DNA of 64,000 nt from Tumebacillus lacus. Lineage in GTDB: Bacteria; Bacillota; Bacilli; Tumebacillales; Tumebacillaceae. Position 1 is the stretch's first letter, and every line of letters begins with the position of its first letter. The stretch covers positions 248,001-312,000 of the forward strand of contig NZ_JAPMLT010000003.1 in NCBI RefSeq assembly GCF_026410385.1, read 5' to 3'. The translations under genes and the position numbers were made by a program. Of the stretch, positions 1-64,000 are shown piece by piece. The notes below the pieces were generated by a model. That model was given only the letters and a program-made list of their open reading frames with translations, made no database searches and was not told the origin of the DNA.

Positions 1-1288
1 AGTCGTTTGCTTTGATGACGGTCAGCACCGGGCCAAAGATCTCTTCTTGGGAGATGCGGGCGTCGCGGTGGACGTTGCCGAAGATGGTCGGCTTGATGAA
101 GAAGCCGTTTCCTTCTGCCGCGCCGCCGCCGCAGAGCAGCTCGCCTTCGCCTTTGCCGATCTCGATGTACTTCAGGATGTTGTGGTAGGAGTTCTCGTCG
201 ATGACCGGGCCGAGCGAGACACCCTGTTGGTGCGCCGGGCCGACGGTCAGCTTTTCGGTAAAAGCGACCAGTTCGGTCATGAACTCTTCGTAGATGTCTT
301 GGTGCACGATCACACGGGAGCAGATCGAGCATTTTTGACCGGAGAAGCCAAACGCGGACATCGCGATGACCGGAACGGCCGATTTGATGTCGATGTCTTT
401 GTCGACGATGATCGAGTCTTTGCCGCCCATCTCCAGCACGACGCGCTTGAGCCATTTTTGGCCGTCATGCACTTTCGCAGCGCGCTCGTTGATGCGGATG
501 CCGACTTCTTTGGAGCCGGTGAAGGAGACGAAACGGGTATTCGGATGGTCGACGAGGTAGTCGCCGATCTCTGCGCCCGAGCCCGGCAGGAAGTTGACGA
601 CGCCAGCCGGCAAGCCCGCTTCTTCGAGCAGCTCGACAAACTTGGCAGCCAGCACCGGAGTCGGGGTCGCCGGTTTGAGGATGACGGTGTTGCCCGCGAC
701 GAGCGCTGCGGTGGTCATGCCCGCCATGATCGCCATCGGGAAGTTCCACGGCGGCACGACGATGCCGACCCCAAGCGGAATGTAGGTCAGTTCGTTGTCT
801 TCGCCTTCGACGCGGGTGAGCGGTTGTTCTTCGGAGAGGCGCACCATCTCACGGCCGTAGAAGTCGATCAGGTCGATCGTCTCCGCCAGATCGGCGTCCG
901 CCTCGCCCCAGTTTTTGCCCGCCTCGTAGGAGAGCAACGCGTTGAACTCGTAGCGATGGCGACGCAACAACGCTGCCGTTTTGAACAAGACGCGGGCGCG
1001 CTCTTTCGGAGCGACTTTTTTCCACGTTTTGAACGCCGCTTGGGCGGTGTTCATCGCTTCTTCCGCTTGGGCGCGGGTCGCTTTGGCGACGCGGCCGATC
1101 ACTTGGTCTTTGTTGGACGGGTTGATCGAGACGAAGTGCGACTCGCCTTTGACACGCTTGCCGCCGATGATCAGGTCGTACTCGGTGCCAAACTCAGCCG
1201 CGACCTTTTCCAGTGCCGCGACCATTTTCTCGCGCACTTCCGGTTGGGTGAAATCAAGAACTTCTTCGTTTTTGAATTCCGTTACCAT
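1..1288 (-). CDS. rocA: L-glutamate gamma-semialdehyde dehydrogenase (1-pyrroline-5-carboxylate dehydrogenase), 3' end outside window
   Basis: The enzyme oxidises glutamate-gamma-semialdehyde (from proline or arginine breakdown) to glutamate with NAD+. Reading the minus strand from the ATG at 1288, the frame stays open to the window edge and covers about 429 of the roughly 515 residues usual for the family. It contains the aldehyde-dehydrogenase signatures PPWNFP, FTGSKEVG, VLEMGGKD and the catalytic cysteine in SGQKCS. A good ribosome site (GGAGGAGAG) lies just before the ATG. It starts only 31 bp after the EamA transporter gene and probably shares its transcript. The missing C-terminus is due to the window edge, not to a mutation. 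RocA/PutC-type identity is confident; the symbol is by analogy with Bacillus. Confidence 0.93.
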   Translation of the reverse strand, partial: MVTEFKNEEVLDFTQPEVREKMVAALEKVAAEFGTEYDLIIGGKRVKGESHFVSINPSNKDQVIGRVAKATRAQAEEAMNTAQAAFKTWKKVAPKERARVLFKTAALLRRHRYEFNALLSYEAGKNWGEADADLAETIDLIDFYGREMVRLSEEQPLTRVEGEDNELTYIPLGVGIVVPPWNFPMAIMAGMTTAALVAGNTVILKPATPTPVLAAKFVELLEEAGLPAGVVNFLPGSGAEIGDYLVDHPNTRFVSFTGSKEVGIRINERAAKVHDGQKWLKRVVLEMGGKDSIIVDKDIDIKSAVPVIAMSAFGFSGQKCSICSRVIVHQDIYEEFMTELVAFTEKLTVGPAHQQGVSLGPVIDENSYHNILKYIEIGKGEGELLCGGGAAEGNGFFIKPTIFGNVHRDARISQEEIFGPVLTVIKAND

Positions 1289-1319
1289 GTTCTCTCTCCT
1301 CCTGGGATCTCAAGTGAAT

Positions 1320-2270
1320 TTAAGCTGCTTTTGCTGCTGCTGCCGCTCGAGCTGCGACGCGGCGGTTGTACAGGTTGTTTGCCACCAGAGCGATGATCGT
1401 GATCCCCGCGCCGAGCAGTTCGACGGAGGTGAACGTGCCGCCTTGGATGATCGTGATCGTAAAGGTGGTGATCGGCACGAGGTTCATGAACAGAATCCCG
1501 TTGATCGGGGTCAGGATGCGGTTGCCGAAGTTCCAGAGGAAGACGGCCATAACGCCTGCGATCATCGCCATGTAGAGCAGTTCCCAACCGACGGAGAAGG
1601 TGCCTTCCAACGTCGGAACGGACAGCAGGCCAAACGCGGTGCCTGCGATGGTGATCAACAGGACGGAGATCATGCCAAGCAGAGTCGACAGCGCGGTGTA
1701 GCGGATCGGGGACCAGGTCGGGAACGTGGTGCCGCCGATGGTGTAGATGACCCAGCTCAGTGCGCCGAGGTAGATCAAAATGTCACCGATCAGGTTTTCC
1801 GTGGTCGCCAGCAGCGTGGCCGGATTGCCTTTGGTGATGACGAGCAACACGCCGAACAGCGCGACGAGCATCATGCCGATCCCGAAACCGCTCGGTTTTG
1901 CACGGCCGAGCAGCGTGTTGACGATCAGGGTGTTGACCGGCATCAGCGCCATGATGATCGACGCGACGACCGCGCCGGAGACGCCGAGCATTTTTTGGCC
2001 TGCAAAGGTCAGGAAGGAGAAGCCCGCAAAGCCCATGGTGCCAAAGAAGTACAGCCACCAGCCGCGGTTGTCAAAGCCGAACGATTTTTTGCCTTCCATC
2101 AGGGCGAGAAGAATCAAGAATACGATGACTGCGGTGCCGTAGCGAATGCTCGTAAACCAGAACGGGTCCATGACTTTGAGGATGTTGCCCGCAACCGGGA
2201 ACATGCCGCCCCACGCGACCACGGCGAGGAAACAAAAGATCATGCCCTTAACTAATCCATCGCGATTCAT
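1320..2270 (-). CDS. EamA/DMT-family transporter
   Basis: This is a 316-residue, highly hydrophobic protein of the drug/metabolite transporter superfamily, with about ten membrane helices arranged as two EamA repeats (for example GMIFCFLAVVAWGGMFPVAG near the N-terminus and ILIYLGALSWVIYTIGG at the start of the second half). Such proteins usually export amino acids or small metabolites. The C-terminus is a short Ala/Lys tail. I chose the ATG at 2270: TAAGGAGTG lies about 14 nt upstream, whereas the in-frame GTG at 2285 would overlap that ribosome site. It sits between the ANL ligase and rocA in the same direction, so it may export the product or precursor of that pathway; the substrate is unknown. 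Confidence 0.85.
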   Translation of the reverse strand: MNRDGLVKGMIFCFLAVVAWGGMFPVAGNILKVMDPFWFTSIRYGTAVIVFLILLALMEGKKSFGFDNRGWWLYFFGTMGFAGFSFLTFAGQKMLGVSGAVVASIIMALMPVNTLIVNTLLGRAKPSGFGIGMMLVALFGVLLVITKGNPATLLATTENLIGDILIYLGALSWVIYTIGGTTFPTWSPIRYTALSTLLGMISVLLITIAGTAFGLLSVPTLEGTFSVGWELLYMAMIAGVMAVFLWNFGNRILTPINGILFMNLVPITTFTITIIQGGTFTSVELLGAGITIIALVANNLYNRRVAARAAAAAKAA

Positions 2271-2333
2271 AACAGGTTTCCACACTCCTTAGTATTTATA
2301 TCTTTATGTTACGATTTGCATTCTAGCATACAT

Positions 2334-3794
2334 TTACATGACTTGGTATAACATTTTCAAGTCTTTTTCTTTTACTTTACCGGACATGGAATACGGGATT
2401 TCTGCCACCATTCGCACGTGTGCGTTTGCAAAGCCCAGCTCTTGGACAGCTGCGATCACGTCCACGCCGATCATCTCTTCGTTCGCCTCGTGTTCCGGCA
2501 TGATGAAGATGTGCAGTTCACTGGAGGAGTCGACCATCACGTAGAGATCGTCGATGCCCGCGATGTCCCGCAGACGGTTGTCCACTTCATAGACGTTGAA
2601 CTCGCTGTTCGAACGGCTCGCGAGGAACAGGTAGCCTTCTTCATCAAACCAGCCATAGTCGGGGGTGATGATGTAGACTTTGTCGTCGATCACCACGGCG
2701 TCCGATTTTTTGAACAGGTAGCCCGCCATGTTTTGGTACGAGTAGATCGCCACTTTGCCTTTGACGCCGGTCGGAGCGATCTGGTGGAACTCGTCGAGGA
2801 TGACGATGTCGCTGCCGTCCATCACGAGGCCGACGCTGTCCGGGTGGCGGCGGATGTTTTCCGGGCGCGAGATCGTGTTGACGCCGGTCTCCGTCGAGCC
2901 GTAGTACTCATGCACCACCGGGCCGAGCACGTCGAGGGAGCGATGTTTGAGCTGCACCGGGAAGTTTTTGCCGCCGACGATCAGGAATTTGAGCTTCGGC
3001 TCTTCGGTGACCGCTTGGGTCTCGAACGCTTTGACGACGCGATGCAGGGTCGGTGGCACCATCAGCGTGACGGTGACGCCGCGGTCGACCATCAGTTGCG
3101 CCATCGAAGCCGGGCGCGCTGCGTCGCCGAGCACGACCGTGCCGCCCAGTCCCATAAACAGGCGTGCCCAGCCGGTCGCCGACACATGGTAGAACGGCAG
3201 CGAGACGAGGAACACGTCCGTTTGGTCGAAGTGGAAGTTTTCGATCAGATAGCCGAAGCGGCGCGCGTCGAACGGCGCGTTGCGGTAGACGACTTTCGGC
3301 AGACCGCTGGTGCCGGAGGTGAAGGACAACGATTCGAACGGACGCTCGATGCCGGCCAGTTGCAGCTCCAGCCCGTCGAACTCGTCACTGAGCAGAGACG
3401 GCAGTTCGGTCTCCAGGCAGATCACCGGGATGTTCAGCTCCGACGCGATCTGCAGAGCTTCGTCGGCAAATTTCTCGCCGTAGACGAGGCAATCCGCTTC
3501 GATGCTCTTGACGCAGTGCGCTTTTTGCTCGTAGGTGGCCGTGAAGTCGAGACCGACAAACGGGACTTTCAGCGTGGAGAACGCGCCCATCAAGATGACG
3601 ATCTCGTAGCGGTTTTCCGCCATGTAGGCCACTCGTTTGAACGAGAGCGCATCGTGTTTGTTTACCAGACCGCGCAGGCAGCGCTCGGTGAGCAGTTGCA
3701 GCTCCGGCCATGCGACGACGCGATCTCCTTCAATCAACGCGGGATGCTGCGGGTATTTCGCGGCCATCTCGCCCATCTTCATCAACGGAATCAC
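2334..3794 (-). CDS. ANL-superfamily AMP-dependent synthetase/ligase
   Basis: This is a 486-residue adenylate-forming enzyme. It shows the P-loop-like A3 motif SFTSGTSGLPKVV, the A5 motif YYGSTE, the hinge-region PDYGWFDEEGYL and the C-terminal A10 lysine motif SMSGKVKEKDL. Such enzymes activate a carboxylate with ATP and transfer it to CoA, a carrier protein or an amine; I cannot tell which substrate. The start is a GTG at 3794 with AAGGAGTG seven bases upstream. It overlaps the stop of the decarboxylase gene by 4 bp (GTGA), so the two are probably translationally coupled. An open frame extends upstream of this start but overlaps the decarboxylase and is not real. No carrier protein is encoded nearby. 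Confidence 0.88.
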   Translation of the reverse strand: MIPLMKMGEMAAKYPQHPALIEGDRVVAWPELQLLTERCLRGLVNKHDALSFKRVAYMAENRYEIVILMGAFSTLKVPFVGLDFTATYEQKAHCVKSIEADCLVYGEKFADEALQIASELNIPVICLETELPSLLSDEFDGLELQLAGIERPFESLSFTSGTSGLPKVVYRNAPFDARRFGYLIENFHFDQTDVFLVSLPFYHVSATGWARLFMGLGGTVVLGDAARPASMAQLMVDRGVTVTLMVPPTLHRVVKAFETQAVTEEPKLKFLIVGGKNFPVQLKHRSLDVLGPVVHEYYGSTETGVNTISRPENIRRHPDSVGLVMDGSDIVILDEFHQIAPTGVKGKVAIYSYQNMAGYLFKKSDAVVIDDKVYIITPDYGWFDEEGYLFLASRSNSEFNVYEVDNRLRDIAGIDDLYVMVDSSSELHIFIMPEHEANEEMIGVDVIAAVQELGFANAHVRMVAEIPYSMSGKVKEKDLKMLYQVM

Positions 3795-5320
3795 AGCGAT
3801 ACACTCCTTGTCTCTCGTTTGGCCATCCGCTCGTCTTTGACGATGATGATGTCGACGCCGGATGATTCGATCTCTTGCAGGTCTTGCAGCAGGCTCGGAT
3901 CGGACACTTCGCCCGGCACCAGCACCGGCACGCCGGGCGGGTACGGGATGACGAACGAGTCGATCACTTCCCCGTTTTTCAACTTTTCTTTGACCTCGTA
4001 GTACTCGGCGAGATCGTTTTGAATCCACTCGGCCGACTCGTTTTGCACATCTCCTGCCAGCACGCGTTGTTGGAAATCGATCATCGCGTTGAGGAGCTTG
4101 TCCGCATGCTCCGGACGCACGCCCAGATGAACGTTGATCAAAAAGGCCGTGTGCGTGTGGCGGTTGATATACACGCCGTGCTCGTGGAAAGCGAAGTCTT
4201 TGAACATCTTCGGTGACACGCCGAGTTTGGACATGTCGACCGGGATTCGCAGCGGATCGAGTTGCACGTATTCGCGCATGTCGTCGGCGATGAACGAGTC
4301 ATCGACGAGAGCGTACTGAGAGAGCCGCTCGTCGTTCAAAATTCGTTCGCGCAGCGAGTCGGCGACCAGCAGCGCCTTATCCACCATCCCTTCGCCCTCC
4401 AGGGCGATCTGCGCGCGCCCGAGCTCAAGGGAAACCAATATCGGATAGCTCGGCGAAGTCGTATGCATCATGAACTTGTTCGTTTCAAAACGCCGCACCG
4501 CGTCTTGCGGCCCGTAGATGTGGATAAAGGAGGCTTGGCGCAGGCAACTCAGCGATTTGTGAGCCGATTGCGACGTCACGACGGTAAAGTTTTTGTCCGG
4601 CATCTCCTCGGCCAGTTCGGCCGCGACCTGCATCGCCGAGAATGGGCGGTAACGCGGGTGGAAGAAGCCAAACGCCGACCATGCCTCATCGACCAGGAAG
4701 GAGACGTTGTCGTGAATCTCCAGACACTCGCGGAAGATCCGCTTGATGTCGTACGTGACACCTTCATAAGACGACCCGTTGATGACGACCAGCGAGAAGG
4801 GGCGTCCGGACTCGTACGCCTTGCGGTACTCCTCGATCAAGCGCGTGACGGAGAAATGGGAACGGCTCATCCCTTTGCAGACGAACTCGCCTGGCAGATA
4901 GGTCACTTCCGCCTTGTTGCTCTGCATGCCGAAGTGAATCGACTGATGGCACGTCTTGTCCACCAATGCGCGGTCGCCTTCGTTCAACAGCGAGCGCAGA
5001 GCGATGTAGTTGGCCATCGTTGTGCCCATCGTGATGTAGAGCGAGCTTTTCGCGCCAAATGCTTTGGCTGTCATCGCCATCGACTCTTTGATGATCCGTC
5101 GGGGCAGGATCGGTGAATCGAACACTTTCCCCGAGTAGGTCACCTCTGTTTTGAAATACTCCTGCCCGAACAAAGCGTTGTACTTGTCACGGATCGGTGA
5201 ATCCGTGAGAGACCGCCCTTGCGAGATCGGCAATGCATGAAAAGACACGATCTCCCGCTCCGTCAGTTGAATCAGGGTATCAGCGATTGGCGTAACCGAT
5301 TGATCAATCGTATTGCTCAT
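3791..5320 (-). CDS. PLP-dependent Orn/Lys/Arg decarboxylase family protein
   Basis: This 509-residue protein belongs to the fold-type I basic amino-acid decarboxylase family. The PLP-binding lysine is in SQSAHKSL (about residue 255), preceded by the cofactor-binding segments TMGTTMANYIAL, HQSIHFGM and LVDEAWSAFG. The C-terminal region ends with the family motif YPPGVPVLVPGE. These proteins usually decarboxylate arginine, ornithine or lysine, but several clades act on other amino acids, so the substrate is open. I chose the ATG at 5320 (weak site GGGTGA); sequence upstream is AT-rich and looks like a promoter region, not coding. It is the first gene of the unit that continues into the ANL ligase, EamA transporter and probably rocA. 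Confidence 0.9.
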   Translation of the reverse strand: MSNTIDQSVTPIADTLIQLTEREIVSFHALPISQGRSLTDSPIRDKYNALFGQEYFKTEVTYSGKVFDSPILPRRIIKESMAMTAKAFGAKSSLYITMGTTMANYIALRSLLNEGDRALVDKTCHQSIHFGMQSNKAEVTYLPGEFVCKGMSRSHFSVTRLIEEYRKAYESGRPFSLVVINGSSYEGVTYDIKRIFRECLEIHDNVSFLVDEAWSAFGFFHPRYRPFSAMQVAAELAEEMPDKNFTVVTSQSAHKSLSCLRQASFIHIYGPQDAVRRFETNKFMMHTTSPSYPILVSLELGRAQIALEGEGMVDKALLVADSLRERILNDERLSQYALVDDSFIADDMREYVQLDPLRIPVDMSKLGVSPKMFKDFAFHEHGVYINRHTHTAFLINVHLGVRPEHADKLLNAMIDFQQRVLAGDVQNESAEWIQNDLAEYYEVKEKLKNGEVIDSFVIPYPPGVPVLVPGEVSDPSLLQDLQEIESSGVDIIIVKDERMAKRETRSVSL

Positions 5321-5453
5321 AGTTTCACCCGCTGTTCCGAATTTTTGGTCAATCTGTTTGACCGGCCAGAATTCATTATGATTGTAATTTGCTGATATCG
5401 ACCCCTCTCTCTTACTTTTGAACTTGATTTTAATATTTTTGGGTTCACCAATA

Positions 5454-5482
5454 TTTTTACTACCCATCACTACAATTGTCAA
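5454..5482 (-). promoter_or_regulatory. Candidate SigA promoter of the decarboxylase operon
   Basis: On the minus strand TTGACA (5477-5482) is followed after 17 nt by TAAAAA (5454-5459), inside an AT-rich stretch between the decarboxylase and the next terminator. The -35 is a perfect match and the -10 matches 4 of 6. Predicted from sequence only. Confidence 0.5.
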
Positions 5483-5542
5483 TGGTATATTTTTAATAAA
5501 TTGCTCTAATTCCAAAATATCAGTAATACCTACATAATAGGC

Positions 5543-5576
5543 AATAAAATAGGGCTCCCTTTAGAAGGGAGCCCTG
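5543..5576 (-). terminator. Intrinsic terminator after the small membrane-protein gene pair
   Basis: The stem AGGGCTCCCTT/AAGGGAGCCCT with a 3-nt loop is followed on the minus strand by TATTTTATT. It lies directly downstream of the gene ending at 5591. Confidence 0.85.
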
Positions 5577-5590
5577 TGTTTACTAAACAG

Positions 5591-5950
5591 TTAACTTAAA
5601 AACCACGAAAATGCATAGAAGAGAACGGTGTATACCAATGCAGTAACCAACCAGCCGATCACACCGTCATTGCCCTCTCGCGCGCGCATCCGGTACGGGA
5701 TCAACGCCCCGAGCAAACCGGACACATACAGGCCGATCACCGACAGCAGGTTGGAGCCGCTGGCGTACAGATAGAAGCCGATGTACGTGGAGAACAGAAA
5801 GGACACCCAGAAGCCGGCGATGTACAACACCACCCGCAACACATCGTTCGTATGTCCTTCCATCGGATTTATCCGACCGTTGCGGCGGATGATCAGGAAC
5901 AGCCAGATGGCAGCAGCGAGCGGCAACAGGATTGTAATGATATTGTTCAT
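5591..5950 (-). CDS. Hypothetical small membrane protein
   Basis: I do not recognise a named family for this 119-residue protein. It has about four hydrophobic helices: an N-terminal one (IITILLPLAAAIWLFLII), two in the middle (VVLYIAGFWVSFLFSTYIGF and LLSVIGLYVSGLLGALIP) and a C-terminal one (WLVTALVYTVLFYAFSWFL), with short basic loops between them (RRNGR, YRMRAREG). It overlaps the upstream gene by 4 bp (ATGA), so both are likely made together. A terminator follows immediately. It is probably an integral membrane protein of unknown role. Confidence 0.7.
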   Translation of the reverse strand: MNNIITILLPLAAAIWLFLIIRRNGRINPMEGHTNDVLRVVLYIAGFWVSFLFSTYIGFYLYASGSNLLSVIGLYVSGLLGALIPYRMRAREGNDGVIGWLVTALVYTVLFYAFSWFLS

Positions 5951-6162
5951 AAATTGTAATCTTCCTTTCCTTCTGTGATACGACCGTTGAACTTTTCCAC
6001 ATGACGTTCAAACACCTCGTCGGTCACGTCCCCAACATGGGCGCGATACATCCCCAGCGAGATCTCAAACCCGTCCTTGTCGTTGATGTCAGTAAACACG
6101 GCGATTCTCACCGTTCCGGTTGACATTCTATATGTAGAGTAAAAAGTTTCAGAATTTGTCAC
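5947..6162 (-). CDS. Hypothetical 71-residue soluble protein
   Basis: This is a small acidic protein without membrane segments or a recognised motif. Its central part (GTVRIAVFTDINDKDGFEIS) looks like a beta-rich domain. Translation probably begins at the GTG at 6162, with AGAGGAGATG about 6-8 nt upstream; the ATG between them is followed at once by a stop. The 4-bp overlap with the downstream membrane-protein gene suggests a two-gene operon. Its 5' side faces the divergent desaturase-like gene across about 170 bp. Function unknown. Confidence 0.6.
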   Translation of the reverse strand: MTNSETFYSTYRMSTGTVRIAVFTDINDKDGFEISLGMYRAHVGDVTDEVFERHVEKFNGRITEGKEDYNL

Positions 6163-6259
6163 ATTTACATCTCCTCTTTGAAAGTGCGTTATGCTCTCGT
6201 ATTCAATTGGCTATAGTGGTACTAAGTGTGCCAGACGACAAAAGTCCCAAACTTTGCTA

Positions 6260-6288
6260 TCGAAGTTTTCTGACTCGCAGTCTATACT
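6260..6288 (+). promoter_or_regulatory. Candidate promoter of the desaturase-like gene
   Basis: TCGAAG (6260-6265) and TATACT (6283-6288) are spaced by 17 nt, about 45 nt before the ATG at 6333. The -10 is strong and the -35 is weak, which may mean an activator is needed. Confidence 0.4.
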
Positions 6289-6332
6289 GAAGGCACACAC
6301 GTCTACTTTATCAATAGAAAAGAGGCATCTGA

Positions 6333-7217
6333 ATGATCCTACTGCCACACCTTGACCATCGACTGGAACAGCGCCTGATCGACCTGTACAATGACCACTT
6401 GGAACGCGCTGAAAAAATAGATTGGAGCTACCACGAATTTGTTCCGTGGGAATTGGGTCGCTCCTACAAAGAGCACCCTTGGACCATCGAACAACGCCCT
6501 CTGCCGCCTGCTATCTACTCTGCCATTGAAACAGCATTGCTCACAGAAGTCAACCTGCCCTGGTTCACGACCTACCTGTCGTCGACGTTCGTCGGTTCGC
6601 TGGATGTGATGAAGGAGTTTATCCACACGTGGGTCGCCGAAGAAGACCAACACAGCAACCTGCTGGAAAACTACCTGCTGCTCACCCGCAACTCTTGCCC
6701 GAACGAACTCCACCAACTGCGCAAGACGGTCGTGAAGGGCGGCTTTGAGTCTTCGTTCACCACGCCGATCGAAGCGATCTCCTACGCCTCGATGCAAGAG
6801 TTGGCGACGCTGGTCTTCTACAACAACGTCGCCAAAGCTGCAACGCCGTATGACCCGGCTCTCGGGACGCTGCTGCGCCGTTTGGCGAAGGACGAGGCGT
6901 TGCACTTCGCCTTCTACCGCGACGTCGTAAAAGCCCATCTGGAGCTGGAGCCGAACTACATCATCTATGTGTCGAACGTGCTGAAGAACTTCTTCATGCC
7001 GGGACACAACATGCCGAACTACGAGCAGCGCATGAAGACGATCGCCCGCGAAGCTTCCTACGGTCCGTCGCACTTCTACAACCAAGTGACGAAAGTGCTG
7101 ATGGAGTACTGGGATGTCGAAGGCCTGCGCCCGAGCGCACCGGAAGCGGAACTCGCTCGCCTCGACCTGCTCAAGCACACCTCGCGCCTGGAGCGCATCG
7201 CCAAGCGGTACGCGTAA
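6333..7217 (+). CDS. Acyl-ACP-desaturase-like (fatty acid desaturase type 2) diiron protein
   Basis: This 294-residue, all-helical protein resembles the soluble acyl-ACP desaturases of plants and mycobacteria. The six carboxylate/histidine ligands of the diiron centre can be traced: E in LLTEVNLPWF, EExxH in WVAEEDQHSN, E in SMQELATLVF and ExxH in AKDEALHFAF. These enzymes use O2 and reduced ferredoxin to desaturate acyl chains bound to ACP; related diiron proteins act on other substrates, so the exact reaction is uncertain. The ATG at 6333 follows AAAAGAGGCATCTGA. It is transcribed alone, away from the decarboxylase/ligase genes, and ends in a perfect terminator. A role linked to the neighbouring ligase is possible but unproven. 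Confidence 0.82.
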   Translation: MILLPHLDHRLEQRLIDLYNDHLERAEKIDWSYHEFVPWELGRSYKEHPWTIEQRPLPPAIYSAIETALLTEVNLPWFTTYLSSTFVGSLDVMKEFIHTWVAEEDQHSNLLENYLLLTRNSCPNELHQLRKTVVKGGFESSFTTPIEAISYASMQELATLVFYNNVAKAATPYDPALGTLLRRLAKDEALHFAFYRDVVKAHLELEPNYIIYVSNVLKNFFMPGHNMPNYEQRMKTIAREASYGPSHFYNQVTKVLMEYWDVEGLRPSAPEAELARLDLLKHTSRLERIAKRYA

Positions 7218-7224
7218 CACAACG

Positions 7225-7263
7225 AAAAGACCGACAGCCTTGGAGGCTGTCGGTCTTTTTTTG
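7225..7263. terminator. Bidirectional terminator between convergent genes
   Basis: A 16-bp perfect stem (AAAAGACCGACAGCCT/AGGCTGTCGGTCTTTT) with a 3-nt loop ends in a run of T on the plus strand and also reads as a terminator on the minus strand. It serves the desaturase-like gene and the homogentisate operon. Confidence 0.92.
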
Positions 7264-7274
7264 TGCGCTGCCTC

Positions 7275-7892
7275 TTACTTTTTGCGTTCCAGTTCGAACG
7301 TGTCGGTTACCCGCACGTAGTCGCTGCCGGCCAGACGACCGACCGGCTGCAGAGCGGCGGTGTCGATGCCGACCTTGCCTTCGCGCTGCACCGACTCGTC
7401 GACGTGCAGGGCGATCACCTCACCGAGGATCAGCGCGCCTGCGCCCGCCTCGTCGCCGCCGATCTCGACGATCTGCGTCAAGCGGCATTCGAAGTTGACG
7501 AGCGACTCCCCCACGCGCGGTGCTTTCACTTTGTGCGAAGCGACCGGGGTCAGCCCCGACTGGTCAAATTCGGAGACGCCGTGCGGGTACTCGCCCGCCG
7601 TCTGGTTCATCTGCGGCACGATGCCTTCGGAGACGATGTTGACGACAAACTCTTTTGTGTCCTCGATGTTGCGGAGCGTGTCCTTTTTCGCGCCGTCCGA
7701 GCCGCGACGCATCGCGGAGAAGCAGATCGTCGGCGGGTTGGCTGCGACCACGGTGAAGAAGGAGAAGGGCGCCAGATTGGTCCGACCCTCTCCGTCAACA
7801 GTGGAAACGAAGGCGATCGGACGCGGCAACACCGCGCCGATCAAGTATTTATAGACGTCATTCCAAGGCATGCCTGCCGGATCGATGTGCAT
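7275..7892 (-). CDS. Flavin reductase family protein
   Basis: This is a 205-residue protein of the flavin reductase-like (split-barrel FMN-binding) family, seen in PRPIAFVSTVDGEGRTNLAPFSFF near the N-terminus (broken here as the typical R-P-I-A-x-V-S-T and N-x-A-P-F-S-F-F motifs) and NPPTICFSAM. Members bind FMN and either reduce free flavin for a partner oxygenase or act as oxidoreductases. It is the last gene of the tyrosine/homogentisate operon, 24 bp after hmgA, and shares its terminator. No two-component oxygenase is encoded beside it, so its role in this pathway is unclear. Confidence 0.85.
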   Translation of the reverse strand: MHIDPAGMPWNDVYKYLIGAVLPRPIAFVSTVDGEGRTNLAPFSFFTVVAANPPTICFSAMRRGSDGAKKDTLRNIEDTKEFVVNIVSEGIVPQMNQTAGEYPHGVSEFDQSGLTPVASHKVKAPRVGESLVNFECRLTQIVEIGGDEAGAGALILGEVIALHVDESVQREGKVGIDTAALQPVGRLAGSDYVRVTDTFELERKK

Positions 7893-7916
7893 GAGATGTC
7901 TCTTCCTCGCTTCCGT

Positions 7917-9074
7917 TTACTCTTTGGGTAACCAAGAAGACATGTAGCCCGGGTCTTCCACGCTCTCCGCCACTTTCGCCACATGCAGAGGACGGAACGT
8001 GTCGACCATCACGGCGAGCTCCATCGTGTCTTTTTTGCCGATGGATGCCTCGATGGTGCCCGGATGCGGGCCGTGCGGGATGCCCATCGGGTGCAAGGTG
8101 ATCGACCCTTCCTCGATGCCCTTGCGGCTCATGAAGTTGCCGTCGACATAATACAGCACTTCGTCCGACTCGATGTTGGAGTGGAAGTACGGCGCCGGGA
8201 TCGACTCCGGGTGATAGTCATACAGGCGCGGCACAAACGAGCAGATGACGAAGTTGTGCGCCTGGAAGGTTTGATGCACAGGCGGCGGCTGATGCAGACG
8301 ACCGGTGATCGGCTCGAAGTCTTCGATGTTGAACGCGTACGGGAACAGATACCCGTCCCAGCCGATCACATCGAGCGGATGGAAATCAAAGAAATACGCG
8401 GTCAGCATGTTTCTCGCTTTTACCCGCACCTCAAACTCGCCCTGCTCGGTGTGCGTGACGAGTTGCGACGGCGGACGGATGTCACGCTCGCAGAACGGCG
8501 AATGCTCCAGCAGTTGCCCGTTGTTGTTGCGGTAGCGGTTCGGCGTTTCAACAGCCGAGTTGGACTCGATCACGAAAAACTTGCTCGGCTGATCCACGAC
8601 GACGCGATAGGTGGTGCCCATCGGGATCACGAGATAGTCGCCCGCCCGGTATTCCAGCGTGCCAAATACGGTTTCGAGATGGCCGGTGCCGTAATGCACG
8701 TACAGCACCTCGTCTTGCTCCGCATTGCGATAGAAATAGTCCATCGCTTCCGTCGGCTGGCAGAGCGACAGCGTGACATCGTCGTTGAACAGCAACGGCA
8801 CGCGGCCGTCAATCGGGTCGCCGCCCTTTTCCAGCTTTGCAGTGAAAAAATGACGGTGCACCAGCGGTCCTTGCTCGGCTGCTTCCAACACGATATCGCG
8901 CACCTTTTCCGCGCGAAGCACCTGCGTCGGCGGGTTGGTGTGATAGAGCAGCGAAGAAATGCCGGAGAAGCCTTTCGTCCCCATCAATTGCTCACGATAC
9001 AGCGAACCGTCCGGCTTGCGATATTGCGTATGACGTTTGCGAGGGATCTCGCCCAATTTATGATAAAACGGCAT
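7917..9074 (-). CDS. hmgA: Homogentisate 1,2-dioxygenase
   Basis: The enzyme opens the ring of homogentisate with O2 to give maleylacetoacetate in tyrosine catabolism. The 385-residue protein is a bicupin with the family start YHKLGEIPRKRHTQYR. The non-haem iron ligands are visible in PYFHSNIESDEVLYY (His and Glu) and in the C-terminal HPMGIPHGPHPG segment (His). It is somewhat shorter than the mammalian enzyme (about 445) but typical of bacterial relatives. The ATG at 9074 follows AAAGGGGGC. It lies third in the operon hppD-FAH-hmgA-flavin reductase. Confidence 0.93.
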   Translation of the reverse strand: MPFYHKLGEIPRKRHTQYRKPDGSLYREQLMGTKGFSGISSLLYHTNPPTQVLRAEKVRDIVLEAAEQGPLVHRHFFTAKLEKGGDPIDGRVPLLFNDDVTLSLCQPTEAMDYFYRNAEQDEVLYVHYGTGHLETVFGTLEYRAGDYLVIPMGTTYRVVVDQPSKFFVIESNSAVETPNRYRNNNGQLLEHSPFCERDIRPPSQLVTHTEQGEFEVRVKARNMLTAYFFDFHPLDVIGWDGYLFPYAFNIEDFEPITGRLHQPPPVHQTFQAHNFVICSFVPRLYDYHPESIPAPYFHSNIESDEVLYYVDGNFMSRKGIEEGSITLHPMGIPHGPHPGTIEASIGKKDTMELAVMVDTFRPLHVAKVAESVEDPGYMSSWLPKE

Positions 9075-9113
9075 ACTGTCAGCCCCCTTTCTACTATATA
9101 TAGATACTTATTT

Positions 9114-10076
9114 TCAGACGATACGATTTCGCAAGATCCCGAGGCGTTCGATCTCCATCTCGACCACATCGCCCGGTTCGAGCCAACGGTGCACGTCGGT
9201 GCCGAGTTCCAAGATGCAGCCGGTGCCGACCGTGCCCGAACCGATTACGTCGCCCGGATACAAGGTGACGCCGTCAGACGCACGGGCGATCAGTTCGGCA
9301 AAGGAGAAATAGATCTGCCGGGCATTGCCGCGCGACAGTTCCCGGCCGTTGACGCGGGCGGTCATGGTCAAGTTCCAGCGCGCCCCGTCCCGCACGTCTT
9401 CCAACTCGTCGAGCGTGAGCAGGTACGGGCCCATCGAAGTGGCAAAGTCTTTGCCTTTTGCGGGTCCGAGGCCCACTTTCACTTCTTCGCGCTGAATGTC
9501 GCGTGCGCTCCAATCGTTGAGCACCGCCAGACCGGCGATGTGCTCCAGCGCGTTTTCCGGCGTGATGTCGCGCCCTTCTTTGCCGATCACGCAGGCGATC
9601 TCGAGCTCATAGTCAAGCCACTCGGTATAGCGCGGACGCGGCACGTCCTGCTCCGGGCCGACAAATGCGTTGTGGTTGGAGAAATAGAACACCGGGAAGT
9701 GGTACCATTCCGGCACCATCTCCAGACCGCGGCGGCCGCGGGCGGTCTTCACATGCTCTTCAAACGCGTAGAAGTCGCGGAACGAGCGCGGCGTCGGCAA
9801 CGGGGAGAGCAACGGCGTGCCGTGCGCAGGAAGGACAAAATCAAGTCCTTCCACGCCGACCTCGTCGAGCAGCCGGGCGATCTCTCTTGCCCTCGCCCCC
9901 ATCTCCGGTCCGCCTTCCAAAAAGGCCAGCAGGGCAACTGGCAGAGGACGCTGCAGATCGCAGCGCCCTTTGTGTTGGGCCCACTGGCAACTCCGCTCGA
10001 GATCGACGATGTGCGCACCGTGCAAAAAGCCGGCGCGCGCACCGTCAGCGGGGTGCTGGTAGGTGACGTATTTCAT
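9114..10076 (-). CDS. Fumarylacetoacetate hydrolase family protein
   Basis: This 320-residue protein has the FAH C-terminal fold, with the metal-binding acidic cluster LDYELEIACVIGKEGRDI, the motif NDWSARDIQ, GLGPAKGKDFATSMGPYL and SGTVGTGCILELG. In the pathway it should split fumarylacetoacetate (or the maleyl isomer) into fumarate and acetoacetate. No maleylacetoacetate isomerase gene lies in the cluster, so this enzyme may act on maleylacetoacetate directly or the isomerase may be encoded elsewhere. It starts 2 bp after hppD and is certainly co-transcribed with it. Confidence 0.9.
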   Translation of the reverse strand: MKYVTYQHPADGARAGFLHGAHIVDLERSCQWAQHKGRCDLQRPLPVALLAFLEGGPEMGARAREIARLLDEVGVEGLDFVLPAHGTPLLSPLPTPRSFRDFYAFEEHVKTARGRRGLEMVPEWYHFPVFYFSNHNAFVGPEQDVPRPRYTEWLDYELEIACVIGKEGRDITPENALEHIAGLAVLNDWSARDIQREEVKVGLGPAKGKDFATSMGPYLLTLDELEDVRDGARWNLTMTARVNGRELSRGNARQIYFSFAELIARASDGVTLYPGDVIGSGTVGTGCILELGTDVHRWLEPGDVVEMEIERLGILRNRIV

Positions 10077-10078
10077 GC

Positions 10079-11179
10079 TTACAGCGTCCCGCGCAGCTCT
10101 TGCTCACGCTCGATCGCTTCAAACAGGGCTTTGAAGTTGCCTTTTCCGAACGACTTGGCCCCTTTGCGCTGGATGATCTCAAAGAAGAAGGTCGGGCGGT
10201 CCATGGTCGGCTTGGTGAAGATCTGCAGCAGGTAGCCGTCTTCGTCGCGGTCGACGAGCAAGTTCAGCTTTTTGATCGCTTCGATCTCTTCGTCGATGTC
10301 GCCGATGCGGTGTTTCATGTCTTCATAGTACGTGTCCGGCACGCTCAAGAACTCGACGCCGTTTTTGCGCAGTTCGGAGACGGTGTGCAGGATGTCATGG
10401 GTCAGCAACGCCATGTGCTGCGCGCCCGGTGCTTTATAGAAGTCGAGGTACTCCTCGATCTGCGATTTCTTCTTGCCTTGCGCCGGCTCGTTGAGCGGGA
10501 ACTTGACGCGGCCGGTGCCGTTTTGCATCACTTTGGACATCAGCGCCGTGTACTCGGTGGAGATGTCTTGGTCATCGAAGGAGATCAACTGCGAGAAGCC
10601 GAGCACGTCCGCGTAAAACTTGACCCACTCTTCCATCTTGCCTTCTTCGACGTTGCCGACGATGTGGTCGCACGCGACGAGGCCGGTGTCGCGAGCGGTG
10701 ATCGGACCGGTGTACGGCACGAAGCCCGGCAGGAAGATGCCTTTGTAGTCGTCGCGCTCGACGAAGGTATGGATCGTCTCGCCGTACGTTTGGATCGCAG
10801 CCAGTTTGACGGTGCCGTTTTCGTCGGAGATGACGGTCGGCTCCATCGCCGATTTGGCACCGCGCTTGATCGCTTCGTTGTACGCTTGCTCTGCGCTGTC
10901 GACGCGCATCGCGATGTCTTTTACGCCGTCGCCGTGCAGCTTGACGTGAGCGGCGATGTCGGTGTCATCCGACAGGGTGCCGGTCAGTACGACGTGGATG
11001 TCGCCCGCCACCATCAGATAGGAAACTTTGTCACGCGAGCCCGTCTCCAGGCCCTTGAACGCGACCGGCTTAAAGCCGTATGCCTGCGCGAAGTAGTACG
11101 CCGATTGCTTGGCGTTGCCTACCCAGAACTCTACATAGTCCACATGACGAATAGGGAGAAAATCGTATTGATCTGCCAT
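10079..11179 (-). CDS. hppD: 4-Hydroxyphenylpyruvate dioxygenase
   Basis: The enzyme converts 4-hydroxyphenylpyruvate to homogentisate, the first committed step of this tyrosine breakdown route. The 366-residue protein has two vicinal-oxygen-chelate halves. The iron ligands of the C-terminal half are seen in ACDHIVGN (His), GAQHMALLTHDI (His) and FFFEIIQRKG (Glu), followed by the family C-terminus GKGNFKALFEAIEREQ. I chose the ATG at 11179 because AGGAGG lies ten bases upstream; the in-frame ATG at 11188 sits one base from that site. It is the first gene of the four-gene operon and probably sets its regulation. Confidence 0.95.
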   Translation of the reverse strand: MADQYDFLPIRHVDYVEFWVGNAKQSAYYFAQAYGFKPVAFKGLETGSRDKVSYLMVAGDIHVVLTGTLSDDTDIAAHVKLHGDGVKDIAMRVDSAEQAYNEAIKRGAKSAMEPTVISDENGTVKLAAIQTYGETIHTFVERDDYKGIFLPGFVPYTGPITARDTGLVACDHIVGNVEEGKMEEWVKFYADVLGFSQLISFDDQDISTEYTALMSKVMQNGTGRVKFPLNEPAQGKKKSQIEEYLDFYKAPGAQHMALLTHDILHTVSELRKNGVEFLSVPDTYYEDMKHRIGDIDEEIEAIKKLNLLVDRDEDGYLLQIFTKPTMDRPTFFFEIIQRKGAKSFGKGNFKALFEAIEREQELRGTL

Positions 11180-11206
11180 GAAACACATGCCTCCTCACTC
11201 TATAGG

Positions 11207-11221
11207 TACCTTTTACAGGTA
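11207..11221. promoter_or_regulatory. Palindrome in the leader of the tyrosine-degradation operon
   Basis: TACCT-TTTAC-AGGTA is a perfect inverted repeat (5-nt arms, 5-nt spacer) about 20 nt upstream of the hppD ribosome site. It could be an operator for an unlinked regulator; there is no regulator gene in the operon. Confidence 0.3.
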
Positions 11222-11394
11222 AACCGCTTTCATAATTTTCAAGCATAGCGTATCAACTCTTCTGCCATCTGTGCAAGTATGCGCTGTTAGGTGCTAAAGC
11301 ATCAAAGCCGCTTCTTATAAATATTGCCATGTGTTCCCCACGGGGTCCGGGAGATACTATCCTCAGACCCCATTTGAGAGAGGAGTGCATGTGG

Positions 11395-11604
11395 ATGCCG
11401 GAAGTACGTTGTTCCGTAAGCAACTGCACGTATTGGGCTCAAGGCGGCGCTTGTGTGGCTGACAAGATTCTCGTAGAGATCGACGCTCATGCCAACAAAG
11501 ATTTCTCTTCGGAAACGGGCGAGATCGGCGACGGCGTGCACAAAGACTACGCGAAAAACTCTGCCGCGACCATGTGCAACACTTTCAAACAAAAGTCGAA
11601 GTAA
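11395..11604 (+). CDS. DUF1540 domain-containing protein
   Basis: This is a 69-residue protein starting MPEVRCSVSNCTYWAQGG and ending TMCNTFKQKSK, with four cysteines in the DUF1540 pattern, which suggests a small metal-binding or disulfide-bonded domain. Proteins of this kind are common in spore formers and have no established function. I prefer the ATG at 11395 (nine bases after GAGGAG) over the ATG two codons upstream. It is monocistronic and is followed by a terminator. Confidence 0.8.
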   Translation: MPEVRCSVSNCTYWAQGGACVADKILVEIDAHANKDFSSETGEIGDGVHKDYAKNSAATMCNTFKQKSK

Positions 11605-11618
11605 ACCCACGCACCGCG

Positions 11619-11648
11619 AAAAGAGCAGCCCTTGCCGCTGCTCTTTTT
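11619..11648 (+). terminator. Terminator after the DUF1540 gene
   Basis: The stem AAGAGCAGC/GCTGCTCTT is followed by a run of T. Confidence 0.85.
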
Positions 11649-11689
11649 GATATATTGAGAGAAGACAAACAGAAAAGGAATGATTTGCC

Positions 11690-12607
11690 GTGACGAAACG
11701 CCGCTATGCCGAACACACCGTCACCGAAGCGGAAGCCGGACAGACCGTGCAGGATATCCTCACCGGGCCGCTTCAGATCTCGCGCCGGATGATTCAAAAA
11801 TTGACCCGCTCCAAAGGGATTCACCTCAACCGCCGACCGGCCTTTCTCGGAAAGCCGGTCAAAGCGGGCGACGTGGTGAAAGCCGCCCTCTCCTTCCAAG
11901 AAGAGTCAGGCCTGACGCCGGTGGAGATGCCGCTTGAGATCGTCTATGAGGACGCCGATCTGCTCATCGTAAACAAACCGCCGTTTTTGCTCGTGCATCC
12001 CTTGAACGAGACGCAGGCGAGCACGCTCTCGCACGGGATCGCCTATCACTTTCAGCAACAGGGACTGTCGGCGAAAGTCCGACCCGTGCATAGGATCGAC
12101 CGCGACACGTCCGGTCTGCTCGCCGTGGCGAAAACGGCGTTTGCCCATCAGCATCTCGACCGGCAACTGCGCGAACGGGATCTGCACCGCGAGTACCTCG
12201 CGTTCGTCGACGGCGAGATCGCCGAAAAGAGCGGCACGATCGACGCGCCGATCGGCAAGAACAAGCAAAATCCCAGCCTGCGGGCTGTGCGTCCCCATGC
12301 GGGCGAGTTTGCCTTGACCCGCTATGAGGTGGTGGAGACGTATGAGCATGCGTCGCTCGTCCGTCTGGAGTTGGAGACGGGGCGCACGCATCAGATCCGC
12401 GTCCACATGACCCACGTCGGGCATCCGCTGATCGGCGACCGCCAGTACGGGCAGGTCGGCACCCGCCTGTTGAAGCGGCAGGCGTTGCACGCGTCCCGCC
12501 TCTCCTGCACGCATCCGACCACGGGTGAGCGGATGACGTTCGAAGCGCCGCTGCCGGACGATCTGCTCGCGTTGCAGGTGAAATTGAAAGAAGGGATCAA
12601 ACCGTGA
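11690..12607 (+). CDS. RluA-family pseudouridine synthase
   Basis: This 305-residue enzyme converts specific uridines in rRNA or tRNA to pseudouridine. It has an N-terminal S4-like RNA-binding domain (about residues 15-75, SRRMIQKLTRSKGIHLNRR) and the RluA catalytic domain with the active-site motif HRIDRDTSG carrying the catalytic aspartate, then LETGRTHQIRVHM and GHPLIGDRQYG. This is the RluD/YhcT/YjbO type; the target site cannot be assigned from sequence. Translation starts at the GTG at 11690 after AAAAGGAATG. Its stop overlaps the next start by 4 bp. Confidence 0.93.
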   Translation: MTKRRYAEHTVTEAEAGQTVQDILTGPLQISRRMIQKLTRSKGIHLNRRPAFLGKPVKAGDVVKAALSFQEESGLTPVEMPLEIVYEDADLLIVNKPPFLLVHPLNETQASTLSHGIAYHFQQQGLSAKVRPVHRIDRDTSGLLAVAKTAFAHQHLDRQLRERDLHREYLAFVDGEIAEKSGTIDAPIGKNKQNPSLRAVRPHAGEFALTRYEVVETYEHASLVRLELETGRTHQIRVHMTHVGHPLIGDRQYGQVGTRLLKRQALHASRLSCTHPTTGERMTFEAPLPDDLLALQVKLKEGIKP

Positions 12608-12831
12608 AAGCGGCCCTGACGTTCGTGTCGTTTTTGCTGGCCGTCGGCGGCACGACGCTCTGGTACCGGATCAAAGCGGGCGGCGGCACGATCCCGCTCT
12701 GGCTGATGGGCGTGGTGGCATACGGGTGGATCTTCTCTTTCTTTATGCTGATCAACTTGTCCGCCAGCACGTACGCGAAAAAAAGACGGCCTGGGATTCA
12801 GCAGCAGGGCGGCACGGTGAAAAAGAAATAA
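12604..12831 (+). CDS. Small two-helix membrane protein
   Basis: A 75-residue protein starting at a GTG that overlaps the pseudouridine synthase stop (GTGA). Two hydrophobic stretches (ALTFVSFLLAVGGTTLWY and IPLWLMGVVAYGWIFSFFML) suggest two membrane helices, and the C-terminus is strongly basic (KKRRPGIQQQGGTVKKK), so it probably faces the cytoplasm. No known family recognised. Tight coupling suggests co-expression with the synthase but not a shared function. Confidence 0.65.
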   Translation: MKAALTFVSFLLAVGGTTLWYRIKAGGGTIPLWLMGVVAYGWIFSFFMLINLSASTYAKKRRPGIQQQGGTVKKK

Positions 12832-12835
12832 AGGG

Positions 12836-12870
12836 ATAAAAAAGACGGCTCCGCAGAGCCGCCTTTTTTA
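12836..12870. terminator. Bidirectional terminator between convergent genes
   Basis: The stem around GACGGCTC-CGCA-GAGCCGCC has flanking A and T tracts and overlaps the stop of the following minus-strand gene. Confidence 0.85.
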
Positions 12871-13407
12871 TTTCTGCCACATCTTGTTCCATTCACCCGC
12901 TTCAAAGAGAGCCCGTGCGTCGTGTTCGATGTCGCCCGGTGCGTTCGCTTGCCCGATGAGGTACCCGGCGAACGTCATGCCCATGAAGCCGAAGATGTAT
13001 TGGAACTGCTGCACCAGCGGCAGGGCTTTCAGGCGCGGGTTGTCACCGCCGGTGATGACGACGTACGCTTGCTTTTGCGCCATCTCCGCTTTGAAGTCAA
13101 AGTGCGGCGAGCGCAGGCTCTGCGACCAGCGGTCGACGAAGTTTTTCATCAAGCCCGACATGCCGTACCAGTACAAGGGCGTGACGAACACCAGCGTGTC
13201 GTGTTCGCGGACCGCTTGGATCACTTCGTCGTAGTCGTCGCCGAGCGGGCGAAACCCGGCCGGGTCGTGGCGTTTGTCCTCGATGGGGAGGATGTTTTTC
13301 TCCATGAGGTGGACTTCCGTATGCGGCACGCCTTTCAGCGCGGTGCGAGCCAGCGTATCGGAGTTACCGTCTTTGCGGGAACTGCCGTAGATCACCAGAA
13401 TGCTCAT
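12868..13407 (-). CDS. NAD(P)H-dependent FMN reductase-like protein (flavodoxin fold)
   Basis: This 179-residue protein has the flavodoxin-like fold of NADPH-dependent FMN reductases and quinone reductases: the phosphate-binding loop YGSSRKDGNSDTLA near the N-terminus, TPLYWYGMSGLMKNFVDR in the middle (FMN isoalloxazine site) and VITGGDNP. It probably reduces quinones, azo compounds or free flavin. It lies 65 bp downstream of thiC in the same direction without an obvious terminator between them, so partial co-transcription is possible. Confidence 0.85.
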   Translation of the reverse strand: MSILVIYGSSRKDGNSDTLARTALKGVPHTEVHLMEKNILPIEDKRHDPAGFRPLGDDYDEVIQAVREHDTLVFVTPLYWYGMSGLMKNFVDRWSQSLRSPHFDFKAEMAQKQAYVVITGGDNPRLKALPLVQQFQYIFGFMGMTFAGYLIGQANAPGDIEHDARALFEAGEWNKMWQK

Positions 13408-13472
13408 CGTCTCACGTCTCCTTTTTCCCCATCATGCCACGTTTTCCCAAAAAGTGCAAAAGAACAAATCCC

Positions 13473-15437
<1,965 letters not shown>

Positions 15438-15500
15438 GCTATGCAATTGTGTGTTTCCGTTGCCAAAATCATCCTATCACAGCTCTGCCCTGTCGTCCAG

Positions 15501-16382
15501 TCATGAATGAGAATCGTCTTGTTCGAGTAAACTCAAAAAATCGAGGGCCGCACGAGGAAGGTCTTTGTTGCGCGGCGTGATGACGTAAGTGTACGACTTG
15601 GGCAGCCGCAAGTCGGGCGTCGGGATCACGACCATCCGGCCGGCCGCCACATCCTCCGTGATCGCGAGGCGAGGCAGGAACGACACGCCGAACCCTTCGG
15701 CGATCAGTCGGCGCGTGACGTGCACCTGTGAGACCGGCATCGGGCGGATCAGCATCTGATGATCGTGGAGCTGATGAATGATCTCCTCCCAGTACTCGGG
15801 ATGATTTTTCGTCAGCAGCGGCTGGACGGCGAGCAGATCGCGATAGTCGGCCGTCTCCGGATCGATGGAGGCGGGCGCGATCAACACCACTTCATCCTCG
15901 TTCAGGATGCGCGTCTCCGTATCCGGATGCGAGGACGGGATGCGGGCCAGCCCGACGTGCGAGCGGCCGGCCGCGATGCCGGGCCCGACCGAAGGCGAGC
16001 GGGTCGTGTAGATGCGCACTTCGACGTTCGGGTGGCGGGTCATGAACTTTTTCCACAAAGGGGGGAGCACATGCTCGGCGCACAGCGGCGAAAGCAGCAG
16101 ATCGAGCCGATCGTCGTACCCGGCCTTCCAGCGGGCCAGGTCGGACAAGGCTTCGTCATGCGCTTCCAGAATCCGGTCGGCATGCAGGCGAAACCGCTCA
16201 CCGGCAGCCGTCAGCCGCACTTTGCGCCCCGTGCGTTCAAACAGCGGGTAGCCGACATGCTCCTCCAACTGGCGAATATGTACCGTCACCGTCGGCTGCG
16301 CAAGGTACAATCGCTCGGCCGCCCGATGGAAATTTAACTCTTTTGTCATCATCACAAAAGTTCGAAGCAGTTTGATATCCAG
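15501..16382 (-). CDS. LysR-family transcriptional regulator, probable CTG start
   Basis: This protein of about 293 residues has an N-terminal winged helix-turn-helix (ELNFHRAAERLYLAQPTVTVHIRQLEEHVGYPLFER, here written only as its start ELNFHRAAERL and end EEHVGYPLFER) and a C-terminal effector domain. The only start codons ATG/GTG in frame would remove the first helix. Extending to CTG at 16382 restores the canonical LysR start (L/M)DIKLLRTFVMMTKEL, and GGGGTGA lies six bases before that CTG; the frame is closed by TGA two codons further up. It is divergent from citrate synthase, as citR is from citA in Bacillus subtilis, so it may regulate that gene. Confidence 0.88.
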   Translation of the reverse strand: MDIKLLRTFVMMTKELNFHRAAERLYLAQPTVTVHIRQLEEHVGYPLFERTGRKVRLTAAGERFRLHADRILEAHDEALSDLARWKAGYDDRLDLLLSPLCAEHVLPPLWKKFMTRHPNVEVRIYTTRSPSVGPGIAAGRSHVGLARIPSSHPDTETRILNEDEVVLIAPASIDPETADYRDLLAVQPLLTKNHPEYWEEIIHQLHDHQMLIRPMPVSQVHVTRRLIAEGFGVSFLPRLAITEDVAAGRMVVIPTPDLRLPKSYTYVITPRNKDLPRAALDFLSLLEQDDSHS

Positions 16383-16400
16383 TCTGATTCACCCCGAACC

Positions 16401-16417
16401 GATTATGTTTTATAATC
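16401..16417. promoter_or_regulatory. Palindromic LysR-type operator between lysR and citrate synthase
   Basis: GATTAT-GTTTT-ATAATC is a perfect inverted repeat with the T-N11-A core typical of LysR binding sites. It lies 18 nt upstream of the CTG start of the regulator and about 80 nt before the citrate synthase ATG, where such a regulator would control both genes. Predicted only. Confidence 0.55.
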
Positions 16418-16496
16418 AAATACGCTATTAATCTCTATTTCTCCTGCTTGAATTGTGAAGATATAATGAAAGTAACTATGAAGGGAGTGGACGAAT

Positions 16497-17591
16497 ATGG
16501 AAAACTTGATCTCGCTCGGTCTTGAAAACGTTGTCGTCGCAGAAACGGATCTTAGCTTGGTAGACGGCTTGAAAGGCCATCTCGTCTATCGCAACCATTG
16601 GGCGCGTGACCTCGCCATCAACAATACGTTCGAAGAAGTCGCTCATCTCCTGTGGTACGGACACCTGCCGTCCGAACAGGAACTGGCTGATCTGAATGCG
16701 AAATTGGTGGCAAACCGCGAACTGCCGGCGCACGTGAAAGCGGTTGTGGACGCAATGCCGGACGATATGGATATGATGGAAGTTCTGCGCACGGGTGTTG
16801 CATCCCTGCCGCTGGCAGGCGATACCTGGCCGCCGACTCTGGATCAAATCATCTACCTCACCGCCAAACTGCCGACGATCATCGCACACCGCTACGCTCG
16901 CCTGAACAACCGCGAGCCGGTCGCACCGCGCACCGACCTCGGCCACACGGCGAACTACCTGTACATGCTCAAAGGCGAAGAGCCCCTGACCGCTCACGTC
17001 CGCGCGTTTGACGCGTACCTGATCCTCACCCAGGAGCACGGTCTGAACGCTTCCACGTTCACCGCGCGCGTCATCGCGTCGACCCGCTCCGACCTCGTCT
17101 CCTCGATCACTGGCGCCATCGGCGCACTGAAAGGTCCGCTGCACGGCGGCGCACCGTCCGAAGTCACCGAGATGATCGAAGCGATCGGCACCAAGGAAAA
17201 CGCCGAGCCGTGGATCAAAGCGAAACTGGCTGCCGGCGAACGTCTGATGGGCTTTGGCCACCGCATCTACCGCACCACCGACCCGCGCGCCATCGCGCTG
17301 TCGAAGGTCGCTTCGGAGTTGACCGCAGAAGACAAGTGGTTCGACCTGGCTGTCCACGTCGAGCAAATCGCGCTGCGCCTGCTCAAAGAGCACAAGCCGA
17401 ACCGTCCGCTGGAAACCAACGTCGAGTTCTACGCAGCGGCTGTCATGCGTGCGATCGGTCTGCCGGACGAACTGTTCACCCCGTCCTTCGCCGTTTCCCG
17501 CACCGTCGGCTGGAGCGCGCACGTCCTCGAGGCGGCAAAAGGCAAGATCATCCGCCCGCAATCCAACTACACCGGGACGATGCCGGAGTAA
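16497..17591 (+). CDS. citA: Citrate synthase (CitA-like)
   Basis: The enzyme condenses oxaloacetate and acetyl-CoA to citrate. The 364-residue protein has the short Gram-positive form with the catalytic histidines in EHGLNAST and GFGHRIYRTTDPR. The position of the usual catalytic aspartate reads NVEFYAAAV, with Glu in place of Asp; I believe this is seen in the CitA subgroup but cannot verify it here. A perfect TATAAT (16462-16467) with a poor -35 lies upstream, as expected for an activator-dependent promoter, and AAGGGAGTGG precedes the ATG. The divergent LysR gene is the likely regulator. Confidence 0.92.
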   Translation: MENLISLGLENVVVAETDLSLVDGLKGHLVYRNHWARDLAINNTFEEVAHLLWYGHLPSEQELADLNAKLVANRELPAHVKAVVDAMPDDMDMMEVLRTGVASLPLAGDTWPPTLDQIIYLTAKLPTIIAHRYARLNNREPVAPRTDLGHTANYLYMLKGEEPLTAHVRAFDAYLILTQEHGLNASTFTARVIASTRSDLVSSITGAIGALKGPLHGGAPSEVTEMIEAIGTKENAEPWIKAKLAAGERLMGFGHRIYRTTDPRAIALSKVASELTAEDKWFDLAVHVEQIALRLLKEHKPNRPLETNVEFYAAAVMRAIGLPDELFTPSFAVSRTVGWSAHVLEAAKGKIIRPQSNYTGTMPE

Positions 17592-17619
17592 TCATCGCTC
17601 CGCTCACCTGCGATTTCAG

Positions 17620-17648
17620 ACCAGCGAGCCCTCTGCTCGCTGGTTTTT
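17620..17648 (+). terminator. Terminator of the citrate synthase gene
   Basis: A 10-bp perfect stem ACCAGCGAGC/GCTCGCTGGT with a 5-nt loop is followed by TTTTT. Confidence 0.9.
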
Positions 17649-17745
17649 ACATGTCTCCACCTTCTGGTAAAGTTCCTGTAATGTGACAATTTTCGTAAAT
17701 TGTTGTAGTATTATGGATAACTCTGATGGGAAGAGGCGGTGAAAC

Positions 17746-18525
17746 GTGTTGACGCTAGGCCAACTGATAGAATCACTTCGCACCGAGCGAAGTCTCTCGC
17801 AAAGTGAATTGGCAGCGGAGATCTGTTTTCGGTCGACCCTCCAACAAATCGAGGCGGATCGCATGGTTCCATGCGAGATCCTGACCGAGCGGCTCGCCAA
17901 ACGGCTGGCGATTCCGGTCGAAGAACTGCTGACAGCCCGTCGCAAGCAGATGGCGGCGACGGCAAAACTTTTGCTGATCAAAGCGTTCCTGGAAGCAAAA
18001 GATCACAAGCAGGCCGGGAACCTGCTCGCCAGTTGTGACGGATCGAGCGACGCGACGGGCCTCCTGCCTCGTCATCAGCAGATCGAACTGCGTTTGTACC
18101 GGGCGGATCATCTGATGCTGTCAGGATCGGTGGCAGATGCCATCGACCTCTACGTCTCGATCCTCACGCGCATTGACAGCCTGCACGACGCCAATCCGGA
18201 CGAGCGGGAGTTTGTACCGCAGATCTATTATCGTCTTGGCAAGGCCTACTTGTCGACCCAAGACCACGCAGAAGCCCTGACTTCATTTACCAAAGCGTAT
18301 CGACTGAGCAAAAACTATCCCGCTCTCTTGCTTTTGACCGGCGAGATCGCCTACCATCTGGGCTGGATGTGGCGCAACCACGGACTGCCCTCCGGTGCGA
18401 GCGCCTACCTGAAAGAAGCGGACGAGATCTTCTCGAAAATGATCGGCTTCGAAAGTCCGGTCGTCCCTGTCGCCGCAGCAGATGACACGGACTGGCCCGA
18501 CTTGGAAGATATCGAATACCACTGA
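17746..18525 (+). CDS. XRE-type HTH regulator with TPR-like repeats
   Basis: This 259-residue protein has an N-terminal Cro/C1-type helix-turn-helix (LGQLIESLRTERSLSQSELA, about residues 4-60) and a C-terminal alpha-helical region with TPR-like repeats (FVPQIYYRLGKAYLSTQDHA and nearby, about residues 100-220). The arrangement resembles peptide-sensing regulators of the Rgg/PlcR/Rap-like group and also many uncharacterised Bacillales regulators. No small signal-peptide gene follows it. The GTG start at 17746 follows an AGAGGCGGTG site. It is monocistronic with its own terminator. Confidence 0.8.
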   Translation: MLTLGQLIESLRTERSLSQSELAAEICFRSTLQQIEADRMVPCEILTERLAKRLAIPVEELLTARRKQMAATAKLLLIKAFLEAKDHKQAGNLLASCDGSSDATGLLPRHQQIELRLYRADHLMLSGSVADAIDLYVSILTRIDSLHDANPDEREFVPQIYYRLGKAYLSTQDHAEALTSFTKAYRLSKNYPALLLLTGEIAYHLGWMWRNHGLPSGASAYLKEADEIFSKMIGFESPVVPVAAADDTDWPDLEDIEYH

Positions 18526-18543
18526 CTGTCGAACCCTTCTCAT

Positions 18544-18586
18544 GAAAACGTCGTGCCCCGTCGGGAGCCCGGCGTTTTCCTTTTTT
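18544..18586 (+). terminator. Terminator after the XRE-TPR gene
   Basis: The stem GAAAACGTCG/CGGCGTTTTC (one G-T pair) is followed by CTTTTTT. Confidence 0.85.
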
Positions 18587-18687
18587 ACAGTCCACCGCGT
18601 GAAGTCAAAGTTTCTTCACATTTGAACGCGGGGTCGACACTTGTATTCCGAAAGGCGAATCGGGTAAGGTATAGAGGTATGACTCAG

Positions 18688-18708
18688 CGGTCAAACCCGA
18701 TTTGACCG
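18688..18708. promoter_or_regulatory. Palindromic operator in front of the RND efflux gene
   Basis: CGGTCAAA-CCCGA-TTTGACCG is a perfect inverted repeat with 8-nt arms, directly downstream of a TATAGA box (18670-18675) and about 45 nt before the RND start. A second 8-nt palindrome, GAACGTTC, overlaps its right arm (18707-18714). The TetR gene at the end of this operon is the likely ligand. Confidence 0.6.
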
Positions 18709-18753
18709 AACGTTCAACTGATAGAGAACGAGTAGAGAATGAGGAGTGGTTCT

Positions 18754-21700
18754 GTGCGGGGGATTATCAATTTTTCCTTAAACAACAAGTTTGCCCTGTG
18801 GATTCTCACGATCATCGTGACGGTCGCAGGTTTGTATGCGGGCATCAACATGAAGCAAGAGATCATGCCCAATCTGGACGTGCCGATCTTGGCTGTGTCC
18901 ACCGTCTATCCGGGCGCATCGCCGGAAGAGGTGGCCGAGCAGATCTCCAAGCCGCTGGAACAGCGGATCAAAAATCTTCAAGGCGTGAAAACCGTCTCTT
19001 CGACCTCGATGGAGAATTCCTCCCAGATCGTCGTCGAATACGACTACGACCAAGACATGGACAAAGCGCAGAGCGACGTGCGCGACGCGATCTCCGGCAT
19101 CAAACTGCCGGCGGGCGCGCAGGAAGCGTCGATCAACCGCTTTTCTCTGAATGCGTTTCCCGTCGTCTCGCTGAGCATCACGGGTGAGAACCGGTCGTTG
19201 GAAGAATTGACCCGCTTCGTGGAAAGCGAAGTCAGACCGTCGCTGGAAGGTCTGCCGGGCGTATCGGACGTGCAAGTGTCCGGCCAGCATGTGAAAGAAG
19301 TGCAACTGACGTACAACACGGAAAAGATGGCGCAGCTCGGCATCAGCGAAGACACAGTCAAAGGGCTGATCCAAGGCTCCGCTGTGAAAGTGCCGCTCGG
19401 CCTGTTTGAACTGGACCAAGCGGACAAGATCGTCGTCGTCGACGGCAACATCACCACGCTCGACGACCTGAAAAACCTCGCGATCCCCGCGATCCCGTCG
19501 ACCGGCGGTGCCGGCGCTTCCGCTCCGGGCGGCATGGCAGCTCCGAGCGGCAAAGCCCCGGCTGGACAAGCGCCTGCTGCCGCCCCGACCGCGCCTGTCG
19601 CTCCGGCTGTGCCGGTCGAGATCCCGACGGTCAAACTGTCGGAGATCGCCGATCTCCAAGTCGTCGGCAAAGCGGAGTCGATCTCCCGCACCAACGGCAG
19701 CGAATCGATCGGCATCAACATCGTCAAAGGCCCGGATGCCAACACCGTGTCCGTCGTCAACGCTGTCAAGGAAGAAGCGTCCCGCATCGAAGCGGACCAT
19801 GCAGGCATCAAAGCGGTGACGATGATCGACCAAGGCAAGCCGATCGAAGACTCCATCGACACGATGATCTCCAAAGCGCTGTTTGGCGCTCTGTTCGCCA
19901 TCGTGATCATCCTGCTGTTCCTGCGCAACATCCGCACCACGATCATCTCGATCATCTCGATCCCGCTCTCTTTGCTGATCGCTCTGGTGATCTTGAAACA
20001 GCTCGACATCACCTTGAACATCATGACGCTCGGGGCGATGACCGTCGCCATCGGCCGCGTCGTCGACGACTCCATCGTCGTCGTGGAAAACATCTATCGC
20101 CGCATGTCGCTCAAATCGGAGGAACTGAAAGGCAAAGAGTTGATCCGCGAGTCCACCCGCGAGATGTTCGTGCCGATCCTCTCCTCGACTCTTGTCACCA
20201 TCGCGGTATTCTTCCCGCTCGGCCTCGTCAGCGGCCCGATCGGACAACTGTTCATGCCGTTCGCTCTGACGATGGTCTTCGCCCTGCTCGCTTCCTTGCT
20301 CGTGGCGATCACCGTCGTGCCGATGCTCGGTCACTCTCTGTTTAAAAACGGGCTGAAGTCCTCCCGCGTCCACGACGACAAGCCGGGCGCGCTGGCCCGC
20401 TTTTACAAGAAAGTCCTGACCTGGTCGCTCAATCACAAGTTGATCACATTCGGCCTCGCCGTGTTGATCCTGATCGGCTCCTTCTCGCTCGTGCCGGTGA
20501 TCGGCGTCTCCTTCCTCCCGGAGCAGGAGGATAAATACATGATGGTCACCTACACGCCGGCTGCGGGCGAGCGCAGCGCCGACGTGGAGCAACGGGCCCT
20601 CGACGCGGAAAAGATGCTCCTCGAACGCGCAGGCGTCGCCAACCTGCAATACTCGGTCGGCGGATCGACTCCGATGAGCTTCGGCCCGCAAAAAGGCGCC
20701 CTGTTCTACCTTCTCTACGAGAGCGAGTTTGAAAACTTCGAAGCCGAAAAAGAAAATGTCCTCACCGACCTCGCCAAACTCGGCGCCAAAGGCGAGTGGA
20801 AACAGCAGGACATGGGCGGCGGCGGTGTCGGCGGTTCGCAACTGGCCTTGAACGTCTACGGCGACTCGCCGGAAGAGATCAAAACGGCCGTCGAAAAAGT
20901 CCAAGCCGTGATGAAAGACGACGCCGACTTTGAAAAGATCCAATCCTCTCTGTCCAAATCGTACGAGCAATACACGCTGGTCGCCAACCAGCAACAGTTG
21001 AGCAAGCTCGGCCTGACCGCAGGTCTTGTGGCGATGAAACTCACCCCGCCGCGCGGCCGCACGGAGTTGACAAACATCGAGATCGACGGCAAATCGTACC
21101 CGGTGTACCTCAACGTCAACCAGGAAGAATACAAGAGCATCGGCGACATCGAAAATTCGCTGCTGACCTCGCCGGTGCGCGGCGCGGTGCCGATCAAAGA
21201 CGTCGTGACGGTGGAAACGGGCACCTCGCCTGACACGATCACCCGCAAAGACGGCCGCATGTACGTCGAGATCAAAGCGGATATCACCGCCAAAGACGTG
21301 GCCAAAGCATCGTCCGACCTGCAGGCGGAGATCGACAAACTCGACCTGCCGCCAACGATCAACGTCGAGTTTGGCGGCGTCACCGAGCAGATCAACGAAA
21401 CGTTTACCCAACTCGGCCTCGCGATGCTGGCGGCCGTTGCGATCGTCTACCTGATGCTCGTCATCACGTTCGGCGGCGGACTGGCACCGTTTGCGATCTT
21501 GTTCTCGCTGCCGTTTACCGTCATCGGCGGTCTGGTCGGCCTGCTGATCGCCGGCGAGACGCTCTCCGCATCGGCGATGATGGGCGCTCTGATGCTGATC
21601 GGCATCGTCGTCACCAACGCCATCGTGCTGATCGACCGCGTCATCCACAAGGAAAAGGTAGGCCTCTCCACCCGCGAAGCCCTGCTCGAAGCGGCCGGCA

Positions 21701-21921
21701 CCCGCCTGCGCCCGATCCTGATGACCGCGCTCGCCACCATCGGTGCATTGCTCCCGCTGGCCTTGGGCTATGAGAGCACGAGCGGCAGCATCATCTCGAA
21801 AGGCCTAGGCGTCACCGTCATCGGCGGTCTCGCTTCGTCCACGCTGCTCACCCTGCTGATCGTCCCGATCGTCTATGAATTCCTGATGAAGTTCCGGAAA
21901 AAAGGACGCGCGGCAGAATGA
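18754..21921 (+). CDS. RND-family efflux transporter (AcrB/SwrC-like)
   Basis: This 1055-residue protein is a complete resistance-nodulation-division pump: an N-terminal membrane helix, a large outer loop, the helix bundle with the proton-relay motif GRVVDDSIVVVENIYRRM, a second outer loop (starting VIGVSFLPEQEDKYMM) and the C-terminal bundle. It pumps hydrophobic compounds using the proton gradient; SwrC/YerP of Bacillus, which exports surfactin, is a likely relative. About residues 247-288 form an unusual Gly/Ala/Pro-rich linker. I chose the GTG at 18754 because GAGGAG lies seven bases upstream and the ATG at 18739 lies within that site. No membrane-fusion protein gene accompanies it. The stop overlaps the TetR start (ATGA). 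Confidence 0.93.
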   Translation: MRGIINFSLNNKFALWILTIIVTVAGLYAGINMKQEIMPNLDVPILAVSTVYPGASPEEVAEQISKPLEQRIKNLQGVKTVSSTSMENSSQIVVEYDYDQDMDKAQSDVRDAISGIKLPAGAQEASINRFSLNAFPVVSLSITGENRSLEELTRFVESEVRPSLEGLPGVSDVQVSGQHVKEVQLTYNTEKMAQLGISEDTVKGLIQGSAVKVPLGLFELDQADKIVVVDGNITTLDDLKNLAIPAIPSTGGAGASAPGGMAAPSGKAPAGQAPAAAPTAPVAPAVPVEIPTVKLSEIADLQVVGKAESISRTNGSESIGINIVKGPDANTVSVVNAVKEEASRIEADHAGIKAVTMIDQGKPIEDSIDTMISKALFGALFAIVIILLFLRNIRTTIISIISIPLSLLIALVILKQLDITLNIMTLGAMTVAIGRVVDDSIVVVENIYRRMSLKSEELKGKELIRESTREMFVPILSSTLVTIAVFFPLGLVSGPIGQLFMPFALTMVFALLASLLVAITVVPMLGHSLFKNGLKSSRVHDDKPGALARFYKKVLTWSLNHKLITFGLAVLILIGSFSLVPVIGVSFLPEQEDKYMMVTYTPAAGERSADVEQRALDAEKMLLERAGVANLQYSVGGSTPMSFGPQKGALFYLLYESEFENFEAEKENVLTDLAKLGAKGEWKQQDMGGGGVGGSQLALNVYGDSPEEIKTAVEKVQAVMKDDADFEKIQSSLSKSYEQYTLVANQQQLSKLGLTAGLVAMKLTPPRGRTELTNIEIDGKSYPVYLNVNQEEYKSIGDIENSLLTSPVRGAVPIKDVVTVETGTSPDTITRKDGRMYVEIKADITAKDVAKASSDLQAEIDKLDLPPTINVEFGGVTEQINETFTQLGLAMLAAVAIVYLMLVITFGGGLAPFAILFSLPFTVIGGLVGLLIAGETLSASAMMGALMLIGIVVTNAIVLIDRVIHKEKVGLSTREALLEAAGTRLRPILMTALATIGALLPLALGYESTSGSIISKGLGVTVIGGLASSTLLTLLIVPIVYEFLMKFRKKGRAAE

Positions 21922-22787
21922 ACGAAAAAAAGCGGCAGATCATAGAAGCAGCGATTCGATTGTTTGCGCAAAAAGGCTACCACGCCACCTCGATTCAAGA
22001 AATAGCGGACACCCTTGGCATCGCCAAGGGTTCCCTCTACTTTTACTTCAAATCAAAAGAAGATCTGTTCGTCTCCGTGTTCGAATATCACATCGACCAG
22101 ATCTTGCAACAGTTCCATCTCGTCTCCGATGACAAAAGCCTGAGCCCGCGGGATAAAATGTTCAAACTGCTCATGGAAAACTTCGACCGGCACCGCGAAT
22201 CCCGCGACTTTTTCCAGATGCTGATGAAAGAGCGGTTTGAGATCAACGAAGAGATCGGCAAGCTGATCTTAAACCTGCGGGCGCAGTCGCTGTCTTGGTA
22301 CCAGACTTGCATCATCGAGATGTACGGAGCGGAGGGGCAGCCCTACTCCCTCGATGCGGCGATGATGTTCTCCGCGATGACCGTCGAGTACATGCACCAC
22401 CTGACACTCGACAACATCGAGTACGAAACGAAACCGATCGCCCTGTACCTGCTGGAGCGATTGGACGACCTGATGCGCGGCATGATCGCCAAAGGGCAAC
22501 CGCCGCTGCTGTCCCCCGACCGAATCCACCAGTTCCTCCCGGCAGCAGGCTTTGGCATCGCCAGCGAGATCCATCAGATCCGCTCCCTTCTCGCGAGCCT
22601 CGGTTTACCGCCGGATCGGCGTGAAGAGATCGAGTCCTCGCTGCTCGTGCTCACCGACGAGCTGGCAAAAGCGGAGCCGCAGCCGGTGATCATCAAAGGG
22701 ATGATCGCCTATCTGCATACGCTGGCCCTGCCGGAGTTGAACCCGCATCTGGACCGCATCGCGGCCTTGGCTTTGCCCGCGCAGTAA
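21918..22787 (+). CDS. TetR/AcrR-family transcriptional regulator
   Basis: This 289-residue regulator has the N-terminal TetR DNA-binding domain (RQIIEAAIRLFAQKGYHATS followed by IADTLGIAKGSLYFYFKSKEDL) and a long ligand-binding domain; it is longer than the usual 190-220 residues, with extra helices at the C-terminus. It overlaps the RND pump gene by 4 bp, so pump and regulator are made from one transcript, which suggests autoregulation through the palindrome upstream of the pump. The inducing ligand is unknown. Confidence 0.9.
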   Translation: MNEKKRQIIEAAIRLFAQKGYHATSIQEIADTLGIAKGSLYFYFKSKEDLFVSVFEYHIDQILQQFHLVSDDKSLSPRDKMFKLLMENFDRHRESRDFFQMLMKERFEINEEIGKLILNLRAQSLSWYQTCIIEMYGAEGQPYSLDAAMMFSAMTVEYMHHLTLDNIEYETKPIALYLLERLDDLMRGMIAKGQPPLLSPDRIHQFLPAAGFGIASEIHQIRSLLASLGLPPDRREEIESSLLVLTDELAKAEPQPVIIKGMIAYLHTLALPELNPHLDRIAALALPAQ

Positions 22788-22793
22788 ACAAAA

Positions 22794-22841
22794 AAAAGAA
22801 CGCCTCTCTCCGGTGAACGGAGTGAGGCGTTCTTTCGTTTT
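22794..22841. terminator. Bidirectional terminator between tetR and the chemoreceptor gene
   Basis: An 18-bp stem, AAAGAACGCCTC.../...GAGGCGTTCTTT with one mismatch and a GTGAA loop, is flanked by A and T tracts, so it works for both convergent genes. Confidence 0.92.
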
Positions 22842-22846
22842 GCCGT

Positions 22847-24529
22847 CTAGACTTTAAACTTTCCGACCATCTCCTGCAACTCTTGCGCCATCTCGCTCAG
22901 CGACACGGCGGACGCGGCGATCTCCTGCACCGAGGCGAGTTGCTGCTCGGATGCGGCGGCGACGCTCTGTGCGCTGTCGGAGGAGTCCTGGGCGATGCGG
23001 GTGACCTGCTCGACGGTGTCGGACACCGTGTCGGAGGTCGATGCGATCTCTGCGGACGCCAGATTGACCTGCTCGATGCGAGCGGCGACGGTGCGGGCGG
23101 AGGTGACGATGTTTTCGAAGGCGCGGCCCGCCTCGTGAACGATCTCCGTGCCCGATTCCACCTCGCGGGTCACCTGTCCCATGGCGGCGACGGCGCGGTT
23201 CGTGTCTGACTGGATCAGACGGATCAACTCGGCGATCTGCCCGGCCGATGCGCCGGACTGCTCGGCCAATTTGCGCACCTCGTCGGCGACGACCGCAAAT
23301 CCGCGCCCTTGCTCGCCGGCGCGGGCCGCCTCGATGGCGGCGTTTAAGGCGAGCAGGTTGGTCTGTTCGGCGATGCCGGTGATCACGCCGACGATCTGGT
23401 CGATCTCCTGCGAGCGCGACTCCAGCCGCAGCACATCGTCTGCCGTCTCGCGAACGACAGCCGAGATCTGGCCCATCTGCCCTTCTGCGCGGCGGATGGA
23501 GTCTGTGCCTTGCTCCGCCTCGTCTGCCGTCGCCCGGGAAGCGGCGGCCACGTCTTCGGTGGTGCCGGAGATGCGCTGCAGACTGGTCGCCATCTGATGG
23601 ATCGCCGCCGCGCTCTCCGTCGCCCCGTTGAGTTGTTGCTCCGCCCCTGTGGCCACGTCTTGGATCGTCAAGGTGATCTGCTCGGTGGCGCGAGTCGCTT
23701 GGTCGGTGTTGGCCGACAGCTCTTCCGACGCGGCCGCCACCTGGGCTGCCGTGTCGCCCACCTGCCCGATCAGACCGCGCAAGTTGGCGACCATGTCGTT
23801 GACCGCCGTGGCCAGTTGCCCGATCTCGTCTTTGCTCCCCGCGCGGACCTCCTCGACACTCAGATCGCCTGCCGCGACGTGGCGGGCGGTCTGCGTCACC
23901 CGCAAAAGCGGGCGGACGTAGTAGCCGATGAGGAAATAGAGAAACGCGACGGCGACCAACATCCCGACCGCTCCGAAGAGATACAGATTTTGATTGAAAT
24001 GCGCGATGATCGTGTCATAGGTGCTGTACGGCACGCCGACATACCAAATGCCGATGATCTGCCCTTTTTCGTCCAGAATCGGCTCATAGGCGGCCAGATA
24101 GCGCGTGCCCAGCACGTCCGCCTCGCCGATGTACGTCTCGCCTTTTTTGAGCACGATGTCGGCGACCGCCTCGCTGATCTTGGTGCCGACCGCCCGCTGG
24201 TCGCCGCTGATCACGTTGGTGGCGACTCGCGTGTCTTGCAAAAAAACGGTGGCGGTATTGCCGGTCAGTTTGCCGATCCGGTCGACGATCTCGTAGTTGC
24301 CGTTGATCAACGTCGCGCCTTTGTAGAGCTGATCTCCCTTCACCGACCAACTGCCCAGATATTTTTCGTCGAACAGCGTCCGGCCGAACGCAAGGTCCGA
24401 TTTTAACTTTTCAGTCGCCGCCGTCGTGATCTCCTTCTCCATCGTGTAAGACGAGAAGATCGTCATCGCCAGCGTCCCAATCGTAAACAATGTTGCAAAC
24501 AACAATACGACCTTACCCTTGATCTTCAT
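22847..24529 (-). CDS. Methyl-accepting chemotaxis protein with an extracellular Cache domain
   Basis: This 560-residue receptor has a first membrane helix (about residues 7-27), a periplasm-facing Cache-type sensor domain (about 30-185), a second helix (about 187-208), a HAMP domain (TQTARHVAAGDLSVEEV) and the cytoplasmic signalling domain with the conserved hairpin tip EQGRGFAVVADEVRKLAEQS. It should pass ligand signals to CheA/CheW and the flagellar motor. It is transcribed alone. The ligand cannot be inferred. Confidence 0.93.
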   Translation of the reverse strand: MKIKGKVVLLFATLFTIGTLAMTIFSSYTMEKEITTAATEKLKSDLAFGRTLFDEKYLGSWSVKGDQLYKGATLINGNYEIVDRIGKLTGNTATVFLQDTRVATNVISGDQRAVGTKISEAVADIVLKKGETYIGEADVLGTRYLAAYEPILDEKGQIIGIWYVGVPYSTYDTIIAHFNQNLYLFGAVGMLVAVAFLYFLIGYYVRPLLRVTQTARHVAAGDLSVEEVRAGSKDEIGQLATAVNDMVANLRGLIGQVGDTAAQVAAASEELSANTDQATRATEQITLTIQDVATGAEQQLNGATESAAAIHQMATSLQRISGTTEDVAAASRATADEAEQGTDSIRRAEGQMGQISAVVRETADDVLRLESRSQEIDQIVGVITGIAEQTNLLALNAAIEAARAGEQGRGFAVVADEVRKLAEQSGASAGQIAELIRLIQSDTNRAVAAMGQVTREVESGTEIVHEAGRAFENIVTSARTVAARIEQVNLASAEIASTSDTVSDTVEQVTRIAQDSSDSAQSVAAASEQQLASVQEIAASAVSLSEMAQELQEMVGKFKV

Positions 24530-24632
24530 GCTGTGCCCCCTGTTATCAATGATAAGCCTGTATATCGTTAATATTCATTTTCTATATGACTAACATCTAT
24601 TATCTCATGAATCAACAGGTCTGTCATCAACA

Positions 24633-24663
24633 TAAAAAGGACACCTCTCGATCAGGTGCCCTC
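24633..24663 (-). terminator. Terminator of the PrcB-like gene
   Basis: On the minus strand GGGCACCT-GATCGAG-AGGTGTCC is followed by TTTTT. Confidence 0.75.
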
Positions 24664-24680
24664 TCGACATGCGCTCGCTG

Positions 24681-25010
24681 TTACTTTTGCTTCCACTCGA
24701 CCGGCTTGCCGGTTTCGGGCAGTTTGACGACGAGTGCGGGATAGGTGATCATCTGAATCACGCTCAACCCGGCCGCCGGTTCCTTCACCTTGGCGTGGAT
24801 CTCGATACGGCCGGCCGACTCGATGACCTGCTGCACCTCGATGGTGTAGCCGCCGGTCGGCCTCTCCCCGAGGGAGAGCAGCGCGTAGGTCGCGCCTTCC
24901 GCCTCGACGACGGTGAGGCCTTCACTTTGCTGCTTGCCTTGCAGGCCTTGCTGCACCTCCTGCGGCAGTGCGGACAGATCCTCGATCACTTCATAACGGA
25001 TTTGGCTCAT
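24681..25010 (-). CDS. PrcB-like C-terminal domain protein
   Basis: This 109-residue soluble protein contains the motif LLSLGERPTGGYTIEVQQV followed by a beta-rich stretch ending YPALVVKLP, as in the C-terminal domain named after PrcB of the treponemal dentilisin complex. In Bacillales such domains are stand-alone and their role is unknown. The ATG at 25010 has AAAGGAGG nine bases upstream; the GTG at 25019 directly abuts that site and is less likely. There is no signal peptide. Confidence 0.65.
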   Translation of the reverse strand: MSQIRYEVIEDLSALPQEVQQGLQGKQQSEGLTVVEAEGATYALLSLGERPTGGYTIEVQQVIESAGRIEIHAKVKEPAAGLSVIQMITYPALVVKLPETGKPVEWKQK

Positions 25011-25068
25011 CTCTGTCACCCTCCTTTACGTGTTTCAGGTTATTCCCGGAGTGTCTACTTTTATACGT

Positions 25069-25105
25069 AAAAAAACCCTCTCTTTTTGTAGAAAGAGAGG
25101 GTTTC
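25069..25105 (-). terminator. Terminator of ispH
   Basis: A 13-bp stem AAACCCTCTCTTT/AAAGAGAGGGTTT with a short loop lies directly after the ispH stop; the A tract on the plus strand gives a T tract on the transcript. Confidence 0.9.
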
Positions 25106-25108
25106 GAG

Positions 25109-26056
25109 TTACTTCGACTTTTCTTTGATGCGCGGCAGGATCTTCGCCAGCGGCACTTTGCTCTCCGTGTTCCACGTCGACTCGTCCTCCGGGTCGAACT
25201 GCTCCAGAAAATCGATCACTTCCTTGGTCATCAGCGTCGGGGTGGACGCGCCGGAGGTCACGGCGACTTTTTTGATGCCTTTGAGCCACTCGATGTCGAT
25301 CTCCGACACGTCGCCGACGCGATAGGCCGGCGTGCCCGCAATCTCCTGCGAGACCTGAGCGAGGCGGCCCGAGTTGTTCGAGGACGGGTCGCCGACGACG
25401 ATGGTCAGGTCGGCCGCGCCCGCTTGCTGGGCGACCGCTTCTTGGCGGATCTGGGTGGCGAGGCAGATCTCGTTGTGGATCTCGACGTGCGGGTACTTTT
25501 TCAGCACTTCGTTCATCAGTGCTTTGGTGTCCCACTGGCTCATCGTCGTCTGGTTGGTGACGAGGATGCGCTCCGCCTCGATCCGCAGATTTTCAACGTC
25601 TGCCGCGTTTTCCACGAGATGGACTCTGTCCGGGGCGACGCCGAGCGCGCCCTCCGGCTCCGGGTGGCCTTTTTTGCCGACATAGACGATCTCATAGCCT
25701 TTTGCCACTTTTTCGCGGATCAGATCGTGCGTTTTGGTCACGTCCGGGCAGGTCGCGTCGACGACGGTCAGGCCCTTTTGCGCCGCCTTTTCCCGCACTT
25801 CCGGCGAGACGCCGTGGGCGGTGAAGATCACGGTGCCTTTGTCGATCTGCTCCAGCAGTTCGAGCCGGTCGGCTCCGTCGACGGTGATGATGCCTTGCTC
25901 GTCAAACGCGTCGACGACGTGTTGATTGTGGACGATCTTGCCCAGTATATAGATCGGACGCGGCAGATCGAGGTCTTTGGCCGCCTGTTGAGCAAGCACC
26001 ATCGCATCCACGACGCCGTAGCAATAGCCGCGCGGCGAGATTTTGATCACTTCCAT
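25109..26056 (-). CDS. ispH: 4-Hydroxy-3-methylbut-2-enyl diphosphate reductase
   Basis: IspH catalyses the last step of the MEP isoprenoid pathway, giving IPP and DMAPP, with a 4Fe-4S cluster. The three cluster cysteines are in [21 protein letters not shown] and [13 protein letters not shown], and the active-site motifs TAHGVSPE and TNQTTMSQ are present. Length (315) is typical of the Bacilli form. It is a single gene with its own terminator, divergent from the MFS gene. Confidence 0.97.
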
Positions 26057-26163
26057 GAGTTCGATTCCCTCCTGAGTGTCAGGCGTTGTTTCTCCATTTA
26101 TTATATCACATTGACAACGCGTGAACTTCGCAGGATAATCGCGCTAAGAAGAAAGGACGGAAT

Positions 26164-27420
26164 GTGATGAAATCGGAATGGAGCCTCTACCGCGAACTGT
26201 TGGCGAGGCGTGATTTTACGGTGTATGTGTTCGCCTATTATCTCGCCAGCTTCGGCTCGGTGATGACCTTGTTTGCGATCTGGGCGCAGATCTATCAGCT
26301 GCACCAAAACGCGATGGCGCTGGGCGTCGCGACGATCTTGGAGATCCTGCCCGGCATCCTGATCGCCCCCTACGCGGGCCTGCTCGCCGACCGGATGTCC
26401 AAGCGGACGCTGTTAATCGCCGCCTTTGTGCTGCGCGGCTTGACGGTGGCGGGGATGTTTTTCTCGACCGAACTGTGGCAGTTGTTCGTGCTGGTCGGGC
26501 TGCACTCGACGTTCGGCGCGTTTGAGCAGCCGCCGCATCGGGCGTTGTTGCCGCTTTTGGTCCGGCCGGATCAGTATGTGACGATGAACGCCTTCCTCGC
26601 CACGCTGAACAACTTTTTGCAGATCTTCAAACCGGCGTTGGCCGGGGCTCTCGTCGGCGCGCTGGGGTACAAAATGGCCTACGCCATCGACTTTTGGACG
26701 TATTTCCTGCCGGCCGCCGCTCTGCTGCTGATCCGCGTCAAAGACGTGTCGGCCGAACGCGGCGAAGACGGCGCGCCTCAGCCCGGGATGTGGCAGGAGG
26801 TGCGGGAGGGGGTCGCGTACATCCGCACGGAGCCGATCCTTGTGTATATCTTTATCTTCATGATGTGCTTCACGCTGGCGATGGGGATGCAAGGCACGCT
26901 GACCTACGTCTTTGTCGATCAGCATCTCGCCTCCCCTGACGAAGTGTCGTCGGTGACCGGGATCCTGTTTTCCGCGCTCGGGATCGGCGGGCTGATCGGG
27001 GCGTTCTTTACGCCGCGTTTGATTCGCCGGATGAACATGCTCTGGCTGCTGTTTGGCTCGCTGGCGTTTGACGGCTGTCTCGTGGTGTTGTTCTCCATGA
27101 GCCAGACGGTGTGGCTGGCCGTCTCCTGCTTTGCCTTGTTCGGGATCGTCAACTCGGTGACGCAGATCGTCCAGGACACGCTGATCCAGACCATCGTGCC
27201 GGAGGGCATGCGCGGCCGGGTCTACGGGGCGTTCGGACCGATCACCGGGCCGATCTCGCTGCTTTCGATTTCGACGGGCACGTCGCTTTCGACGGTGATC
27301 GGGGTACGGGCGATGTTCTTGATCGCCGGGCTGATGGAGATCTTGACGGTGCTATTCTGCCGTCTTTTGCCGATGTATCAGAGCGTGCGCGCTTCTTTGC
27401 AACGGGTCACTTTCCGGTGA
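26164..27420 (+). CDS. MFS transporter
   Basis: This 418-residue protein has about twelve membrane helices and the major facilitator loop GLLADRMSKRTLLIAA between helices 2 and 3. Its architecture is that of the MFS_3/enterobactin-exporter-like drug efflux group. The start is either the GTG at 26164 or the ATG three bases later; AAAGGACGG lies just upstream and both fit. Substrate unknown. It is followed after 65 bp by the DehI-like gene in the same direction without an evident terminator. Confidence 0.88.
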   Translation: MMKSEWSLYRELLARRDFTVYVFAYYLASFGSVMTLFAIWAQIYQLHQNAMALGVATILEILPGILIAPYAGLLADRMSKRTLLIAAFVLRGLTVAGMFFSTELWQLFVLVGLHSTFGAFEQPPHRALLPLLVRPDQYVTMNAFLATLNNFLQIFKPALAGALVGALGYKMAYAIDFWTYFLPAAALLLIRVKDVSAERGEDGAPQPGMWQEVREGVAYIRTEPILVYIFIFMMCFTLAMGMQGTLTYVFVDQHLASPDEVSSVTGILFSALGIGGLIGAFFTPRLIRRMNMLWLLFGSLAFDGCLVVLFSMSQTVWLAVSCFALFGIVNSVTQIVQDTLIQTIVPEGMRGRVYGAFGPITGPISLLSISTGTSLSTVIGVRAMFLIAGLMEILTVLFCRLLPMYQSVRASLQRVTFR

Positions 27421-27485
27421 TCCGTTCTTTTTTTTCATTCGACAAAATAAGATAATGCAACATTCCTGTGAAAGGAGCTGCGGCC

Positions 27486-28337
27486 GTGTACATCCCCGAG
27501 ATCCTGGAAGGAGAAGCGCGCGGCCGGCTGCGCAGATTGTACCACCACATCAAAGCGACGATGCACGTCCCCATCGTCCCCTACCTGTTCCGCACGTTGG
27601 CCTTCTACCCCTCGTTCCTGCAGTACGCCGTCGAGACCAGCCGTCCCAATCTCCTGTCCCGTTCGTTTGAGGAAGCGGCGGACGAACTGCGCGCCGTGCC
27701 TCCTCCCGACGTTCCCGTGCCTCCTCTGCCGCCGTACGTCACGCACCGCGACCTGCGCGGAGCGGCCGCTTTGTTGCCGGTGTTTCATGATGCCAACGCC
27801 AAAGAGCTGTTGATCGTCACCGCTTGGTACGAAGCGCTGTCGGAGCGACCTGTCGCCGGAAATGGTACATCTGTAAACGATGGAGAGTTCCTCCCGCCCG
27901 GCATCCCCGCCGCCTTTCCAAGGCCGATCCCGCTGGTGCGCGTCGAATCGGCCCCGCCGCACCTGCAAGCGTTGCTGAAGCAGATTGTCGATGCACAGCG
28001 GGCATCCGGCCCGGCCAGCCAGTACCGGGCGTTGGCGCAGTATCCGACGTTTCTCACCGGGGCGTGGCAGGAGATCTATCCCTACCTGCACGAACCGTGG
28101 TACCAAGAACAGCGCCGCCACCTCCTCGACCGTGCCCAAGTACTCGTCCACCGCCTCCCCTACCCGTTGCCGCTCTCGCCAAGGCGCCTGCGCCAAGTGC
28201 TCTCCCCCCGCGAGATCGCCTCCTGCATCGGCCTGATCGCGATGTTTCGCGATCTTCTGCCGAGCCTGATCCTCGACATCGACTTGATGAACCGGATGCT
28301 CAGGCAACCGCCGAGGAGGAGATTTCCGTTTGTGTGA
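27486..28337 (+). CDS. DehI-like (2-haloacid dehalogenase DehI family) protein
   Basis: This 283-residue protein is built from two copies of an all-helical domain: LYHHIKATMHVPIVPYLFRT with LAFYPSFLQYAVE in the first half, and LLKQIVDAQRASGPASQYRA with LAQYPTFLTGAWQEI in the second. Such a duplication is characteristic of the DehI group, whose known members hydrolyse 2-haloacids. I cannot confirm the catalytic residues by eye, so dehalogenase activity is not claimed; many members in Bacillales are uncharacterised. I chose the GTG at 27486, eight bases after AAAGGAG. A proline-rich linker (PPPDVPVPPLPPY) joins the halves. Confidence 0.6.
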   Translation: MYIPEILEGEARGRLRRLYHHIKATMHVPIVPYLFRTLAFYPSFLQYAVETSRPNLLSRSFEEAADELRAVPPPDVPVPPLPPYVTHRDLRGAAALLPVFHDANAKELLIVTAWYEALSERPVAGNGTSVNDGEFLPPGIPAAFPRPIPLVRVESAPPHLQALLKQIVDAQRASGPASQYRALAQYPTFLTGAWQEIYPYLHEPWYQEQRRHLLDRAQVLVHRLPYPLPLSPRRLRQVLSPREIASCIGLIAMFRDLLPSLILDIDLMNRMLRQPPRRRFPFV

Positions 28338-28360
28338 GAGAGTGCGAGCTTGCACCACGC

Positions 28361-28392
28361 AAAAAAGGACGGTCACTCAGACCGTCCTTTTT
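28361..28392. terminator. Bidirectional terminator between convergent genes
   Basis: The stem AAAAAGGACGGTC/GACCGTCCTTTTT with a 5-nt loop lies between the DehI-like gene and the Nudix gene. Confidence 0.92.
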
Positions 28393-28394
28393 CC

Positions 28395-28838
28395 CTACCA
28401 TTCGGTCAGCAACTCCCCGATCCCCAGTGGGTACAATTGCCGGTCCCATCTCGAAAAATCGACAATCGGTACCCACACGGCCGGGTTGTCGGTGAGCCCG
28501 TTGTCGAGGATGCGCAGGTCACCGCGAGCATAGAGGCTCTCGTCGAGGAAACGGACGTGGTAGAGCTGCAACAGTTCGTGCAGGCCGTCCTCTTCCGTAC
28601 CGAGGACGTTTTCCACGCAGCCGAGGTACTCCAGCACCTCCACCTCCGCGTTCAGTTCCTCACGCATCTCGCGCACGACCGCCTCACGGGAGTGCTCCCT
28701 ATACTCGATGCCACCCCCCGGCGGACGGTAAAACGTACCGGTGCCATGCTCATGCTCCCCGTACAATTTCTCCATCAGCACCGCGCCTTCGTGCACGACG
28801 ATGCCCAGTGCCACCGCACGCGGTTTCCGTTCGCTCAC
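28395..28838 (-). CDS. Nudix hydrolase
   Basis: This 147-residue protein has the Nudix box GGIEYREHSREAVVREMREE, in which the Glu residues that bind metal are intact; the Gly near the end of the consensus is Asn here. Nudix enzymes cleave nucleoside diphosphates linked to another group; the substrate cannot be predicted. It starts at a GTG that overlaps the prmA stop by 4 bp, so it is translated with prmA. A longer frame upstream lies inside prmA and is rejected. Confidence 0.88.
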   Translation of the reverse strand: MSERKPRAVALGIVVHEGAVLMEKLYGEHEHGTGTFYRPPGGGIEYREHSREAVVREMREELNAEVEVLEYLGCVENVLGTEEDGLHELLQLYHVRFLDESLYARGDLRILDNGLTDNPAVWVPIVDFSRWDRQLYPLGIGELLTEW

Positions 28839-29776
28839 GACAGCTCCCCCCGCCGCAACGCCATCGTCAGCCACTCGTCGCCTTGCAGGCGGGCCGTCAC
28901 GTGCCAGCCGAGGTCGGCATAGACGCGGACCACTTCCTCCTCGATCCATTCGACGATGCCGGAGAGGAGCAACACGCCGTCCCCTTTTACGATCCGGTGG
29001 CAAAGGTCGGCCAGCAAGATCGCCTCCTTGCCGCCGATGTTCACCGCGACGAGGTCGTACGCGTCCGTCACACCGGCAAACTCGTCGTGGACGTCACCGA
29101 TCTTGATCTCGATCCCTTCGATGCCGTTCAGCTCCATGTGATGGCGGATCACGTTTTCCGCCGACAGCTCCAGATCGACGGCGACGACCCGCTCCGCTCC
29201 TTTTTGCTTGGCAAAGAGGCTCAAGATCCCCGAGCCCGCTCCGAGGTCGGCCACCTGATCGCCCGGACGCACCAGATCGTCCATCAGTTCGATGCACTGT
29301 CTGGTGGTCGGGTGTTCGCCGGTGCCAAACGCGGCGGCCGGTTCGATCACCAGCGTGCGCTCGCCGTCCAAACGCTCCTCATCCCACGGCGGACGGATCA
29401 TCAGCCCCGGTTTGACCTCGACGGCGGTAAACGCGTACGCCGGGTCTTCCGTCACCGGCTCCGGCACCGTGATCGTCAGCTCCCCGGCATATCCGCCCTC
29501 GGCCATCCACGCCGCCATGCTGCTCCGCAGTTCTTCCAGCCGTTGCTCGGTCAATTCGAGCTCCGGCGCGATCTCTTCGTAGGCGCGCACCGTCACCTCG
29601 TCCACATCCGCCTCCCGATAGCCGTAGCCGTCCTCGATGACGAACGTCTCAATCGGCGCGTCGACCCACACATATTCGATGCCGCGCCCCTGCAGCCGCG
29701 CGACCGCCTCATCCGACCGCTGTGCGGCGACGGTCAGCGCGTATTCCACATAGCGCGGCGTTTGTGTTTCACTCAT
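28835..29776 (-). CDS. prmA: Ribosomal protein L11 methyltransferase
   Basis: PrmA methylates ribosomal protein L11 with S-adenosylmethionine. The 313-residue protein has an N-terminal substrate-recognition domain and the methyltransferase core with FGTGEHPTTRQC, VADLGAGSGILSLFAKQKGA (SAM motif I), VAVDLELSAEN and LVAVNIGGKEA. The ATG at 29776 is preceded by GGAGGAG. In many Bacillales prmA is downstream of dnaJ; here it stands in a two-gene unit with a Nudix hydrolase. Confidence 0.93.
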   Translation of the reverse strand: MSETQTPRYVEYALTVAAQRSDEAVARLQGRGIEYVWVDAPIETFVIEDGYGYREADVDEVTVRAYEEIAPELELTEQRLEELRSSMAAWMAEGGYAGELTITVPEPVTEDPAYAFTAVEVKPGLMIRPPWDEERLDGERTLVIEPAAAFGTGEHPTTRQCIELMDDLVRPGDQVADLGAGSGILSLFAKQKGAERVVAVDLELSAENVIRHHMELNGIEGIEIKIGDVHDEFAGVTDAYDLVAVNIGGKEAILLADLCHRIVKGDGVLLLSGIVEWIEEEVVRVYADLGWHVTARLQGDEWLTMALRRGELS

Positions 29777-29881
29777 GTTGTTCTCCTCCGATTTCCCTTC
29801 ATCTGCCTGTCCCCCATTGTAATCGAAAGACAAATGCCGGGGCAACCGGGGTATCTGTCCCTTCCCGAATCGAGGCGTCTG

Positions 29882-29890
29882 CATACCGTA
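29882..29890 (+). promoter_or_regulatory. SigK-type -10 element before cotW-like gene
   Basis: CATACCGTA fits the CATAnnnTA -10 consensus of sigma K, about 32 nt before the ATG at 29922. I see no AC-type -35 at the right distance, so another factor such as GerE may be needed. Confidence 0.35.
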
Positions 29891-29921
29891 GTAGTAAAAG
29901 CCTTGCGAAGGAGGATTTCCG

Positions 29922-30254
29922 ATGAGCGACGTCGACAAAGTGTCCAAAAGCTTGAGCGATCTGATCATCGCCGACACCTTCAATAAGCACGGTGTCACAA
30001 CGGATCGCACCCGCGGTCTCACGGCAGAACAAAAACAGCAGGTGAAAGACCTCGTCGAGGATCTGAAAAAACAGGTCGACCAATTCCTGAAGGTGCAATC
30101 CGAAGAGAAACAACAGCCCCCGGCCGCCACGAAGAGAGATCGGCTGCCCGACCCGCCGCAACGAAAGGCGGCCCCCGCCTCGACTCCAAGTCTCCACTCG
30201 GCTGTGGCCCCCAAAAGCAAACGCCGCCGGCTCGGCTTCAAGAAAAACAACTAA
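29922..30254 (+). CDS. CotW-like spore coat protein
   Basis: This 110-residue, basic protein starts with MSDVDKVSKSLSDLIIADTF, then NKHGV and a helical segment (LTAEQKQQVKDLVEDLKKQV), followed by a Pro/Ala-rich, strongly basic tail. This resembles CotW, which is encoded beside cotX in the Bacillus cotVWXYZ cluster; the similarity is from memory and partial. Position directly upstream of two cotX genes supports a coat role. Ribosome site AAGGAGG precedes the ATG. Confidence 0.6.
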   Translation: MSDVDKVSKSLSDLIIADTFNKHGVTTDRTRGLTAEQKQQVKDLVEDLKKQVDQFLKVQSEEKQQPPAATKRDRLPDPPQRKAAPASTPSLHSAVAPKSKRRRLGFKKNN

Positions 30255-30267
30255 ACACCCGCACAGG

Positions 30268-30300
30268 AAAAGCCGCGATGCTCCGCCATCGCGGCTTTTT
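30268..30300 (+). terminator. Terminator after the cotW-like gene
   Basis: A 13-bp perfect stem AAAAGCCGCGATG/CATCGCGGCTTTT is followed by T. Confidence 0.9.
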
Positions 30301-30356
30301 GATAGCCCCTCGGCAAAACCGCCAAATTGTGCGAATGCCCGTGGATACTTGTCTAT

Positions 30357-30385
30357 ACCGATTGTCCCCGTCCCACATAGCATGA
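30357..30385 (+). promoter_or_regulatory. Candidate SigK promoter of the cotX pair
   Basis: AC (30357-30358), a 17-nt spacer and CATAGCATG (from 30376) fit the sigma K pattern AC-N17-CATA. It lies about 35 nt before the GTG start of the first cotX gene, as expected for late mother-cell expression. Confidence 0.55.
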
Positions 30386-30415
30386 CAGTAAAGACAAACG
30401 AGGAGGGAAATCAAC

Positions 30416-30838
30416 GTGGAAAAATGGTCTGCGCTCTCGGGCGGGCGTCATCCCCTGTGCCGAGACGAAGAAGTCGTGCAAGATGCTGACCAAGTCACCG
30501 AGACGGTGCAAATTTCTAGAGAGTTGATCGTCATCAAGGATTCCTTTGATGTCGAAGTCAAAACGACCGACACGCAAGCGGCGGTCAACCTGCAGGTCGC
30601 TTTGCAACTGGCGATCGCACTGGTCCTGAGCATCACCATCGCAGACAGTGACCAAGCGGAAAAAGTACGCCAAGATCTGTTCCAACGCATCGAAAGCAAA
30701 CAGATCAACAACCAACGCACGGTCATCGAACACTCGCGCGGCGTGCGCGTCGTCACGACCGACACGGATGTATCTGTGAACATCCAAGCGCTGCTGCAAA
30801 TCCTGGTCTCGCTGGTCGCCAAAATCGACATTCTCTAA
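30416..30838 (+). CDS. cotX: Spore coat protein CotX/CotV family (copy 1)
   Basis: This 140-residue protein has two copies of the CotX/CotV domain: KDSFDVEVKTTDTQAAVNLQ with VALQLAIALVLSITIADS, and HSRGVRVVTTDTDVSVNIQA with LLQILVSLVAKIDIL. These proteins are crosslinked into the insoluble outer coat/crust in late sporulation. Translation starts at a GTG after GAGGAGGG. Together with the next gene it forms a two-paralogue operon behind a sigma K-like promoter. Confidence 0.9.
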   Translation: MEKWSALSGGRHPLCRDEEVVQDADQVTETVQISRELIVIKDSFDVEVKTTDTQAAVNLQVALQLAIALVLSITIADSDQAEKVRQDLFQRIESKQINNQRTVIEHSRGVRVVTTDTDVSVNIQALLQILVSLVAKIDIL

Positions 30839-30863
30839 TCACGAAAAAAGGAGGGTTTCCTAC

Positions 30864-31334
30864 ATGAAAGGGAAAAAACACACGCATAAGCGTCGCCGCT
30901 CGACGGGCATGCGTTCTCTGTCTTCCACTTCCAACCGCGGTCACGACCGCGTCGCTGATGACACGACGGTCGACCAAGATGCGGATCAAGACATCGAGGA
31001 CCTGCAAGTATCCGAAGAGTGCATCATCATCCGCAACTCGGCTGATGTGGAAGTGCACACGACCGACACACAAGCTGCGGTCAATCTGCAAGCGGCTCTC
31101 CAAGTGGCCATCGCCCTCGTGCTCTCGCTGACGATCGCAGACAGCGACAAAGCGGAAGCAGTCACGCAAGATCTGCTTCAAAAGATCGAAACCAAGCAGA
31201 TCAACAAACAAAAAACGCTTATCCTCAATTCCCAATGCGTCCGCGTCACCACGACCGACACGGACATCGCCGTCAACATCCAGGCTCTCTTGCAAGTCCT
31301 GGTCGCACTGGTTGCGAAGATCGACGTTCTCTAA
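30864..31334 (+). CDS. cotX: Spore coat protein CotX/CotV family (copy 2)
   Basis: This 156-residue paralogue of the preceding gene has the same two-domain layout (VEVHTTDTQAAVNLQAALQV and VRVTTTDTDIAVNIQALLQV) and a longer basic N-terminus (MKGKKHTHKRRRSTG). A very strong AAAGGAGG site precedes the ATG. It arose by tandem duplication and is followed by two hairpins, the second with a T tract. Confidence 0.9.
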   Translation: MKGKKHTHKRRRSTGMRSLSSTSNRGHDRVADDTTVDQDADQDIEDLQVSEECIIIRNSADVEVHTTDTQAAVNLQAALQVAIALVLSLTIADSDKAEAVTQDLLQKIETKQINKQKTLILNSQCVRVTTTDTDIAVNIQALLQVLVALVAKIDVL

Positions 31335-31335
31335 G

Positions 31336-31408
31336 CGTTCCGTTACCTGTGGGACGGAACCTCGACGGCCTCCGGGCAGCACCGAATCATCGGTGCTGTC
31401 TTTTTTTG
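31336..31408 (+). terminator. Hairpin plus terminator after the cotX pair
   Basis: GTTCCGT/ACGGAAC (31336-31360) is followed by the true terminator stem AGCACCGA/TCGGTGCT (31378-31397) with TCTTTTTTT. Confidence 0.85.
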
Positions 31409-31458
31409 TGTTACAATTAGAGAGACAATGTGGCAAGAAATGGAGGCACTGACCCAAG

Positions 31459-32136
31459 ATGAACAAACGCAAATGGACCACCGCCCTGCTCGCGACCGCC
31501 GTAGCAACCGGCCTTTTGACCGGTTGCGGCACCGACAACGCAGAACCGAACACCCCGGCCAAGGACACCGCCCCGGAGCAGTCCGCCACCGAGCAAACCA
31601 AGTCCAAAACCTACAAAGAACCGCCGGCGATGGCGATCGACAAATCGAAAGAATACACCGCCGTCCTCAAGACCAGCAAAGGCGACGTGACGATCAAGTT
31701 GCTGGATGACCAAGCACCGAACACAGTCAACAACTTCGTCTTCCTCGCCAAAGATCATTTCTATGACGGGGTCAAGTTTCACCGCATCATCAAAGAGTTC
31801 ATGATCCAGACCGGCGACCCGCTCGGCAACGGTCGGGGCGGCCCCGGCTACAAATTTGCCGATGAACTGCCGCCGGCCAAACCGTATGCGCCCGGCATCG
31901 TCGCGATGGCGAACGCAGGTCCGAACACCAACGGCAGCCAGTTCTTCATCGGCACCGGCGAAGGCGTGGTCTCGCTGAACAAGCAGCCGAACTACACCGT
32001 GTTTGGCGAAGTGGTCGGCGGCATGGAAGCGGTGCAGGCGATCGCCTCCACGCCGGTCGGTCAGAGCGAGACCGGTGAAAAGAGCAAGCCGACCGAAGAC
32101 GTCGTGATCCAATCGGTCGAGATCCAGGAGAAATAA
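31459..32136 (+). CDS. Cyclophilin-type peptidyl-prolyl isomerase, lipoprotein
   Basis: This 225-residue protein begins with a lipoprotein signal peptide (basic start MNKRKW, hydrophobic stretch, lipobox LLTGC with Cys23), so it should be anchored on the outer face of the membrane. The catalytic domain shows FHRIIKEFMIQTGDPLGNG, GIVAMANAGPNTNGSQFFI and YTVFGEVVGGME. It would speed proline isomerisation in exported proteins. It stands alone with AGGAGG-poor but acceptable spacing before the ATG. Confidence 0.93.
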   Translation: MNKRKWTTALLATAVATGLLTGCGTDNAEPNTPAKDTAPEQSATEQTKSKTYKEPPAMAIDKSKEYTAVLKTSKGDVTIKLLDDQAPNTVNNFVFLAKDHFYDGVKFHRIIKEFMIQTGDPLGNGRGGPGYKFADELPPAKPYAPGIVAMANAGPNTNGSQFFIGTGEGVVSLNKQPNYTVFGEVVGGMEAVQAIASTPVGQSETGEKSKPTEDVVIQSVEIQEK

Positions 32137-32214
32137 GGATCGGCACAGTCGCCCCTGCCCGCCCTCCATGCATAGACTGCCAAGAGAGATCATGCAGGCA
32201 GGGAGGCTCGGCCG

Positions 32215-32667
32215 ATGGGAAAACGAAGAAAGAAACGACGCGACCGCGGGCCGCTGTTTGAGTATTTTCGCGAGTTGGCGAACCGACCCGATTTCTTGGT
32301 CATCCCCACACCGCCGGGGTTTGGTGTCGTAAGGCCCGAATATCAAGAGGCCTCGCCGCTTTTGACCGGGCAGGTTTTCTTTGACGATCCGTTCTGGAAT
32401 GTGCTCACCCCGCCGCCGTTCGGGGAACAGGACCCTGTTTATCCGTACTACGCCCGCGTGCTGGCAGCGGTGGAACGGCGTCAGGAGGCCTGCCCCCACG
32501 GTCAGGAGTCGCCGACGTGCACGGCTGCAAGGGAAGCCTATTTTGCGGCTGCCCGTGAGTACTCGTATGAGTTGGACCACGTGTATGGACTCCGGCGATT
32601 TCAAGAAGAACGCCAAGAGGCGGCTCGGCAGAAAAAAGCCGCCAAACGAACAAAAAAACGTACCTGA
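32215..32667 (+). CDS. Hypothetical basic protein
   Basis: This 150-residue protein has no recognised domain. It is strongly basic at both ends (MGKRRKKRRDRG and KKAAKRTKKRT), aromatic and proline-rich in the middle (PPPFGEQDPVYPYYARVLAA), and carries two cysteines (ACPHGQESPTC). It lies between coat and germination genes, so a spore role is possible but only by position. Ribosome site GGGAGG precedes the ATG. The terminator begins inside its last codons. Confidence 0.55.
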   Translation: MGKRRKKRRDRGPLFEYFRELANRPDFLVIPTPPGFGVVRPEYQEASPLLTGQVFFDDPFWNVLTPPPFGEQDPVYPYYARVLAAVERRQEACPHGQESPTCTAAREAYFAAAREYSYELDHVYGLRRFQEERQEAARQKKAAKRTKKRT

Positions 32668-32690
32668 CACGCGTTCAGGTACGTTTTTTT
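32652..32690. terminator. Bidirectional terminator between the basic protein and gerPB-like genes
   Basis: The stem AAAAAACGTACCTGA/TCAGGTACGTTTTTT overlaps the 3' ends of both convergent genes. Confidence 0.9.
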
Positions 32691-33028
32691 CGTGCCGCCG
32701 AGCCGGTCATTTCGTCGCCGTTCAGGACCGTGCCGTTCTCCGTCTGGTACACAGCGCTGTATCCGTCTCCCATCCCGTTCCCCGTACCCGCGTTCGGGGG
32801 GAACGGGGCGGCCTCTTTGACGGGCAAGCCTTCTTTGTTCAAGATCGGTTTCACCTCTTTGGTGATCTTGCTCTCCAGCTTTTGATGGGCCTGTTGTTGC
32901 GGGATGTACTCTTTGATATCTTCGGCGTGCGATTTGATCGAGCCGCTGGTGCCGACCTGCACAATCGAGGAGTTGCTCATCGAGTTGATCCGCAAAGTGC
33001 CGATCGAGATCTTTTGCGTGACGCGCAT
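32675..33028 (-). CDS. gerPB: Spore germination protein, GerPB-like
   Basis: This 117-residue protein begins MRVTQKISIGTLRINSMSNS and continues with SSIVQVGTSGSIKSHA, the hydrophobic pattern of GerPB (a small inner-coat protein needed for nutrients to reach the germinant receptors). The C-terminal half is longer and less conserved and includes KLESKITKEVKPILNKEG. The ATG at 33028 follows AGGAGG; an upstream extension is not needed. It is second in a two-gene unit after a gerPA/F-like gene, read away from the other gerP genes. Confidence 0.75.
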   Translation of the reverse strand: MRVTQKISIGTLRINSMSNSSIVQVGTSGSIKSHAEDIKEYIPQQQAHQKLESKITKEVKPILNKEGLPVKEAAPFPPNAGTGNGMGDGYSAVYQTENGTVLNGDEMTGSAARKKRT

Positions 33029-33045
33029 CCCTCCACCTCCTGCCG

Positions 33046-33267
33046 TCAAAATGCCGAAAAGACATTGTCGTCGACCAAGTCGTTATCGTTCGTGTTCGTG
33101 GAACTGACCACGTTATAGGTCTGCGGGAAATCACCCGTGTTAAAAGAACCGGAACCGGAATACGTCTTGGCGGTCGTCTTCGGCGAGATAAACCCGGTAT
33201 CCCCGATGTGCAGAACGCCGCCGGAGGAGACGTTGATCACTTTCAAGTTCCCTACTATGGCCGGCAA
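33046..33267 (-). CDS. gerPF: Spore germination protein, GerPA/GerPF-like, TTG start
   Basis: This 73-residue protein has the family start PAIVGNLKVINVSSGGVLHI, the motif GDTGFISPK and a glycine/serine-rich FNTGDFP segment, as in GerPA and GerPF; the two are too alike to tell apart by eye. The start codon is TTG (33267) with AAAGGTGG about seven bases upstream. It is the first gene of the minus-strand unit and sits behind a sigma K-type promoter. Confidence 0.82.
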   Translation of the reverse strand: MPAIVGNLKVINVSSGGVLHIGDTGFISPKTTAKTYSGSGSFNTGDFPQTYNVVSSTNTNDNDLVDDNVFSAF

Positions 33268-33310
33268 GACGACACCACCTTTGCTGACAACTTCTTGGAT
33301 ATAGGCAATC

Positions 33311-33333
33311 TATGCGGGGCGCCCGCCTAACGT
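33311..33333 (-). promoter_or_regulatory. Candidate SigK promoter of the minus-strand gerP unit
   Basis: On the minus strand AC (33332-33333), a 17-nt spacer and CATAGATTG (CATA at 33311-33314) match the sigma K pattern, about 45 nt before the TTG start at 33267. Confidence 0.55.
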
Positions 33334-33335
33334 GA

Positions 33336-33363
33336 ACCTTTGCACCCGCCGTGCAATAGCCTA
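33336..33363 (+). promoter_or_regulatory. Candidate SigK promoter of gerPE1-gerPD1
   Basis: AC (33336-33337), a 17-nt spacer and AATAGCCTA (33355-33363) are one base from the AC-N17-CATAnnnTA sigma K pattern. Its -35 nearly touches that of the divergent promoter. Because the -10 overlaps the ATG at 33363, translation must start later, at 33399. Confidence 0.5.
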
Positions 33364-33398
33364 TGAAGGAATCACATCTCACAAAAGGGAGTCTCCCG

Positions 33399-33698
33399 AT
33401 GATCGCACGCGACCGAAAAAAACAAGTGTATGTCCAAAACGTGCAGGCCCTGACCGTCTTTTTCAGCTCTGTGCTGCAAGTCGGCGACGTCTACGGTGAT
33501 TGCCATCCCTTCACGTACGCCGAAGCCTACTCCGGGTACCGAGGTGAACCCAGTTTCAAGACGGAAGAGGTGGCCCCGCCAAACAAAACCCGACTCAACT
33601 TTGACAATCAGCTCGATGAAGACCCGATTAACTTCAACATCATCGGCGAAAAGGTGGTCACTTACACGCCGAACATTCGAGGTGAAGCAGCGCGATGA
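33399..33698 (+). CDS. gerPE: Spore germination protein GerPE (copy 1)
   Basis: This 99-residue protein reads MIARDRKKQVYVQNVQALTV, then FFSSVLQVGD and FTYAEAYSGYRGEPSF and ends TPNIRGEAAR, the pattern of GerPE. GerP proteins make the coat permeable to germinants. AAAGGGAG precedes the ATG. The stop overlaps the gerPD start by 4 bp (ATGA). A second, diverged copy of this gene pair lies 520 bp downstream. Confidence 0.82.
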   Translation: MIARDRKKQVYVQNVQALTVFFSSVLQVGDVYGDCHPFTYAEAYSGYRGEPSFKTEEVAPPNKTRLNFDNQLDEDPINFNIIGEKVVTYTPNIRGEAAR

Positions 33699-33895
33699 AA
33701 CTCAACATGCATGTGCAAAATGCCGACCTGCACGTCGGCGGCGTCAAGATCAACTCCGTCTCTTCCTCCTCCATCGTGATCTTTGGCGACGCCGAAAGTT
33801 TTTACCCGAAAGTTGTCTCGATCACACGCGGGCTCAGCACCGCCACCGTCGTGCCGACTGCCGGCCCCGGCGGTCCGGTCGGTTCGATCCGCTGA
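33695..33895 (+). CDS. gerPD: Spore germination protein GerPD (copy 1)
   Basis: A 66-residue protein starting MKLNMHVQNADLHVGGVKIN and containing SVSSSSIVIFGDAE, ending in a glycine/proline-rich tail (GPGGPVGSIR). This is the GerPD pattern. It is translationally coupled to gerPE copy 1. Confidence 0.82.
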   Translation: MKLNMHVQNADLHVGGVKINSVSSSSIVIFGDAESFYPKVVSITRGLSTATVVPTAGPGGPVGSIR

Positions 33896-33924
33896 GTCTT
33901 TGTCCAATTGTGAGCGTCTCGGAC

Positions 33925-33952
33925 ACCGACAAGCGCGAAATCACATATTCTA
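33925..33952 (+). promoter_or_regulatory. Candidate SigK promoter of the second gerP unit
   Basis: AC (33925-33926), exactly 17 nt, then CATATTCTA (33944-33952) is a perfect match to AC-N17-CATAnnnTA, 34 nt before the ATG at 33986. Confidence 0.65.
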
Positions 33953-33985
33953 TCTAGTAACTACAACTGAAGGAGCGATACCGAT

Positions 33986-34207
33986 ATGCCAGCCCTTGTG
34001 GGGGGACCCATCAAAATCATCAGCGTTTCCGGCGGCAACGTCAGCTTTGGCGACACCGGGTTTGTAGCCCCGAAATCAGCATCCAAATCGTACAGCGGAT
34101 CAGGCGGCGGTCTGACCGGCGACTTCCCTGTCTCGATCAACGGGATCAGCAACGTGAATACGTTCGACGCAGACGGCATCGATACGAACACGGCAGCGGG
34201 CGTCTAG
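33986..34207 (+). CDS. gerPF: Spore germination protein, GerPA/GerPF-like (second copy)
   Basis: This 73-residue protein begins MPALVGGPIKIISVSGGNVS and has GDTGFVAPKSASKSYSG and LTGDFPVSINGISNVN, the same layout as the minus-strand paralogue at 33046-33267. AAGGAG precedes the ATG. It starts the second plus-strand unit, 11 bp before gerPE copy 2. Confidence 0.82.
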   Translation: MPALVGGPIKIISVSGGNVSFGDTGFVAPKSASKSYSGSGGGLTGDFPVSINGISNVNTFDADGIDTNTAAGV

Positions 34208-34218
34208 AGAGCACCCCG

Positions 34219-34518
34219 ATGATCAAGCGAGATCGACAAAGGCAAGTGATCGTTGGCCACATGACGGTACTGAACATCTCGTTCTCCTCCGTCCTGCAGG
34301 TAGGCGACGCGCCGGTGATCGAGCCGTTCGACTACGCCGAAGCGTATTCCGGCTATCGCGGAGCGGCTAGTTTCGTGACGGAAGAAACGCAAAAGCCCGT
34401 AAACACCCGCCTCCACTATGCCAATCAGGTGGATGAAGACGTTCGGGATTCCAACACCCTCGGTGAAGAGTACCTCGAAGCATTCGAACCGAACATTCGA
34501 GGAGTGAAAGCGCGATGA
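34219..34518 (+). CDS. gerPE: Spore germination protein GerPE (copy 2)
   Basis: This 99-residue paralogue of copy 1 shares the start MIKRDRQRQVIVGHMTVLNI, the motif FDYAEAYSGYRGAASF and the end EPNIRGVKAR. It is as long as copy 1, so both look functional. Coupled to gerPD copy 2 by ATGA. Confidence 0.82.
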   Translation: MIKRDRQRQVIVGHMTVLNISFSSVLQVGDAPVIEPFDYAEAYSGYRGAASFVTEETQKPVNTRLHYANQVDEDVRDSNTLGEEYLEAFEPNIRGVKAR

Positions 34519-34715
34519 AGATCAAGATGCACATCACCAACGCCGATCTGCAAGTCGGCGCCATCAAGATCAACAACGTCTCGTCTTCCGCCGTGGTCAT
34601 CCTCGGCGATTCGGAAGAGATCAAGCCCAATTCGATCTCTGTCACGCGCGGCATCCAAGCGCCGCTGGTGGTCACACCGTCCGGCCCCGGCGGCCCGGTC
34701 GGCGCGATCCGGTAA
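34515..34715 (+). CDS. gerPD: Spore germination protein GerPD (copy 2)
   Basis: This 66-residue paralogue of copy 1 starts MKIKMHITNADLQVGAIKIN and ends with GPGGPVGAIR. The protein length is identical to copy 1, which fits duplication of the whole gerPE-gerPD module. A terminator follows. Confidence 0.82.
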   Translation: MKIKMHITNADLQVGAIKINNVSSSAVVILGDSEEIKPNSISVTRGIQAPLVVTPSGPGGPVGAIR

Positions 34716-34729
34716 GAGCAGACAAGGCA

Positions 34730-34768
34730 AAAAAAGACCCTCTCGCCTGTTCGCGAGAGGGTCTTTTG
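34730..34768. terminator. Bidirectional terminator between gerPD2 and etfA
   Basis: The stem AAAAGACCCTCTCGC/CGCGAGAGGGTCTTTT (loop CTGTT) serves both convergent genes. Confidence 0.92.
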
Positions 34769-34772
34769 CGTC

Positions 34773-35753
34773 TTACTCAGCCAATGCTTTTTTCAGCTCT
34801 TCGGTCAGGATCGGCACGATCTCGAACAGATCGCCGACGATGCCGTAGTCAGCGACTTTGAAGATCGGAGCTTCCGGATCTTTGTTGATCGCGACGATGA
34901 CTTTCGAGTTGGACATGCCAGCAAGATGCTGGATCGCGCCGGAGATGCCCGCTGCGATGTACAGGTCCGGGGTGACGACTTTGCCGGTTTGGCCGATCTG
35001 CAACGCGTAGTCGCAGTATTCTGCGTCGCATGCACCGCGGGATGCGCCGACTGCCGCGCCGAGGACGTCAGCCAGCTCTTGGAGCGGCTTGAAGCCGTCA
35101 GCCGATTTAACGCCGCGACCGCCGGAGACGATGATTTTCGCTTCGGACAGGTCGACGCCGCCGGTAGACTTTTTCACCACTTCTTTGATGAAGGTGCGCA
35201 GGGAGTCAGCCGGGAGATCGACAGACAGGTTGACCGTCTCAGCAGAGCGGGAGGTGTCCGGCTCGGACTTGGTCAGGTTGTTCGGGCGGATCGTCGCAAA
35301 GATCAGGTCGGAGTTGACGGTGTTCTTGGTGAACGCTTTGCCCGCGTAGATCGGGCGGGTGAACACGAGGTTGCCGCCATCCAGTTCGACGTTGATGATA
35401 TCAGACACAGCACCTGCGCCAAAGCGAGCTGCCAGTTTCGGCGCGAGGTCGCGACCGATCGCGGAGTGCGCCAGGAAGACGACGTTTGCCCCCGCTTCTT
35501 TGATCACAGCTTCGAGAGCTGCCGCGTATGCGTCCGGCACGTAGTTCTCCAGTGCCGCGTTGTTGACGACGTAGACTTTGTCAGCGCCGTAATGAGCGAA
35601 CTCACCGGTGTTGACTGCTGCGTTGTTGCTAAGGACGGCTACCGATACTTCGCCGCCTTCCGAGATGTTTTTCGCTGCGCTCAGCGCTTCGAAGGTCACG
35701 TTGCGCACACCGCCGTTGCGGAGGTCTGCCAGGACGAGAATCTTTCTGCTCAT
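34773..35753 (-). CDS. etfA: Electron transfer flavoprotein subunit alpha
   Basis: EtfA pairs with EtfB to carry electrons from acyl-CoA dehydrogenases to the quinone pool. The 326-residue protein has the C-terminal FAD-binding domain ([55 protein letters not shown]). The ATG at 35753 follows GAGAGGAG. It is the last gene of fadR-etfB-etfA, the same order as in Bacillus subtilis. Confidence 0.96.
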
Positions 35754-35788
35754 GAATGATGCTCCTCTCTATCGGACGGTCTCTATTT

Positions 35789-36556
35789 TTACAGGACTTT
35801 TGCGTCGTTTTTCAGCAGGTTGACCAGTTCGGTCACGCGAGCTGCGTTGTCGCCTTCGAGGATGCGACCAGCCGCTTTGGACGGCGGCAGGAACGTTTCG
35901 AGGACGGAAGATTTGGCAGCGACTGCGTCGCCGGATACGCCCAGATCGCCGGCAACCGGAGTTTCCAGCGGCTTTTTGTTCGCTTTGCGGATGCCGATCA
36001 GGGACGGGTAGCGCGGGTCGTTGAGACCTTGCTGCGCGGTGATGAGCAGCGGCAGTTTGCCGCCGACGACTTCCAGGTCGCCTTCTGCGTCGCGCTGTGC
36101 GGTGACGTCGGTGCCGTTGATCTCAAGGCCGGTGACGGTGCCGATGTGCGGGATGTTCAGCAGTTCCGCGAGGCGGATCGCCGTTTGACCGGAGCCGCTG
36201 TCTACCGCTTGGTTGCCGGTGAGGATGATGTCGTACGACTTGTCTTTGAAGTACGCCGCCAGCACGTTGGAAGCGGTGAACTCATCGCCAAACAGCGACT
36301 CGTCGGAGATCAGAACCGCTTCGTCAGCGCCCATCGCAAGAGCGGTGCGCAGCGCTTCTTGTGCGCGCTCCGGGCCGATGGTGACGACGGTGACAGAACC
36401 GCCGTTAGCGTCGCGCAGCTTGATCGCCTCTTCGACAGCGTACTCATCGTACGGGTTCATGACAAAACGCACGCCGTCTTCTTTTACCTTGCCGCCTTCG
36501 ACGACGATCTTTTCCTCGGTATCAAACGTTTGTTTGAGGCACACGAAAATGTTCAT
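35789..36556 (-). CDS. etfB: Electron transfer flavoprotein subunit beta
   Basis: This 255-residue protein is the AMP-binding partner of EtfA, with the start MNIFVCLKQTFDTEEKI, the signature VMNPYDEYAVEEAIKLRD and GNQAVDSGSGQTAIRLAELL. The ATG at 36556 has AAAGGAG eight bases upstream; the in-frame TTG at 36574 lies within that region and is not used. It is 35 bp upstream of etfA and 46 bp after fadR. Confidence 0.96.
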   Translation of the reverse strand: MNIFVCLKQTFDTEEKIVVEGGKVKEDGVRFVMNPYDEYAVEEAIKLRDANGGSVTVVTIGPERAQEALRTALAMGADEAVLISDESLFGDEFTASNVLAAYFKDKSYDIILTGNQAVDSGSGQTAIRLAELLNIPHIGTVTGLEINGTDVTAQRDAEGDLEVVGGKLPLLITAQQGLNDPRYPSLIGIRKANKKPLETPVAGDLGVSGDAVAAKSSVLETFLPPSKAAGRILEGDNAARVTELVNLLKNDAKVL

Positions 36557-36602
36557 CGGTGTAGCTCCTTTCAACCAACTGGATTGTTCAAGGATGTGCT
36601 TG

Positions 36603-37223
36603 CTATTTTTTGCTGAGTCCGCCGATCATGATGTCGCGGACCGGCTGAATCAATGATAACAGATCGTACTTCGCCCCGGTAAGTATCCATGCGGTCACCG
36701 TCTCATCCATCGTGCCGAAGATCATGCGGCGGGCGATGCGCAGATCATGGTCGCGGAACTCGCCGCTGTCGACGCCCATCCGGATGATGTCGTCGATGAT
36801 GCTGTAGTAGGGACGGATGATCTCGCCGATCTGCTTGCGCATCTCGGCGTTCGACTGACGCAGGTGCACTTGCGTAAACATCGCCAAGTCGGTGCTCTTG
36901 CCCAGCGTTTCAAAATAGACGGTGACGACGAGATGAAGCGCTTTCACCGGATCTTCCACGCCGGGCAACTCTTCCTGAATCCGGTCGACAATCGTGCCGA
37001 TCGTCTCGCGCAGGATCGAGATTAAGATGTCCTCTTTGTTCTTGAAATACAAATAGACAGTTCCGTCGGCGACCCCGGCTTCGCGCGCGATCTTGGAGAT
37101 CGGAGCGTTGTGATAACCGGCTTGACCGATCACCTTGACGGCGGCGCTCAGGATCGCTTCATATTTTTCACTGTTTTTCTTCTGTGCGATCTCTCTCACC
37201 TCAATGAATGAGTGTCCATTCAT
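36603..37223 (-). CDS. fadR: TetR-family fatty acid degradation regulator FadR
   Basis: FadR represses beta-oxidation genes until long-chain acyl-CoA is bound. The protein (up to 206 residues) has the DNA-binding domain YEAILSAAVKVIGQAGYHNA followed by ISKIAREAGVADGTVYLYF and KNKEDILISIL, and its C-terminal sequence MIFGTMDETVTAWILTGAKYDL closely follows Bacillus FadR as I recall it. The first codon is unsettled: the ATG at 37223 lies inside the operator and has no ribosome site; the GTG at 37199 also lacks one; a strong GAGGTGA at 37196-37202 precedes an ATC codon. The gene is cotranscribed with etfBA. Confidence 0.9.
   Translation of the reverse strand: MNGHSFIEVREIAQKKNSEKYEAILSAAVKVIGQAGYHNAPISKIAREAGVADGTVYLYFKNKEDILISILRETIGTIVDRIQEELPGVEDPVKALHLVVTVYFETLGKSTDLAMFTQVHLRQSNAEMRKQIGEIIRPYYSIIDDIIRMGVDSGEFRDHDLRIARRMIFGTMDETVTAWILTGAKYDLLSLIQPVRDIMIGGLSKK
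37205..37222. promoter_or_regulatory. FadR box overlapping the fadR 5' end
   Basis: TGAATG-AGTGTC-CATTCA is an inverted repeat matching the Bacillus FadR operator pattern (TGAATGA...TCATTCA). It lies just downstream of the expected transcription start of fadR, so FadR should repress its own operon by blocking RNA polymerase. Confidence 0.75.
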
Positions 37224-37235
37224 TTCTTGTTTTCT

Positions 37236-37264
37236 ATTTTAGAATAGCGGGTCTAAAACGTCAA
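37236..37264 (-). promoter_or_regulatory. SigA promoter of the fadR-etfBA operon
   Basis: On the minus strand TTGACG (37259-37264), a 17-nt spacer and TAAAAT (37236-37241) form a strong vegetative promoter. Transcription should start near 37229, only a few bases before the ATG at 37223, which argues for a later translation start. Confidence 0.75.
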
Positions 37265-37288
37265 CCGTCCGTTTGGTCAAAAGATGTG

Positions 37289-37336
37289 AAAAAAAACAGA
37301 AAAAAGCGGCCTGACCTCCAATAGGTCAGGCCGCTC
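37289..37336 (-). terminator. Terminator of the 6S RNA gene
   Basis: On the minus strand AGCGGCCTGACC/GGTCAGGCCGCT is followed by a long run of T. No protein gene precedes it on this strand, which points to an RNA gene. Confidence 0.9.
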
Positions 37337-37546
37337 TCCAATGCGGTATGTAAGCCCCGCGCGTGCCGTCGGACCCCGTGTTCCAGAACCCGCTCTCGCA
37401 GGTGGGTGACTCTTCGCCGTTTTTGACTTCCCAATCGTCTTGCAAGCAAGAGGTGGGCCTGTCAGCGACAGACGAGTTCCGTCTCCCTAGAAACACTCAA
37501 GGTTCAAAACATAAGAGCCCTAACGAGCACCGCAGGAAAGTTGCTT
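37337..37546 (-). ncRNA. ssrS: Probable 6S RNA
   Basis: A minus-strand stretch of about 210 nt between a TATAGA-like -10 and a strong terminator has no convincing reading frame but a long imperfect hairpin. The ends pair as CTTTCC-TGCGGT with ACCGCA-TT-GGAGAG, the closing stem of 6S RNA, and the 5' half contains GCGGTGCTCGTTAGGG and TTTTGAACC as in Gram-positive 6S RNAs I remember. 6S RNA mimics an open promoter and binds the SigA polymerase holoenzyme in stationary phase. The exact 5' end is estimated. Confidence 0.72.
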
Positions 37547-37559
37547 CTATAAGAACATT

Positions 37560-37950
37560 GTGCATAGGTTCGCTGCTTTCATATGTGCCGCGCTGCTTGG
37601 CTTGGCGTCTCGATTGCGTGTCGCTCTCGATGTCCTTATACTACTCTCTTCTCGAGTTCTCCTCAAGCCGCTGCGGAGAACACGCATTCACGGAATCGCG
37701 AGGATACGAGCGAGGAATGATACTGATGTCGCGCCAAGCAAGCGTTTGTCGGTCAGATTCACTTGCAACAGTCCTAGTTTGTCCTTTGGACAAGCTGGCT
37801 AAACCTGCCGATTTCATCGTCGTGGCGGTACGTCGTTTGGCAAACGAATAATATGACCATCGTCATATGGGGAAAATGACTTTCGACACTGTAATTTCAG
37901 CGATCCGACTGGTACGATAAGTCACGAGAGAAATGCCCAACATAGTTGAA
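37560..37950. other. Intergenic region without a recognised gene
   Basis: About 390 bp between the 6S RNA promoter and the terminator of the MFS gene. The base composition is less GC-rich than the neighbours and the open frames here lack ribosome sites and family motifs. It contains inverted repeats GTTCTCC/GGAGAAC (around 37655-37682) and TTGTCC-TTT-GGACAA (around 37776-37790). It could hold a remnant or an unrecognised small RNA; I see nothing more definite. Confidence 0.4.
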
Positions 37951-37951
37951 C

Positions 37952-37990
37952 GGAAAAAGTCCGGCTTCTACAGAGAAGCCGGACTTTTTT
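37952..37990 (-). terminator. Terminator of the RiPP-locus operon
   Basis: A 16-bp perfect stem AAAAAGTCCGGCTTCT/AGAAGCCGGACTTTTT with an ACAG loop spans the stop codon region of the MFS gene and ends the minus-strand operon. Confidence 0.92.
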
Positions 37991-39227
37991 CTTGTGCAGG
38001 GTCTGTGGCGGACGGGATGCGATACTGATCGCGCACCGACCGGTACCACGGTGAGAAAAAGGCGAGCAGCGCGGTCGCTCCGTAGCCGATCGACGCGTAG
38101 AGATACAGCGTGCGCGCCCCGAGTTGGTCGCCGAGCACACCGGCCGCCAGCATCGTCACCATCGACAGCGAGGTGACGAGCGAGCCGTACATGCCGGTCA
38201 CCCGCCCCATCAACTCGACCGGCGTGTTTTCCTGGCGCAAGGCTTGGTTCAGCGGATTGACAAACCCATTGAAAAACGCGCCTGCCGCGTAAAAGCACAG
38301 CGCGGTGATCAGATCGTCCGACAGGGCCAGACCTACCGAGGAGGCGCCAAACAGAAACAGCCCGGTCTGCATCAGATAGATCCGGTTGAACGAACGGTTC
38401 AATCGCGGCGAGACGAGCGAGCCGAGGATCGTGAAGATGCCAAACAAGGACACGGCCAGCCCGATCATCCGGCTGTCCGCTCCGAGTTCCCCTTGAAACA
38501 GCGGGTAAAACAGCACGTTGGTCGGCATCGCAAACATCATCACGAACGGAAACAGCGTCATCGAGAACAGCAGAGCCGGCGTCTTTTTGATATGCGCCGT
38601 GCCCTCCCGGAAATCGCGCCGCATTTTCTCCCGCAACGGTTCGCGCACGGTGGAACGCTCCAGCGGCGGGATGCGCACGCGCAACAGGAGCAGGCCGGAG
38701 ATCAGAAAGGTAAGGCCGTCGAGATAGAACGGCCACTCAAAGCCCAGCGCCGCGATGGCCGCGCCGGCGATGATCGGTCCGAGGATCGTGAACAGATTGT
38801 CGAGGCTTTGCACCAGCGAGCTGGCGGTGAGGAGTTGGTCGCGCTCCACCACCTGCACAGTCAGCCCGACCTTGGCCAGATCGAACAGCCGCCCCGTCGA
38901 GGCGATCACAAAGCAGAGCGCGTAGAGCAGCGGCATCGACGGCATCAGCGGGATCAGGACGGTCAGCACGAGCCGCACGATGTCGGTGATCACCATCAGG
39001 CGCTTGCGGTCGACCCGGTCGACATACAGGCCGAAAAACGGGGCGAACAAGATCGGCGGCAACCAGTAGGCGGCCATCATGAACGCCATCGACATCGCCG
39101 AACCGGTGCGCTCAAAGATCAGGAGCGGCAAGGCGATCCCGGTCAGCATGTCGCCGATCTTGGAAAACGACTGCGACGCGAGCAACGCCCGAAAATCCCG
39201 ATTTTTCAAAAGGGCGGCGTAACTCAT
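37968..39227 (-). CDS. MFS transporter of the radical SAM peptide locus
   Basis: This 419-residue protein has about twelve membrane helices and the MFS loop VDRVDRKRLMVI. It resembles the MFS_3-type drug exporters. The ATG at 39227 overlaps the stop of the solute-binding-like gene (ATGA), so both proteins are made together. As the last gene of the operon with the peptide precursors and the radical SAM enzyme it is the best candidate for exporting the mature peptide or giving immunity. The substrate is inferred from context only. A longer frame upstream lies within the neighbouring gene and is not used. Confidence 0.88.
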   Translation of the reverse strand: MSYAALLKNRDFRALLASQSFSKIGDMLTGIALPLLIFERTGSAMSMAFMMAAYWLPPILFAPFFGLYVDRVDRKRLMVITDIVRLVLTVLIPLMPSMPLLYALCFVIASTGRLFDLAKVGLTVQVVERDQLLTASSLVQSLDNLFTILGPIIAGAAIAALGFEWPFYLDGLTFLISGLLLLRVRIPPLERSTVREPLREKMRRDFREGTAHIKKTPALLFSMTLFPFVMMFAMPTNVLFYPLFQGELGADSRMIGLAVSLFGIFTILGSLVSPRLNRSFNRIYLMQTGLFLFGASSVGLALSDDLITALCFYAAGAFFNGFVNPLNQALRQENTPVELMGRVTGMYGSLVTSLSMVTMLAAGVLGDQLGARTLYLYASIGYGATALLAFFSPWYRSVRDQYRIPSATDPAQEKSPASL

Positions 39228-40690
39228 CGCTCCGTCTCCCCGTCCGGGAGCCGGATGCGCTGCCAGCGGATGCCAAGGTCCGGGTGCGGGTCGAGCCCGT
39301 GCACACCCTTCTGTTTGGCGATGATCGACAGGCCGCTGCGGGTAAAGATAAACGGCGAGTCCTCGACGATGATCTGCTGAGCCGCCCGATACAGCAGGAT
39401 GCGCGTGTCGCGGTCCGCTTCGACGCGGCACCGTTCGAGCACGGCGTCGAGTTCCGGATTGGCGTAGCTCATCCGGTTTTGGCTGCCCGCGGAGTGAAAG
39501 AGCGGATACAGCACCTCGTCCGGGTCGGTTCCGCCCGACGCGCCGAGAAAGAGCGCGTCATAGTCGCCGCTTTGCAAGGCGTCGTACAGATCGGACATCG
39601 GACGGACTTCGATCTTCATCTCGATTCCGCAGGCTCGCAGTTGATCGCCCATGTACGAGACCATTTTCCGCATCTGCTCGGTGGGGATCAGGATGGTGAA
39701 GGAATACCCGTCCGGGCAGCCCGCCTCCAAAAGCCGTGCCCGCACCTGCTCGCGGTCGCCTGTGAACGGGCGGTACTCGCCGTCATAAGCAAAGCTCGCG
39801 GGCGGGATCGGGCCGTGCATCGCATAGCCGACGCCGAGATTGACCTCGGCCAGCATCCGCTCGCGGTCGACGGCGGCGGCGAACGCTTGGCGCAGCGGTT
39901 TGCTGTCAAAAGGCGGCCGTGCGCAATTCAACCGCACGCCGTTGTAGCCGTGGGAGGCGATGGCGTCGAACGCCAGGTCCTGCCGCTCGCGAAGTTCCGG
40001 TACGCGCGCGTACGGCACTTCGTTGATCACCGTCAACTCCCCTTGCTCCAACGCCGCCAGCATCTGCGTCCCGTTTTCGTACCACGGCAGCTCAAGTCCC
40101 GCCGCATAGGGCAAGGCCGTGCCCGACTCATCGCGGCCCCAGTACCCGTCGTATCGCGCCAGTTGCACGGCAGACGGCGTTTTGGCGACGAAGCAGAACG
40201 GGCCGGTGCCGACCGGCACCGTCAGCGGTTCGCCCGCCCCCTCGTCCGGCACCACGATATTTCGCGTGGAAAAGATCATCCCGGCATTGGAGGCGAGGCT
40301 GGCGAGAAACGGCGCGTGCGGTTTGTGAAGGCGCACGCGGAAGGTCAGTTCGTCCACCGCTTCGACGTCCTCGACAAACGACAGCGCCGAACTCTGCGCC
40401 GAATCGTTGCCGCGCAACCGATTCAGACTCCAGACCGCATCGTGCGCGGTCAGCCGCACGCCGTCCTGAAACGAAACACCGGCTCTCAGGTGAAAACGGT
40501 ACGCCGTCGGCGATTCCTGTTCCCAACGCTCGGCGAGATGAGGTTGCACCTCCATCGCGCTGTCGACTTCCAGCAGCGTGTCGTACAGGGCCCGCATCAC
40601 GTGATACTCGGCAAAATTGACATCCGCCGTCGGATGGAACCGAAACGGCTCCGTGTCGAGGGCGAAGCGTATCCGATCGGAACTGCTCAT
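39224..40690 (-). CDS. Solute-binding protein (SBP family 5)-like, without signal peptide
   Basis: This 488-residue protein is a complete peptide/nickel-type substrate-binding protein (family 5) fold: FHPTADVNFAEYHVMRALYD, LAERWEQESPTAYRFHLRAG, VSFQDGVRLTAHDAVWSLNR and the C-terminal RMSYANPELDAVLERC. It starts MSSSDRIRFALDTEPF with no signal peptide or lipobox, so it should stay in the cytoplasm. It resembles the ligand-binding part of SgrR-type regulators but lacks their helix-turn-helix. AAAGGGTGA precedes the ATG at 40690. Its place between the precursor peptides and an MFS gene suggests it binds the peptide or a related oligopeptide inside the cell. No ABC permease or ATPase accompanies it. 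Confidence 0.82.
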   Translation of the reverse strand: MSSSDRIRFALDTEPFRFHPTADVNFAEYHVMRALYDTLLEVDSAMEVQPHLAERWEQESPTAYRFHLRAGVSFQDGVRLTAHDAVWSLNRLRGNDSAQSSALSFVEDVEAVDELTFRVRLHKPHAPFLASLASNAGMIFSTRNIVVPDEGAGEPLTVPVGTGPFCFVAKTPSAVQLARYDGYWGRDESGTALPYAAGLELPWYENGTQMLAALEQGELTVINEVPYARVPELRERQDLAFDAIASHGYNGVRLNCARPPFDSKPLRQAFAAAVDRERMLAEVNLGVGYAMHGPIPPASFAYDGEYRPFTGDREQVRARLLEAGCPDGYSFTILIPTEQMRKMVSYMGDQLRACGIEMKIEVRPMSDLYDALQSGDYDALFLGASGGTDPDEVLYPLFHSAGSQNRMSYANPELDAVLERCRVEADRDTRILLYRAAQQIIVEDSPFIFTRSGLSIIAKQKGVHGLDPHPDLGIRWQRIRLPDGETER

Positions 40691-40734
40691 GAGAAAATCA
40701 CCCTTTCGCGGTTCTGTGTATACCCGTATGTACA

Positions 40735-40765
40735 GGGAAAAACGCCCCTGCAGGACGTTTTTCCC
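40735..40765 (-). terminator. Stem-loop between precursor genes and downstream genes
   Basis: On the minus strand GGGAAAAACG-TCCTGCAGGGG-CGTTTTTCCC forms a 10-bp perfect stem with extra inner pairs. It lies between the last peptide gene and the solute-binding-like gene. It lacks a T tract after the stem, so it may act as a partial terminator or 3'-end stabiliser that keeps peptide mRNA in excess. Confidence 0.5.
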
Positions 40766-40812
40766 GGTGCTATGCATCACGCAGTCAAGGCCCTATGTAG
40801 GCCGTGCTGTGA

Positions 40813-40881
40813 TTAGCAGTTGCAGTTGTTGTTGTTGCCGGTCGCTTTGCGCTCTTGCGTTGCTTTGACGATCCATTTCAT
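40813..40881 (-). CDS. Putative RiPP precursor peptide, copy 3
   Basis: A 22-residue peptide: a leader-like MKWIVKATQERKATG followed by NNNNCNC and a stop. It differs from the other copies by Thr8 in place of Ala8. A near-perfect ribosome site (AAAAGGAGGTGAGC) lies seven bases before the ATG, showing that it is a real gene despite its size. It is last in the array before the stem-loop. The N/C-rich end is the likely target of the radical SAM enzyme encoded upstream. Confidence 0.8.
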   Translation of the reverse strand: MKWIVKATQERKATGNNNNCNC

Positions 40882-40920
40882 CCCCGCTCACCTCCTTTTA
40901 CGAATCGAACGAAGCGTGGA

Positions 40921-40992
40921 TCAACCGCAGTTGCAGTTGTTGTTGTTACCGGTCGCTTTGCGCTCTTGCGCTGCTTTGACGATCCATTTCAT
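40921..40992 (-). CDS. Putative RiPP precursor peptide, copy 2
   Basis: A 23-residue peptide: MKWIVKAAQERKATG, then NNNNCNC and one extra terminal Gly before the TGA. The ribosome site GAAGGAGGTGAGC is as strong as in the other copies. The codons are almost identical to those of copies 1 and 3 (one Gly codon differs), so the duplications are recent or kept uniform by gene conversion. Confidence 0.8.
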   Translation of the reverse strand: MKWIVKAAQERKATGNNNNCNCG

Positions 40993-41032
40993 CCCCGCTC
41001 ACCTCCTTCGTTTCGTTCACCGGGCAACCCGA

Positions 41033-41101
41033 TTAGCAGTTGCAGTTGTTGTTGTTGCCGGTCGCTTTGCGCTCTTGCGCTGCTTTGACGATCCATTTCA
41101 T
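41033..41101 (-). CDS. Putative RiPP precursor peptide, copy 1
   Basis: A 22-residue peptide: MKWIVKAAQERKATG followed by NNNNCNC. It starts 32 bp after the radical SAM gene with the ribosome site AAAGGAGGTGATC. The MK-x-IVK start recalls the tandem short cysteine-containing precursors of the Clostridium CLI_3235/Clo7bot type, which also travel with a radical SAM/SPASM enzyme; that comparison is from memory. Export leader features such as a double-glycine cleavage site are absent. Confidence 0.8.
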   Translation of the reverse strand: MKWIVKAAQERKATGNNNNCNC

Positions 41102-41133
41102 GCGAGATCACCTCCTTTCAAGGCATCGGAATG

Positions 41134-42453
41134 TCAGGATGTCAGGACGTCGAGCGCGTATTTCATATGCGTTTTCGTCGGCGGGCAAGGCTGGATGCCG
41201 TTTTGAATCCGCTCCAGCGGGCAGGCCGCGCCTTGACAAGACGGGCGGAAGAAACATTTCTGACACCCGCTGTCGACCGTCTCGTTCGCCTCCACCCAGA
41301 GGTTGAACCGCTCCTCGTTCAGGTTCAGGTTGCCGGTCTCGTCGAGCTGCCCGACGTGATTTTCCGCCAGGTCCAGTGCGACTGTGCATTTGCGGACAAG
41401 CCCGTTGGCCCCGATGACAAAGTGGAACGGCAACGCTGCGTAGCAGACGTGGGAGTGCGGCGCGATGATGTTCTCGATCACCGCCAGTGACAGCCCTTTG
41501 TCTTTCGCTTTCTTGTGCAAGGAGAACATCTCTTTGATGCCTTGCGAGCCGTCGCACACCTCCAGCGACTCATCGTTCGGTCCGCCCCATTTGCCGATGT
41601 TGCGGTAGTAGACCGGGAAGCGCGGGTCGCCGTCAAACACGTCGAGCAGATAGTCCATCAGGCGCGGCACTTCGTCGAGCGAGTTTTTGTCAAAATTAGT
41701 GCGCAGTTGGCAGTGATACTCGTAGTCGGTCTCCTTCATCGCCTTTAAATTGGAGAGGATCGTCTCGAACGTCGCTCCGCCGCCTTTTTTGATTCGACGC
41801 TTGTCGTGCTCTTCGCCGCAGCCGTCCAGCGTGATGTTGTAGGAGGTGATGCGGCAGTCGTCAACCAGCTTTTTGAACAGGTCCGGCTTGAGGTTGTAGC
41901 CGTTTGTCGTCATCGCCGAGGAGTATTGGATGCCGTACTTTTCGCAAAGTTCCAAAAAGTATGCCGACAGCTCCAAGATCACATCCGGCGCCTCGGTCGG
42001 TTCGCCGCCAAACCAGGAGATGTTCAGGTATTTGATGTGCGGCGCGCGCTCGGCGACCAAATTTTTGATCCCCTCGCGAATCTCCGGCTTCATCTCTTTG
42101 ACCGCGAAGTCCTCGTAACAGTACACGCAGCGGAAGTTGCATTCCTCCGTCGGCATGATCGTCAGCTCAAACAGGTCATCGCGCTCGAACAGCTCGCGGT
42201 GCAGATCGTCCGCTTTGGCAAACTCATCTTCCTCCGCCGCCACCAGCAGCCCGCCTTCTTTGAGATCGGCGAGGATGCCGTCCAACTCCGTGAGCACCGC
42301 TTGCGGCTTCAGCGCCGCTTCGACTGTCGCCTGATCCTCTTCCGGCACCACGCCCACGACGCCGGTGTAGGAGTTGTAGACGACGAGATCGCCGTTTTCA
42401 TTGCGCGTCTTAAAGTTAAAACGAGAAGGCTTATAGTGGGCAGAATCTGCCAT
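41134..42453 (-). CDS. Radical SAM/SPASM peptide maturase
   Basis: This 439-residue enzyme has an N-terminal domain (about residues 1-90, with FNFKTRNENGDLVVYNSYTG) of the kind that binds precursor peptides, the radical SAM core with CNFRCVYCYED (Cys105, Cys109, Cys112 hold the SAM-binding 4Fe-4S cluster) and WFGGEPT, and a C-terminal SPASM region with many cysteines (HSHVCYAALPF, RKCTVALDL, DSGCQKCFFRPSC, GAACPLERI, PCPP) for auxiliary clusters. Relatives install thioether or other crosslinks in ribosomal peptides. It precedes the three precursor genes on one transcript. I chose the ATG at 42453 (GGGGGAGA upstream); an in-frame upstream start is less likely. Confidence 0.9.
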   Translation of the reverse strand: MADSAHYKPSRFNFKTRNENGDLVVYNSYTGVVGVVPEEDQATVEAALKPQAVLTELDGILADLKEGGLLVAAEEDEFAKADDLHRELFERDDLFELTIMPTEECNFRCVYCYEDFAVKEMKPEIREGIKNLVAERAPHIKYLNISWFGGEPTEAPDVILELSAYFLELCEKYGIQYSSAMTTNGYNLKPDLFKKLVDDCRITSYNITLDGCGEEHDKRRIKKGGGATFETILSNLKAMKETDYEYHCQLRTNFDKNSLDEVPRLMDYLLDVFDGDPRFPVYYRNIGKWGGPNDESLEVCDGSQGIKEMFSLHKKAKDKGLSLAVIENIIAPHSHVCYAALPFHFVIGANGLVRKCTVALDLAENHVGQLDETGNLNLNEERFNLWVEANETVDSGCQKCFFRPSCQGAACPLERIQNGIQPCPPTKTHMKYALDVLTS

Positions 42454-42527
42454 TTGATCTCCCCCATTCCATTCATCCAACACTTTGTAAGGATTTATTT
42501 TGTAAATACCCTTCACTCACACTCTCA

Positions 42528-42557
42528 GTATATTGACCCCTTTGTAAATCATTCCAA
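42528..42557 (-). promoter_or_regulatory. Candidate promoter of the radical SAM peptide operon
   Basis: On the minus strand TTGGAA (42552-42557), an 18-nt spacer and TATACT (42528-42533) lie about 75 nt before the ATG at 42453. Three direct repeats of TTTGTAA (plus strand, around 42484, 42499 and 42541) surround it and may bind a regulator. Confidence 0.45.
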
Positions 42558-42603
42558 ATCATACATGAAATAATTTGAAGAGCCTGTACATTATTTATCA
42601 GAA

Positions 42604-42638
42604 AATAAAGAAAACCGTCCTGCACGAGAAGGACGGTC
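42604..42638 (-). terminator. Terminator of the suf operon
   Basis: On the minus strand ACCGTCC/GGACGGT with a 10-nt loop is followed by TTTTCTTTATTTT, right at the sufB stop. Confidence 0.85.
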
Positions 42639-44073
42639 AGCCGATGGAGCCTTTCATTTCAAATTTGATCAAGCGGTTCATCTCGACGGCGTACTCCATC
42701 GGCAGCTCGCGGGTAAACGGTTCGAGAAAGCCCATCACGATCAGTTGGGTGGCGTCTTCTTCGCTGAGACCGCGGCTCATCAGGTAGAAGAGCTGGTCCT
42801 CCGACACTTTCGAGACGCTGGCTTCGTGCTCCAGCGTCACGTCATCGGTGCGGATCTTGTTGACCGGGATCGTGTCGGCAACCGATGCGTCGTCGAAGAT
42901 CAACGTGTCGCATTTGATGCTCGCTTTTGATCCTGCCGCTTTGGGGCCGAATTCACAGAGACCGCGGTACGTGGTTTTGCCGCCCTGTTTGGAGATCGAT
43001 TTGGAAAGCACCGTCGAGGTGCAGCCCGGCGCGAGGTGGACGACTTTTGCTCCGGCGTCTTGATGCTGGCCGCTGCCTGCGACGGCGATGGAGAGGATCG
43101 TCCCTTTGGCGCGGGGGCCGGTCATATAGACGGCAGGGTATTTCATCGTCAGTTTGGAGCCGATGTTGCCGTCGACCCACTCCATCGTCGCGTCGGTGCG
43201 GGCGACGGCTCGTTTCGTGACGAGGTTGTAGATGTTCGGCGCCCAGTTTTGGATCGTCGTGTAGCGGCAACGGGCCCGGTCCTTGACGAGGATCTCGACG
43301 ACCGCCGCGTGCAGGGAGTCGGTGGAGTAGATCGGTGCGGTGCAGCCCTCTACATAATGCACGAAACTGTCCTCTTCGGCGATGATCAGCGTGCGCTCAA
43401 ACTGGCCCATGTTTTCCGAGTTGATCCGAAAATACGCCTGCAACGGCACCTCGCAGCGGACGCCTTTTGGCACATAGACGAACGAGCCGCCCGACCAGAC
43501 GGCGGAGTTGAGCGCGGCAAATTTGTTGTCGACAGGCGGGATGACGGTGCCGAAGTATTTTTTAAAAATCTCCGGGTGATCGCGCAAGGCGGAGTCGGTG
43601 TCGGTAAAGAGGACACCTTGATCGGCCAGCTCTTTTTGCATCGAATGGTAGACGACTTCCGACTCGTACTGGGCGGAGACCCCGGCGAGAAATTTGCGCT
43701 CCGCCTCCGGGATGCCAAGCTTTTCAAACGTGTCTTTGATCTCTTCGGGCACCTCTTCCCACGTCTTACCTTGCCCTTCGGACGGTTTGACATAATAGGT
43801 AATATTGTCAAAGTCGAGGCCGGTGAGATCGCCGCCCCACTGCGGCATCGGCATCTTTTCAAACAGCTCCAGGGCACGAAGGCGAAAATCGGTCATCCAC
43901 CCTGGCTCGTTTTTCATGGCGGAGATCGCTTCGACCGTTTTGCGGGTCAGACCTTTCTGGAATTTGACGACCGAGATGTCGCGGTCGCGAAATCCGTATC
44001 GGTACTCAGGCAGGTCGAGACGTTGTTTTTTGTCTTTGTCGTTGTGTTTGTCGTTGTCGTGTTCACGGCTCAT
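42637..44073 (-). CDS. sufB: Fe-S cluster assembly scaffold protein SufB
   Basis: SufB with SufC and SufD builds Fe-S clusters. The 478-residue protein has the family core ([68 protein letters not shown] with the cluster-binding Cys) and the C-terminal [20 protein letters not shown]. The N-terminus ([18 protein letters not shown]) is unusually rich in Asp, Lys and His. It overlaps sufU by 11 bp and is the last gene of sufC-D-S-U-B. Confidence 0.96.
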
Positions 44074-44491
44074 CCGGTTCCCCCCTGATGCCTTGCTCCA
44101 GCGCGTTCCACGCGAGCAGGGCGCATTTGATCCTTGCCGGAAACTGTCGCACGCCGCTGAGCGCTTCGAGATCGCCGAGCTTTGTCACGTCCGCGTCTTC
44201 GCCTTGGACGAGCCGGCGAAATGCACGGCTGAGTACGAGCGCTTCGGACAGCGGCAGTCCTCGGACCGCCTCGGTCAGCATGGAAGCCGAGGCGATCGAG
44301 ATCGAGCAGCCGACCCCTTCGAAGGAAGCGTCGGCGACCACACCCTGCTCGACGGTGAGATAAAGCGTCACTTCGTCGCCGCAGGTCGGGTTGAGCAACC
44401 GGACGGCGAGGGCGTTCGCAAGGGCATGGCGGTTGCGCGGGCGTTGGCTGTGGTCGAGGATGACGTGGCGGTAGAGGTCTTGCAGGTTCAT
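44063..44491 (-). CDS. sufU: Fe-S cluster assembly sulfur-transfer protein SufU
   Basis: SufU takes persulfide sulfur from SufS. The 142-residue protein binds Zn through Cys/Asp in [20 protein letters not shown] and RIKCALLAW, all present. It starts 4 bp before the sufS stop (ATGA overlap). Confidence 0.95.
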
Positions 44492-45720
44492 GCCTGAAAC
44501 AACTCCTTCGCCTTGCGCAGCCCGTCGACGAGTCGGTCGACGTCCGCACGCGTGTTATAGAGGGCAAAACTGGCCCGGACTGTCGCTGGCACCCCAAGCC
44601 AACGCATCGCCTGCTGGCAACAGTGGTGTCCGGCGCGCACGGCGATCCCTTCGCTGTCGAGCACGGTGGCGATGTCGTGCGGGTGGATGTCCCCGAGGTT
44701 GAAGGTGAGCAGGTCGCCGCGCTCTGTGCCCGGTCCCGGACCGTAGAGGGAGATGCCTTCGAGGTCTGCGAGAGACACGTACGCGTAGCGGGTGAGGTCT
44801 TGGACGGCGCGGTGGATGCGATCCATGCCGATCCCGGACAGATAGTCGAGAGCTGCCCCGAGTCCGATCGCCTGCAGGATCGGCGGCGTGCCCGCTTCCA
44901 ATTTCCAAGGCGCGTCTTTCCACGTGGAGTCGGTCAGTTCCACGCGGTCGATCATCTCGCCGCCAAAGAGGAGCGGGTCGGTCCTCTGCAACATCTCCCG
45001 CTTGCCGTACAGCACGCCCACTCCGGTCGGGCCGTACGCTTTGTGCCCGGAAAAGGCGAGAAAGTCGCAATCGAGCGCCATCACGTCCACCAGCCGCTGC
45101 GGCACCGACTGCGCGGCGTCGACCACAAGGGCGGCTCCGACGCGATGGGCGAGGTCGGCGAGACGGCGGATCGGGTGGACGGTGCCGAGCACGTTGGAGA
45201 CGTGGGCGATGGTGACGAGCTTGGTACGGGGGTTGATCTTTTTTTCTGCCGCCTCCAGATCGAGCGTGCCGTCGGGCAGGAGCGGGAGAAATGTCAACCG
45301 GGCGCCGGTGCGTTTGGCGACCTGCTGCCACGGGACGAGATTGCTGTGATGCTCCGCCAAGGTGGTGACGATCTCATCGCCCGGCTGCAGGCGCGGCATC
45401 GCGTAACCAAACGCGACGAGGTTCAGCGATTCGGTGGTGCCGCGCGTGAAGACGATCTGCTGCCCGGACGGCGCGCCGAGGAAGCGGGCTGTTTTTTCCC
45501 GGGCCGCTTCGTAGAGGTCGGTCGCTTCGGCGGCCAGTTCGTAGACGCCGCGGTGGACGTTGGCGTTGTGCAGCCGATAGCAGCGGTCGAGCGTGTCGAG
45601 CACGAGTTGCGGCTTTTGCGAGGTGGCCGCGCTGTCGAGGTAGACGAGCGGTTTGCCGTGCGAAGAGCGGGCGAGCAGCGGGAAATCGTCGCGCAGGACG
45701 CGGCGGTCGGGATCGTTCAT
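44488..45720 (-). CDS. sufS: Cysteine desulfurase SufS
   Basis: SufS removes sulfur from cysteine using PLP and passes it to SufU. The 410-residue protein contains YLDSAATSQKPQ, the PLP lysine in FSGHKAYGPTG, and the active-site RAGHHCCQQAMRWLG with the catalytic cysteine (two Cys adjoin). It is coupled to sufD by a 4-bp overlap. A longer frame beyond the ATG at 45720 lies inside sufD. Confidence 0.96.
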   Translation of the reverse strand: MNDPDRRVLRDDFPLLARSSHGKPLVYLDSAATSQKPQLVLDTLDRCYRLHNANVHRGVYELAAEATDLYEAAREKTARFLGAPSGQQIVFTRGTTESLNLVAFGYAMPRLQPGDEIVTTLAEHHSNLVPWQQVAKRTGARLTFLPLLPDGTLDLEAAEKKINPRTKLVTIAHVSNVLGTVHPIRRLADLAHRVGAALVVDAAQSVPQRLVDVMALDCDFLAFSGHKAYGPTGVGVLYGKREMLQRTDPLLFGGEMIDRVELTDSTWKDAPWKLEAGTPPILQAIGLGAALDYLSGIGMDRIHRAVQDLTRYAYVSLADLEGISLYGPGPGTERGDLLTFNLGDIHPHDIATVLDSEGIAVRAGHHCCQQAMRWLGVPATVRASFALYNTRADVDRLVDGLRKAKELFQA

Positions 45721-47036
45721 CGCGGGCTCAACTCCTTCGCCCGGTCGTCGATGTGCCGGTCGAGCCAGCCGTCGAGCGCAGGGACCATCCCTTGAAACGG
45801 CAACGCTTTGGCGAACGGCTGCAGGAAGCCGCACAAGAGCAGCCGCTTTGCCTCCGTCTCGCTCAGCCCCCGGGCCATCAGGTAGAACATCGGATCATCC
45901 GGGAGCGGCCCGACGGAGAGCGCATGATCGCATTGAACGTCCTCTTCCTCTATATAAAGAGTCGGCACCGCCTGCGCACGGGCAGTCGGATCGAGCAAGA
46001 TCATCCGCTCCTCTTGGATCGAACGGGCCTTGACCGCCCCTTTGTCGATCTGCGAGACCGTCTGAATCTGCAGGTTCGCCTCTCCTGTCGCCAGCGCATG
46101 CGCCCGCATCCGGCTGTCGGTGTGGCGGCCCTTGTGGTGAGCGGTCAGGGTCAGGTCGAGATGCCGCTGTCCGCTGCCCAAGCAAACTGCATCGAACGTC
46201 GCGGCCGCCCCGTCGCCGCTCAGCTCCGCCTTGAGGTCGGCGCTGTGGTAGCCTGCACCGAGATCGGCTGTCAGCACTTCGACGCGGGCACCGCGGGCGG
46301 CTTTGGCGTGCAGGAGGTGCACCCGCGTCATCTTCGCGTCCTGCTCCTGCACCGAAACGATGCGCACGCGGGCGTTGGACTTCGCGATAATCTCAGTCAG
46401 ACCGAGCGACACGGCCGTCCCGGTCAGGTGCGACGTTTCACCGAGCAGCAACGTGACGTCGCTCCCCTCCTCCGCCACGATCAGCACGCGCGGATGCAGA
46501 TGACCGCCACTCTCCGTGCGCCGCCACCAGACTTGGAGCGGTTGTTCGGCACGGACGTTTTTCGGGATGTACAAAAAAAGCCCCTCCGTCCACAACGCCG
46601 TCTGCAACGCCGCATAGCGGTCCGCCGTGTACGGCAAGGCCGTGCCCAGATCGTTCTCCACATACTTGGGAAACATCCGGGCCGCCAATCCCAGATCGGT
46701 GAACAAAATGCCGTGGCGGGCCAATTCGGTCGTCAGGCAATGCGCCGTTTTGCGCCCGTTGACGAACTGTATCCGGCTCTCGCAATCGGCGCGAAACCCT
46801 TTTTCCAGCGGCGTCGTGTCCGGGTTGCCCGGCAGGCAGACGGCCAGCGAGGTCGGCGTGCGAAACAGGTCGACGCCACTGTCGCCGATCCGCTTCGTCA
46901 GCGGGCTTTGCGGCGGCGCGGGCATCTGCAGGGCGGCCGCCAATGCCGCCGTGCGCAGGTCGCGCAGAAACGCGGGCTCTTGGCGGCATTCGGAGATGCG
47001 CCTCACCCGCTCTGTTGCTTTCGCCTCATCGATCAT
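45717..47036 (-). CDS. sufD: Fe-S cluster assembly protein SufD
   Basis: This 439-residue SufB paralogue forms the SufBC2D complex. Typical motifs are LYIPKNVRAEQPLQVWWR, VLIVAEEGSDVTLLLGE and YIEEEDVQCDHALSVGPL, with the conserved C-terminal SETEAKRLLLCGFLQPF. It starts 4 bp before the sufC stop. Confidence 0.95.
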   Translation of the reverse strand: MIDEAKATERVRRISECRQEPAFLRDLRTAALAAALQMPAPPQSPLTKRIGDSGVDLFRTPTSLAVCLPGNPDTTPLEKGFRADCESRIQFVNGRKTAHCLTTELARHGILFTDLGLAARMFPKYVENDLGTALPYTADRYAALQTALWTEGLFLYIPKNVRAEQPLQVWWRRTESGGHLHPRVLIVAEEGSDVTLLLGETSHLTGTAVSLGLTEIIAKSNARVRIVSVQEQDAKMTRVHLLHAKAARGARVEVLTADLGAGYHSADLKAELSGDGAAATFDAVCLGSGQRHLDLTLTAHHKGRHTDSRMRAHALATGEANLQIQTVSQIDKGAVKARSIQEERMILLDPTARAQAVPTLYIEEEDVQCDHALSVGPLPDDPMFYLMARGLSETEAKRLLLCGFLQPFAKALPFQGMVPALDGWLDRHIDDRAKELSPR

Positions 47037-47791
47037 CGGGCGCCCTCCCCCTCTCCCGACACAGCCTCGTACCCTTTTTCTTCCAACAGGTCGGCCAGGT
47101 CCTTGCCGCCCGACCGGACGATCCGACCGTTTTTCAACACGTGCACATGATCGGGCGCGATGTGATCGAGCAGACGGCGGTAATGCGTGATGATCAGCAC
47201 GCCGAGATGGTCCGACCGCATGTCGTTGATCGCCTTCGCCACCGCTTTCAACGCGTCGATATCAAGCCCGGAGTCGATCTCGTCGAGGATCGCGATGCGC
47301 GGCTTGAGCAAGGCCATCTGCAGGATCTCGTTGCGCTTTTTCTCGCCGCCGGAAAATCCTTCGTTGAGGGTGCGGTCGGCAAAAGACGGGTCGATGCCAA
47401 GCTCCTGCATTTTCGCCAGCAACCCCCGATGAAACGGCAGCACGGGCACCTCCCGCCCTTCCCGTGCGTTCACGGCCAGCCGCAGAAAATTAGCATTGGA
47501 CACGCCTGCGATCTCGCCCGGCTCCTGCATCGCCAAAAACAGACCGGCCCGCGCCCGCTCGTCGACCCTCATTTCCAAAAGGTTCTGCTCGTCGAGCGTC
47601 AGACTCCCCGCCGTCACCTCATAGCGCGGATGGCCCATCAACGCCATTGCCAACGTGCTTTTGCCCGTGCCGTTCGGTCCCATGATCGCGTGGACTTCCC
47701 CTCCGTTGATCTGCAAATCCAAGCCCTGCACGATCCGGGTGCCGCCGGCGGAGACATGTAGGTTTTCGATTTTCAATTGCGGTTTGCTCAT
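47033..47791 (-). CDS. sufC: Fe-S cluster assembly ATPase SufC
   Basis: SufC is the ABC-type ATPase that powers the SufBCD scaffold. The 252-residue protein has Walker A (GPNGTGKST), the signature FSGGEKKRNEILQMA and Walker B (IAILDEIDSGLD). I chose the ATG at 47791; GAGGAGG lies 12 bases upstream, and the extension to 47818 is in the leader. It is the first gene of the operon. Confidence 0.96.
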   Translation of the reverse strand: MSKPQLKIENLHVSAGGTRIVQGLDLQINGGEVHAIMGPNGTGKSTLAMALMGHPRYEVTAGSLTLDEQNLLEMRVDERARAGLFLAMQEPGEIAGVSNANFLRLAVNAREGREVPVLPFHRGLLAKMQELGIDPSFADRTLNEGFSGGEKKRNEILQMALLKPRIAILDEIDSGLDIDALKAVAKAINDMRSDHLGVLIITHYRRLLDHIAPDHVHVLKNGRIVRSGGKDLADLLEEKGYEAVSGEGEGAR

Positions 47792-47822
47792 ACGTATTTT
47801 GCGCCTCCTCTCTTCCAAATCC

Positions 47823-47837
47823 TGACCGCTCTGGTCA
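47823..47837. promoter_or_regulatory. Palindrome in the suf operon leader
   Basis: TGACC-GCTCT-GGTCA is a perfect inverted repeat about 30 nt upstream of the sufC start, between promoter-like sequence and the ribosome site. It may be an operator for an iron- or redox-responsive regulator. Confidence 0.3.
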
Positions 47838-47911
47838 AGTATCTCTTGTCAGCATATGTGCAGAAAGTTCGTCTGCTTCCAACATTTGAAAATCTCGTTC
47901 GACCGGCACAA

Positions 47912-47949
47912 CAAAAAGGACAGCCTCCTCGCGAGCGCTGTCCTTTTTC
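47912..47949 (-). terminator. Terminator of the DUF59 gene
   Basis: The stem AAAAAGGACAG/CTGTCCTTTTT with a 13-nt loop follows the DUF59 stop; the A tract gives a T tract in the minus-strand transcript. Confidence 0.85.
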
Positions 47950-47957
47950 CCGTTTCA

Positions 47958-48266
47958 TCAAAACAGATAGCGCAGCAACGTCCGCGCCTCCTCCGACATC
48001 TTTTCCCGGCTCCACGGCGGGTCGAACGTCAAGTCCACATCGACCTGCTGCACGCCCGGCAGTTCGGCAACCCGCCCGATGATCTCCTGACGCATGCTGT
48101 CAAACGCCGGGCAGCCGAGCGTGGTCAGCGTCATCTTGATCCGCACCTCCCGGCCGTCGCCGCTGATCCCGATGCCGTAGATCAGCCCGAGATTGACGAT
48201 GTCGATCATCAACTCCGGGTCGAACACCTCTTCCAGTTTGGCCCGCACCTGCTCTGTCGTCACCAT
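47958..48266 (-). CDS. DUF59/MIP18-family metal-sulfur cluster assembly factor
   Basis: This 102-residue protein has the family sequence FDPELMIDIVNLGLIYGIGI, then MTLTTLGCPAFDSM with the key cysteine, and LTFDPPWSREKMSEEAR. Such proteins (SufT/PaaD-like, B. subtilis YitW) help load Fe-S clusters onto target enzymes. It lies just upstream of the suf operon in the same direction but has its own terminator. Confidence 0.92.
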   Translation of the reverse strand: MVTTEQVRAKLEEVFDPELMIDIVNLGLIYGIGISGDGREVRIKMTLTTLGCPAFDSMRQEIIGRVAELPGVQQVDVDLTFDPPWSREKMSEEARTLLRYLF

Positions 48267-48279
48267 CCGCCTCGTGCTC

Positions 48280-49569
48280 CTAGCGGCCTTTTTTGATCAC
48301 AAAATTGTCTTCCAGCAGCACCCAGTTTTGCGGGAACGGCAGGCCGAGCTTCCAATAGGAGATGCCGCGCAGACCGAGTTCTTTGATCAGGTCAAATTTG
48401 GCCTGCATGCTGCGCGCGTCTTCAAACCAGACGACATGCTCTTTGCCCGCATCATCCCGGTAGCGGAAGAACGGGGCTTGCGCTTTTTCATCGTATTGGA
48501 TCGCGACGTTCTCACGGGCTGCCAACGCGATGGCCGCTTGCGGCGACAGGGCTTTGGCGTATTGACCCCCGGCGACAAAAGGCAGCGTCCAGTCGTAGCC
48601 GTATAGATTTTGCCCCATCATGATCTTCGAACCGGGCATTTCGGTGAGGGCGTAGTTCAGCACTTTGCGCACCTCGGAGATCGGCGAGACCGGCATCGGC
48701 GGGCCGCCGGAATAGCCCCATTCATACGTCATGATCACGACAAAGTCGGTCACCTCGCCGTGGAAGCGGTAGTCGTGCGCTTCGTACCAGGCTCCCTTTT
48801 GCTCGGCGCTGGTCTTCGGAGCCAGCGCGGTCGAGAACAGGAACCCGGCGCCGCGGATCGCCGTCGACGCTTTGCGCAGGAAATTGTTGTACGCCTCGCG
48901 GTCCTCCGGGCGCAAGTACTCAAAGTCGAAGTGCACATCGTTAAAACCGAGCCGTCTAGCGGTCGTGATGATGTTGTCGATCAGACGGTCGGCCAGCGCC
49001 GGATTGTTCAGGAACAGGCGGCCGAGCTCGTTGCTGAATTGGCCCTGCTCCAGATTGGTCACGACCATCATCGCGATCACGCCGTTGTCACGGGCGATCT
49101 GCGGCAGGTCGCCGAGCGGGGGCGGGGTCAGCGTCGCATCCCGGTTGACGCGGAACGAGAACGGGGCGAGATAGGTCAAAAACGGCGAGGCTTCGCGCGT
49201 CGCTCTGCGCTGTGCTTCTGTCACCGTCCCGCCGAGCGGCTCGACATAGGCGTTGACCTCCACCGTGCGCTCCGGACGTCGCGGGATGTAGAGCCGCTGG
49301 CCGATGGATAGCGGCGACCCGACGGAGATGGCATTGATGCGGGCCAGTTCTTGGTAGTTCATCCCAAATCGTCTGGAGATCGACCACAGGGAATCTCCCG
49401 ACTGCACATAGTAATACTGTCCGACAATCGGGATCACCATCGATTGCCCGATCACGAGTTGACCGGGATTGGGTATTTGATTGATTTCTGCGATGCTCTG
49501 GTAGGACACGCCGTAACGTTGTGCGATCCCCCAAAGACTCTCACCGCTTTTGACGACATGAATCTGCAA
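48280..49569 (-). CDS. LysM-GH18 spore cortex-type N-acetylglucosaminidase (SleL/YaaH-like)
   Basis: This 429-residue protein has two LysM peptidoglycan-binding domains (MQIHVVKSGESLWGIAQRYG and YYVQSGDSLWSISRRFGMNY, residues 1-95) and a GH18 catalytic domain with the acid/base motif DVHFDFEYL (D-x-D-x-E). There is no signal peptide, as in SleL/YaaH proteins that reach the spore from the mother cell and cut cortex fragments during germination. The start is a TTG at 49569 with AAGGAGGG seven bases upstream. The gene ends 14 bp before the DUF59 start. Confidence 0.9.
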   Translation of the reverse strand: MQIHVVKSGESLWGIAQRYGVSYQSIAEINQIPNPGQLVIGQSMVIPIVGQYYYVQSGDSLWSISRRFGMNYQELARINAISVGSPLSIGQRLYIPRRPERTVEVNAYVEPLGGTVTEAQRRATREASPFLTYLAPFSFRVNRDATLTPPPLGDLPQIARDNGVIAMMVVTNLEQGQFSNELGRLFLNNPALADRLIDNIITTARRLGFNDVHFDFEYLRPEDREAYNNFLRKASTAIRGAGFLFSTALAPKTSAEQKGAWYEAHDYRFHGEVTDFVVIMTYEWGYSGGPPMPVSPISEVRKVLNYALTEMPGSKIMMGQNLYGYDWTLPFVAGGQYAKALSPQAAIALAARENVAIQYDEKAQAPFFRYRDDAGKEHVVWFEDARSMQAKFDLIKELGLRGISYWKLGLPFPQNWVLLEDNFVIKKGR

Positions 49570-49734
49570 GAGAATCCCTCCTTCTCTCCCCTACCCTATT
49601 CCGCGACCGCCCACATTGGTGAAACACTAGGCACAAAAAAAAGACCTCTGACCGGGAAATGAAGTGACCCCCTTATAGTAGACACATGGGAAAAACCCCT
49701 TTCCCGTCGAAGTCTACTTTAGGGGGTTTTTCAT

Positions 49735-50034
49735 ATGTCGAGAAAAGGACAGAAACATATCACGTATTCTCTTGATCTGAAGAAACAAGCAGTTGAAATG
49801 AGACTGAACGGCATGACGAAAAAACAGGTGACGGAGCAATTGGGGATTCATGATCTGGACCGTCTCAAAGTTTGGATGAGGAAGTATAAAACGGAAGGTG
49901 AAATTGGTCTTATAGACCAACGTGGGAGGCGGGAGAAGTATGTTGACCGCGAGCGATATATTCGCAAATTGGAAGTGGAGAACGCCGCATTAAAAAAGGT
50001 TTTGGAAATCCGCATGAGGAGGGGACGCAACTAA
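49735..50034 (+). CDS. IS3-family transposase OrfA
   Basis: This 99-residue protein has a helix-turn-helix (LKKQAVEMRLNGMTKKQVTE, DLDRLKVWMRKY) for binding the IS ends, followed by a leucine-zipper-like helix (YIRKLEVENAALKKVLEI). It begins after a GGGGG-containing site at 49735. The end carries the slippery heptamer by which ribosomes shift into orfB to make the full transposase. Confidence 0.92.
   Translation: MSRKGQKHITYSLDLKKQAVEMRLNGMTKKQVTEQLGIHDLDRLKVWMRKYKTEGEIGLIDQRGRREKYVDRERYIRKLEVENAALKKVLEIRMRRGRN
49992..49998 (+). other. Programmed -1 frameshift site A AAA AAG
   Basis: In the orfA frame TTA-AAA-AAG contains the heptamer A AAA AAG. After a -1 slip the frame reads through GFGNPHEEGTQLKYQAV into orfB without a stop. 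A GGAG about 17 nt upstream may act as stimulator. Confidence 0.8.
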
Positions 50035-50045
50035 AGTATCAGGCA

Positions 50046-50891
50046 GTGGAAGAGCTCAAACACCAATTTTCTATAACAGAGTTGTGCAAGGCTCTCAAAG
50101 TCTCTAGGAGCGGTTACTACAAGTATCTCGAACGCAAATGCCAACCCGATAAGAACCAAGCACTGAAAAACATGATTCAATCCATTTACCAGCGTAGAAA
50201 GGGTACTTATGGGTACCGCCGCATCCAATGGGATCTTCAGCGTAAGTACGATATGCAAGTCAATCACAAGCGAGTGTACCGTCTTATGAAACAAATGGGA
50301 CTGGCATCTGTTATTCGTCGCAAGTACCGTTATAAAGCGTATACGATGGCGGCAGCCGGGGAAAGAACCGCAGACAACCTGCTCAACCGCGATTTTCGTG
50401 CAACAGGCCCGAACCAGAAGTGGGTCACTGATGTTACTCAGATCCGAGTCGGAGGCAAGAAGATGTACCTATCGGTTATCTTGGACTTGTTCAACAATGA
50501 GGTGATCGCCTACCACACAAGTCATAGAAACGACAACCCATTGGTTCTGAACACTGTACGTAAGGCCTTGAAAAAACGGAAAGACGTATATCAGACTATC
50601 CTCCACAGTGATCGAGGATACCAGTATACGTCCCATGAGTACCATGACCTGCTCACGAAGCGGCAACTTCGTTGTAGCATGTCACGCAAAGGCAATTGCT
50701 TAGACAATGCCTGTATAGAGAGTTTCTTCTCCCATTTGAAAAGCGAAGCACTCTATCCCTATCATATACAAGATTTAGAGGAAGCACAAAAAAGAATTGT
50801 ACAGTTTATGCGATTCTACAACGAACAACGCGTACAGCTGAAACTAAACAAGCTGACGCCTGTAGAATACAGACGTCAGCTTGCTGCTTAG
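50046..50891 (+). CDS. IS3-family transposase OrfB (DDE integrase)
   Basis: This 281-residue protein has the rve integrase core: KWVTDVTQIRV (first Asp), ILHSDRGYQYTS (second Asp) and CIESFFSHLKSE (Glu), preceded by the HTH_21-like KGTYGYRRIQWDL region. It can start at the GTG at 50046, but the main product is probably the OrfA-OrfB fusion made by frameshift. No inactivating stop is present. Confidence 0.93.
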   Translation: MEELKHQFSITELCKALKVSRSGYYKYLERKCQPDKNQALKNMIQSIYQRRKGTYGYRRIQWDLQRKYDMQVNHKRVYRLMKQMGLASVIRRKYRYKAYTMAAAGERTADNLLNRDFRATGPNQKWVTDVTQIRVGGKKMYLSVILDLFNNEVIAYHTSHRNDNPLVLNTVRKALKKRKDVYQTILHSDRGYQYTSHEYHDLLTKRQLRCSMSRKGNCLDNACIESFFSHLKSEALYPYHIQDLEEAQKRIVQFMRFYNEQRVQLKLNKLTPVEYRRQLAA

Positions 50892-50978
50892 ACCAGGGTG
50901 TTTTTATCCCTGTCTACTAATTGGGGTCTTGACCAAAAAAGTCAGAGGTCTTTTTGTTTTTGTCGTGGTGTCTGTCGA

Positions 50979-51779
50979 TCAATAGGAGCGGTCCGTGTCC
51001 ACCAAACCGCAGAGGGTCTGCTTGATCTCGTCGGCCAGCTCGACCAATTTCACGATGTCGCCGCCTTGCGCCTCATGGAAGCGTTGGTGGTAGTCGGCCG
51101 CCAGTTCGATGTGGCCTTCGCGGATCATCTTTTCGAGGTTTTTGAGGATCTCTTCGACGGTGTTCGATTTGGTTTCGAACAGCACCTGCGCTTCTTTGAT
51201 CTCTTCGCGGATCGCCGACATCTCGCCGTCGAGGTGGTAGGACGCTTCGGCGGCGCGCACGAGGCGCTCCTTGACCGGCTCCGGGATGTTGCCTTTGTAT
51301 TTGTAGTTCAACGAGTGCTCGATCGTCGCCCAGAAGTTCATCGCCAGCGTGCGCAATTGGATCTCCGCCAGCAGTTCTTTCTCGCCGTCGGCCGTCTGCA
51401 CCGGATATTTGACGATAAAGTGGTAGGAGCGGTAGCCGCTCGGCTTGCGGTTGGTCACATAGTCGCGCTCTTCGACCACCGTCATGTCTTTGCGGTTGCG
51501 GATGTGCTCCGCGATGCGGTGCATATCTTCCGCGAACTGGCACATGATGCGAAGACCTGCGATATCCGGCACCAGTTCGACCTGCTCCAGCGGGATGTTC
51601 AGCACTTTCGCTTTTTCGATGATCGAAGATACTTTTTTCAAGCGGCCGGTGACAAACTCGATCGGCGTGTACTCTTCTTTGCGTTTGATCTCCGTGCGCA
51701 TCGAGCGAAACTTGACTTTCAGTTCTTCCACAGCCTGCTCATAAGGAAGCAAGAACGTATCCCAATCACGTCCAAACAC
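50979..51779 (-). CDS. Small alarmone synthetase (RelA/SpoT domain, (p)ppGpp synthetase)
   Basis: This 266-residue protein makes (p)ppGpp from ATP and GDP/GTP. It has only the synthetase domain: DIAGLRIMCQFAEDMHRIAE, RKPSGYRSYHFIVKYPV, and the catalytic segment LLAEIQLRTLAMNFWATIEHS, followed by a coiled C-terminal tail for oligomerisation. It is of the RelP/RelQ (YwaC/YjbM) type; which one is not clear, and it is longer than the usual 210-230 residues. Translation starts at a GTG after AAGGGGG. Its terminator has been split by the IS element downstream. Confidence 0.9.
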   Translation of the reverse strand: MFGRDWDTFLLPYEQAVEELKVKFRSMRTEIKRKEEYTPIEFVTGRLKKVSSIIEKAKVLNIPLEQVELVPDIAGLRIMCQFAEDMHRIAEHIRNRKDMTVVEERDYVTNRKPSGYRSYHFIVKYPVQTADGEKELLAEIQLRTLAMNFWATIEHSLNYKYKGNIPEPVKERLVRAAEASYHLDGEMSAIREEIKEAQVLFETKSNTVEEILKNLEKMIREGHIELAADYHQRFHEAQGGDIVKLVELADEIKQTLCGLVDTDRSY

Positions 51780-51889
51780 ACGGGACGCCCCCTTCTATTG
51801 CCGATTCATCTGATGCTCCATACAGAATCATAGCAAATCTGCGTGCAAGATGCCATTTCCCTGTCGCGCTTTACAGCGGTCCGCAAGGC

Positions 51890-51922
51890 AAAAAGGCACC
51901 CGCTGCCACGCGGATGCCCTTA
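51890..51922 (-). terminator. Terminator of the 51.9 kb hypothetical gene
   Basis: On the minus strand GGCATCCGC-GTGGCA-GCGGGTGCC (one mismatch) is followed by TTTTT. Confidence 0.8.
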
Positions 51923-51931
51923 TTTCGGCGA

Positions 51932-52228
51932 TTATATCGCTTGACCGTATTCTTTAATAAAACGGTTGGTGTGGATGCGGACGTAGTCGATGCGCCCTGT
52001 GTCGTCGGTGCGGAAATGCACGGTGACAGGAATCCATTGTCCCTTTTCGCGGGAGACGAGCACCGTTTGGTGGTGGCCGCGCTTGTGTTCGTGCGGGTTG
52101 ACGAGCTCTGCTGTCAGCAGGCGCTCGCCGAGTTGGTCGGCCGATTCGGGAGTGAGGATCGTTTCGTTTGGCATGTATTCGCCGACGATGGTCTGGACGG
52201 CAGTGATGTAATCCGGGTATGTGAGCAT
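51932..52228 (-). CDS. Hypothetical protein
   Basis: This 98-residue soluble protein reads MLTYPDYITAVQTIVGEYMP..., then HEHKRGHHQTVLVSREKGQW and VRIHTNRFIKEYGQAI. I recognise no domain; a His-rich stretch (NPHEHKRGHH) could bind metal. AGGAGG lies 11 bases before the ATG at 52228; a TTG start eight codons upstream overlaps that site. It is transcribed alone. Confidence 0.6.
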   Translation of the reverse strand: MLTYPDYITAVQTIVGEYMPNETILTPESADQLGERLLTAELVNPHEHKRGHHQTVLVSREKGQWIPVTVHFRTDDTGRIDYVRIHTNRFIKEYGQAI

Positions 52229-52436
52229 GTCGCAGGGTGCCTCCTGTGCCAAGAAAATAGGTGTGCAAAGTCTATTGCCGATGATAGCATATTTTCTTTA
52301 CATTTCAACTGCTGAATAGTATTATGGGCTCAAACTCCTCAGAATGGCTTGTCTTTCCAATACGTGGATTCGCTCTGCACCCGTGCGGTGGGGAGATGCA
52401 ATCCCTGTTTCACTTCTTTTTGAGGAGGAGTTTTGG

Positions 52437-53375
52437 ATGACCAACGAAGAAATGGTGCTTGTGATTGTGACCAGAGTCTCTGATGTCATCGAGCGGATGT
52501 TCGATGAGAAGTTTGACCAGAAGTTCGATCTGAAGTTTGATGAAAAGTTCGATCAGAAATTCGATGAAAAGTTTGATCAGAAATTCGATGAAAAGTTTGA
52601 TCAAAAATTTGCACAGGTCAAACGCGAGCTGAAAGGTGAATTGGGCGCGGAGTTCCGATCTGAGGTCGGCCACCTCCGCAGTGAGATGAACGCGCAGTTC
52701 GTGCTGATGCGTGTGGAGATCGAACAGTTTAAAGATCGTTTCACAGCGTTGGAGCAAGTCACCCATGCTCTTGAGGGGAAAATGGGTTCGCTGGATGACC
52801 GAGTCGGTGTCCTCGATCACCGCTCCGTCATGGTAGAGGTCAAGCTCGACAGCGTCCTGGAAAAAACGCGCCTGCTCGATACCAAAGTAGACAACCTGAG
52901 CCGCACATTCGAAGCCAAGCTGAACAACCTGAGCCTCACGTTCGACGCCAAGTTGGACAACCTGAGTCTCACGTTCGACGAAAAGTTGGACGCTGTGAAA
53001 TCCGAGTTGATTTTGATCAATTCCAGAATGGAAGCTCTCGATTCCAAAATGGAAGCGCTCGATTCCAGAATGGAAGCTCTCGATTTCAGAATGGATGCTC
53101 TCGATTCCAGAGTGCAAGCGCTCGATTCCAGAATGGATGCGCTCGATTCCAAGATCAACGATCTGTTCCAGATGTTCCACCGGCTTGATGCCAGGATCAG
53201 CGAGATTGAAGAAAGACTGGACATCATCCGCACTCAGACAGCCACCAACGCCGAGATGGCTGCGACTGTGGACGATCTGAAGGTCGATTTGGTCATTCAT
53301 CAGAACACGTTTCAGTCTGTGCAAGACGCGATCAACAGCCAATTCAAACGCAGACGGATCAACAGGCACTTCTAA
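52437..53375 (+). CDS. Repeat-rich coiled-coil protein
   Basis: This 312-residue protein has no recognised domain. Residues about 22-60 are a tetrapeptide repeat FDxK (FDEKFDQKFDLKFDEK and so on); about 60-190 is a long coiled coil (FKDRFTALEQVTHALEGKM, with repeats LSLTFDAKLDN); and about 194-242 is a seven-residue repeat M-(E/D)-A-L-D-S-(R/K). The end is basic (SQFKRRRINRHF). It is all-helical and very likely an extended multimer; no signal peptide or membrane helix. GAGGAGGAG precedes the ATG at 52437. It is monocistronic with its own terminator. Function unknown. Confidence 0.8.
   Translation: MTNEEMVLVIVTRVSDVIERMFDEKFDQKFDLKFDEKFDQKFDEKFDQKFDEKFDQKFAQVKRELKGELGAEFRSEVGHLRSEMNAQFVLMRVEIEQFKDRFTALEQVTHALEGKMGSLDDRVGVLDHRSVMVEVKLDSVLEKTRLLDTKVDNLSRTFEAKLNNLSLTFDAKLDNLSLTFDEKLDAVKSELILINSRMEALDSKMEALDSRMEALDFRMDALDSRVQALDSRMDALDSKINDLFQMFHRLDARISEIEERLDIIRTQTATNAEMAATVDDLKVDLVIHQNTFQSVQDAINSQFKRRRINRHF
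52496..52614 (+). repeat. In-frame 12/24-nt DNA repeats encoding FDxK units
   Basis: About ten copies of a 12-nt unit TT(T/C)GATNAGAA(A/G)-like, organised partly as 24-nt blocks, all in frame with the coiled-coil gene. Such arrays expand and contract by slippage. Confidence 0.85.
53019..53160 (+). repeat. In-frame 21-nt DNA repeats encoding MEALDSR units
   Basis: About seven copies of a 21-nt unit (ATGGAAGCTCTCGATTCCAG and variants) in the 3' half of the same gene. Confidence 0.85.
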
Positions 53376-53387
53376 TGCTGCTTCCTA

Positions 53388-53425
53388 TAAAAGACTCCCT
53401 GCCACGCAGGGAGTCTTTCTTTTCC
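53388..53425. terminator. Terminator between the coiled-coil gene and addA
   Basis: The stem AAAGACTCCCTG/CAGGGAGTCTTT with loop CCACG is followed by CTTTT. It can serve both convergent genes. Confidence 0.88.
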
Positions 53426-53428
53426 CGA

Positions 53429-56400
53429 TCACATCCCCTTGCAGATCCCCCGATACCCGCATCCCCCGCAACGACGCTCCTCCGCCGTCCGAGCATACTC
53501 CTCCGGGTGCTCCGCCATCGCGATGTGCTCCAACGCCGCTTCCGCTTGCCCCGCGAATGCTCGCAGTTCCGCCTCGCCGGTCGGCACCGCCGCTTCTTGC
53601 GCCAATGCCGTGAAGTACAACACCGCCCGCTCCACGTCCCATCCGAGCAACTCTCGCACCACCATCGTATACAACTTCAACTGCGGCGCATACTGCCTGA
53701 CCACATCCGGAAGCCGAGCCTCCGTCAGCCGATTCGTCTTGAAATCGATCACGACCGCCTGCCCGTCCTCCCGCCGAATCGCCTTGTCAAGCACCCCGGT
53801 CACCTCATGCCGTCCGAGCGCATAGCGGAACATCATCTCCCGCTTTTGCTCCGCCGCCTCTTGCACCTCGCGGAACAATCCGCTGTTCAGATACGCATCG
53901 AGATCCCGCCGCAACACCGGCTCCCACGCCTCTGTCGCAGGGCCGACGATCCCCTGCTCCGCCAACGCCCGCCGCATCGCCTGATCCGCCTGTGCCGGTT
54001 CGTCTGTCCACTCCAACACGCGGTGCACGAGCGTCCCGCGCAACGCCGGATCGAGCGCCGTCTCCTCGCGAGCCGCCGCTGGTTCGTCATCAGCCGCATC
54101 CCGGCCGCCCGACTCCGGCAACCGCCACTCATACCGATAGAAATACAAGCGGGGACACTCCAAATAGGTCATCAACGCGCTCACCGACACGGTAACCCCT
54201 CTGCCCTGATCCGTTCTCGGCACCGGGGCACGGAGCAGCGGAAACGCCTCCGTCACCGTCTGCCGAGCCCCCTCGGCGGAGACAACGGACGCGGCCGCTT
54301 CTCTTTCGGCCAGCGCGACCTCGCGCCACGCCGCCACTGCCTCCGCAGGATCGCGCACCAGAGCTGGGTCAAGAGCATGTACCGGCACCACATCCGCCAT
54401 ACCGCCCGCTTCCGCTTCCACGCCGCCATCCATCACGCCATCCGCCGCGTCAGCCTTCGACGTCCACCGCACTTCCGGCCACTCCGCCCGGATCGACGCT
54501 TCCATCTGCGACAGCCTGCCTTCCGCCATCGCCGCCACCAGCCAGTCGAACCAACGAGAGCTGTCCAGCGTCACCGCTTGCTTGGGCTCATCGCGCGTCC
54601 CGACCAGCAGCAGATAGTCGCGGGCACGCGTCATCGCCACGTACAATTTGCGACGCTCCTCCGCCAGCGACTTGCGCCGCTCCCGCTCCCGCAGGGCCGC
54701 CGCATAGCCGAGATCATTCCACGCCTCCTGCTCGGCAAACGACACGACCAGCCCGTACTCCGGCGCATAGCGAAACTTCCCGTCTGACCGCGCACTCGCC
54801 TCCCGCGCCATGTCCGGCAAGATCACCACCGGAAACTCCAGCCCTTTCGACTTGTGCACCGTCATGATCTTCACGACATCGCTTTGATCCGACTCCACCT
54901 GCGCGTCCTCTTCATCCGCACCGTCTTCGATCTGCCGCGACACCATGTCCAGAAACGCCGGCACCGATGCCCGCTTCGGCGGTTGCTCCAGCGAGAGATC
55001 GAGCAATTTTCGCACGTTCCCGACCTTCTGCACACCGCCGAACGTCAGCAACACCGCCTGCTCATACCCTGTCTGCTCCAGCACGTCGGCCAGCAGTTCA
55101 TACGCCCCGCGAAACACGACGCCCTCGCGCCAAGCCCGCAGCCGCTCTTGCGCCGCCGTCAGCACCTCCCGATCCCGCTCGGAGATCCGGTGCCAGTTGG
55201 CCGTCTCCCGCCAGTCATCAGCCAGCAACCCTTTGCGCCCCAGCCAATAGATCGCCTCGTCCGACACGCCAAACAGCGGCGAACGCAAAGCCCCGATCAG
55301 CGGCACCACCGCACCCTGCAACGCCACCGCCTGCAACACCTGCACCAGATCCCACACTTCCTGCCGCCGGAAAAAGTGACGCGAGCCGACGATGTAATAG
55401 GGAATCCCCGCCTCCTGCAACGCATGCTCATACAGCGACACATGCGTCATCGCCGCAAACAGCATCGTCACATCGCGGTATTGCACAGCCCGCAGCCCGT
55501 CCGCCGTCGGCACCAGCGCCTCTTGCTGGACCATCTCCTGAATGCGCCGTGCCACCGCCTTCGCTTCCTGCATGCGGTTCCCGGCACTGTCCCCCGTCTC
55601 CGGCAGATGCAAAATTTCCACCGTCGCGGCATCCTGTGCAGCCGCCCGCGTCGCTTCCATCGGCTGGTACTCGACGCCGTCCTCCCCGGACGCCATCACC
55701 CGCGCAAACAACCGATTCACAAACTCGATGATCGGCCCCTGCGTCCGAAAGTTATGAGCCAGCGAGAGATGCTCACCCCCGCGTTCCCGTATCTCCCCTT
55801 GCGTTTGCAAAAAGACATCCAGATCCGCGCCGCGAAACCGGTAGATCGACTGCTTCGCATCCCCGACAACAAACAAGCGCAACTGCTCATTCCCCGCCGT
55901 CAGCGCATCGAGCAACAGCTTTTGCACCGGATTCGTATCCTGAAACTCATCCACCATCAAATATCGCAACCGCTCCGCCTGCGCTTCCCGCACAGCCGGA
56001 CGCATCAACAGCTCCACAGCGCCGTTTTGCAGATCGGTAAAATCGAGCGCCCCTTCCGCCCGTTTGCGCTGCCCGTACGCGGCATGCACCCGCTCCAGCA
56101 GAGCGCAGACATCGCGCACCGCCGTCACCATGCCCGGCGGCACCAGACAGCGCGCCAGTTCGACCGCCGCTTCCTTCAAGGGGGGCACGTCCTCTTTCAA
56201 TTCCTTGATCAGCACGCCCCACCCGTCCGGCAGCCCGGCCAGCCACGCGCCGATCTCCTCCTCATACAGAAAGCCGCTCTGTCGCCAACCATGCAGCCGC
56301 TCCGAGATCGACGGCCACTGCACCTGCAACTGAGCCGCCCGTTTCGCCGAGCCTTTCGACGTATCCTTCTTCGACAGATCCAACTGCGCGATGTTCCGCA

Positions 56401-57121
56401 GACGCAGTTCCAGCGCGTCAAACCACTCGGGAATCCGCGACGTCAACCGTCCAAGCCGTTCCACCGTCTCCTCCGCCATGCGGGCAAAGTCTTCCGTCTG
56501 TTCCCGCACCCCGTTGTAAAACGGCTTCACCGCCCCGACCAACGCCTCATACCCATACTCCCCGACCAGCCGAATCACCGCTTCCTCCTCGCCGTCGAGC
56601 CCTTCGTCGAGCACCTCGCGCACCGCCTCATCCAGCCAGCGGCGCGCCTCGCTCTCCTCCGCCACCGCAAACTGCGGATCGACCCCCGCCTCCAGCGGAT
56701 ACTCACGCAGCAGTTCCGAGCACCACCCGTGGATCGTCGTGATCGTCGCCCGCTCCACCTCTTCCTTCAGCAGCCCGATCCGCCGCCGCTCCGCCGGATC
56801 GGCCTCCGCCAACCACACGGCGAGCCGCTCCCGGACGCGGGCCTTCATCTCCCCGGCCGCCTCCTTCGTAAACGTGATCGCCACAATATTCCCAGGTCGG
56901 CTCGGCGCATGTACCCCAGCCTCCGCCTCCGATACACCGTCCGCACTCTCAGACGGCGGCAAGATCAGCGGCCGTCCCGCCAACATCGCCGTATACCGCT
57001 CCGTCAGCACCCACGTCTTGCCCGCCCCGGCACCGGCCGACACCGACAGATGCTGATTTAGCCCCGTGATCGCCTGCCACTGCTCTGCCGTCGGACGCAC
57101 ATCCCGCTTCTCATTCGCCAT
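53429..57121 (-). CDS. addA: Helicase-nuclease subunit AddA
   Basis: AddA with AddB processes double-strand breaks for RecA loading. The 1230-residue protein is a UvrD-like 3'-5' helicase (Walker A SAGAGAGKTWVLTERY near residue 30, helicase motif LMVDEFQDTNPVQ, TVHKSKGLEFPVVIL, VAMTRARDYLLLVG) fused to a C-terminal nuclease domain (GVLDKAIRRED, VVIDFKTNRL). Unusually, that domain carries a CxxCx5C at the C-terminus (RRCGGCGYRGIC) and an upstream Cys in YLECPRLYFYRYEW, which is the iron-sulfur staple normally seen in AddB. It overlaps addB by 11 bp. Confidence 0.93.
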   Translation of the reverse strand: MANEKRDVRPTAEQWQAITGLNQHLSVSAGAGAGKTWVLTERYTAMLAGRPLILPPSESADGVSEAEAGVHAPSRPGNIVAITFTKEAAGEMKARVRERLAVWLAEADPAERRRIGLLKEEVERATITTIHGWCSELLREYPLEAGVDPQFAVAEESEARRWLDEAVREVLDEGLDGEEEAVIRLVGEYGYEALVGAVKPFYNGVREQTEDFARMAEETVERLGRLTSRIPEWFDALELRLRNIAQLDLSKKDTSKGSAKRAAQLQVQWPSISERLHGWRQSGFLYEEEIGAWLAGLPDGWGVLIKELKEDVPPLKEAAVELARCLVPPGMVTAVRDVCALLERVHAAYGQRKRAEGALDFTDLQNGAVELLMRPAVREAQAERLRYLMVDEFQDTNPVQKLLLDALTAGNEQLRLFVVGDAKQSIYRFRGADLDVFLQTQGEIRERGGEHLSLAHNFRTQGPIIEFVNRLFARVMASGEDGVEYQPMEATRAAAQDAATVEILHLPETGDSAGNRMQEAKAVARRIQEMVQQEALVPTADGLRAVQYRDVTMLFAAMTHVSLYEHALQEAGIPYYIVGSRHFFRRQEVWDLVQVLQAVALQGAVVPLIGALRSPLFGVSDEAIYWLGRKGLLADDWRETANWHRISERDREVLTAAQERLRAWREGVVFRGAYELLADVLEQTGYEQAVLLTFGGVQKVGNVRKLLDLSLEQPPKRASVPAFLDMVSRQIEDGADEEDAQVESDQSDVVKIMTVHKSKGLEFPVVILPDMAREASARSDGKFRYAPEYGLVVSFAEQEAWNDLGYAAALRERERRKSLAEERRKLYVAMTRARDYLLLVGTRDEPKQAVTLDSSRWFDWLVAAMAEGRLSQMEASIRAEWPEVRWTSKADAADGVMDGGVEAEAGGMADVVPVHALDPALVRDPAEAVAAWREVALAEREAAASVVSAEGARQTVTEAFPLLRAPVPRTDQGRGVTVSVSALMTYLECPRLYFYRYEWRLPESGGRDAADDEPAAAREETALDPALRGTLVHRVLEWTDEPAQADQAMRRALAEQGIVGPATEAWEPVLRRDLDAYLNSGLFREVQEAAEQKREMMFRYALGRHEVTGVLDKAIRREDGQAVVIDFKTNRLTEARLPDVVRQYAPQLKLYTMVVRELLGWDVERAVLYFTALAQEAAVPTGEAELRAFAGQAEAALEHIAMAEHPEEYARTAEERRCGGCGYRGICKGM

Positions 57122-60100
57122 CTGACACCGCTCCTCTCCCGTTTCGCTTCATCGCCCGCAGCCGGTCATACCGGCACGCCTGACGATACTCGCAGTAGTC
57201 GCACACCTTCTCGTCCCCCGGCTCCACCGGAAACTGCCCGTCCGCCATCCTCTCGCGATATCGGCGCAGCATCGCCTCACTGCCCGCCAACAACGCGTCC
57301 CATTCCTCGCTCCCGAGCTTGAGCCGCTTTTTGCCCATCCCGAGATCCTGCAGATGTTCCGCTTTCACCAGCGCACCGGTCGTCCGATCCGCCTTTTCAA
57401 TCGAAACGTACGCCCCGCCGACAGCCGAGCCCTCTCCAAACAGCGCCTGCTCGACCGCCTTCAGATACACAGGCAACTGAAAATCCAGCCCCTGCTCAAT
57501 CGCCTTGGGCATCGCCTTCGTGCCCTTCGTCTTGTAATCGACGAGGTAAAACGCCCTCGCCCCCGACTCAGTGCCCGCCACATCGATCCGGTCGATCTGC
57601 CCGCGAAATTTCAATCCGGCGACCGTCACCGGCTCCGTCTGCGAACGCGGGTCCTGCTCCGGCCCAAACTCCATGCCAAACACCCACTCCAGATAGCGCG
57701 GCACCAGCGGCAACCCGAGCGTCTCCCACGCCTCGATCTCGCTCTCCACATACTCCTGCAGCCGCCGCAGCATCCGCTCCTTCGCCAGCTCCTGCCGCTT
57801 CCCGCCGGCCTTTTGCCGCCCGGACTGCGCCTTGCGCCACTGCCTTTCAAACACCAGCGGCAACTCCCCACGCAGACGCTCGACCGCATCCGATGTGATC
57901 CGCTCCACACAGGTCAGCGGACGGTACAACTCATGCAACACCGCATGATACAGGTTGCCTTTCTCCAGCGCGGACAGCTCTTCTTCCTCCTCCTGCTCCT
58001 CTTCCAACCTCAACACACGCGACAGGAAAAATTGATACGGACACGCGCCGTACCGATTAAACAGCGACACGCTGTACACCCGTTCCTCCGAAAACGCCGC
58101 CGCCAACTCCCGCTGCGCCTCCGGGTCCTGCAACGCGCCGTCAAACGGCGTCCTGCCAGGCTGTGCGGCACGCTCCAACTCCCCTTGCGCCTGCCGCAAC
58201 ACCTGCCACCACCTCGCAGTGCCACCGGCAGCCGTCACCGCTTCCGGCGGCACTTCGCCAGACGTCGCCGCTCGGGCTGCCAGCCAGTCCCGCACCTCGC
58301 GTCGATTGGAGATGCGTCCCTGCTCCGCCGGATACAGGGCCGACCCGGACAAATACGCATCCTTGTCCCGCTCCTTCAACGCCGGACACAGCCCGCAGAC
58401 CTCCTCGACATACCGTGACGGCAGATCCCGCTTCGACCCGCCGACATAGGAAAGAAACGCGCCTTCCCGCGCCGTCTGCCAGCCCATCAGGAAAAACAGC
58501 TTCTGCTGATCCCCCTGCACATGTGCGGACAGCAGCGGCATCTCCGCCGCCAACTCTTCGCGCAGCCCTTCCCGCAGCAACCACGGGGTACTCGGCGGCA
58601 CCGGCCACGCGCCTTCATTCAGCCCGACGAAAAACACATACCGGAACGACAGCCCTCTGGCAGCCGACGGCTCCAACACGGTCACCCCGCCGCGACGCCC
58701 GCGATCCGGCCGCACCTCTGCCGCTTCCAACTGCCGGCGTATCCACCCGACACATTCACCGCGCGTCATCGTCTCCGCACCGAGCAACGCTTCCGTCTTC
58801 ACCACGCCGTCGAGCACCGCGACCAACGCCTCCCGCGCTTGCAGATCGCGCTGCAGATCCGCGCCGCTCAGCTGGCCCGTCCGATACCGCTCCGTCCACG
58901 CCGCGTGCATCTTCGCCGCCGGTATCCAACCGCGCAACGCATCGGCCATCTCGCTCCCCGTCGCCGCCACAGGCAGCGCGGCCAACTTCTCCGCCAAAAA
59001 TTCCAACCAGCCCGCGACCGCCTGCCAGATCTCCGCCGCTTCCCCGTCGGCCGAAACCAGCGCCGTCGCCAAACGAGACCGCCACTTCTCCAGTCCCTTC
59101 ACCACACCGAGCCCGCGAGCGGCCGCCATCACCTGCGTCTCACGCCCGCGCAACGGGTGCTCCCACCACCACAGAGCACCTGCCGCCCGCTGCAACGCCT
59201 CGCGATGCCAGTCCTCGTCCGCGACCGCGCACAACGCCAACAGATCGCGCACCCACGGCACATCGGCCGCGCGCATCGTCGCCGCTCGCTCCACCTGGAT
59301 GCCTTCCGCCGCCAGCACCCGTTGCCCCGTGCCGCCGACCCGCCATTCCTGCGGCGTCAGGATCGCGATCTCATGCGGCGACACACCGTCCGCGCACAGT
59401 TCCTTGATCCGTTTCGCGACCCACAGCCACTCCTTCTCCACCGTCCGGGCCGCAAACACCTCCACGTTCGGCGCGTCTGACACCGGTTCCGCATGCGGCG
59501 CAAACAACCGCTCCCGAAATGCGAGCAAATCCTCAGCAACAGCATCGTCCAAAGCCGCACCCGCATCCGCGACCTCCACCTCAAACCCGCGCTCCGCAAA
59601 CTGCCCGATCATCCGCTCCATCTGGGCGGCCGCTGCTTCCAACCACGCCCACCGCTCCTTTTGGTACGGCAAATAAACCAACACCTGCTCCGCGCTCAGC
59701 ACTTGCTCAAGCACGCTCCACTGGTGCGGTTCAAAGTCGGTAAACGAATCGACATACACCCGCGTCGCGCCGGGAAACGCCGCCTGCAGGCCATGCTTCA
59801 AAAGCCACCTTGCCGCCTCCAGATACGTCTCCTCCGTATCGAGCAGCACCGCTTCCCCGGCCCGCAGCTCCGCCTGATATGCCGCATACACGTCGGCCAA
59901 CGCCTGCACATCGGCCGCATCCCGCGCACCGGAACGCGCCCGGCTGCCCGCGATCTCCTGCAGCCGCTCCGGCTCGATCCGCGCCCGCTTCAGCTCCCCG
60001 ATATGTTGGCGAAACGCCGCCACCACACCGGGCGAGTGCGACCACGTCTCCCACGGCGAGCCTTGATACGTACCGTCCATCCCGCGCATCACCCGTGCCG

Positions 60101-60389
60101 TCAGCCGTTCGGCCGTCAACGCATCGATCCGCGCCACAGCACGGTCGCCGCTGCGTCCGCTCCGAGCCAGCACCGCCTCGACGACCTCATACAGCGTCAA
60201 CACCTGCTCCCCCGCCGTTCCGGGCAGCCCGGTCAAGATCTGTTGCCGCACCGCGCCTGCCAATCCCCGCGTCGGCACCAGATACAGACACGACTCCCCT
60301 TTCCCGTCCTGGATCGCCCCGGCCACTTCCGCCGTCCACACCTCGCGCAACGCGCTGTCAAACGGTCCGCAGATCACTTTTTTCATCAT
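57111..60389 (-). CDS. addB: Helicase-nuclease subunit AddB
   Basis: This 1092-residue partner of AddA has a degenerate helicase fold and a C-terminal nuclease domain (FRGQIDRIDVAG, YLVDYKTKG). Its Fe-S cysteines are in GACPYQFFLSRVL and VCDYCEYRQACRYD. The N-terminus (VICGPFDSALREVW) has no Walker A lysine loop, unlike Bacillus subtilis AddB where, as I recall, a GxxGxGKT-type motif exists, so ATP binding is probably lost. AAAGGGAGG precedes the ATG. addB-addA is the usual order. Confidence 0.93.
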   Translation of the reverse strand: MMKKVICGPFDSALREVWTAEVAGAIQDGKGESCLYLVPTRGLAGAVRQQILTGLPGTAGEQVLTLYEVVEAVLARSGRSGDRAVARIDALTAERLTARVMRGMDGTYQGSPWETWSHSPGVVAAFRQHIGELKRARIEPERLQEIAGSRARSGARDAADVQALADVYAAYQAELRAGEAVLLDTEETYLEAARWLLKHGLQAAFPGATRVYVDSFTDFEPHQWSVLEQVLSAEQVLVYLPYQKERWAWLEAAAAQMERMIGQFAERGFEVEVADAGAALDDAVAEDLLAFRERLFAPHAEPVSDAPNVEVFAARTVEKEWLWVAKRIKELCADGVSPHEIAILTPQEWRVGGTGQRVLAAEGIQVERAATMRAADVPWVRDLLALCAVADEDWHREALQRAAGALWWWEHPLRGRETQVMAAARGLGVVKGLEKWRSRLATALVSADGEAAEIWQAVAGWLEFLAEKLAALPVAATGSEMADALRGWIPAAKMHAAWTERYRTGQLSGADLQRDLQAREALVAVLDGVVKTEALLGAETMTRGECVGWIRRQLEAAEVRPDRGRRGGVTVLEPSAARGLSFRYVFFVGLNEGAWPVPPSTPWLLREGLREELAAEMPLLSAHVQGDQQKLFFLMGWQTAREGAFLSYVGGSKRDLPSRYVEEVCGLCPALKERDKDAYLSGSALYPAEQGRISNRREVRDWLAARAATSGEVPPEAVTAAGGTARWWQVLRQAQGELERAAQPGRTPFDGALQDPEAQRELAAAFSEERVYSVSLFNRYGACPYQFFLSRVLRLEEEQEEEEELSALEKGNLYHAVLHELYRPLTCVERITSDAVERLRGELPLVFERQWRKAQSGRQKAGGKRQELAKERMLRRLQEYVESEIEAWETLGLPLVPRYLEWVFGMEFGPEQDPRSQTEPVTVAGLKFRGQIDRIDVAGTESGARAFYLVDYKTKGTKAMPKAIEQGLDFQLPVYLKAVEQALFGEGSAVGGAYVSIEKADRTTGALVKAEHLQDLGMGKKRLKLGSEEWDALLAGSEAMLRRYRERMADGQFPVEPGDEKVCDYCEYRQACRYDRLRAMKRNGRGAVSDGE

Positions 60390-60456
60390 TCCGACCTCCC
60401 TTTCTTCGTTAACATAACTTCTACCTCACCACCTCCTGATCCTTTTTGCGCACACA

Positions 60457-60492
60457 AGAAAAAAGAGGCAGCCCGCACCCGGCTGCCTCTTC
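60457..60492 (-). terminator. Terminator of the cupredoxin gene
   Basis: On the minus strand AAGAGGCAGCC/GGCTGCCTCTT is followed by TTTTCTTG. Confidence 0.88.
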
Positions 60493-60497
60493 CCGTC

Positions 60498-60953
60498 CTA
60501 CTCTTCCACTCGCAAATACCCGACCATCGGCCCGTTCTTTTCCTTCGACGGGTGCGTCAGGCACACGATCGGATACGTCCCTGCCTTCTTCGGGGTAAAC
60601 GTCACCGTCGTCACCTTGCCTTTGACGACGTTGCCTTTCACGCCGAGCCCGATGATCTCGAAGGGGTGCGCCTTGCCTTTCACGCCGTAAAAATGCAGCG
60701 TGACCGGCTTGTCCTTTTGCACCACCAAAAATCCGGGGTCCCAGCGGTACACTTCCATCTCCGGCGTCGTGTCGGTCGCCTTTGCCGAGATTTCATTGGT
60801 GACGATCCAGTACTCCTGCTTCGGCTCGACCGGCTTTTGCGACACGTGCGTCGTGCTCAGATACGACTTGGTCTCCGCGTGCACGTGCTTGGGCAACACG
60901 ATGCCGGTCGCGACCAGCATCCCGAGTGCGGCCAGCAACAGCTTTCGTTTCAT
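60498..60953 (-). CDS. Exported cupredoxin-domain protein
   Basis: This 151-residue protein has an N-terminal signal peptide (MKRKLLLAALGMLVATGIVL) and a cupredoxin-like beta-sandwich. The copper ligands of a type 1/CuA-like site can be traced: His in KAHPFEIIG, and Cys, His and Met in IVCLTHPSKEKNGPMVGYL. It is probably an exported or membrane-tethered copper/electron-transfer protein. GAAGGAGG precedes the ATG at 60953. Confidence 0.82.
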   Translation of the reverse strand: MKRKLLLAALGMLVATGIVLPKHVHAETKSYLSTTHVSQKPVEPKQEYWIVTNEISAKATDTTPEMEVYRWDPGFLVVQKDKPVTLHFYGVKGKAHPFEIIGLGVKGNVVKGKVTTVTFTPKKAGTYPIVCLTHPSKEKNGPMVGYLRVEE

Positions 60954-61007
60954 CCACTCTCGCCTCCTTCCTTTACAGGTAGGATTCCCCGCCGTCCCCG
61001 AAAACAT

Positions 61008-61038
61008 AAAAAAAGAGCAACCCGTCGCAGGCTGCTCT
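61008..61038 (-). terminator. Terminator of the DUF6843-like gene
   Basis: The stem AGAGCAGCC/GGTTGCTCT (one G-T pair) is followed by TTTTTTT on the minus strand. Confidence 0.8.
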
Positions 61039-61051
61039 CCTCCGCCGCTTC

Positions 61052-61561
61052 CTAGTAATAACGGCGCGGCTCTTCTTTTTTCTTCTTCATATGCTCTTCA
61101 TGCTTCGTGCGGTTCCACTCTTGCCACTGCTGTTCCGTACCGACGTAGAAACTGCCGGTCAGCGGGCCCGAGAGATCGTCTTCGTCACGGCCGAGGAAGA
61201 TGCCGTGGATGTCCTTGCCGTAGACCAGTTCCGTGCGATTGCCGTTCGCGTCCACATAATAATACAGATCTTGCGCCACGCCGGAGTTCGGTTGCTTCGT
61301 CACCGTGTCGAGCTTGCCGTCCGGCGGGATGGTGAAGACAAAATGATCGCCGTCCTTCGTCAGCTCCGGTGTGCCTTCGATCCAGTACTGCACAACCACC
61401 GGACCGTTGTACCCTTGCGGAATCAGATAGACATCTGCCTCGCGCGGTTTGTTCTTATCATAGAGATAGGCCAAAGTGCCGGCAAAGACAATCACGAGCA
61501 CACCGATCAACACGATCATGCCGCGTTTAAAGCTTCGCTCTTTTTGAATCGGATCAGCCAC
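61052..61561 (-). CDS. Membrane-anchored protein, DUF6843-like
   Basis: This 169-residue protein has one N-terminal membrane helix (GMIVLIGVLVIVFAGTLAYL) and an outside domain beginning ADVYLIPQGYNGPVVVQY, a pattern seen in DUF6843-type proteins that I recall only loosely. The C-terminus is charged and rich in Lys/Glu (HEEHMKKKKEEPRRYY). Translation starts at a GTG after GGGTGAAA. No function is known. Confidence 0.65.
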   Translation of the reverse strand: MADPIQKERSFKRGMIVLIGVLVIVFAGTLAYLYDKNKPREADVYLIPQGYNGPVVVQYWIEGTPELTKDGDHFVFTIPPDGKLDTVTKQPNSGVAQDLYYYVDANGNRTELVYGKDIHGIFLGRDEDDLSGPLTGSFYVGTEQQWQEWNRTKHEEHMKKKKEEPRRYY

Positions 61562-61656
61562 ACTGTTTCACCCTTGTCTGTCAAAAATGAGTTGTCCAGT
61601 AGCATTATAGCATACTAGATGTGTCATTTTCGCAACAAACTCGCTTCCTAAATTGT

Positions 61657-62397
61657 TTATCGCACTCCCGGCAACACAATCTCCTGCATCGGTGTCAGTT
61701 CCGCTCCCGCCTCGTCAAACACGCGCACCCGCACCTTCTGCCCCGCATAGTCCTTGAGCAGCAGGCTCGGCACCGACCACACCTGCAGCCGGGTCGGCTC
61801 TTGGCGGATTCTCACCTGCAGTTCGCCGTCGGCCAGCCCGTACGCCTGCACACTCCCGTTGAGCAGATACAGGCCAAATTCTGTCTCTTCATCGAGCATC
61901 TGCTCGGGCGGCAACTTGAGGTCGCGCATCTGTTCCGCCGTGATCTGCCCGGAGAAATAAAACGCGAGCTGCCCCGACCCCAGATCGGGCACCGTCGTGT
62001 CGTATTTCACCACTTCCTGCGGTGTCGCCACTCGTTTCGCCGTGTCCGTTGTCATGTTGGCTGCCGCGGACGAAGCGGATTCTGTCGCGGATGTCTCCCC
62101 TCTCGCCTTCGGTTCTCCCGCCTGGCTGTAGAGTCCCGCACCCTGCTCCGTCTGCGAAGCGGTGAACGGATCGGCGATCAACAGCCCCGCCCAGACCGCA
62201 GCCGCCGCCGTCAAGCCCGTCAGCCCCCGGCCCAGCCAGCGCGAACGGGTCTCCGCATGCGTGCGCCGCTTGTATTCGCGCACCACCCGCCGCTTAAAAC
62301 GCGCCTCGTCAAACTCCGGTCCCACCGGCAGTTCGCCCTGTTGCGGTCGGATCGACTTCAGTTCCTCGTCGAGGCCTTCCCACTGTCTGTCGGTCAT
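61657..62397 (-). CDS. Putative anti-sigma factor (membrane protein)
   Basis: This 246-residue protein has a cytoplasmic N-terminal part of about 50 residues, one membrane helix (GLTGLTAAAAVWAGLLIADP) and a larger external domain (residues about 110-246). Its start overlaps the stop of the ECF sigma gene by 4 bp, the standard arrangement for a cognate anti-sigma factor. There is no Zn-binding HxxxCxxC motif, so it is not of the ZAS type. The role is inferred mainly from position. Confidence 0.75.
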   Translation of the reverse strand: MTDRQWEGLDEELKSIRPQQGELPVGPEFDEARFKRRVVREYKRRTHAETRSRWLGRGLTGLTAAAAVWAGLLIADPFTASQTEQGAGLYSQAGEPKARGETSATESASSAAANMTTDTAKRVATPQEVVKYDTTVPDLGSGQLAFYFSGQITAEQMRDLKLPPEQMLDEETEFGLYLLNGSVQAYGLADGELQVRIRQEPTRLQVWSVPSLLLKDYAGQKVRVRVFDEAGAELTPMQEIVLPGVR

Positions 62398-62936
62398 TTC
62401 ACGCTCACTCCTTTCTCCGCAGACTCCGGCGCAAACAGCTCATCCTCGCCAAGCAACTCCTGCAATTTTTTCATCGCCCGATGCAGCGTCGTGCGCGTCT
62501 TCGCCGACGACCAGCCGAGGATCTCCGCCGTCTCTTCCGTCGAAAACTCATGGAGCATCCGCAGCACCACCACATCGCGGGCGTCTTTTTTCAACTGCAA
62601 CAGACCTTCGCGCAGCCTCGCTTCCCGTGCGCCCATCACCGCCTGTTCATGCGGCGACGGCTCCTCGCTGACCACGTCAAACGCCTCCGACAGCGAAAAC
62701 AACGCCTTCAACCGCTTCTTGCGGTACCAGTCGGCCACCGTCCGGCGGGCGATCGCCAAGATCCACGTCTTGGGACTGGCCAGCCCCTGATATCGTTCCG
62801 CCCCGATCAGCACCCGGACGAACACCTCCTGCGCGATGTCCTCCACATCCTGTCGCCCCCGCACATGATAGCCGATATACGCAAATACATCGCGGTGATA
62901 CAGCCGGTACCACTCGTCCAGATCCCGTTCCACCAT
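62394..62936 (-). CDS. ECF-type RNA polymerase sigma factor
   Basis: This 180-residue protein has sigma region 2 (DVFAYIGYHVRGRQDVEDIA, QEVFVRVL, KTWILAIARRTVADWYRKKR) and region 4 (TEETAEILGWSSAKTRTTLH, RAMKKLQELL) and nothing in between, as in ECF sigma factors of the SigX/SigW type. I chose the ATG at 62936 (GGGGGA upstream); an upstream TTG (62966) is possible. Its regulon is unknown; it is probably held inactive by the membrane protein encoded next. Confidence 0.92.
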   Translation of the reverse strand: MVERDLDEWYRLYHRDVFAYIGYHVRGRQDVEDIAQEVFVRVLIGAERYQGLASPKTWILAIARRTVADWYRKKRLKALFSLSEAFDVVSEEPSPHEQAVMGAREARLREGLLQLKKDARDVVVLRMLHEFSTEETAEILGWSSAKTRTTLHRAMKKLQELLGEDELFAPESAEKGVSVK

Positions 62937-63025
62937 CTCTCGTTTGTCCCCCGCCTTCTCCACCAACGCGTTCTTCTGCCTATCTAGTCGCGGCCCGCCC
63001 CCTTTTTGTTACAGAGCCGCAAACA

Positions 63026-63057
63026 CGAAAAACTCCCCATCATGTCGATGGAGAGTT
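63026..63057 (-). terminator. Terminator at the ytqB 3' end
   Basis: On the minus strand AACTCTCCATC-GACAT-GATGGGGAGTT is followed by TTTCG; it overlaps the last codons of ytqB. Confidence 0.75.
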
Positions 63058-63630
63058 GCGCTTTTCGATGGCGAGCAGCACGGGCGGGTCGTTTTTCTGG
63101 TTCCAGAACTGATAGAGCAACACGTGCGCCCGCTTCTGATCCAGCCCCTTCGCCCACTCCAGCACCGCCTGCGCCTCTTCTTTGCCCTGCGGATGCCCGG
63201 AGTAGAGCATCGCCGTCACCAGCCCGCCGGGTGCCAGCAGATCGAGCGCCGCTTCGAGGGCGGGCAATGTCGTCGACGTCACCGTCACCCGCTCCTTGTC
63301 ACCGCCTGGCAGATAGCCGAGGTTGAACGTCACCGCCTTGACCTGACCGCGATGCATCGCAAGCCGCTCCCCCATCTGCTCATGCCCGGCCTGCCACAGC
63401 GTCACCCGCTCCAGCACACCGGCCTCGTCGAGCCTCGCCTTGGCGCTGGCCAACGCCTCCGCCTGCACATCAAATCCGTACACCTGCCCGTCCGCGCCCG
63501 TGCACGTCGCTAAAAACAGCGTGTCGTGCCCGTTGCCGACCGTCGCGTCGACCGCGATGTCGCCCGGTTCCAGCACCTTGGACAGGATCTCTTTCCCATA
63601 GCCGAGCAGCGGCTTCAGCGTCAAGCTCAT
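63040..63630 (-). CDS. ytqB: Class I SAM-dependent methyltransferase YtqB (MnmM-type tRNA methyltransferase)
   Basis: This 196-residue protein is a Rossmann methyltransferase with the SAM loop DATVGNGHDTLFLA, an acidic residue in YGFDVQAEAL and the motif TFNLGYLPGGDK. In B. subtilis YtqB (MnmM) methylates nm5U34 of tRNA. The start at 63630 overlaps the ytqA stop by 4 bp, the same ytqA-ytqB arrangement as in Bacillus. Confidence 0.88.
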   Translation of the reverse strand: MSLTLKPLLGYGKEILSKVLEPGDIAVDATVGNGHDTLFLATCTGADGQVYGFDVQAEALASAKARLDEAGVLERVTLWQAGHEQMGERLAMHRGQVKAVTFNLGYLPGGDKERVTVTSTTLPALEAALDLLAPGGLVTAMLYSGHPQGKEEAQAVLEWAKGLDQKRAHVLLYQFWNQKNDPPVLLAIEKRNSPST

Positions 63631-64000
63631 GCTTCCGTCGCCACCTGCTTTTTCTGATAATACTTGCCCTGCCACGAGTTGCGCCGTTTCATCTCATCGT
63701 CGATCCCGTTGAGCACCGACCATTTGTCCAAGCTCCACAGCGGACCGATCAGCGTATCGGGCGGACCGTCCCCGGTCAGGCGGTGGATCACCATGTCGGG
63801 CGGCAAGATCTCCAGCATGTCACAGACCAACTTCAGATAGCGGTCCATATCCAAAAACTCGACCAGCCCCTGCTCATGCTGCTTGACCATCGGCGTGTAT
63901 TTCAGCAGATGCAACAGGTGGATCTTGATCCCCTGCACATCCATGTCGGCCACCGCTTTCGCCGTCTGCATCATCATCTCATCCGTCTCACCCGGCAGGC
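63627..64000 (-). CDS. ytqA: TIGR01212-family radical SAM protein YtqA, 5' end outside window
   Basis: Only the C-terminal 124 residues or so are in the window; the frame is open to the edge. The segment GIKIHLLHLLKYTPMVKQHE, LPPDMVIHRLTGDGPPDTLI and the end RRNSWQGKYYQKK match the C-terminal part of the YtqA family of radical SAM proteins as I remember it. The radical SAM cysteine motif lies beyond the window. It is cotranscribed with ytqB. Confidence 0.85.
   Translation of the reverse strand, partial: LPGETDEMMMQTAKAVADMDVQGIKIHLLHLLKYTPMVKQHEQGLVEFLDMDRYLKLVCDMLEILPPDMVIHRLTGDGPPDTLIGPLWSLDKWSVLNGIDDEMKRRNSWQGKYYQKKQVATEA

Follow-up and report, generated by a model that had tools for sequence, protein, structure and literature searches.

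A conserved RiPP system of a radical SAM/SPASM maturase and short peptides ending in N-C-N-C in Tumebacillus lacus

The window, that is, the whole 64,000-nucleotide stretch of the Tumebacillus lacus genome analysed here, carries a radical SAM/SPASM maturase gene followed by three tiny peptide genes within 40813-41101 (Table 1), which confirms the arrangement given in an earlier sequence-only reading. Together they are a real, conserved RiPP system, named by no NCBIfam model among the best 25 of 65 matches. This NCNC system is a small offshoot of a known type of modified peptide, and its maturase probably ties Cys to a nearby Asn. We consider it likely, though by no means certain, that the product is a RiPP of the ranthipeptide type in which thioethers join Asn(i) to Cys(i+3), probably two overlapping ones (N17-C20 and N19-C22), and that it is exported by the MFS protein.

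Table 1. Features of the NCNC locus (positions in the window)
Feature	Position	Strand	Evidence or remark
Radical SAM/SPASM peptide maturase, 439 aa	41134-42453	-	Pfam Radical_SAM 1.4e-16
Precursor peptide 1, MKWIVKAAQERKATGNNNNCNC	41033-41101	-	Start 32 bases past maturase stop codon
Precursor peptide 2, MKWIVKAAQERKATGNNNNCNCG (peptide 1 with C-terminal Gly)	40921-40992	-	
Precursor peptide 3, MKWIVKATQERKATGNNNNCNC (A8T relative to peptide 1)	40813-40881	-	
14-pair hairpin beyond last peptide gene, resembling a terminator or attenuator; 3' arm contains U run	40735-40765	-	
SBP_bac_5 solute/peptide-binding protein (SBP)	39224-40690	-	Pfam SBP_bac_5 1.2e-69
MFS transporter, overlapping SBP stop	37968-39230	-	Pfam MFS_1 5.5e-44, MFS_3 4.7e-20
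Terminator-like site between SUF genes and maturase	42613-42638	-	Terminator scan

The three peptides are MKWIVKA[AT]QERKATGNNNNCNC, 22-23 residues in length and ending with NNNNCNC(G), the second having one extra Gly. An 8-base exact match to the Shine-Dalgarno sequence, the longest length tested, precedes all three genes, in agreement with the excellent ribosome sites claimed earlier. A whole-genome search with the peptide (E up to 10; genome approximately 96% complete) found these three places only. The DNA of the three genes differs at 1-5 of 69 bases (93-99% identity), and over the 16 bases just ahead of the start codon, copies 2 and 3 are identical with no or few exceptions. Therefore, the three genes are recent or homogenised duplicates. 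The peptides had been described as near-identical with differing spacers; the near-identity stands, but the description overstates selection in view of these DNA differences. What truly shows these frames to be genes is conservation between species, rather than likeness inside the array.

Such conservation is observed. When public genomes were scanned with the window maturase, nine loci were obtained, and maturase relatives are present in six of the seven genomes of the host's family that were searched, the window's own counted. At locus L063 (genome G403), the maturase (69% identity to that of the window) is followed by two peptides, MKLVKKA[MI]KRREAVANTNCNC, the SBP and the MFS protein. At L064 (G400), the maturase (63% identity) is followed by the SBP, the MFS protein and three peptides, MKW[IV]VKAERQSKVSSNNNNCNC. 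Conservation of the peptide frames beside orthologous maturases had been set beforehand as a test, which the system passes: these relatives carry two or three tandem, diverged peptides. In T. avium (L067) the order is maturase, MKFVKKANQAVRKINAGNNCNC and MFS; in Bacillus V3-13 (L005), MKMIQKPLEDTLSEMSSRALNNCNCIK and an apparent decayed precursor copy precede the maturase and the MFS gene. In T. avium and Bacillus, no SBP homologue was found in the ~13 kb surrounding the cluster; therefore, the SBP is regarded as accessory. The maturases of the window, L063, L064 and L005 group together in a clade with support of 99/94, NCNC peptides occur at 4/4 of its loci, and such a peptide also lies beside the T. 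avium maturase. The earlier view of an uncharacterised radical SAM/SPASM RiPP is borne out by these loci.

The core common to all NCNC peptides is N-C-N-C. This part of the Asn4-Cys-Asn-Cys core proposed earlier holds for the relatives, but the four-Asn run is found in the window and L064 only. One orthologous cluster carries NTNCNC, and T. avium and Bacillus carry NNCNC versions. Through the natural variants NNNNCNC, NTNCNC, AGNNCNC and LNNCNCIK, the role of each Cys can be distinguished. In the window (N17/C20, N19/C22), L063 and L064 peptides, Asn is at -3 of both Cys, which is the N-x-x-C core of an NxxC RaS-RiPP; in the T. avium and Bacillus peptides, it is at -3 of the second Cys only. 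It should be mentioned that the T. avium MFS gene is split across two frames (L067:7289-8554), by mutation or sequencing error. The apparently decayed copy in Bacillus (L005:5830-5895) contains a second NNCNC stretch, ends with LNNCNCTTI and has no start.

From these observed genes, their linkage and conservation, the motif and the enzyme architecture, we infer the leader role, the type and positions of the bonds, the export, the function of the SBP and the biological role. The N-terminal M-K-x-[IV]-x-K-[PA] stretch would be a recognition leader that the maturase might bind with its N-terminal domain, and the C-terminal N-C-N-C would be the core of the 22-23-residue precursor. The radical SAM/SPASM enzyme would take hydrogen from an Asn side chain, and the side-chain carbon would be bonded to the Cys sulfur three positions on, giving a non-alpha thioether as in NxxcA. 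Since Asn is at -3 of both Cys in the window, L063 and L064, two overlapping beta-thioethers are the leading prediction; in the window peptides the links N17-C20 and N19-C22 would lower the mass by 4 Da. In T. avium and Bacillus, either one ring might be formed or the first Cys might have another partner. The MFS protein would export the product, as its linkage suggests. The apparently cytoplasmic SBP, found in some clusters only, would be accessory and may present the peptide to the MFS protein. A more elaborate picture is doubtful: an unnamed maturase clade in several phyla would act on varied C-terminal cores, and in its Tumebacillus branch N17-C20, crossed with N19-C22, would be interlocked within six residues at the end of an exceptionally short precursor, a knot that the cytoplasmic peptide-binding protein would hand to the MFS exporter.

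The spacing was analysed over a wider clade. In a tree of 45 maturases with a midpoint root and open forks at L067, L065, L071, L072 and L102, the window maturase falls in a 34-row group, which is split (100/100) from 11 rows including the Clo7bot and TIGR04463 enzymes. The filter of a first precursor hunt included Asn motifs; the statistics rest mainly on a second, Asn-blind one, which took a Shine-Dalgarno match of at least 5 bases, at least two Cys in the last 20 residues and a start within about 1.3 kb of the maturase. On the sense strand it picked 25 candidates, from 20 of 36 loci, and on the antisense strand three, from 3 of 36. Examples beside wider relatives are LTNGVCTGNGKCGQ, TNVKCDTNYVCI, LNYNCDCK, TNYGCNSPCTLP and DNENCNNCWC. 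The L064 peptides, which lie beyond the 1.3 kb limit, were added to the set of distinct peptides, and L077 was used only through its search locus L015; L011, L069 and extra tandem copies were omitted from this set as near-duplicates. A precursor was identified at none of L007 (contig end), L070, L109 and L110, and the annotated small frames after the L109 and L110 maturases were inspected and are not of the Cys-precursor kind. L102 and L105 have Cys peptides that fail the picker and were left uncounted, the former without N..C and the latter with one.

In these peptides the spacing of Cys relative to Asn is specific and non-random. Cys positions were fixed and the other residues of the last 15 were permuted. 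Among all picks with near-duplicates removed, Asn is at Cys-3 for 21 of 40 Cys (shuffled mean 7.2; 0/5000 shuffles); one window copy enters this set twice, its extra Gly shifting the register. The curated count is 21/34, after removal of the second frame of L072, the first frame of L107 and the frames of L095, L098 and L100, which lie about 0.9 kb downstream. A single row for the window clade gives 17/30 (mean 5.9; 0/10000), and addition of L066, which was found under a looser rule, gives 18/31 (0/5000). The enrichment persists without the five NCNC peptides (13/24; mean 3.9; 0/10000). N..C is present in 13 of 16 distinct peptides, while L010, L072 and L107 have N...C instead, and the single Cys of L066 sits in N-V-I-C. 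Enrichment at Cys-4 is weaker (14/40; 41/5000). The control residues Ser/Thr/Gly and Asp/Glu have no peak at -3, the former being slightly high at -6 (214/5000). A precedent is NxxcB, of an NxxC RaS-RiPP from Streptococcus orisratti, for which the Cys23 sulfur is described as joined to the beta carbon of Asn20 (PMC8326336, PMC13361665). The enrichment at Cys-3 and this precedent lend specific support to the earlier suggestion of Cys-to-Asn thioethers, the bond itself being predicted. The wider set thus extends the streptococcal N-x-x-C example to a predicted motif across a maturase clade.

Asn is enriched also at Cys-1 (19/40; 0/5000 among all picks), and it occupies this position for both Cys of all five NCNC peptides. 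The stretch common to Tumebacillus through Bacillus is N-C-N-C only, without Asn at -3 of the first Cys, and PapB is described as taking Cys-Xn-Asp with n = 0-6, so that the spacing need not be strict (PMC9413430). These points would suit a maturation with another link: Cys might be tied to its neighbouring Asn (-1) or, as in a sactipeptide, to an alpha carbon, or only one of the two Cys might form a ring while the other stays free. However, without the five NCNC peptides the enrichment at -1 is weakened to 9/24 (404/10000), whereas that at -3 persists, and we regard such a link as unlikely.

The architecture of the maturase is as expected for a ranthipeptide enzyme. CxxxCxxC at 105/109/112 and all seven C-terminal SPASM-type cysteines (337, 356, 397, 400, 406, 411 and 423) are invariant in 15/15 aligned maturases, and the linked Cys-containing precursor, present in three copies, is kept in the orthologous clusters. 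With the AF2 model (pLDDT 87.3), the best PDB match by Foldseek is 5wgg/5why, titled thioether bond formation; 5wgg was also the sole match in a PDB sequence search with E up to 0.001 (5.7e-11 over residues 96-260). In VIA-align, 5why/5wgg gave Z values of 26.2/25.5 over 389/400 residues (rmsd 4.8/4.5), starting at residue 9 or 10. anSME (Z 25.6 over 330 residues, beginning at about 93) and ChlB (Z 25.0 over 333 residues) are tied with them in Z, yet with less coverage, and TigE (8vpo) is next at Z 23.1 over 386 residues. We take 5wgg/5why to be CteB, a SCIFF-type maturase whose N-terminal domain binds leader peptides. A shared fold leaves the reaction unfixed.

Close relatives of the enzyme have a different partner. 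The sister maturases form 10 rows in the 45-maturase tree (support 100/99). At L092-L101 and L103, from seven Bacilli families, the maturases share about 39-45% identity with that of the window. A Cys-free peptide of 27-29 residues lies downstream of the maturase at 11/11 loci examined, including L103, where the maturase gene is interrupted; examples are MRILRPAISPATASNTGKLIKSVPGNLK and L096:6229-6315. These peptides start mostly with MK-x-[IVL]-R-P-A-x-x-P and always end with K[SA]VPG[NS]L[KS], and the two that were scanned have no NCBIfam match. This means that enzymes of this clade may act without Cys. Therefore, membership in the enzyme clade is by itself no sign of thioethers; the predicted thioether has its basis in the peptide motif and the precedent, not in the enzyme, and the Cys-free sister group serves as a contrast. 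A maturation without thioether, in which Asn or another residue is changed (ether, C-C link or desaturation) and the Cys pair binds a metal or forms a disulfide, would agree with these sister peptides and with the structural neighbour TigE, which performs non-thioether chemistry. The Asn-relative spacing of Cys, being specific and non-random, argues against it, and we consider it improbable.

The core motif by itself does not find the system. The DNA pattern NNCNC + stop has matches in 23 of 398 Bacilli genomes, and outside G000, G400 and G402 a maturase is near such a frame at 0/22 loci (24 places; 2.5-3 kb each, about 1.5 kb around), where the frames look like chance occurrences. That the window frames likewise are not genes, for instance an (AAC)n simple repeat spread by tandem duplication, is very improbable: the Asn run is indeed encoded as an AAC repeat in three nearly identical copies, but peptides that have diverged yet keep the N-terminal pattern and the NCNC end, NTNCNC in one case, adjoin orthologous maturases, and strong Shine-Dalgarno sites precede all three frames.

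Assignment to TIGR04463, Clo7bot, PapB, SCIFF, CcpM or CefB was rejected, because the best 25 of 65 NCBIfam matches were all under the curated cut-offs. TIGR04463, a family of rSAM/SPASM RiPP maturases, is the best match of the window maturase, at 208.4 bits over residues 14-414, far under the cut-off of 525; a TIGR04463-annotated Methylomagnum enzyme, beside a CefA-type peptide, lies outside the window's clade. For SCIFF (TIGR03974) the score is 57.5 bits against 425, and the SCIFF precursor has six Cys in about 45 residues, whereas the window peptides have two in 22-23. For PapB (NF047865) it is 97.9 bits against 340. PapB, a ranthipeptide maturase, is described as a radical SAM enzyme forming thioethers from Cys to Asp or Glu, nested ones included (PMC9413430); its polarity is CX3D, with Cys before the acceptor, whereas here Asn precedes Cys.

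The likeness to Clo7bot (TIGR04333/TIGR04334) noticed earlier is in part upheld. Precursors at L112 have the MKxI-K-P type of start and stand in tandem beside a related maturase, and a loose N-terminal pattern fits 5/6 of the Clo7bot starts from L112, all five NCNC peptides and 7/16 peptides overall. However, the window maturase scores 156.7 bits against a cut-off of 600 and belongs to a separate clade (100/100), and the Clo7bot cores have many Cys, with Asn at Cys+3 instead of Cys-3 at L112. The NCBIfam models gave no match to the precursors scanned, those of the window among them, save the Clo7bot control, which scored 39.1 bits in the same library (cut-off 31 bits); HMMER may miss such short peptides as those of the window. 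At L112:2481-4384, on a Paraclostridium plasmid, Asn is at Cys+3 in 7/9 Clo7bot-type precursors (12/45; 13/5000 shuffles), a polarity opposite to that of the window's family.

The likeness to NxxcA/NxxcB, drawn from the published description, consists of Cys with Asn at -3 and a radical SAM maturase. Unlike NxxcA, the NCNC precursors have 21-27 residues and carry their two Cys at the C-terminus or close to it. On the NCNC side, three clusters hold the precursor gene in tandem copies, and besides the MFS gene there is an SBP gene in three clusters. The hosts are Tumebacillus-like bacteria and a Bacillus, in contrast to the streptococcal NxxC. Among the open-access papers searched, none was found on TIGR04463 or Clo7bot, nor on ranthipeptides with asparagine; NNCNC brought unrelated papers only, and radical SAM RiPPs of Tumebacillus a lanthipeptide paper only. 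The sections of PMC9062424 considered here list new rSAM pathways, an Asp-Cys motif among them, and the NCNC system was not found in these sections. The NCNC family is probably larger than catalogued, because 22-codon genes are easily overlooked in annotation. With 22 residues and one enzyme, the system offers a minimal, ready-made substrate to probe the placement of Asn-Cys thioethers by radical SAM enzymes.

Several features flank these genes. The hairpin region 40725-40812 folds with a z of -4.0 relative to shuffles, 0/200 being equally stable; the hairpin was absent from the output of a simple terminator scan. That scan gave four sites in the whole window against 3.2 expected by chance, so the site behind the SUF genes is weak taken singly; given this site, the maturase may have its own promoter. 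No Rfam family reached its gathering score in 37500-44000, and none of the genes in the cluster was recognised as coding for a peptidase or for immunity. The MFS protein scores 244.5 bits against TIGR00900, under the cut-off of 319.6. By eye and with start sites assumed, no signal peptide or lipobox is visible in the window SBP, nor a signal peptide in its L063 and L064 orthologues. An apparently cytoplasmic family 5 SBP, kept in three clusters and overlapping the MFS gene, is an unusual partner for an exporter.

Other loci with related maturases have additional genes. On a Deinococcus plasmid (L109), the related maturase adjoins genes for an LLM-class oxidoreductase and a lantibiotic dehydratase. 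At L066:1554-7459, a maturase relative is clustered with two TldD/PmbA-like genes, a gene that is MFS-like by BLAST only, and a PF02441 flavoprotein (CoaC-like) of the LanD family; the sole Cys of the peptide at this locus is the C-terminal residue (..TNNNVIC). A flavoprotein also occurs at L065, where the peptide ends with NGNCHIC, and L070 resembles L066 by eye. These three loci suggest that a radical SAM thioether is joined with decarboxylation of the C-terminal Cys.
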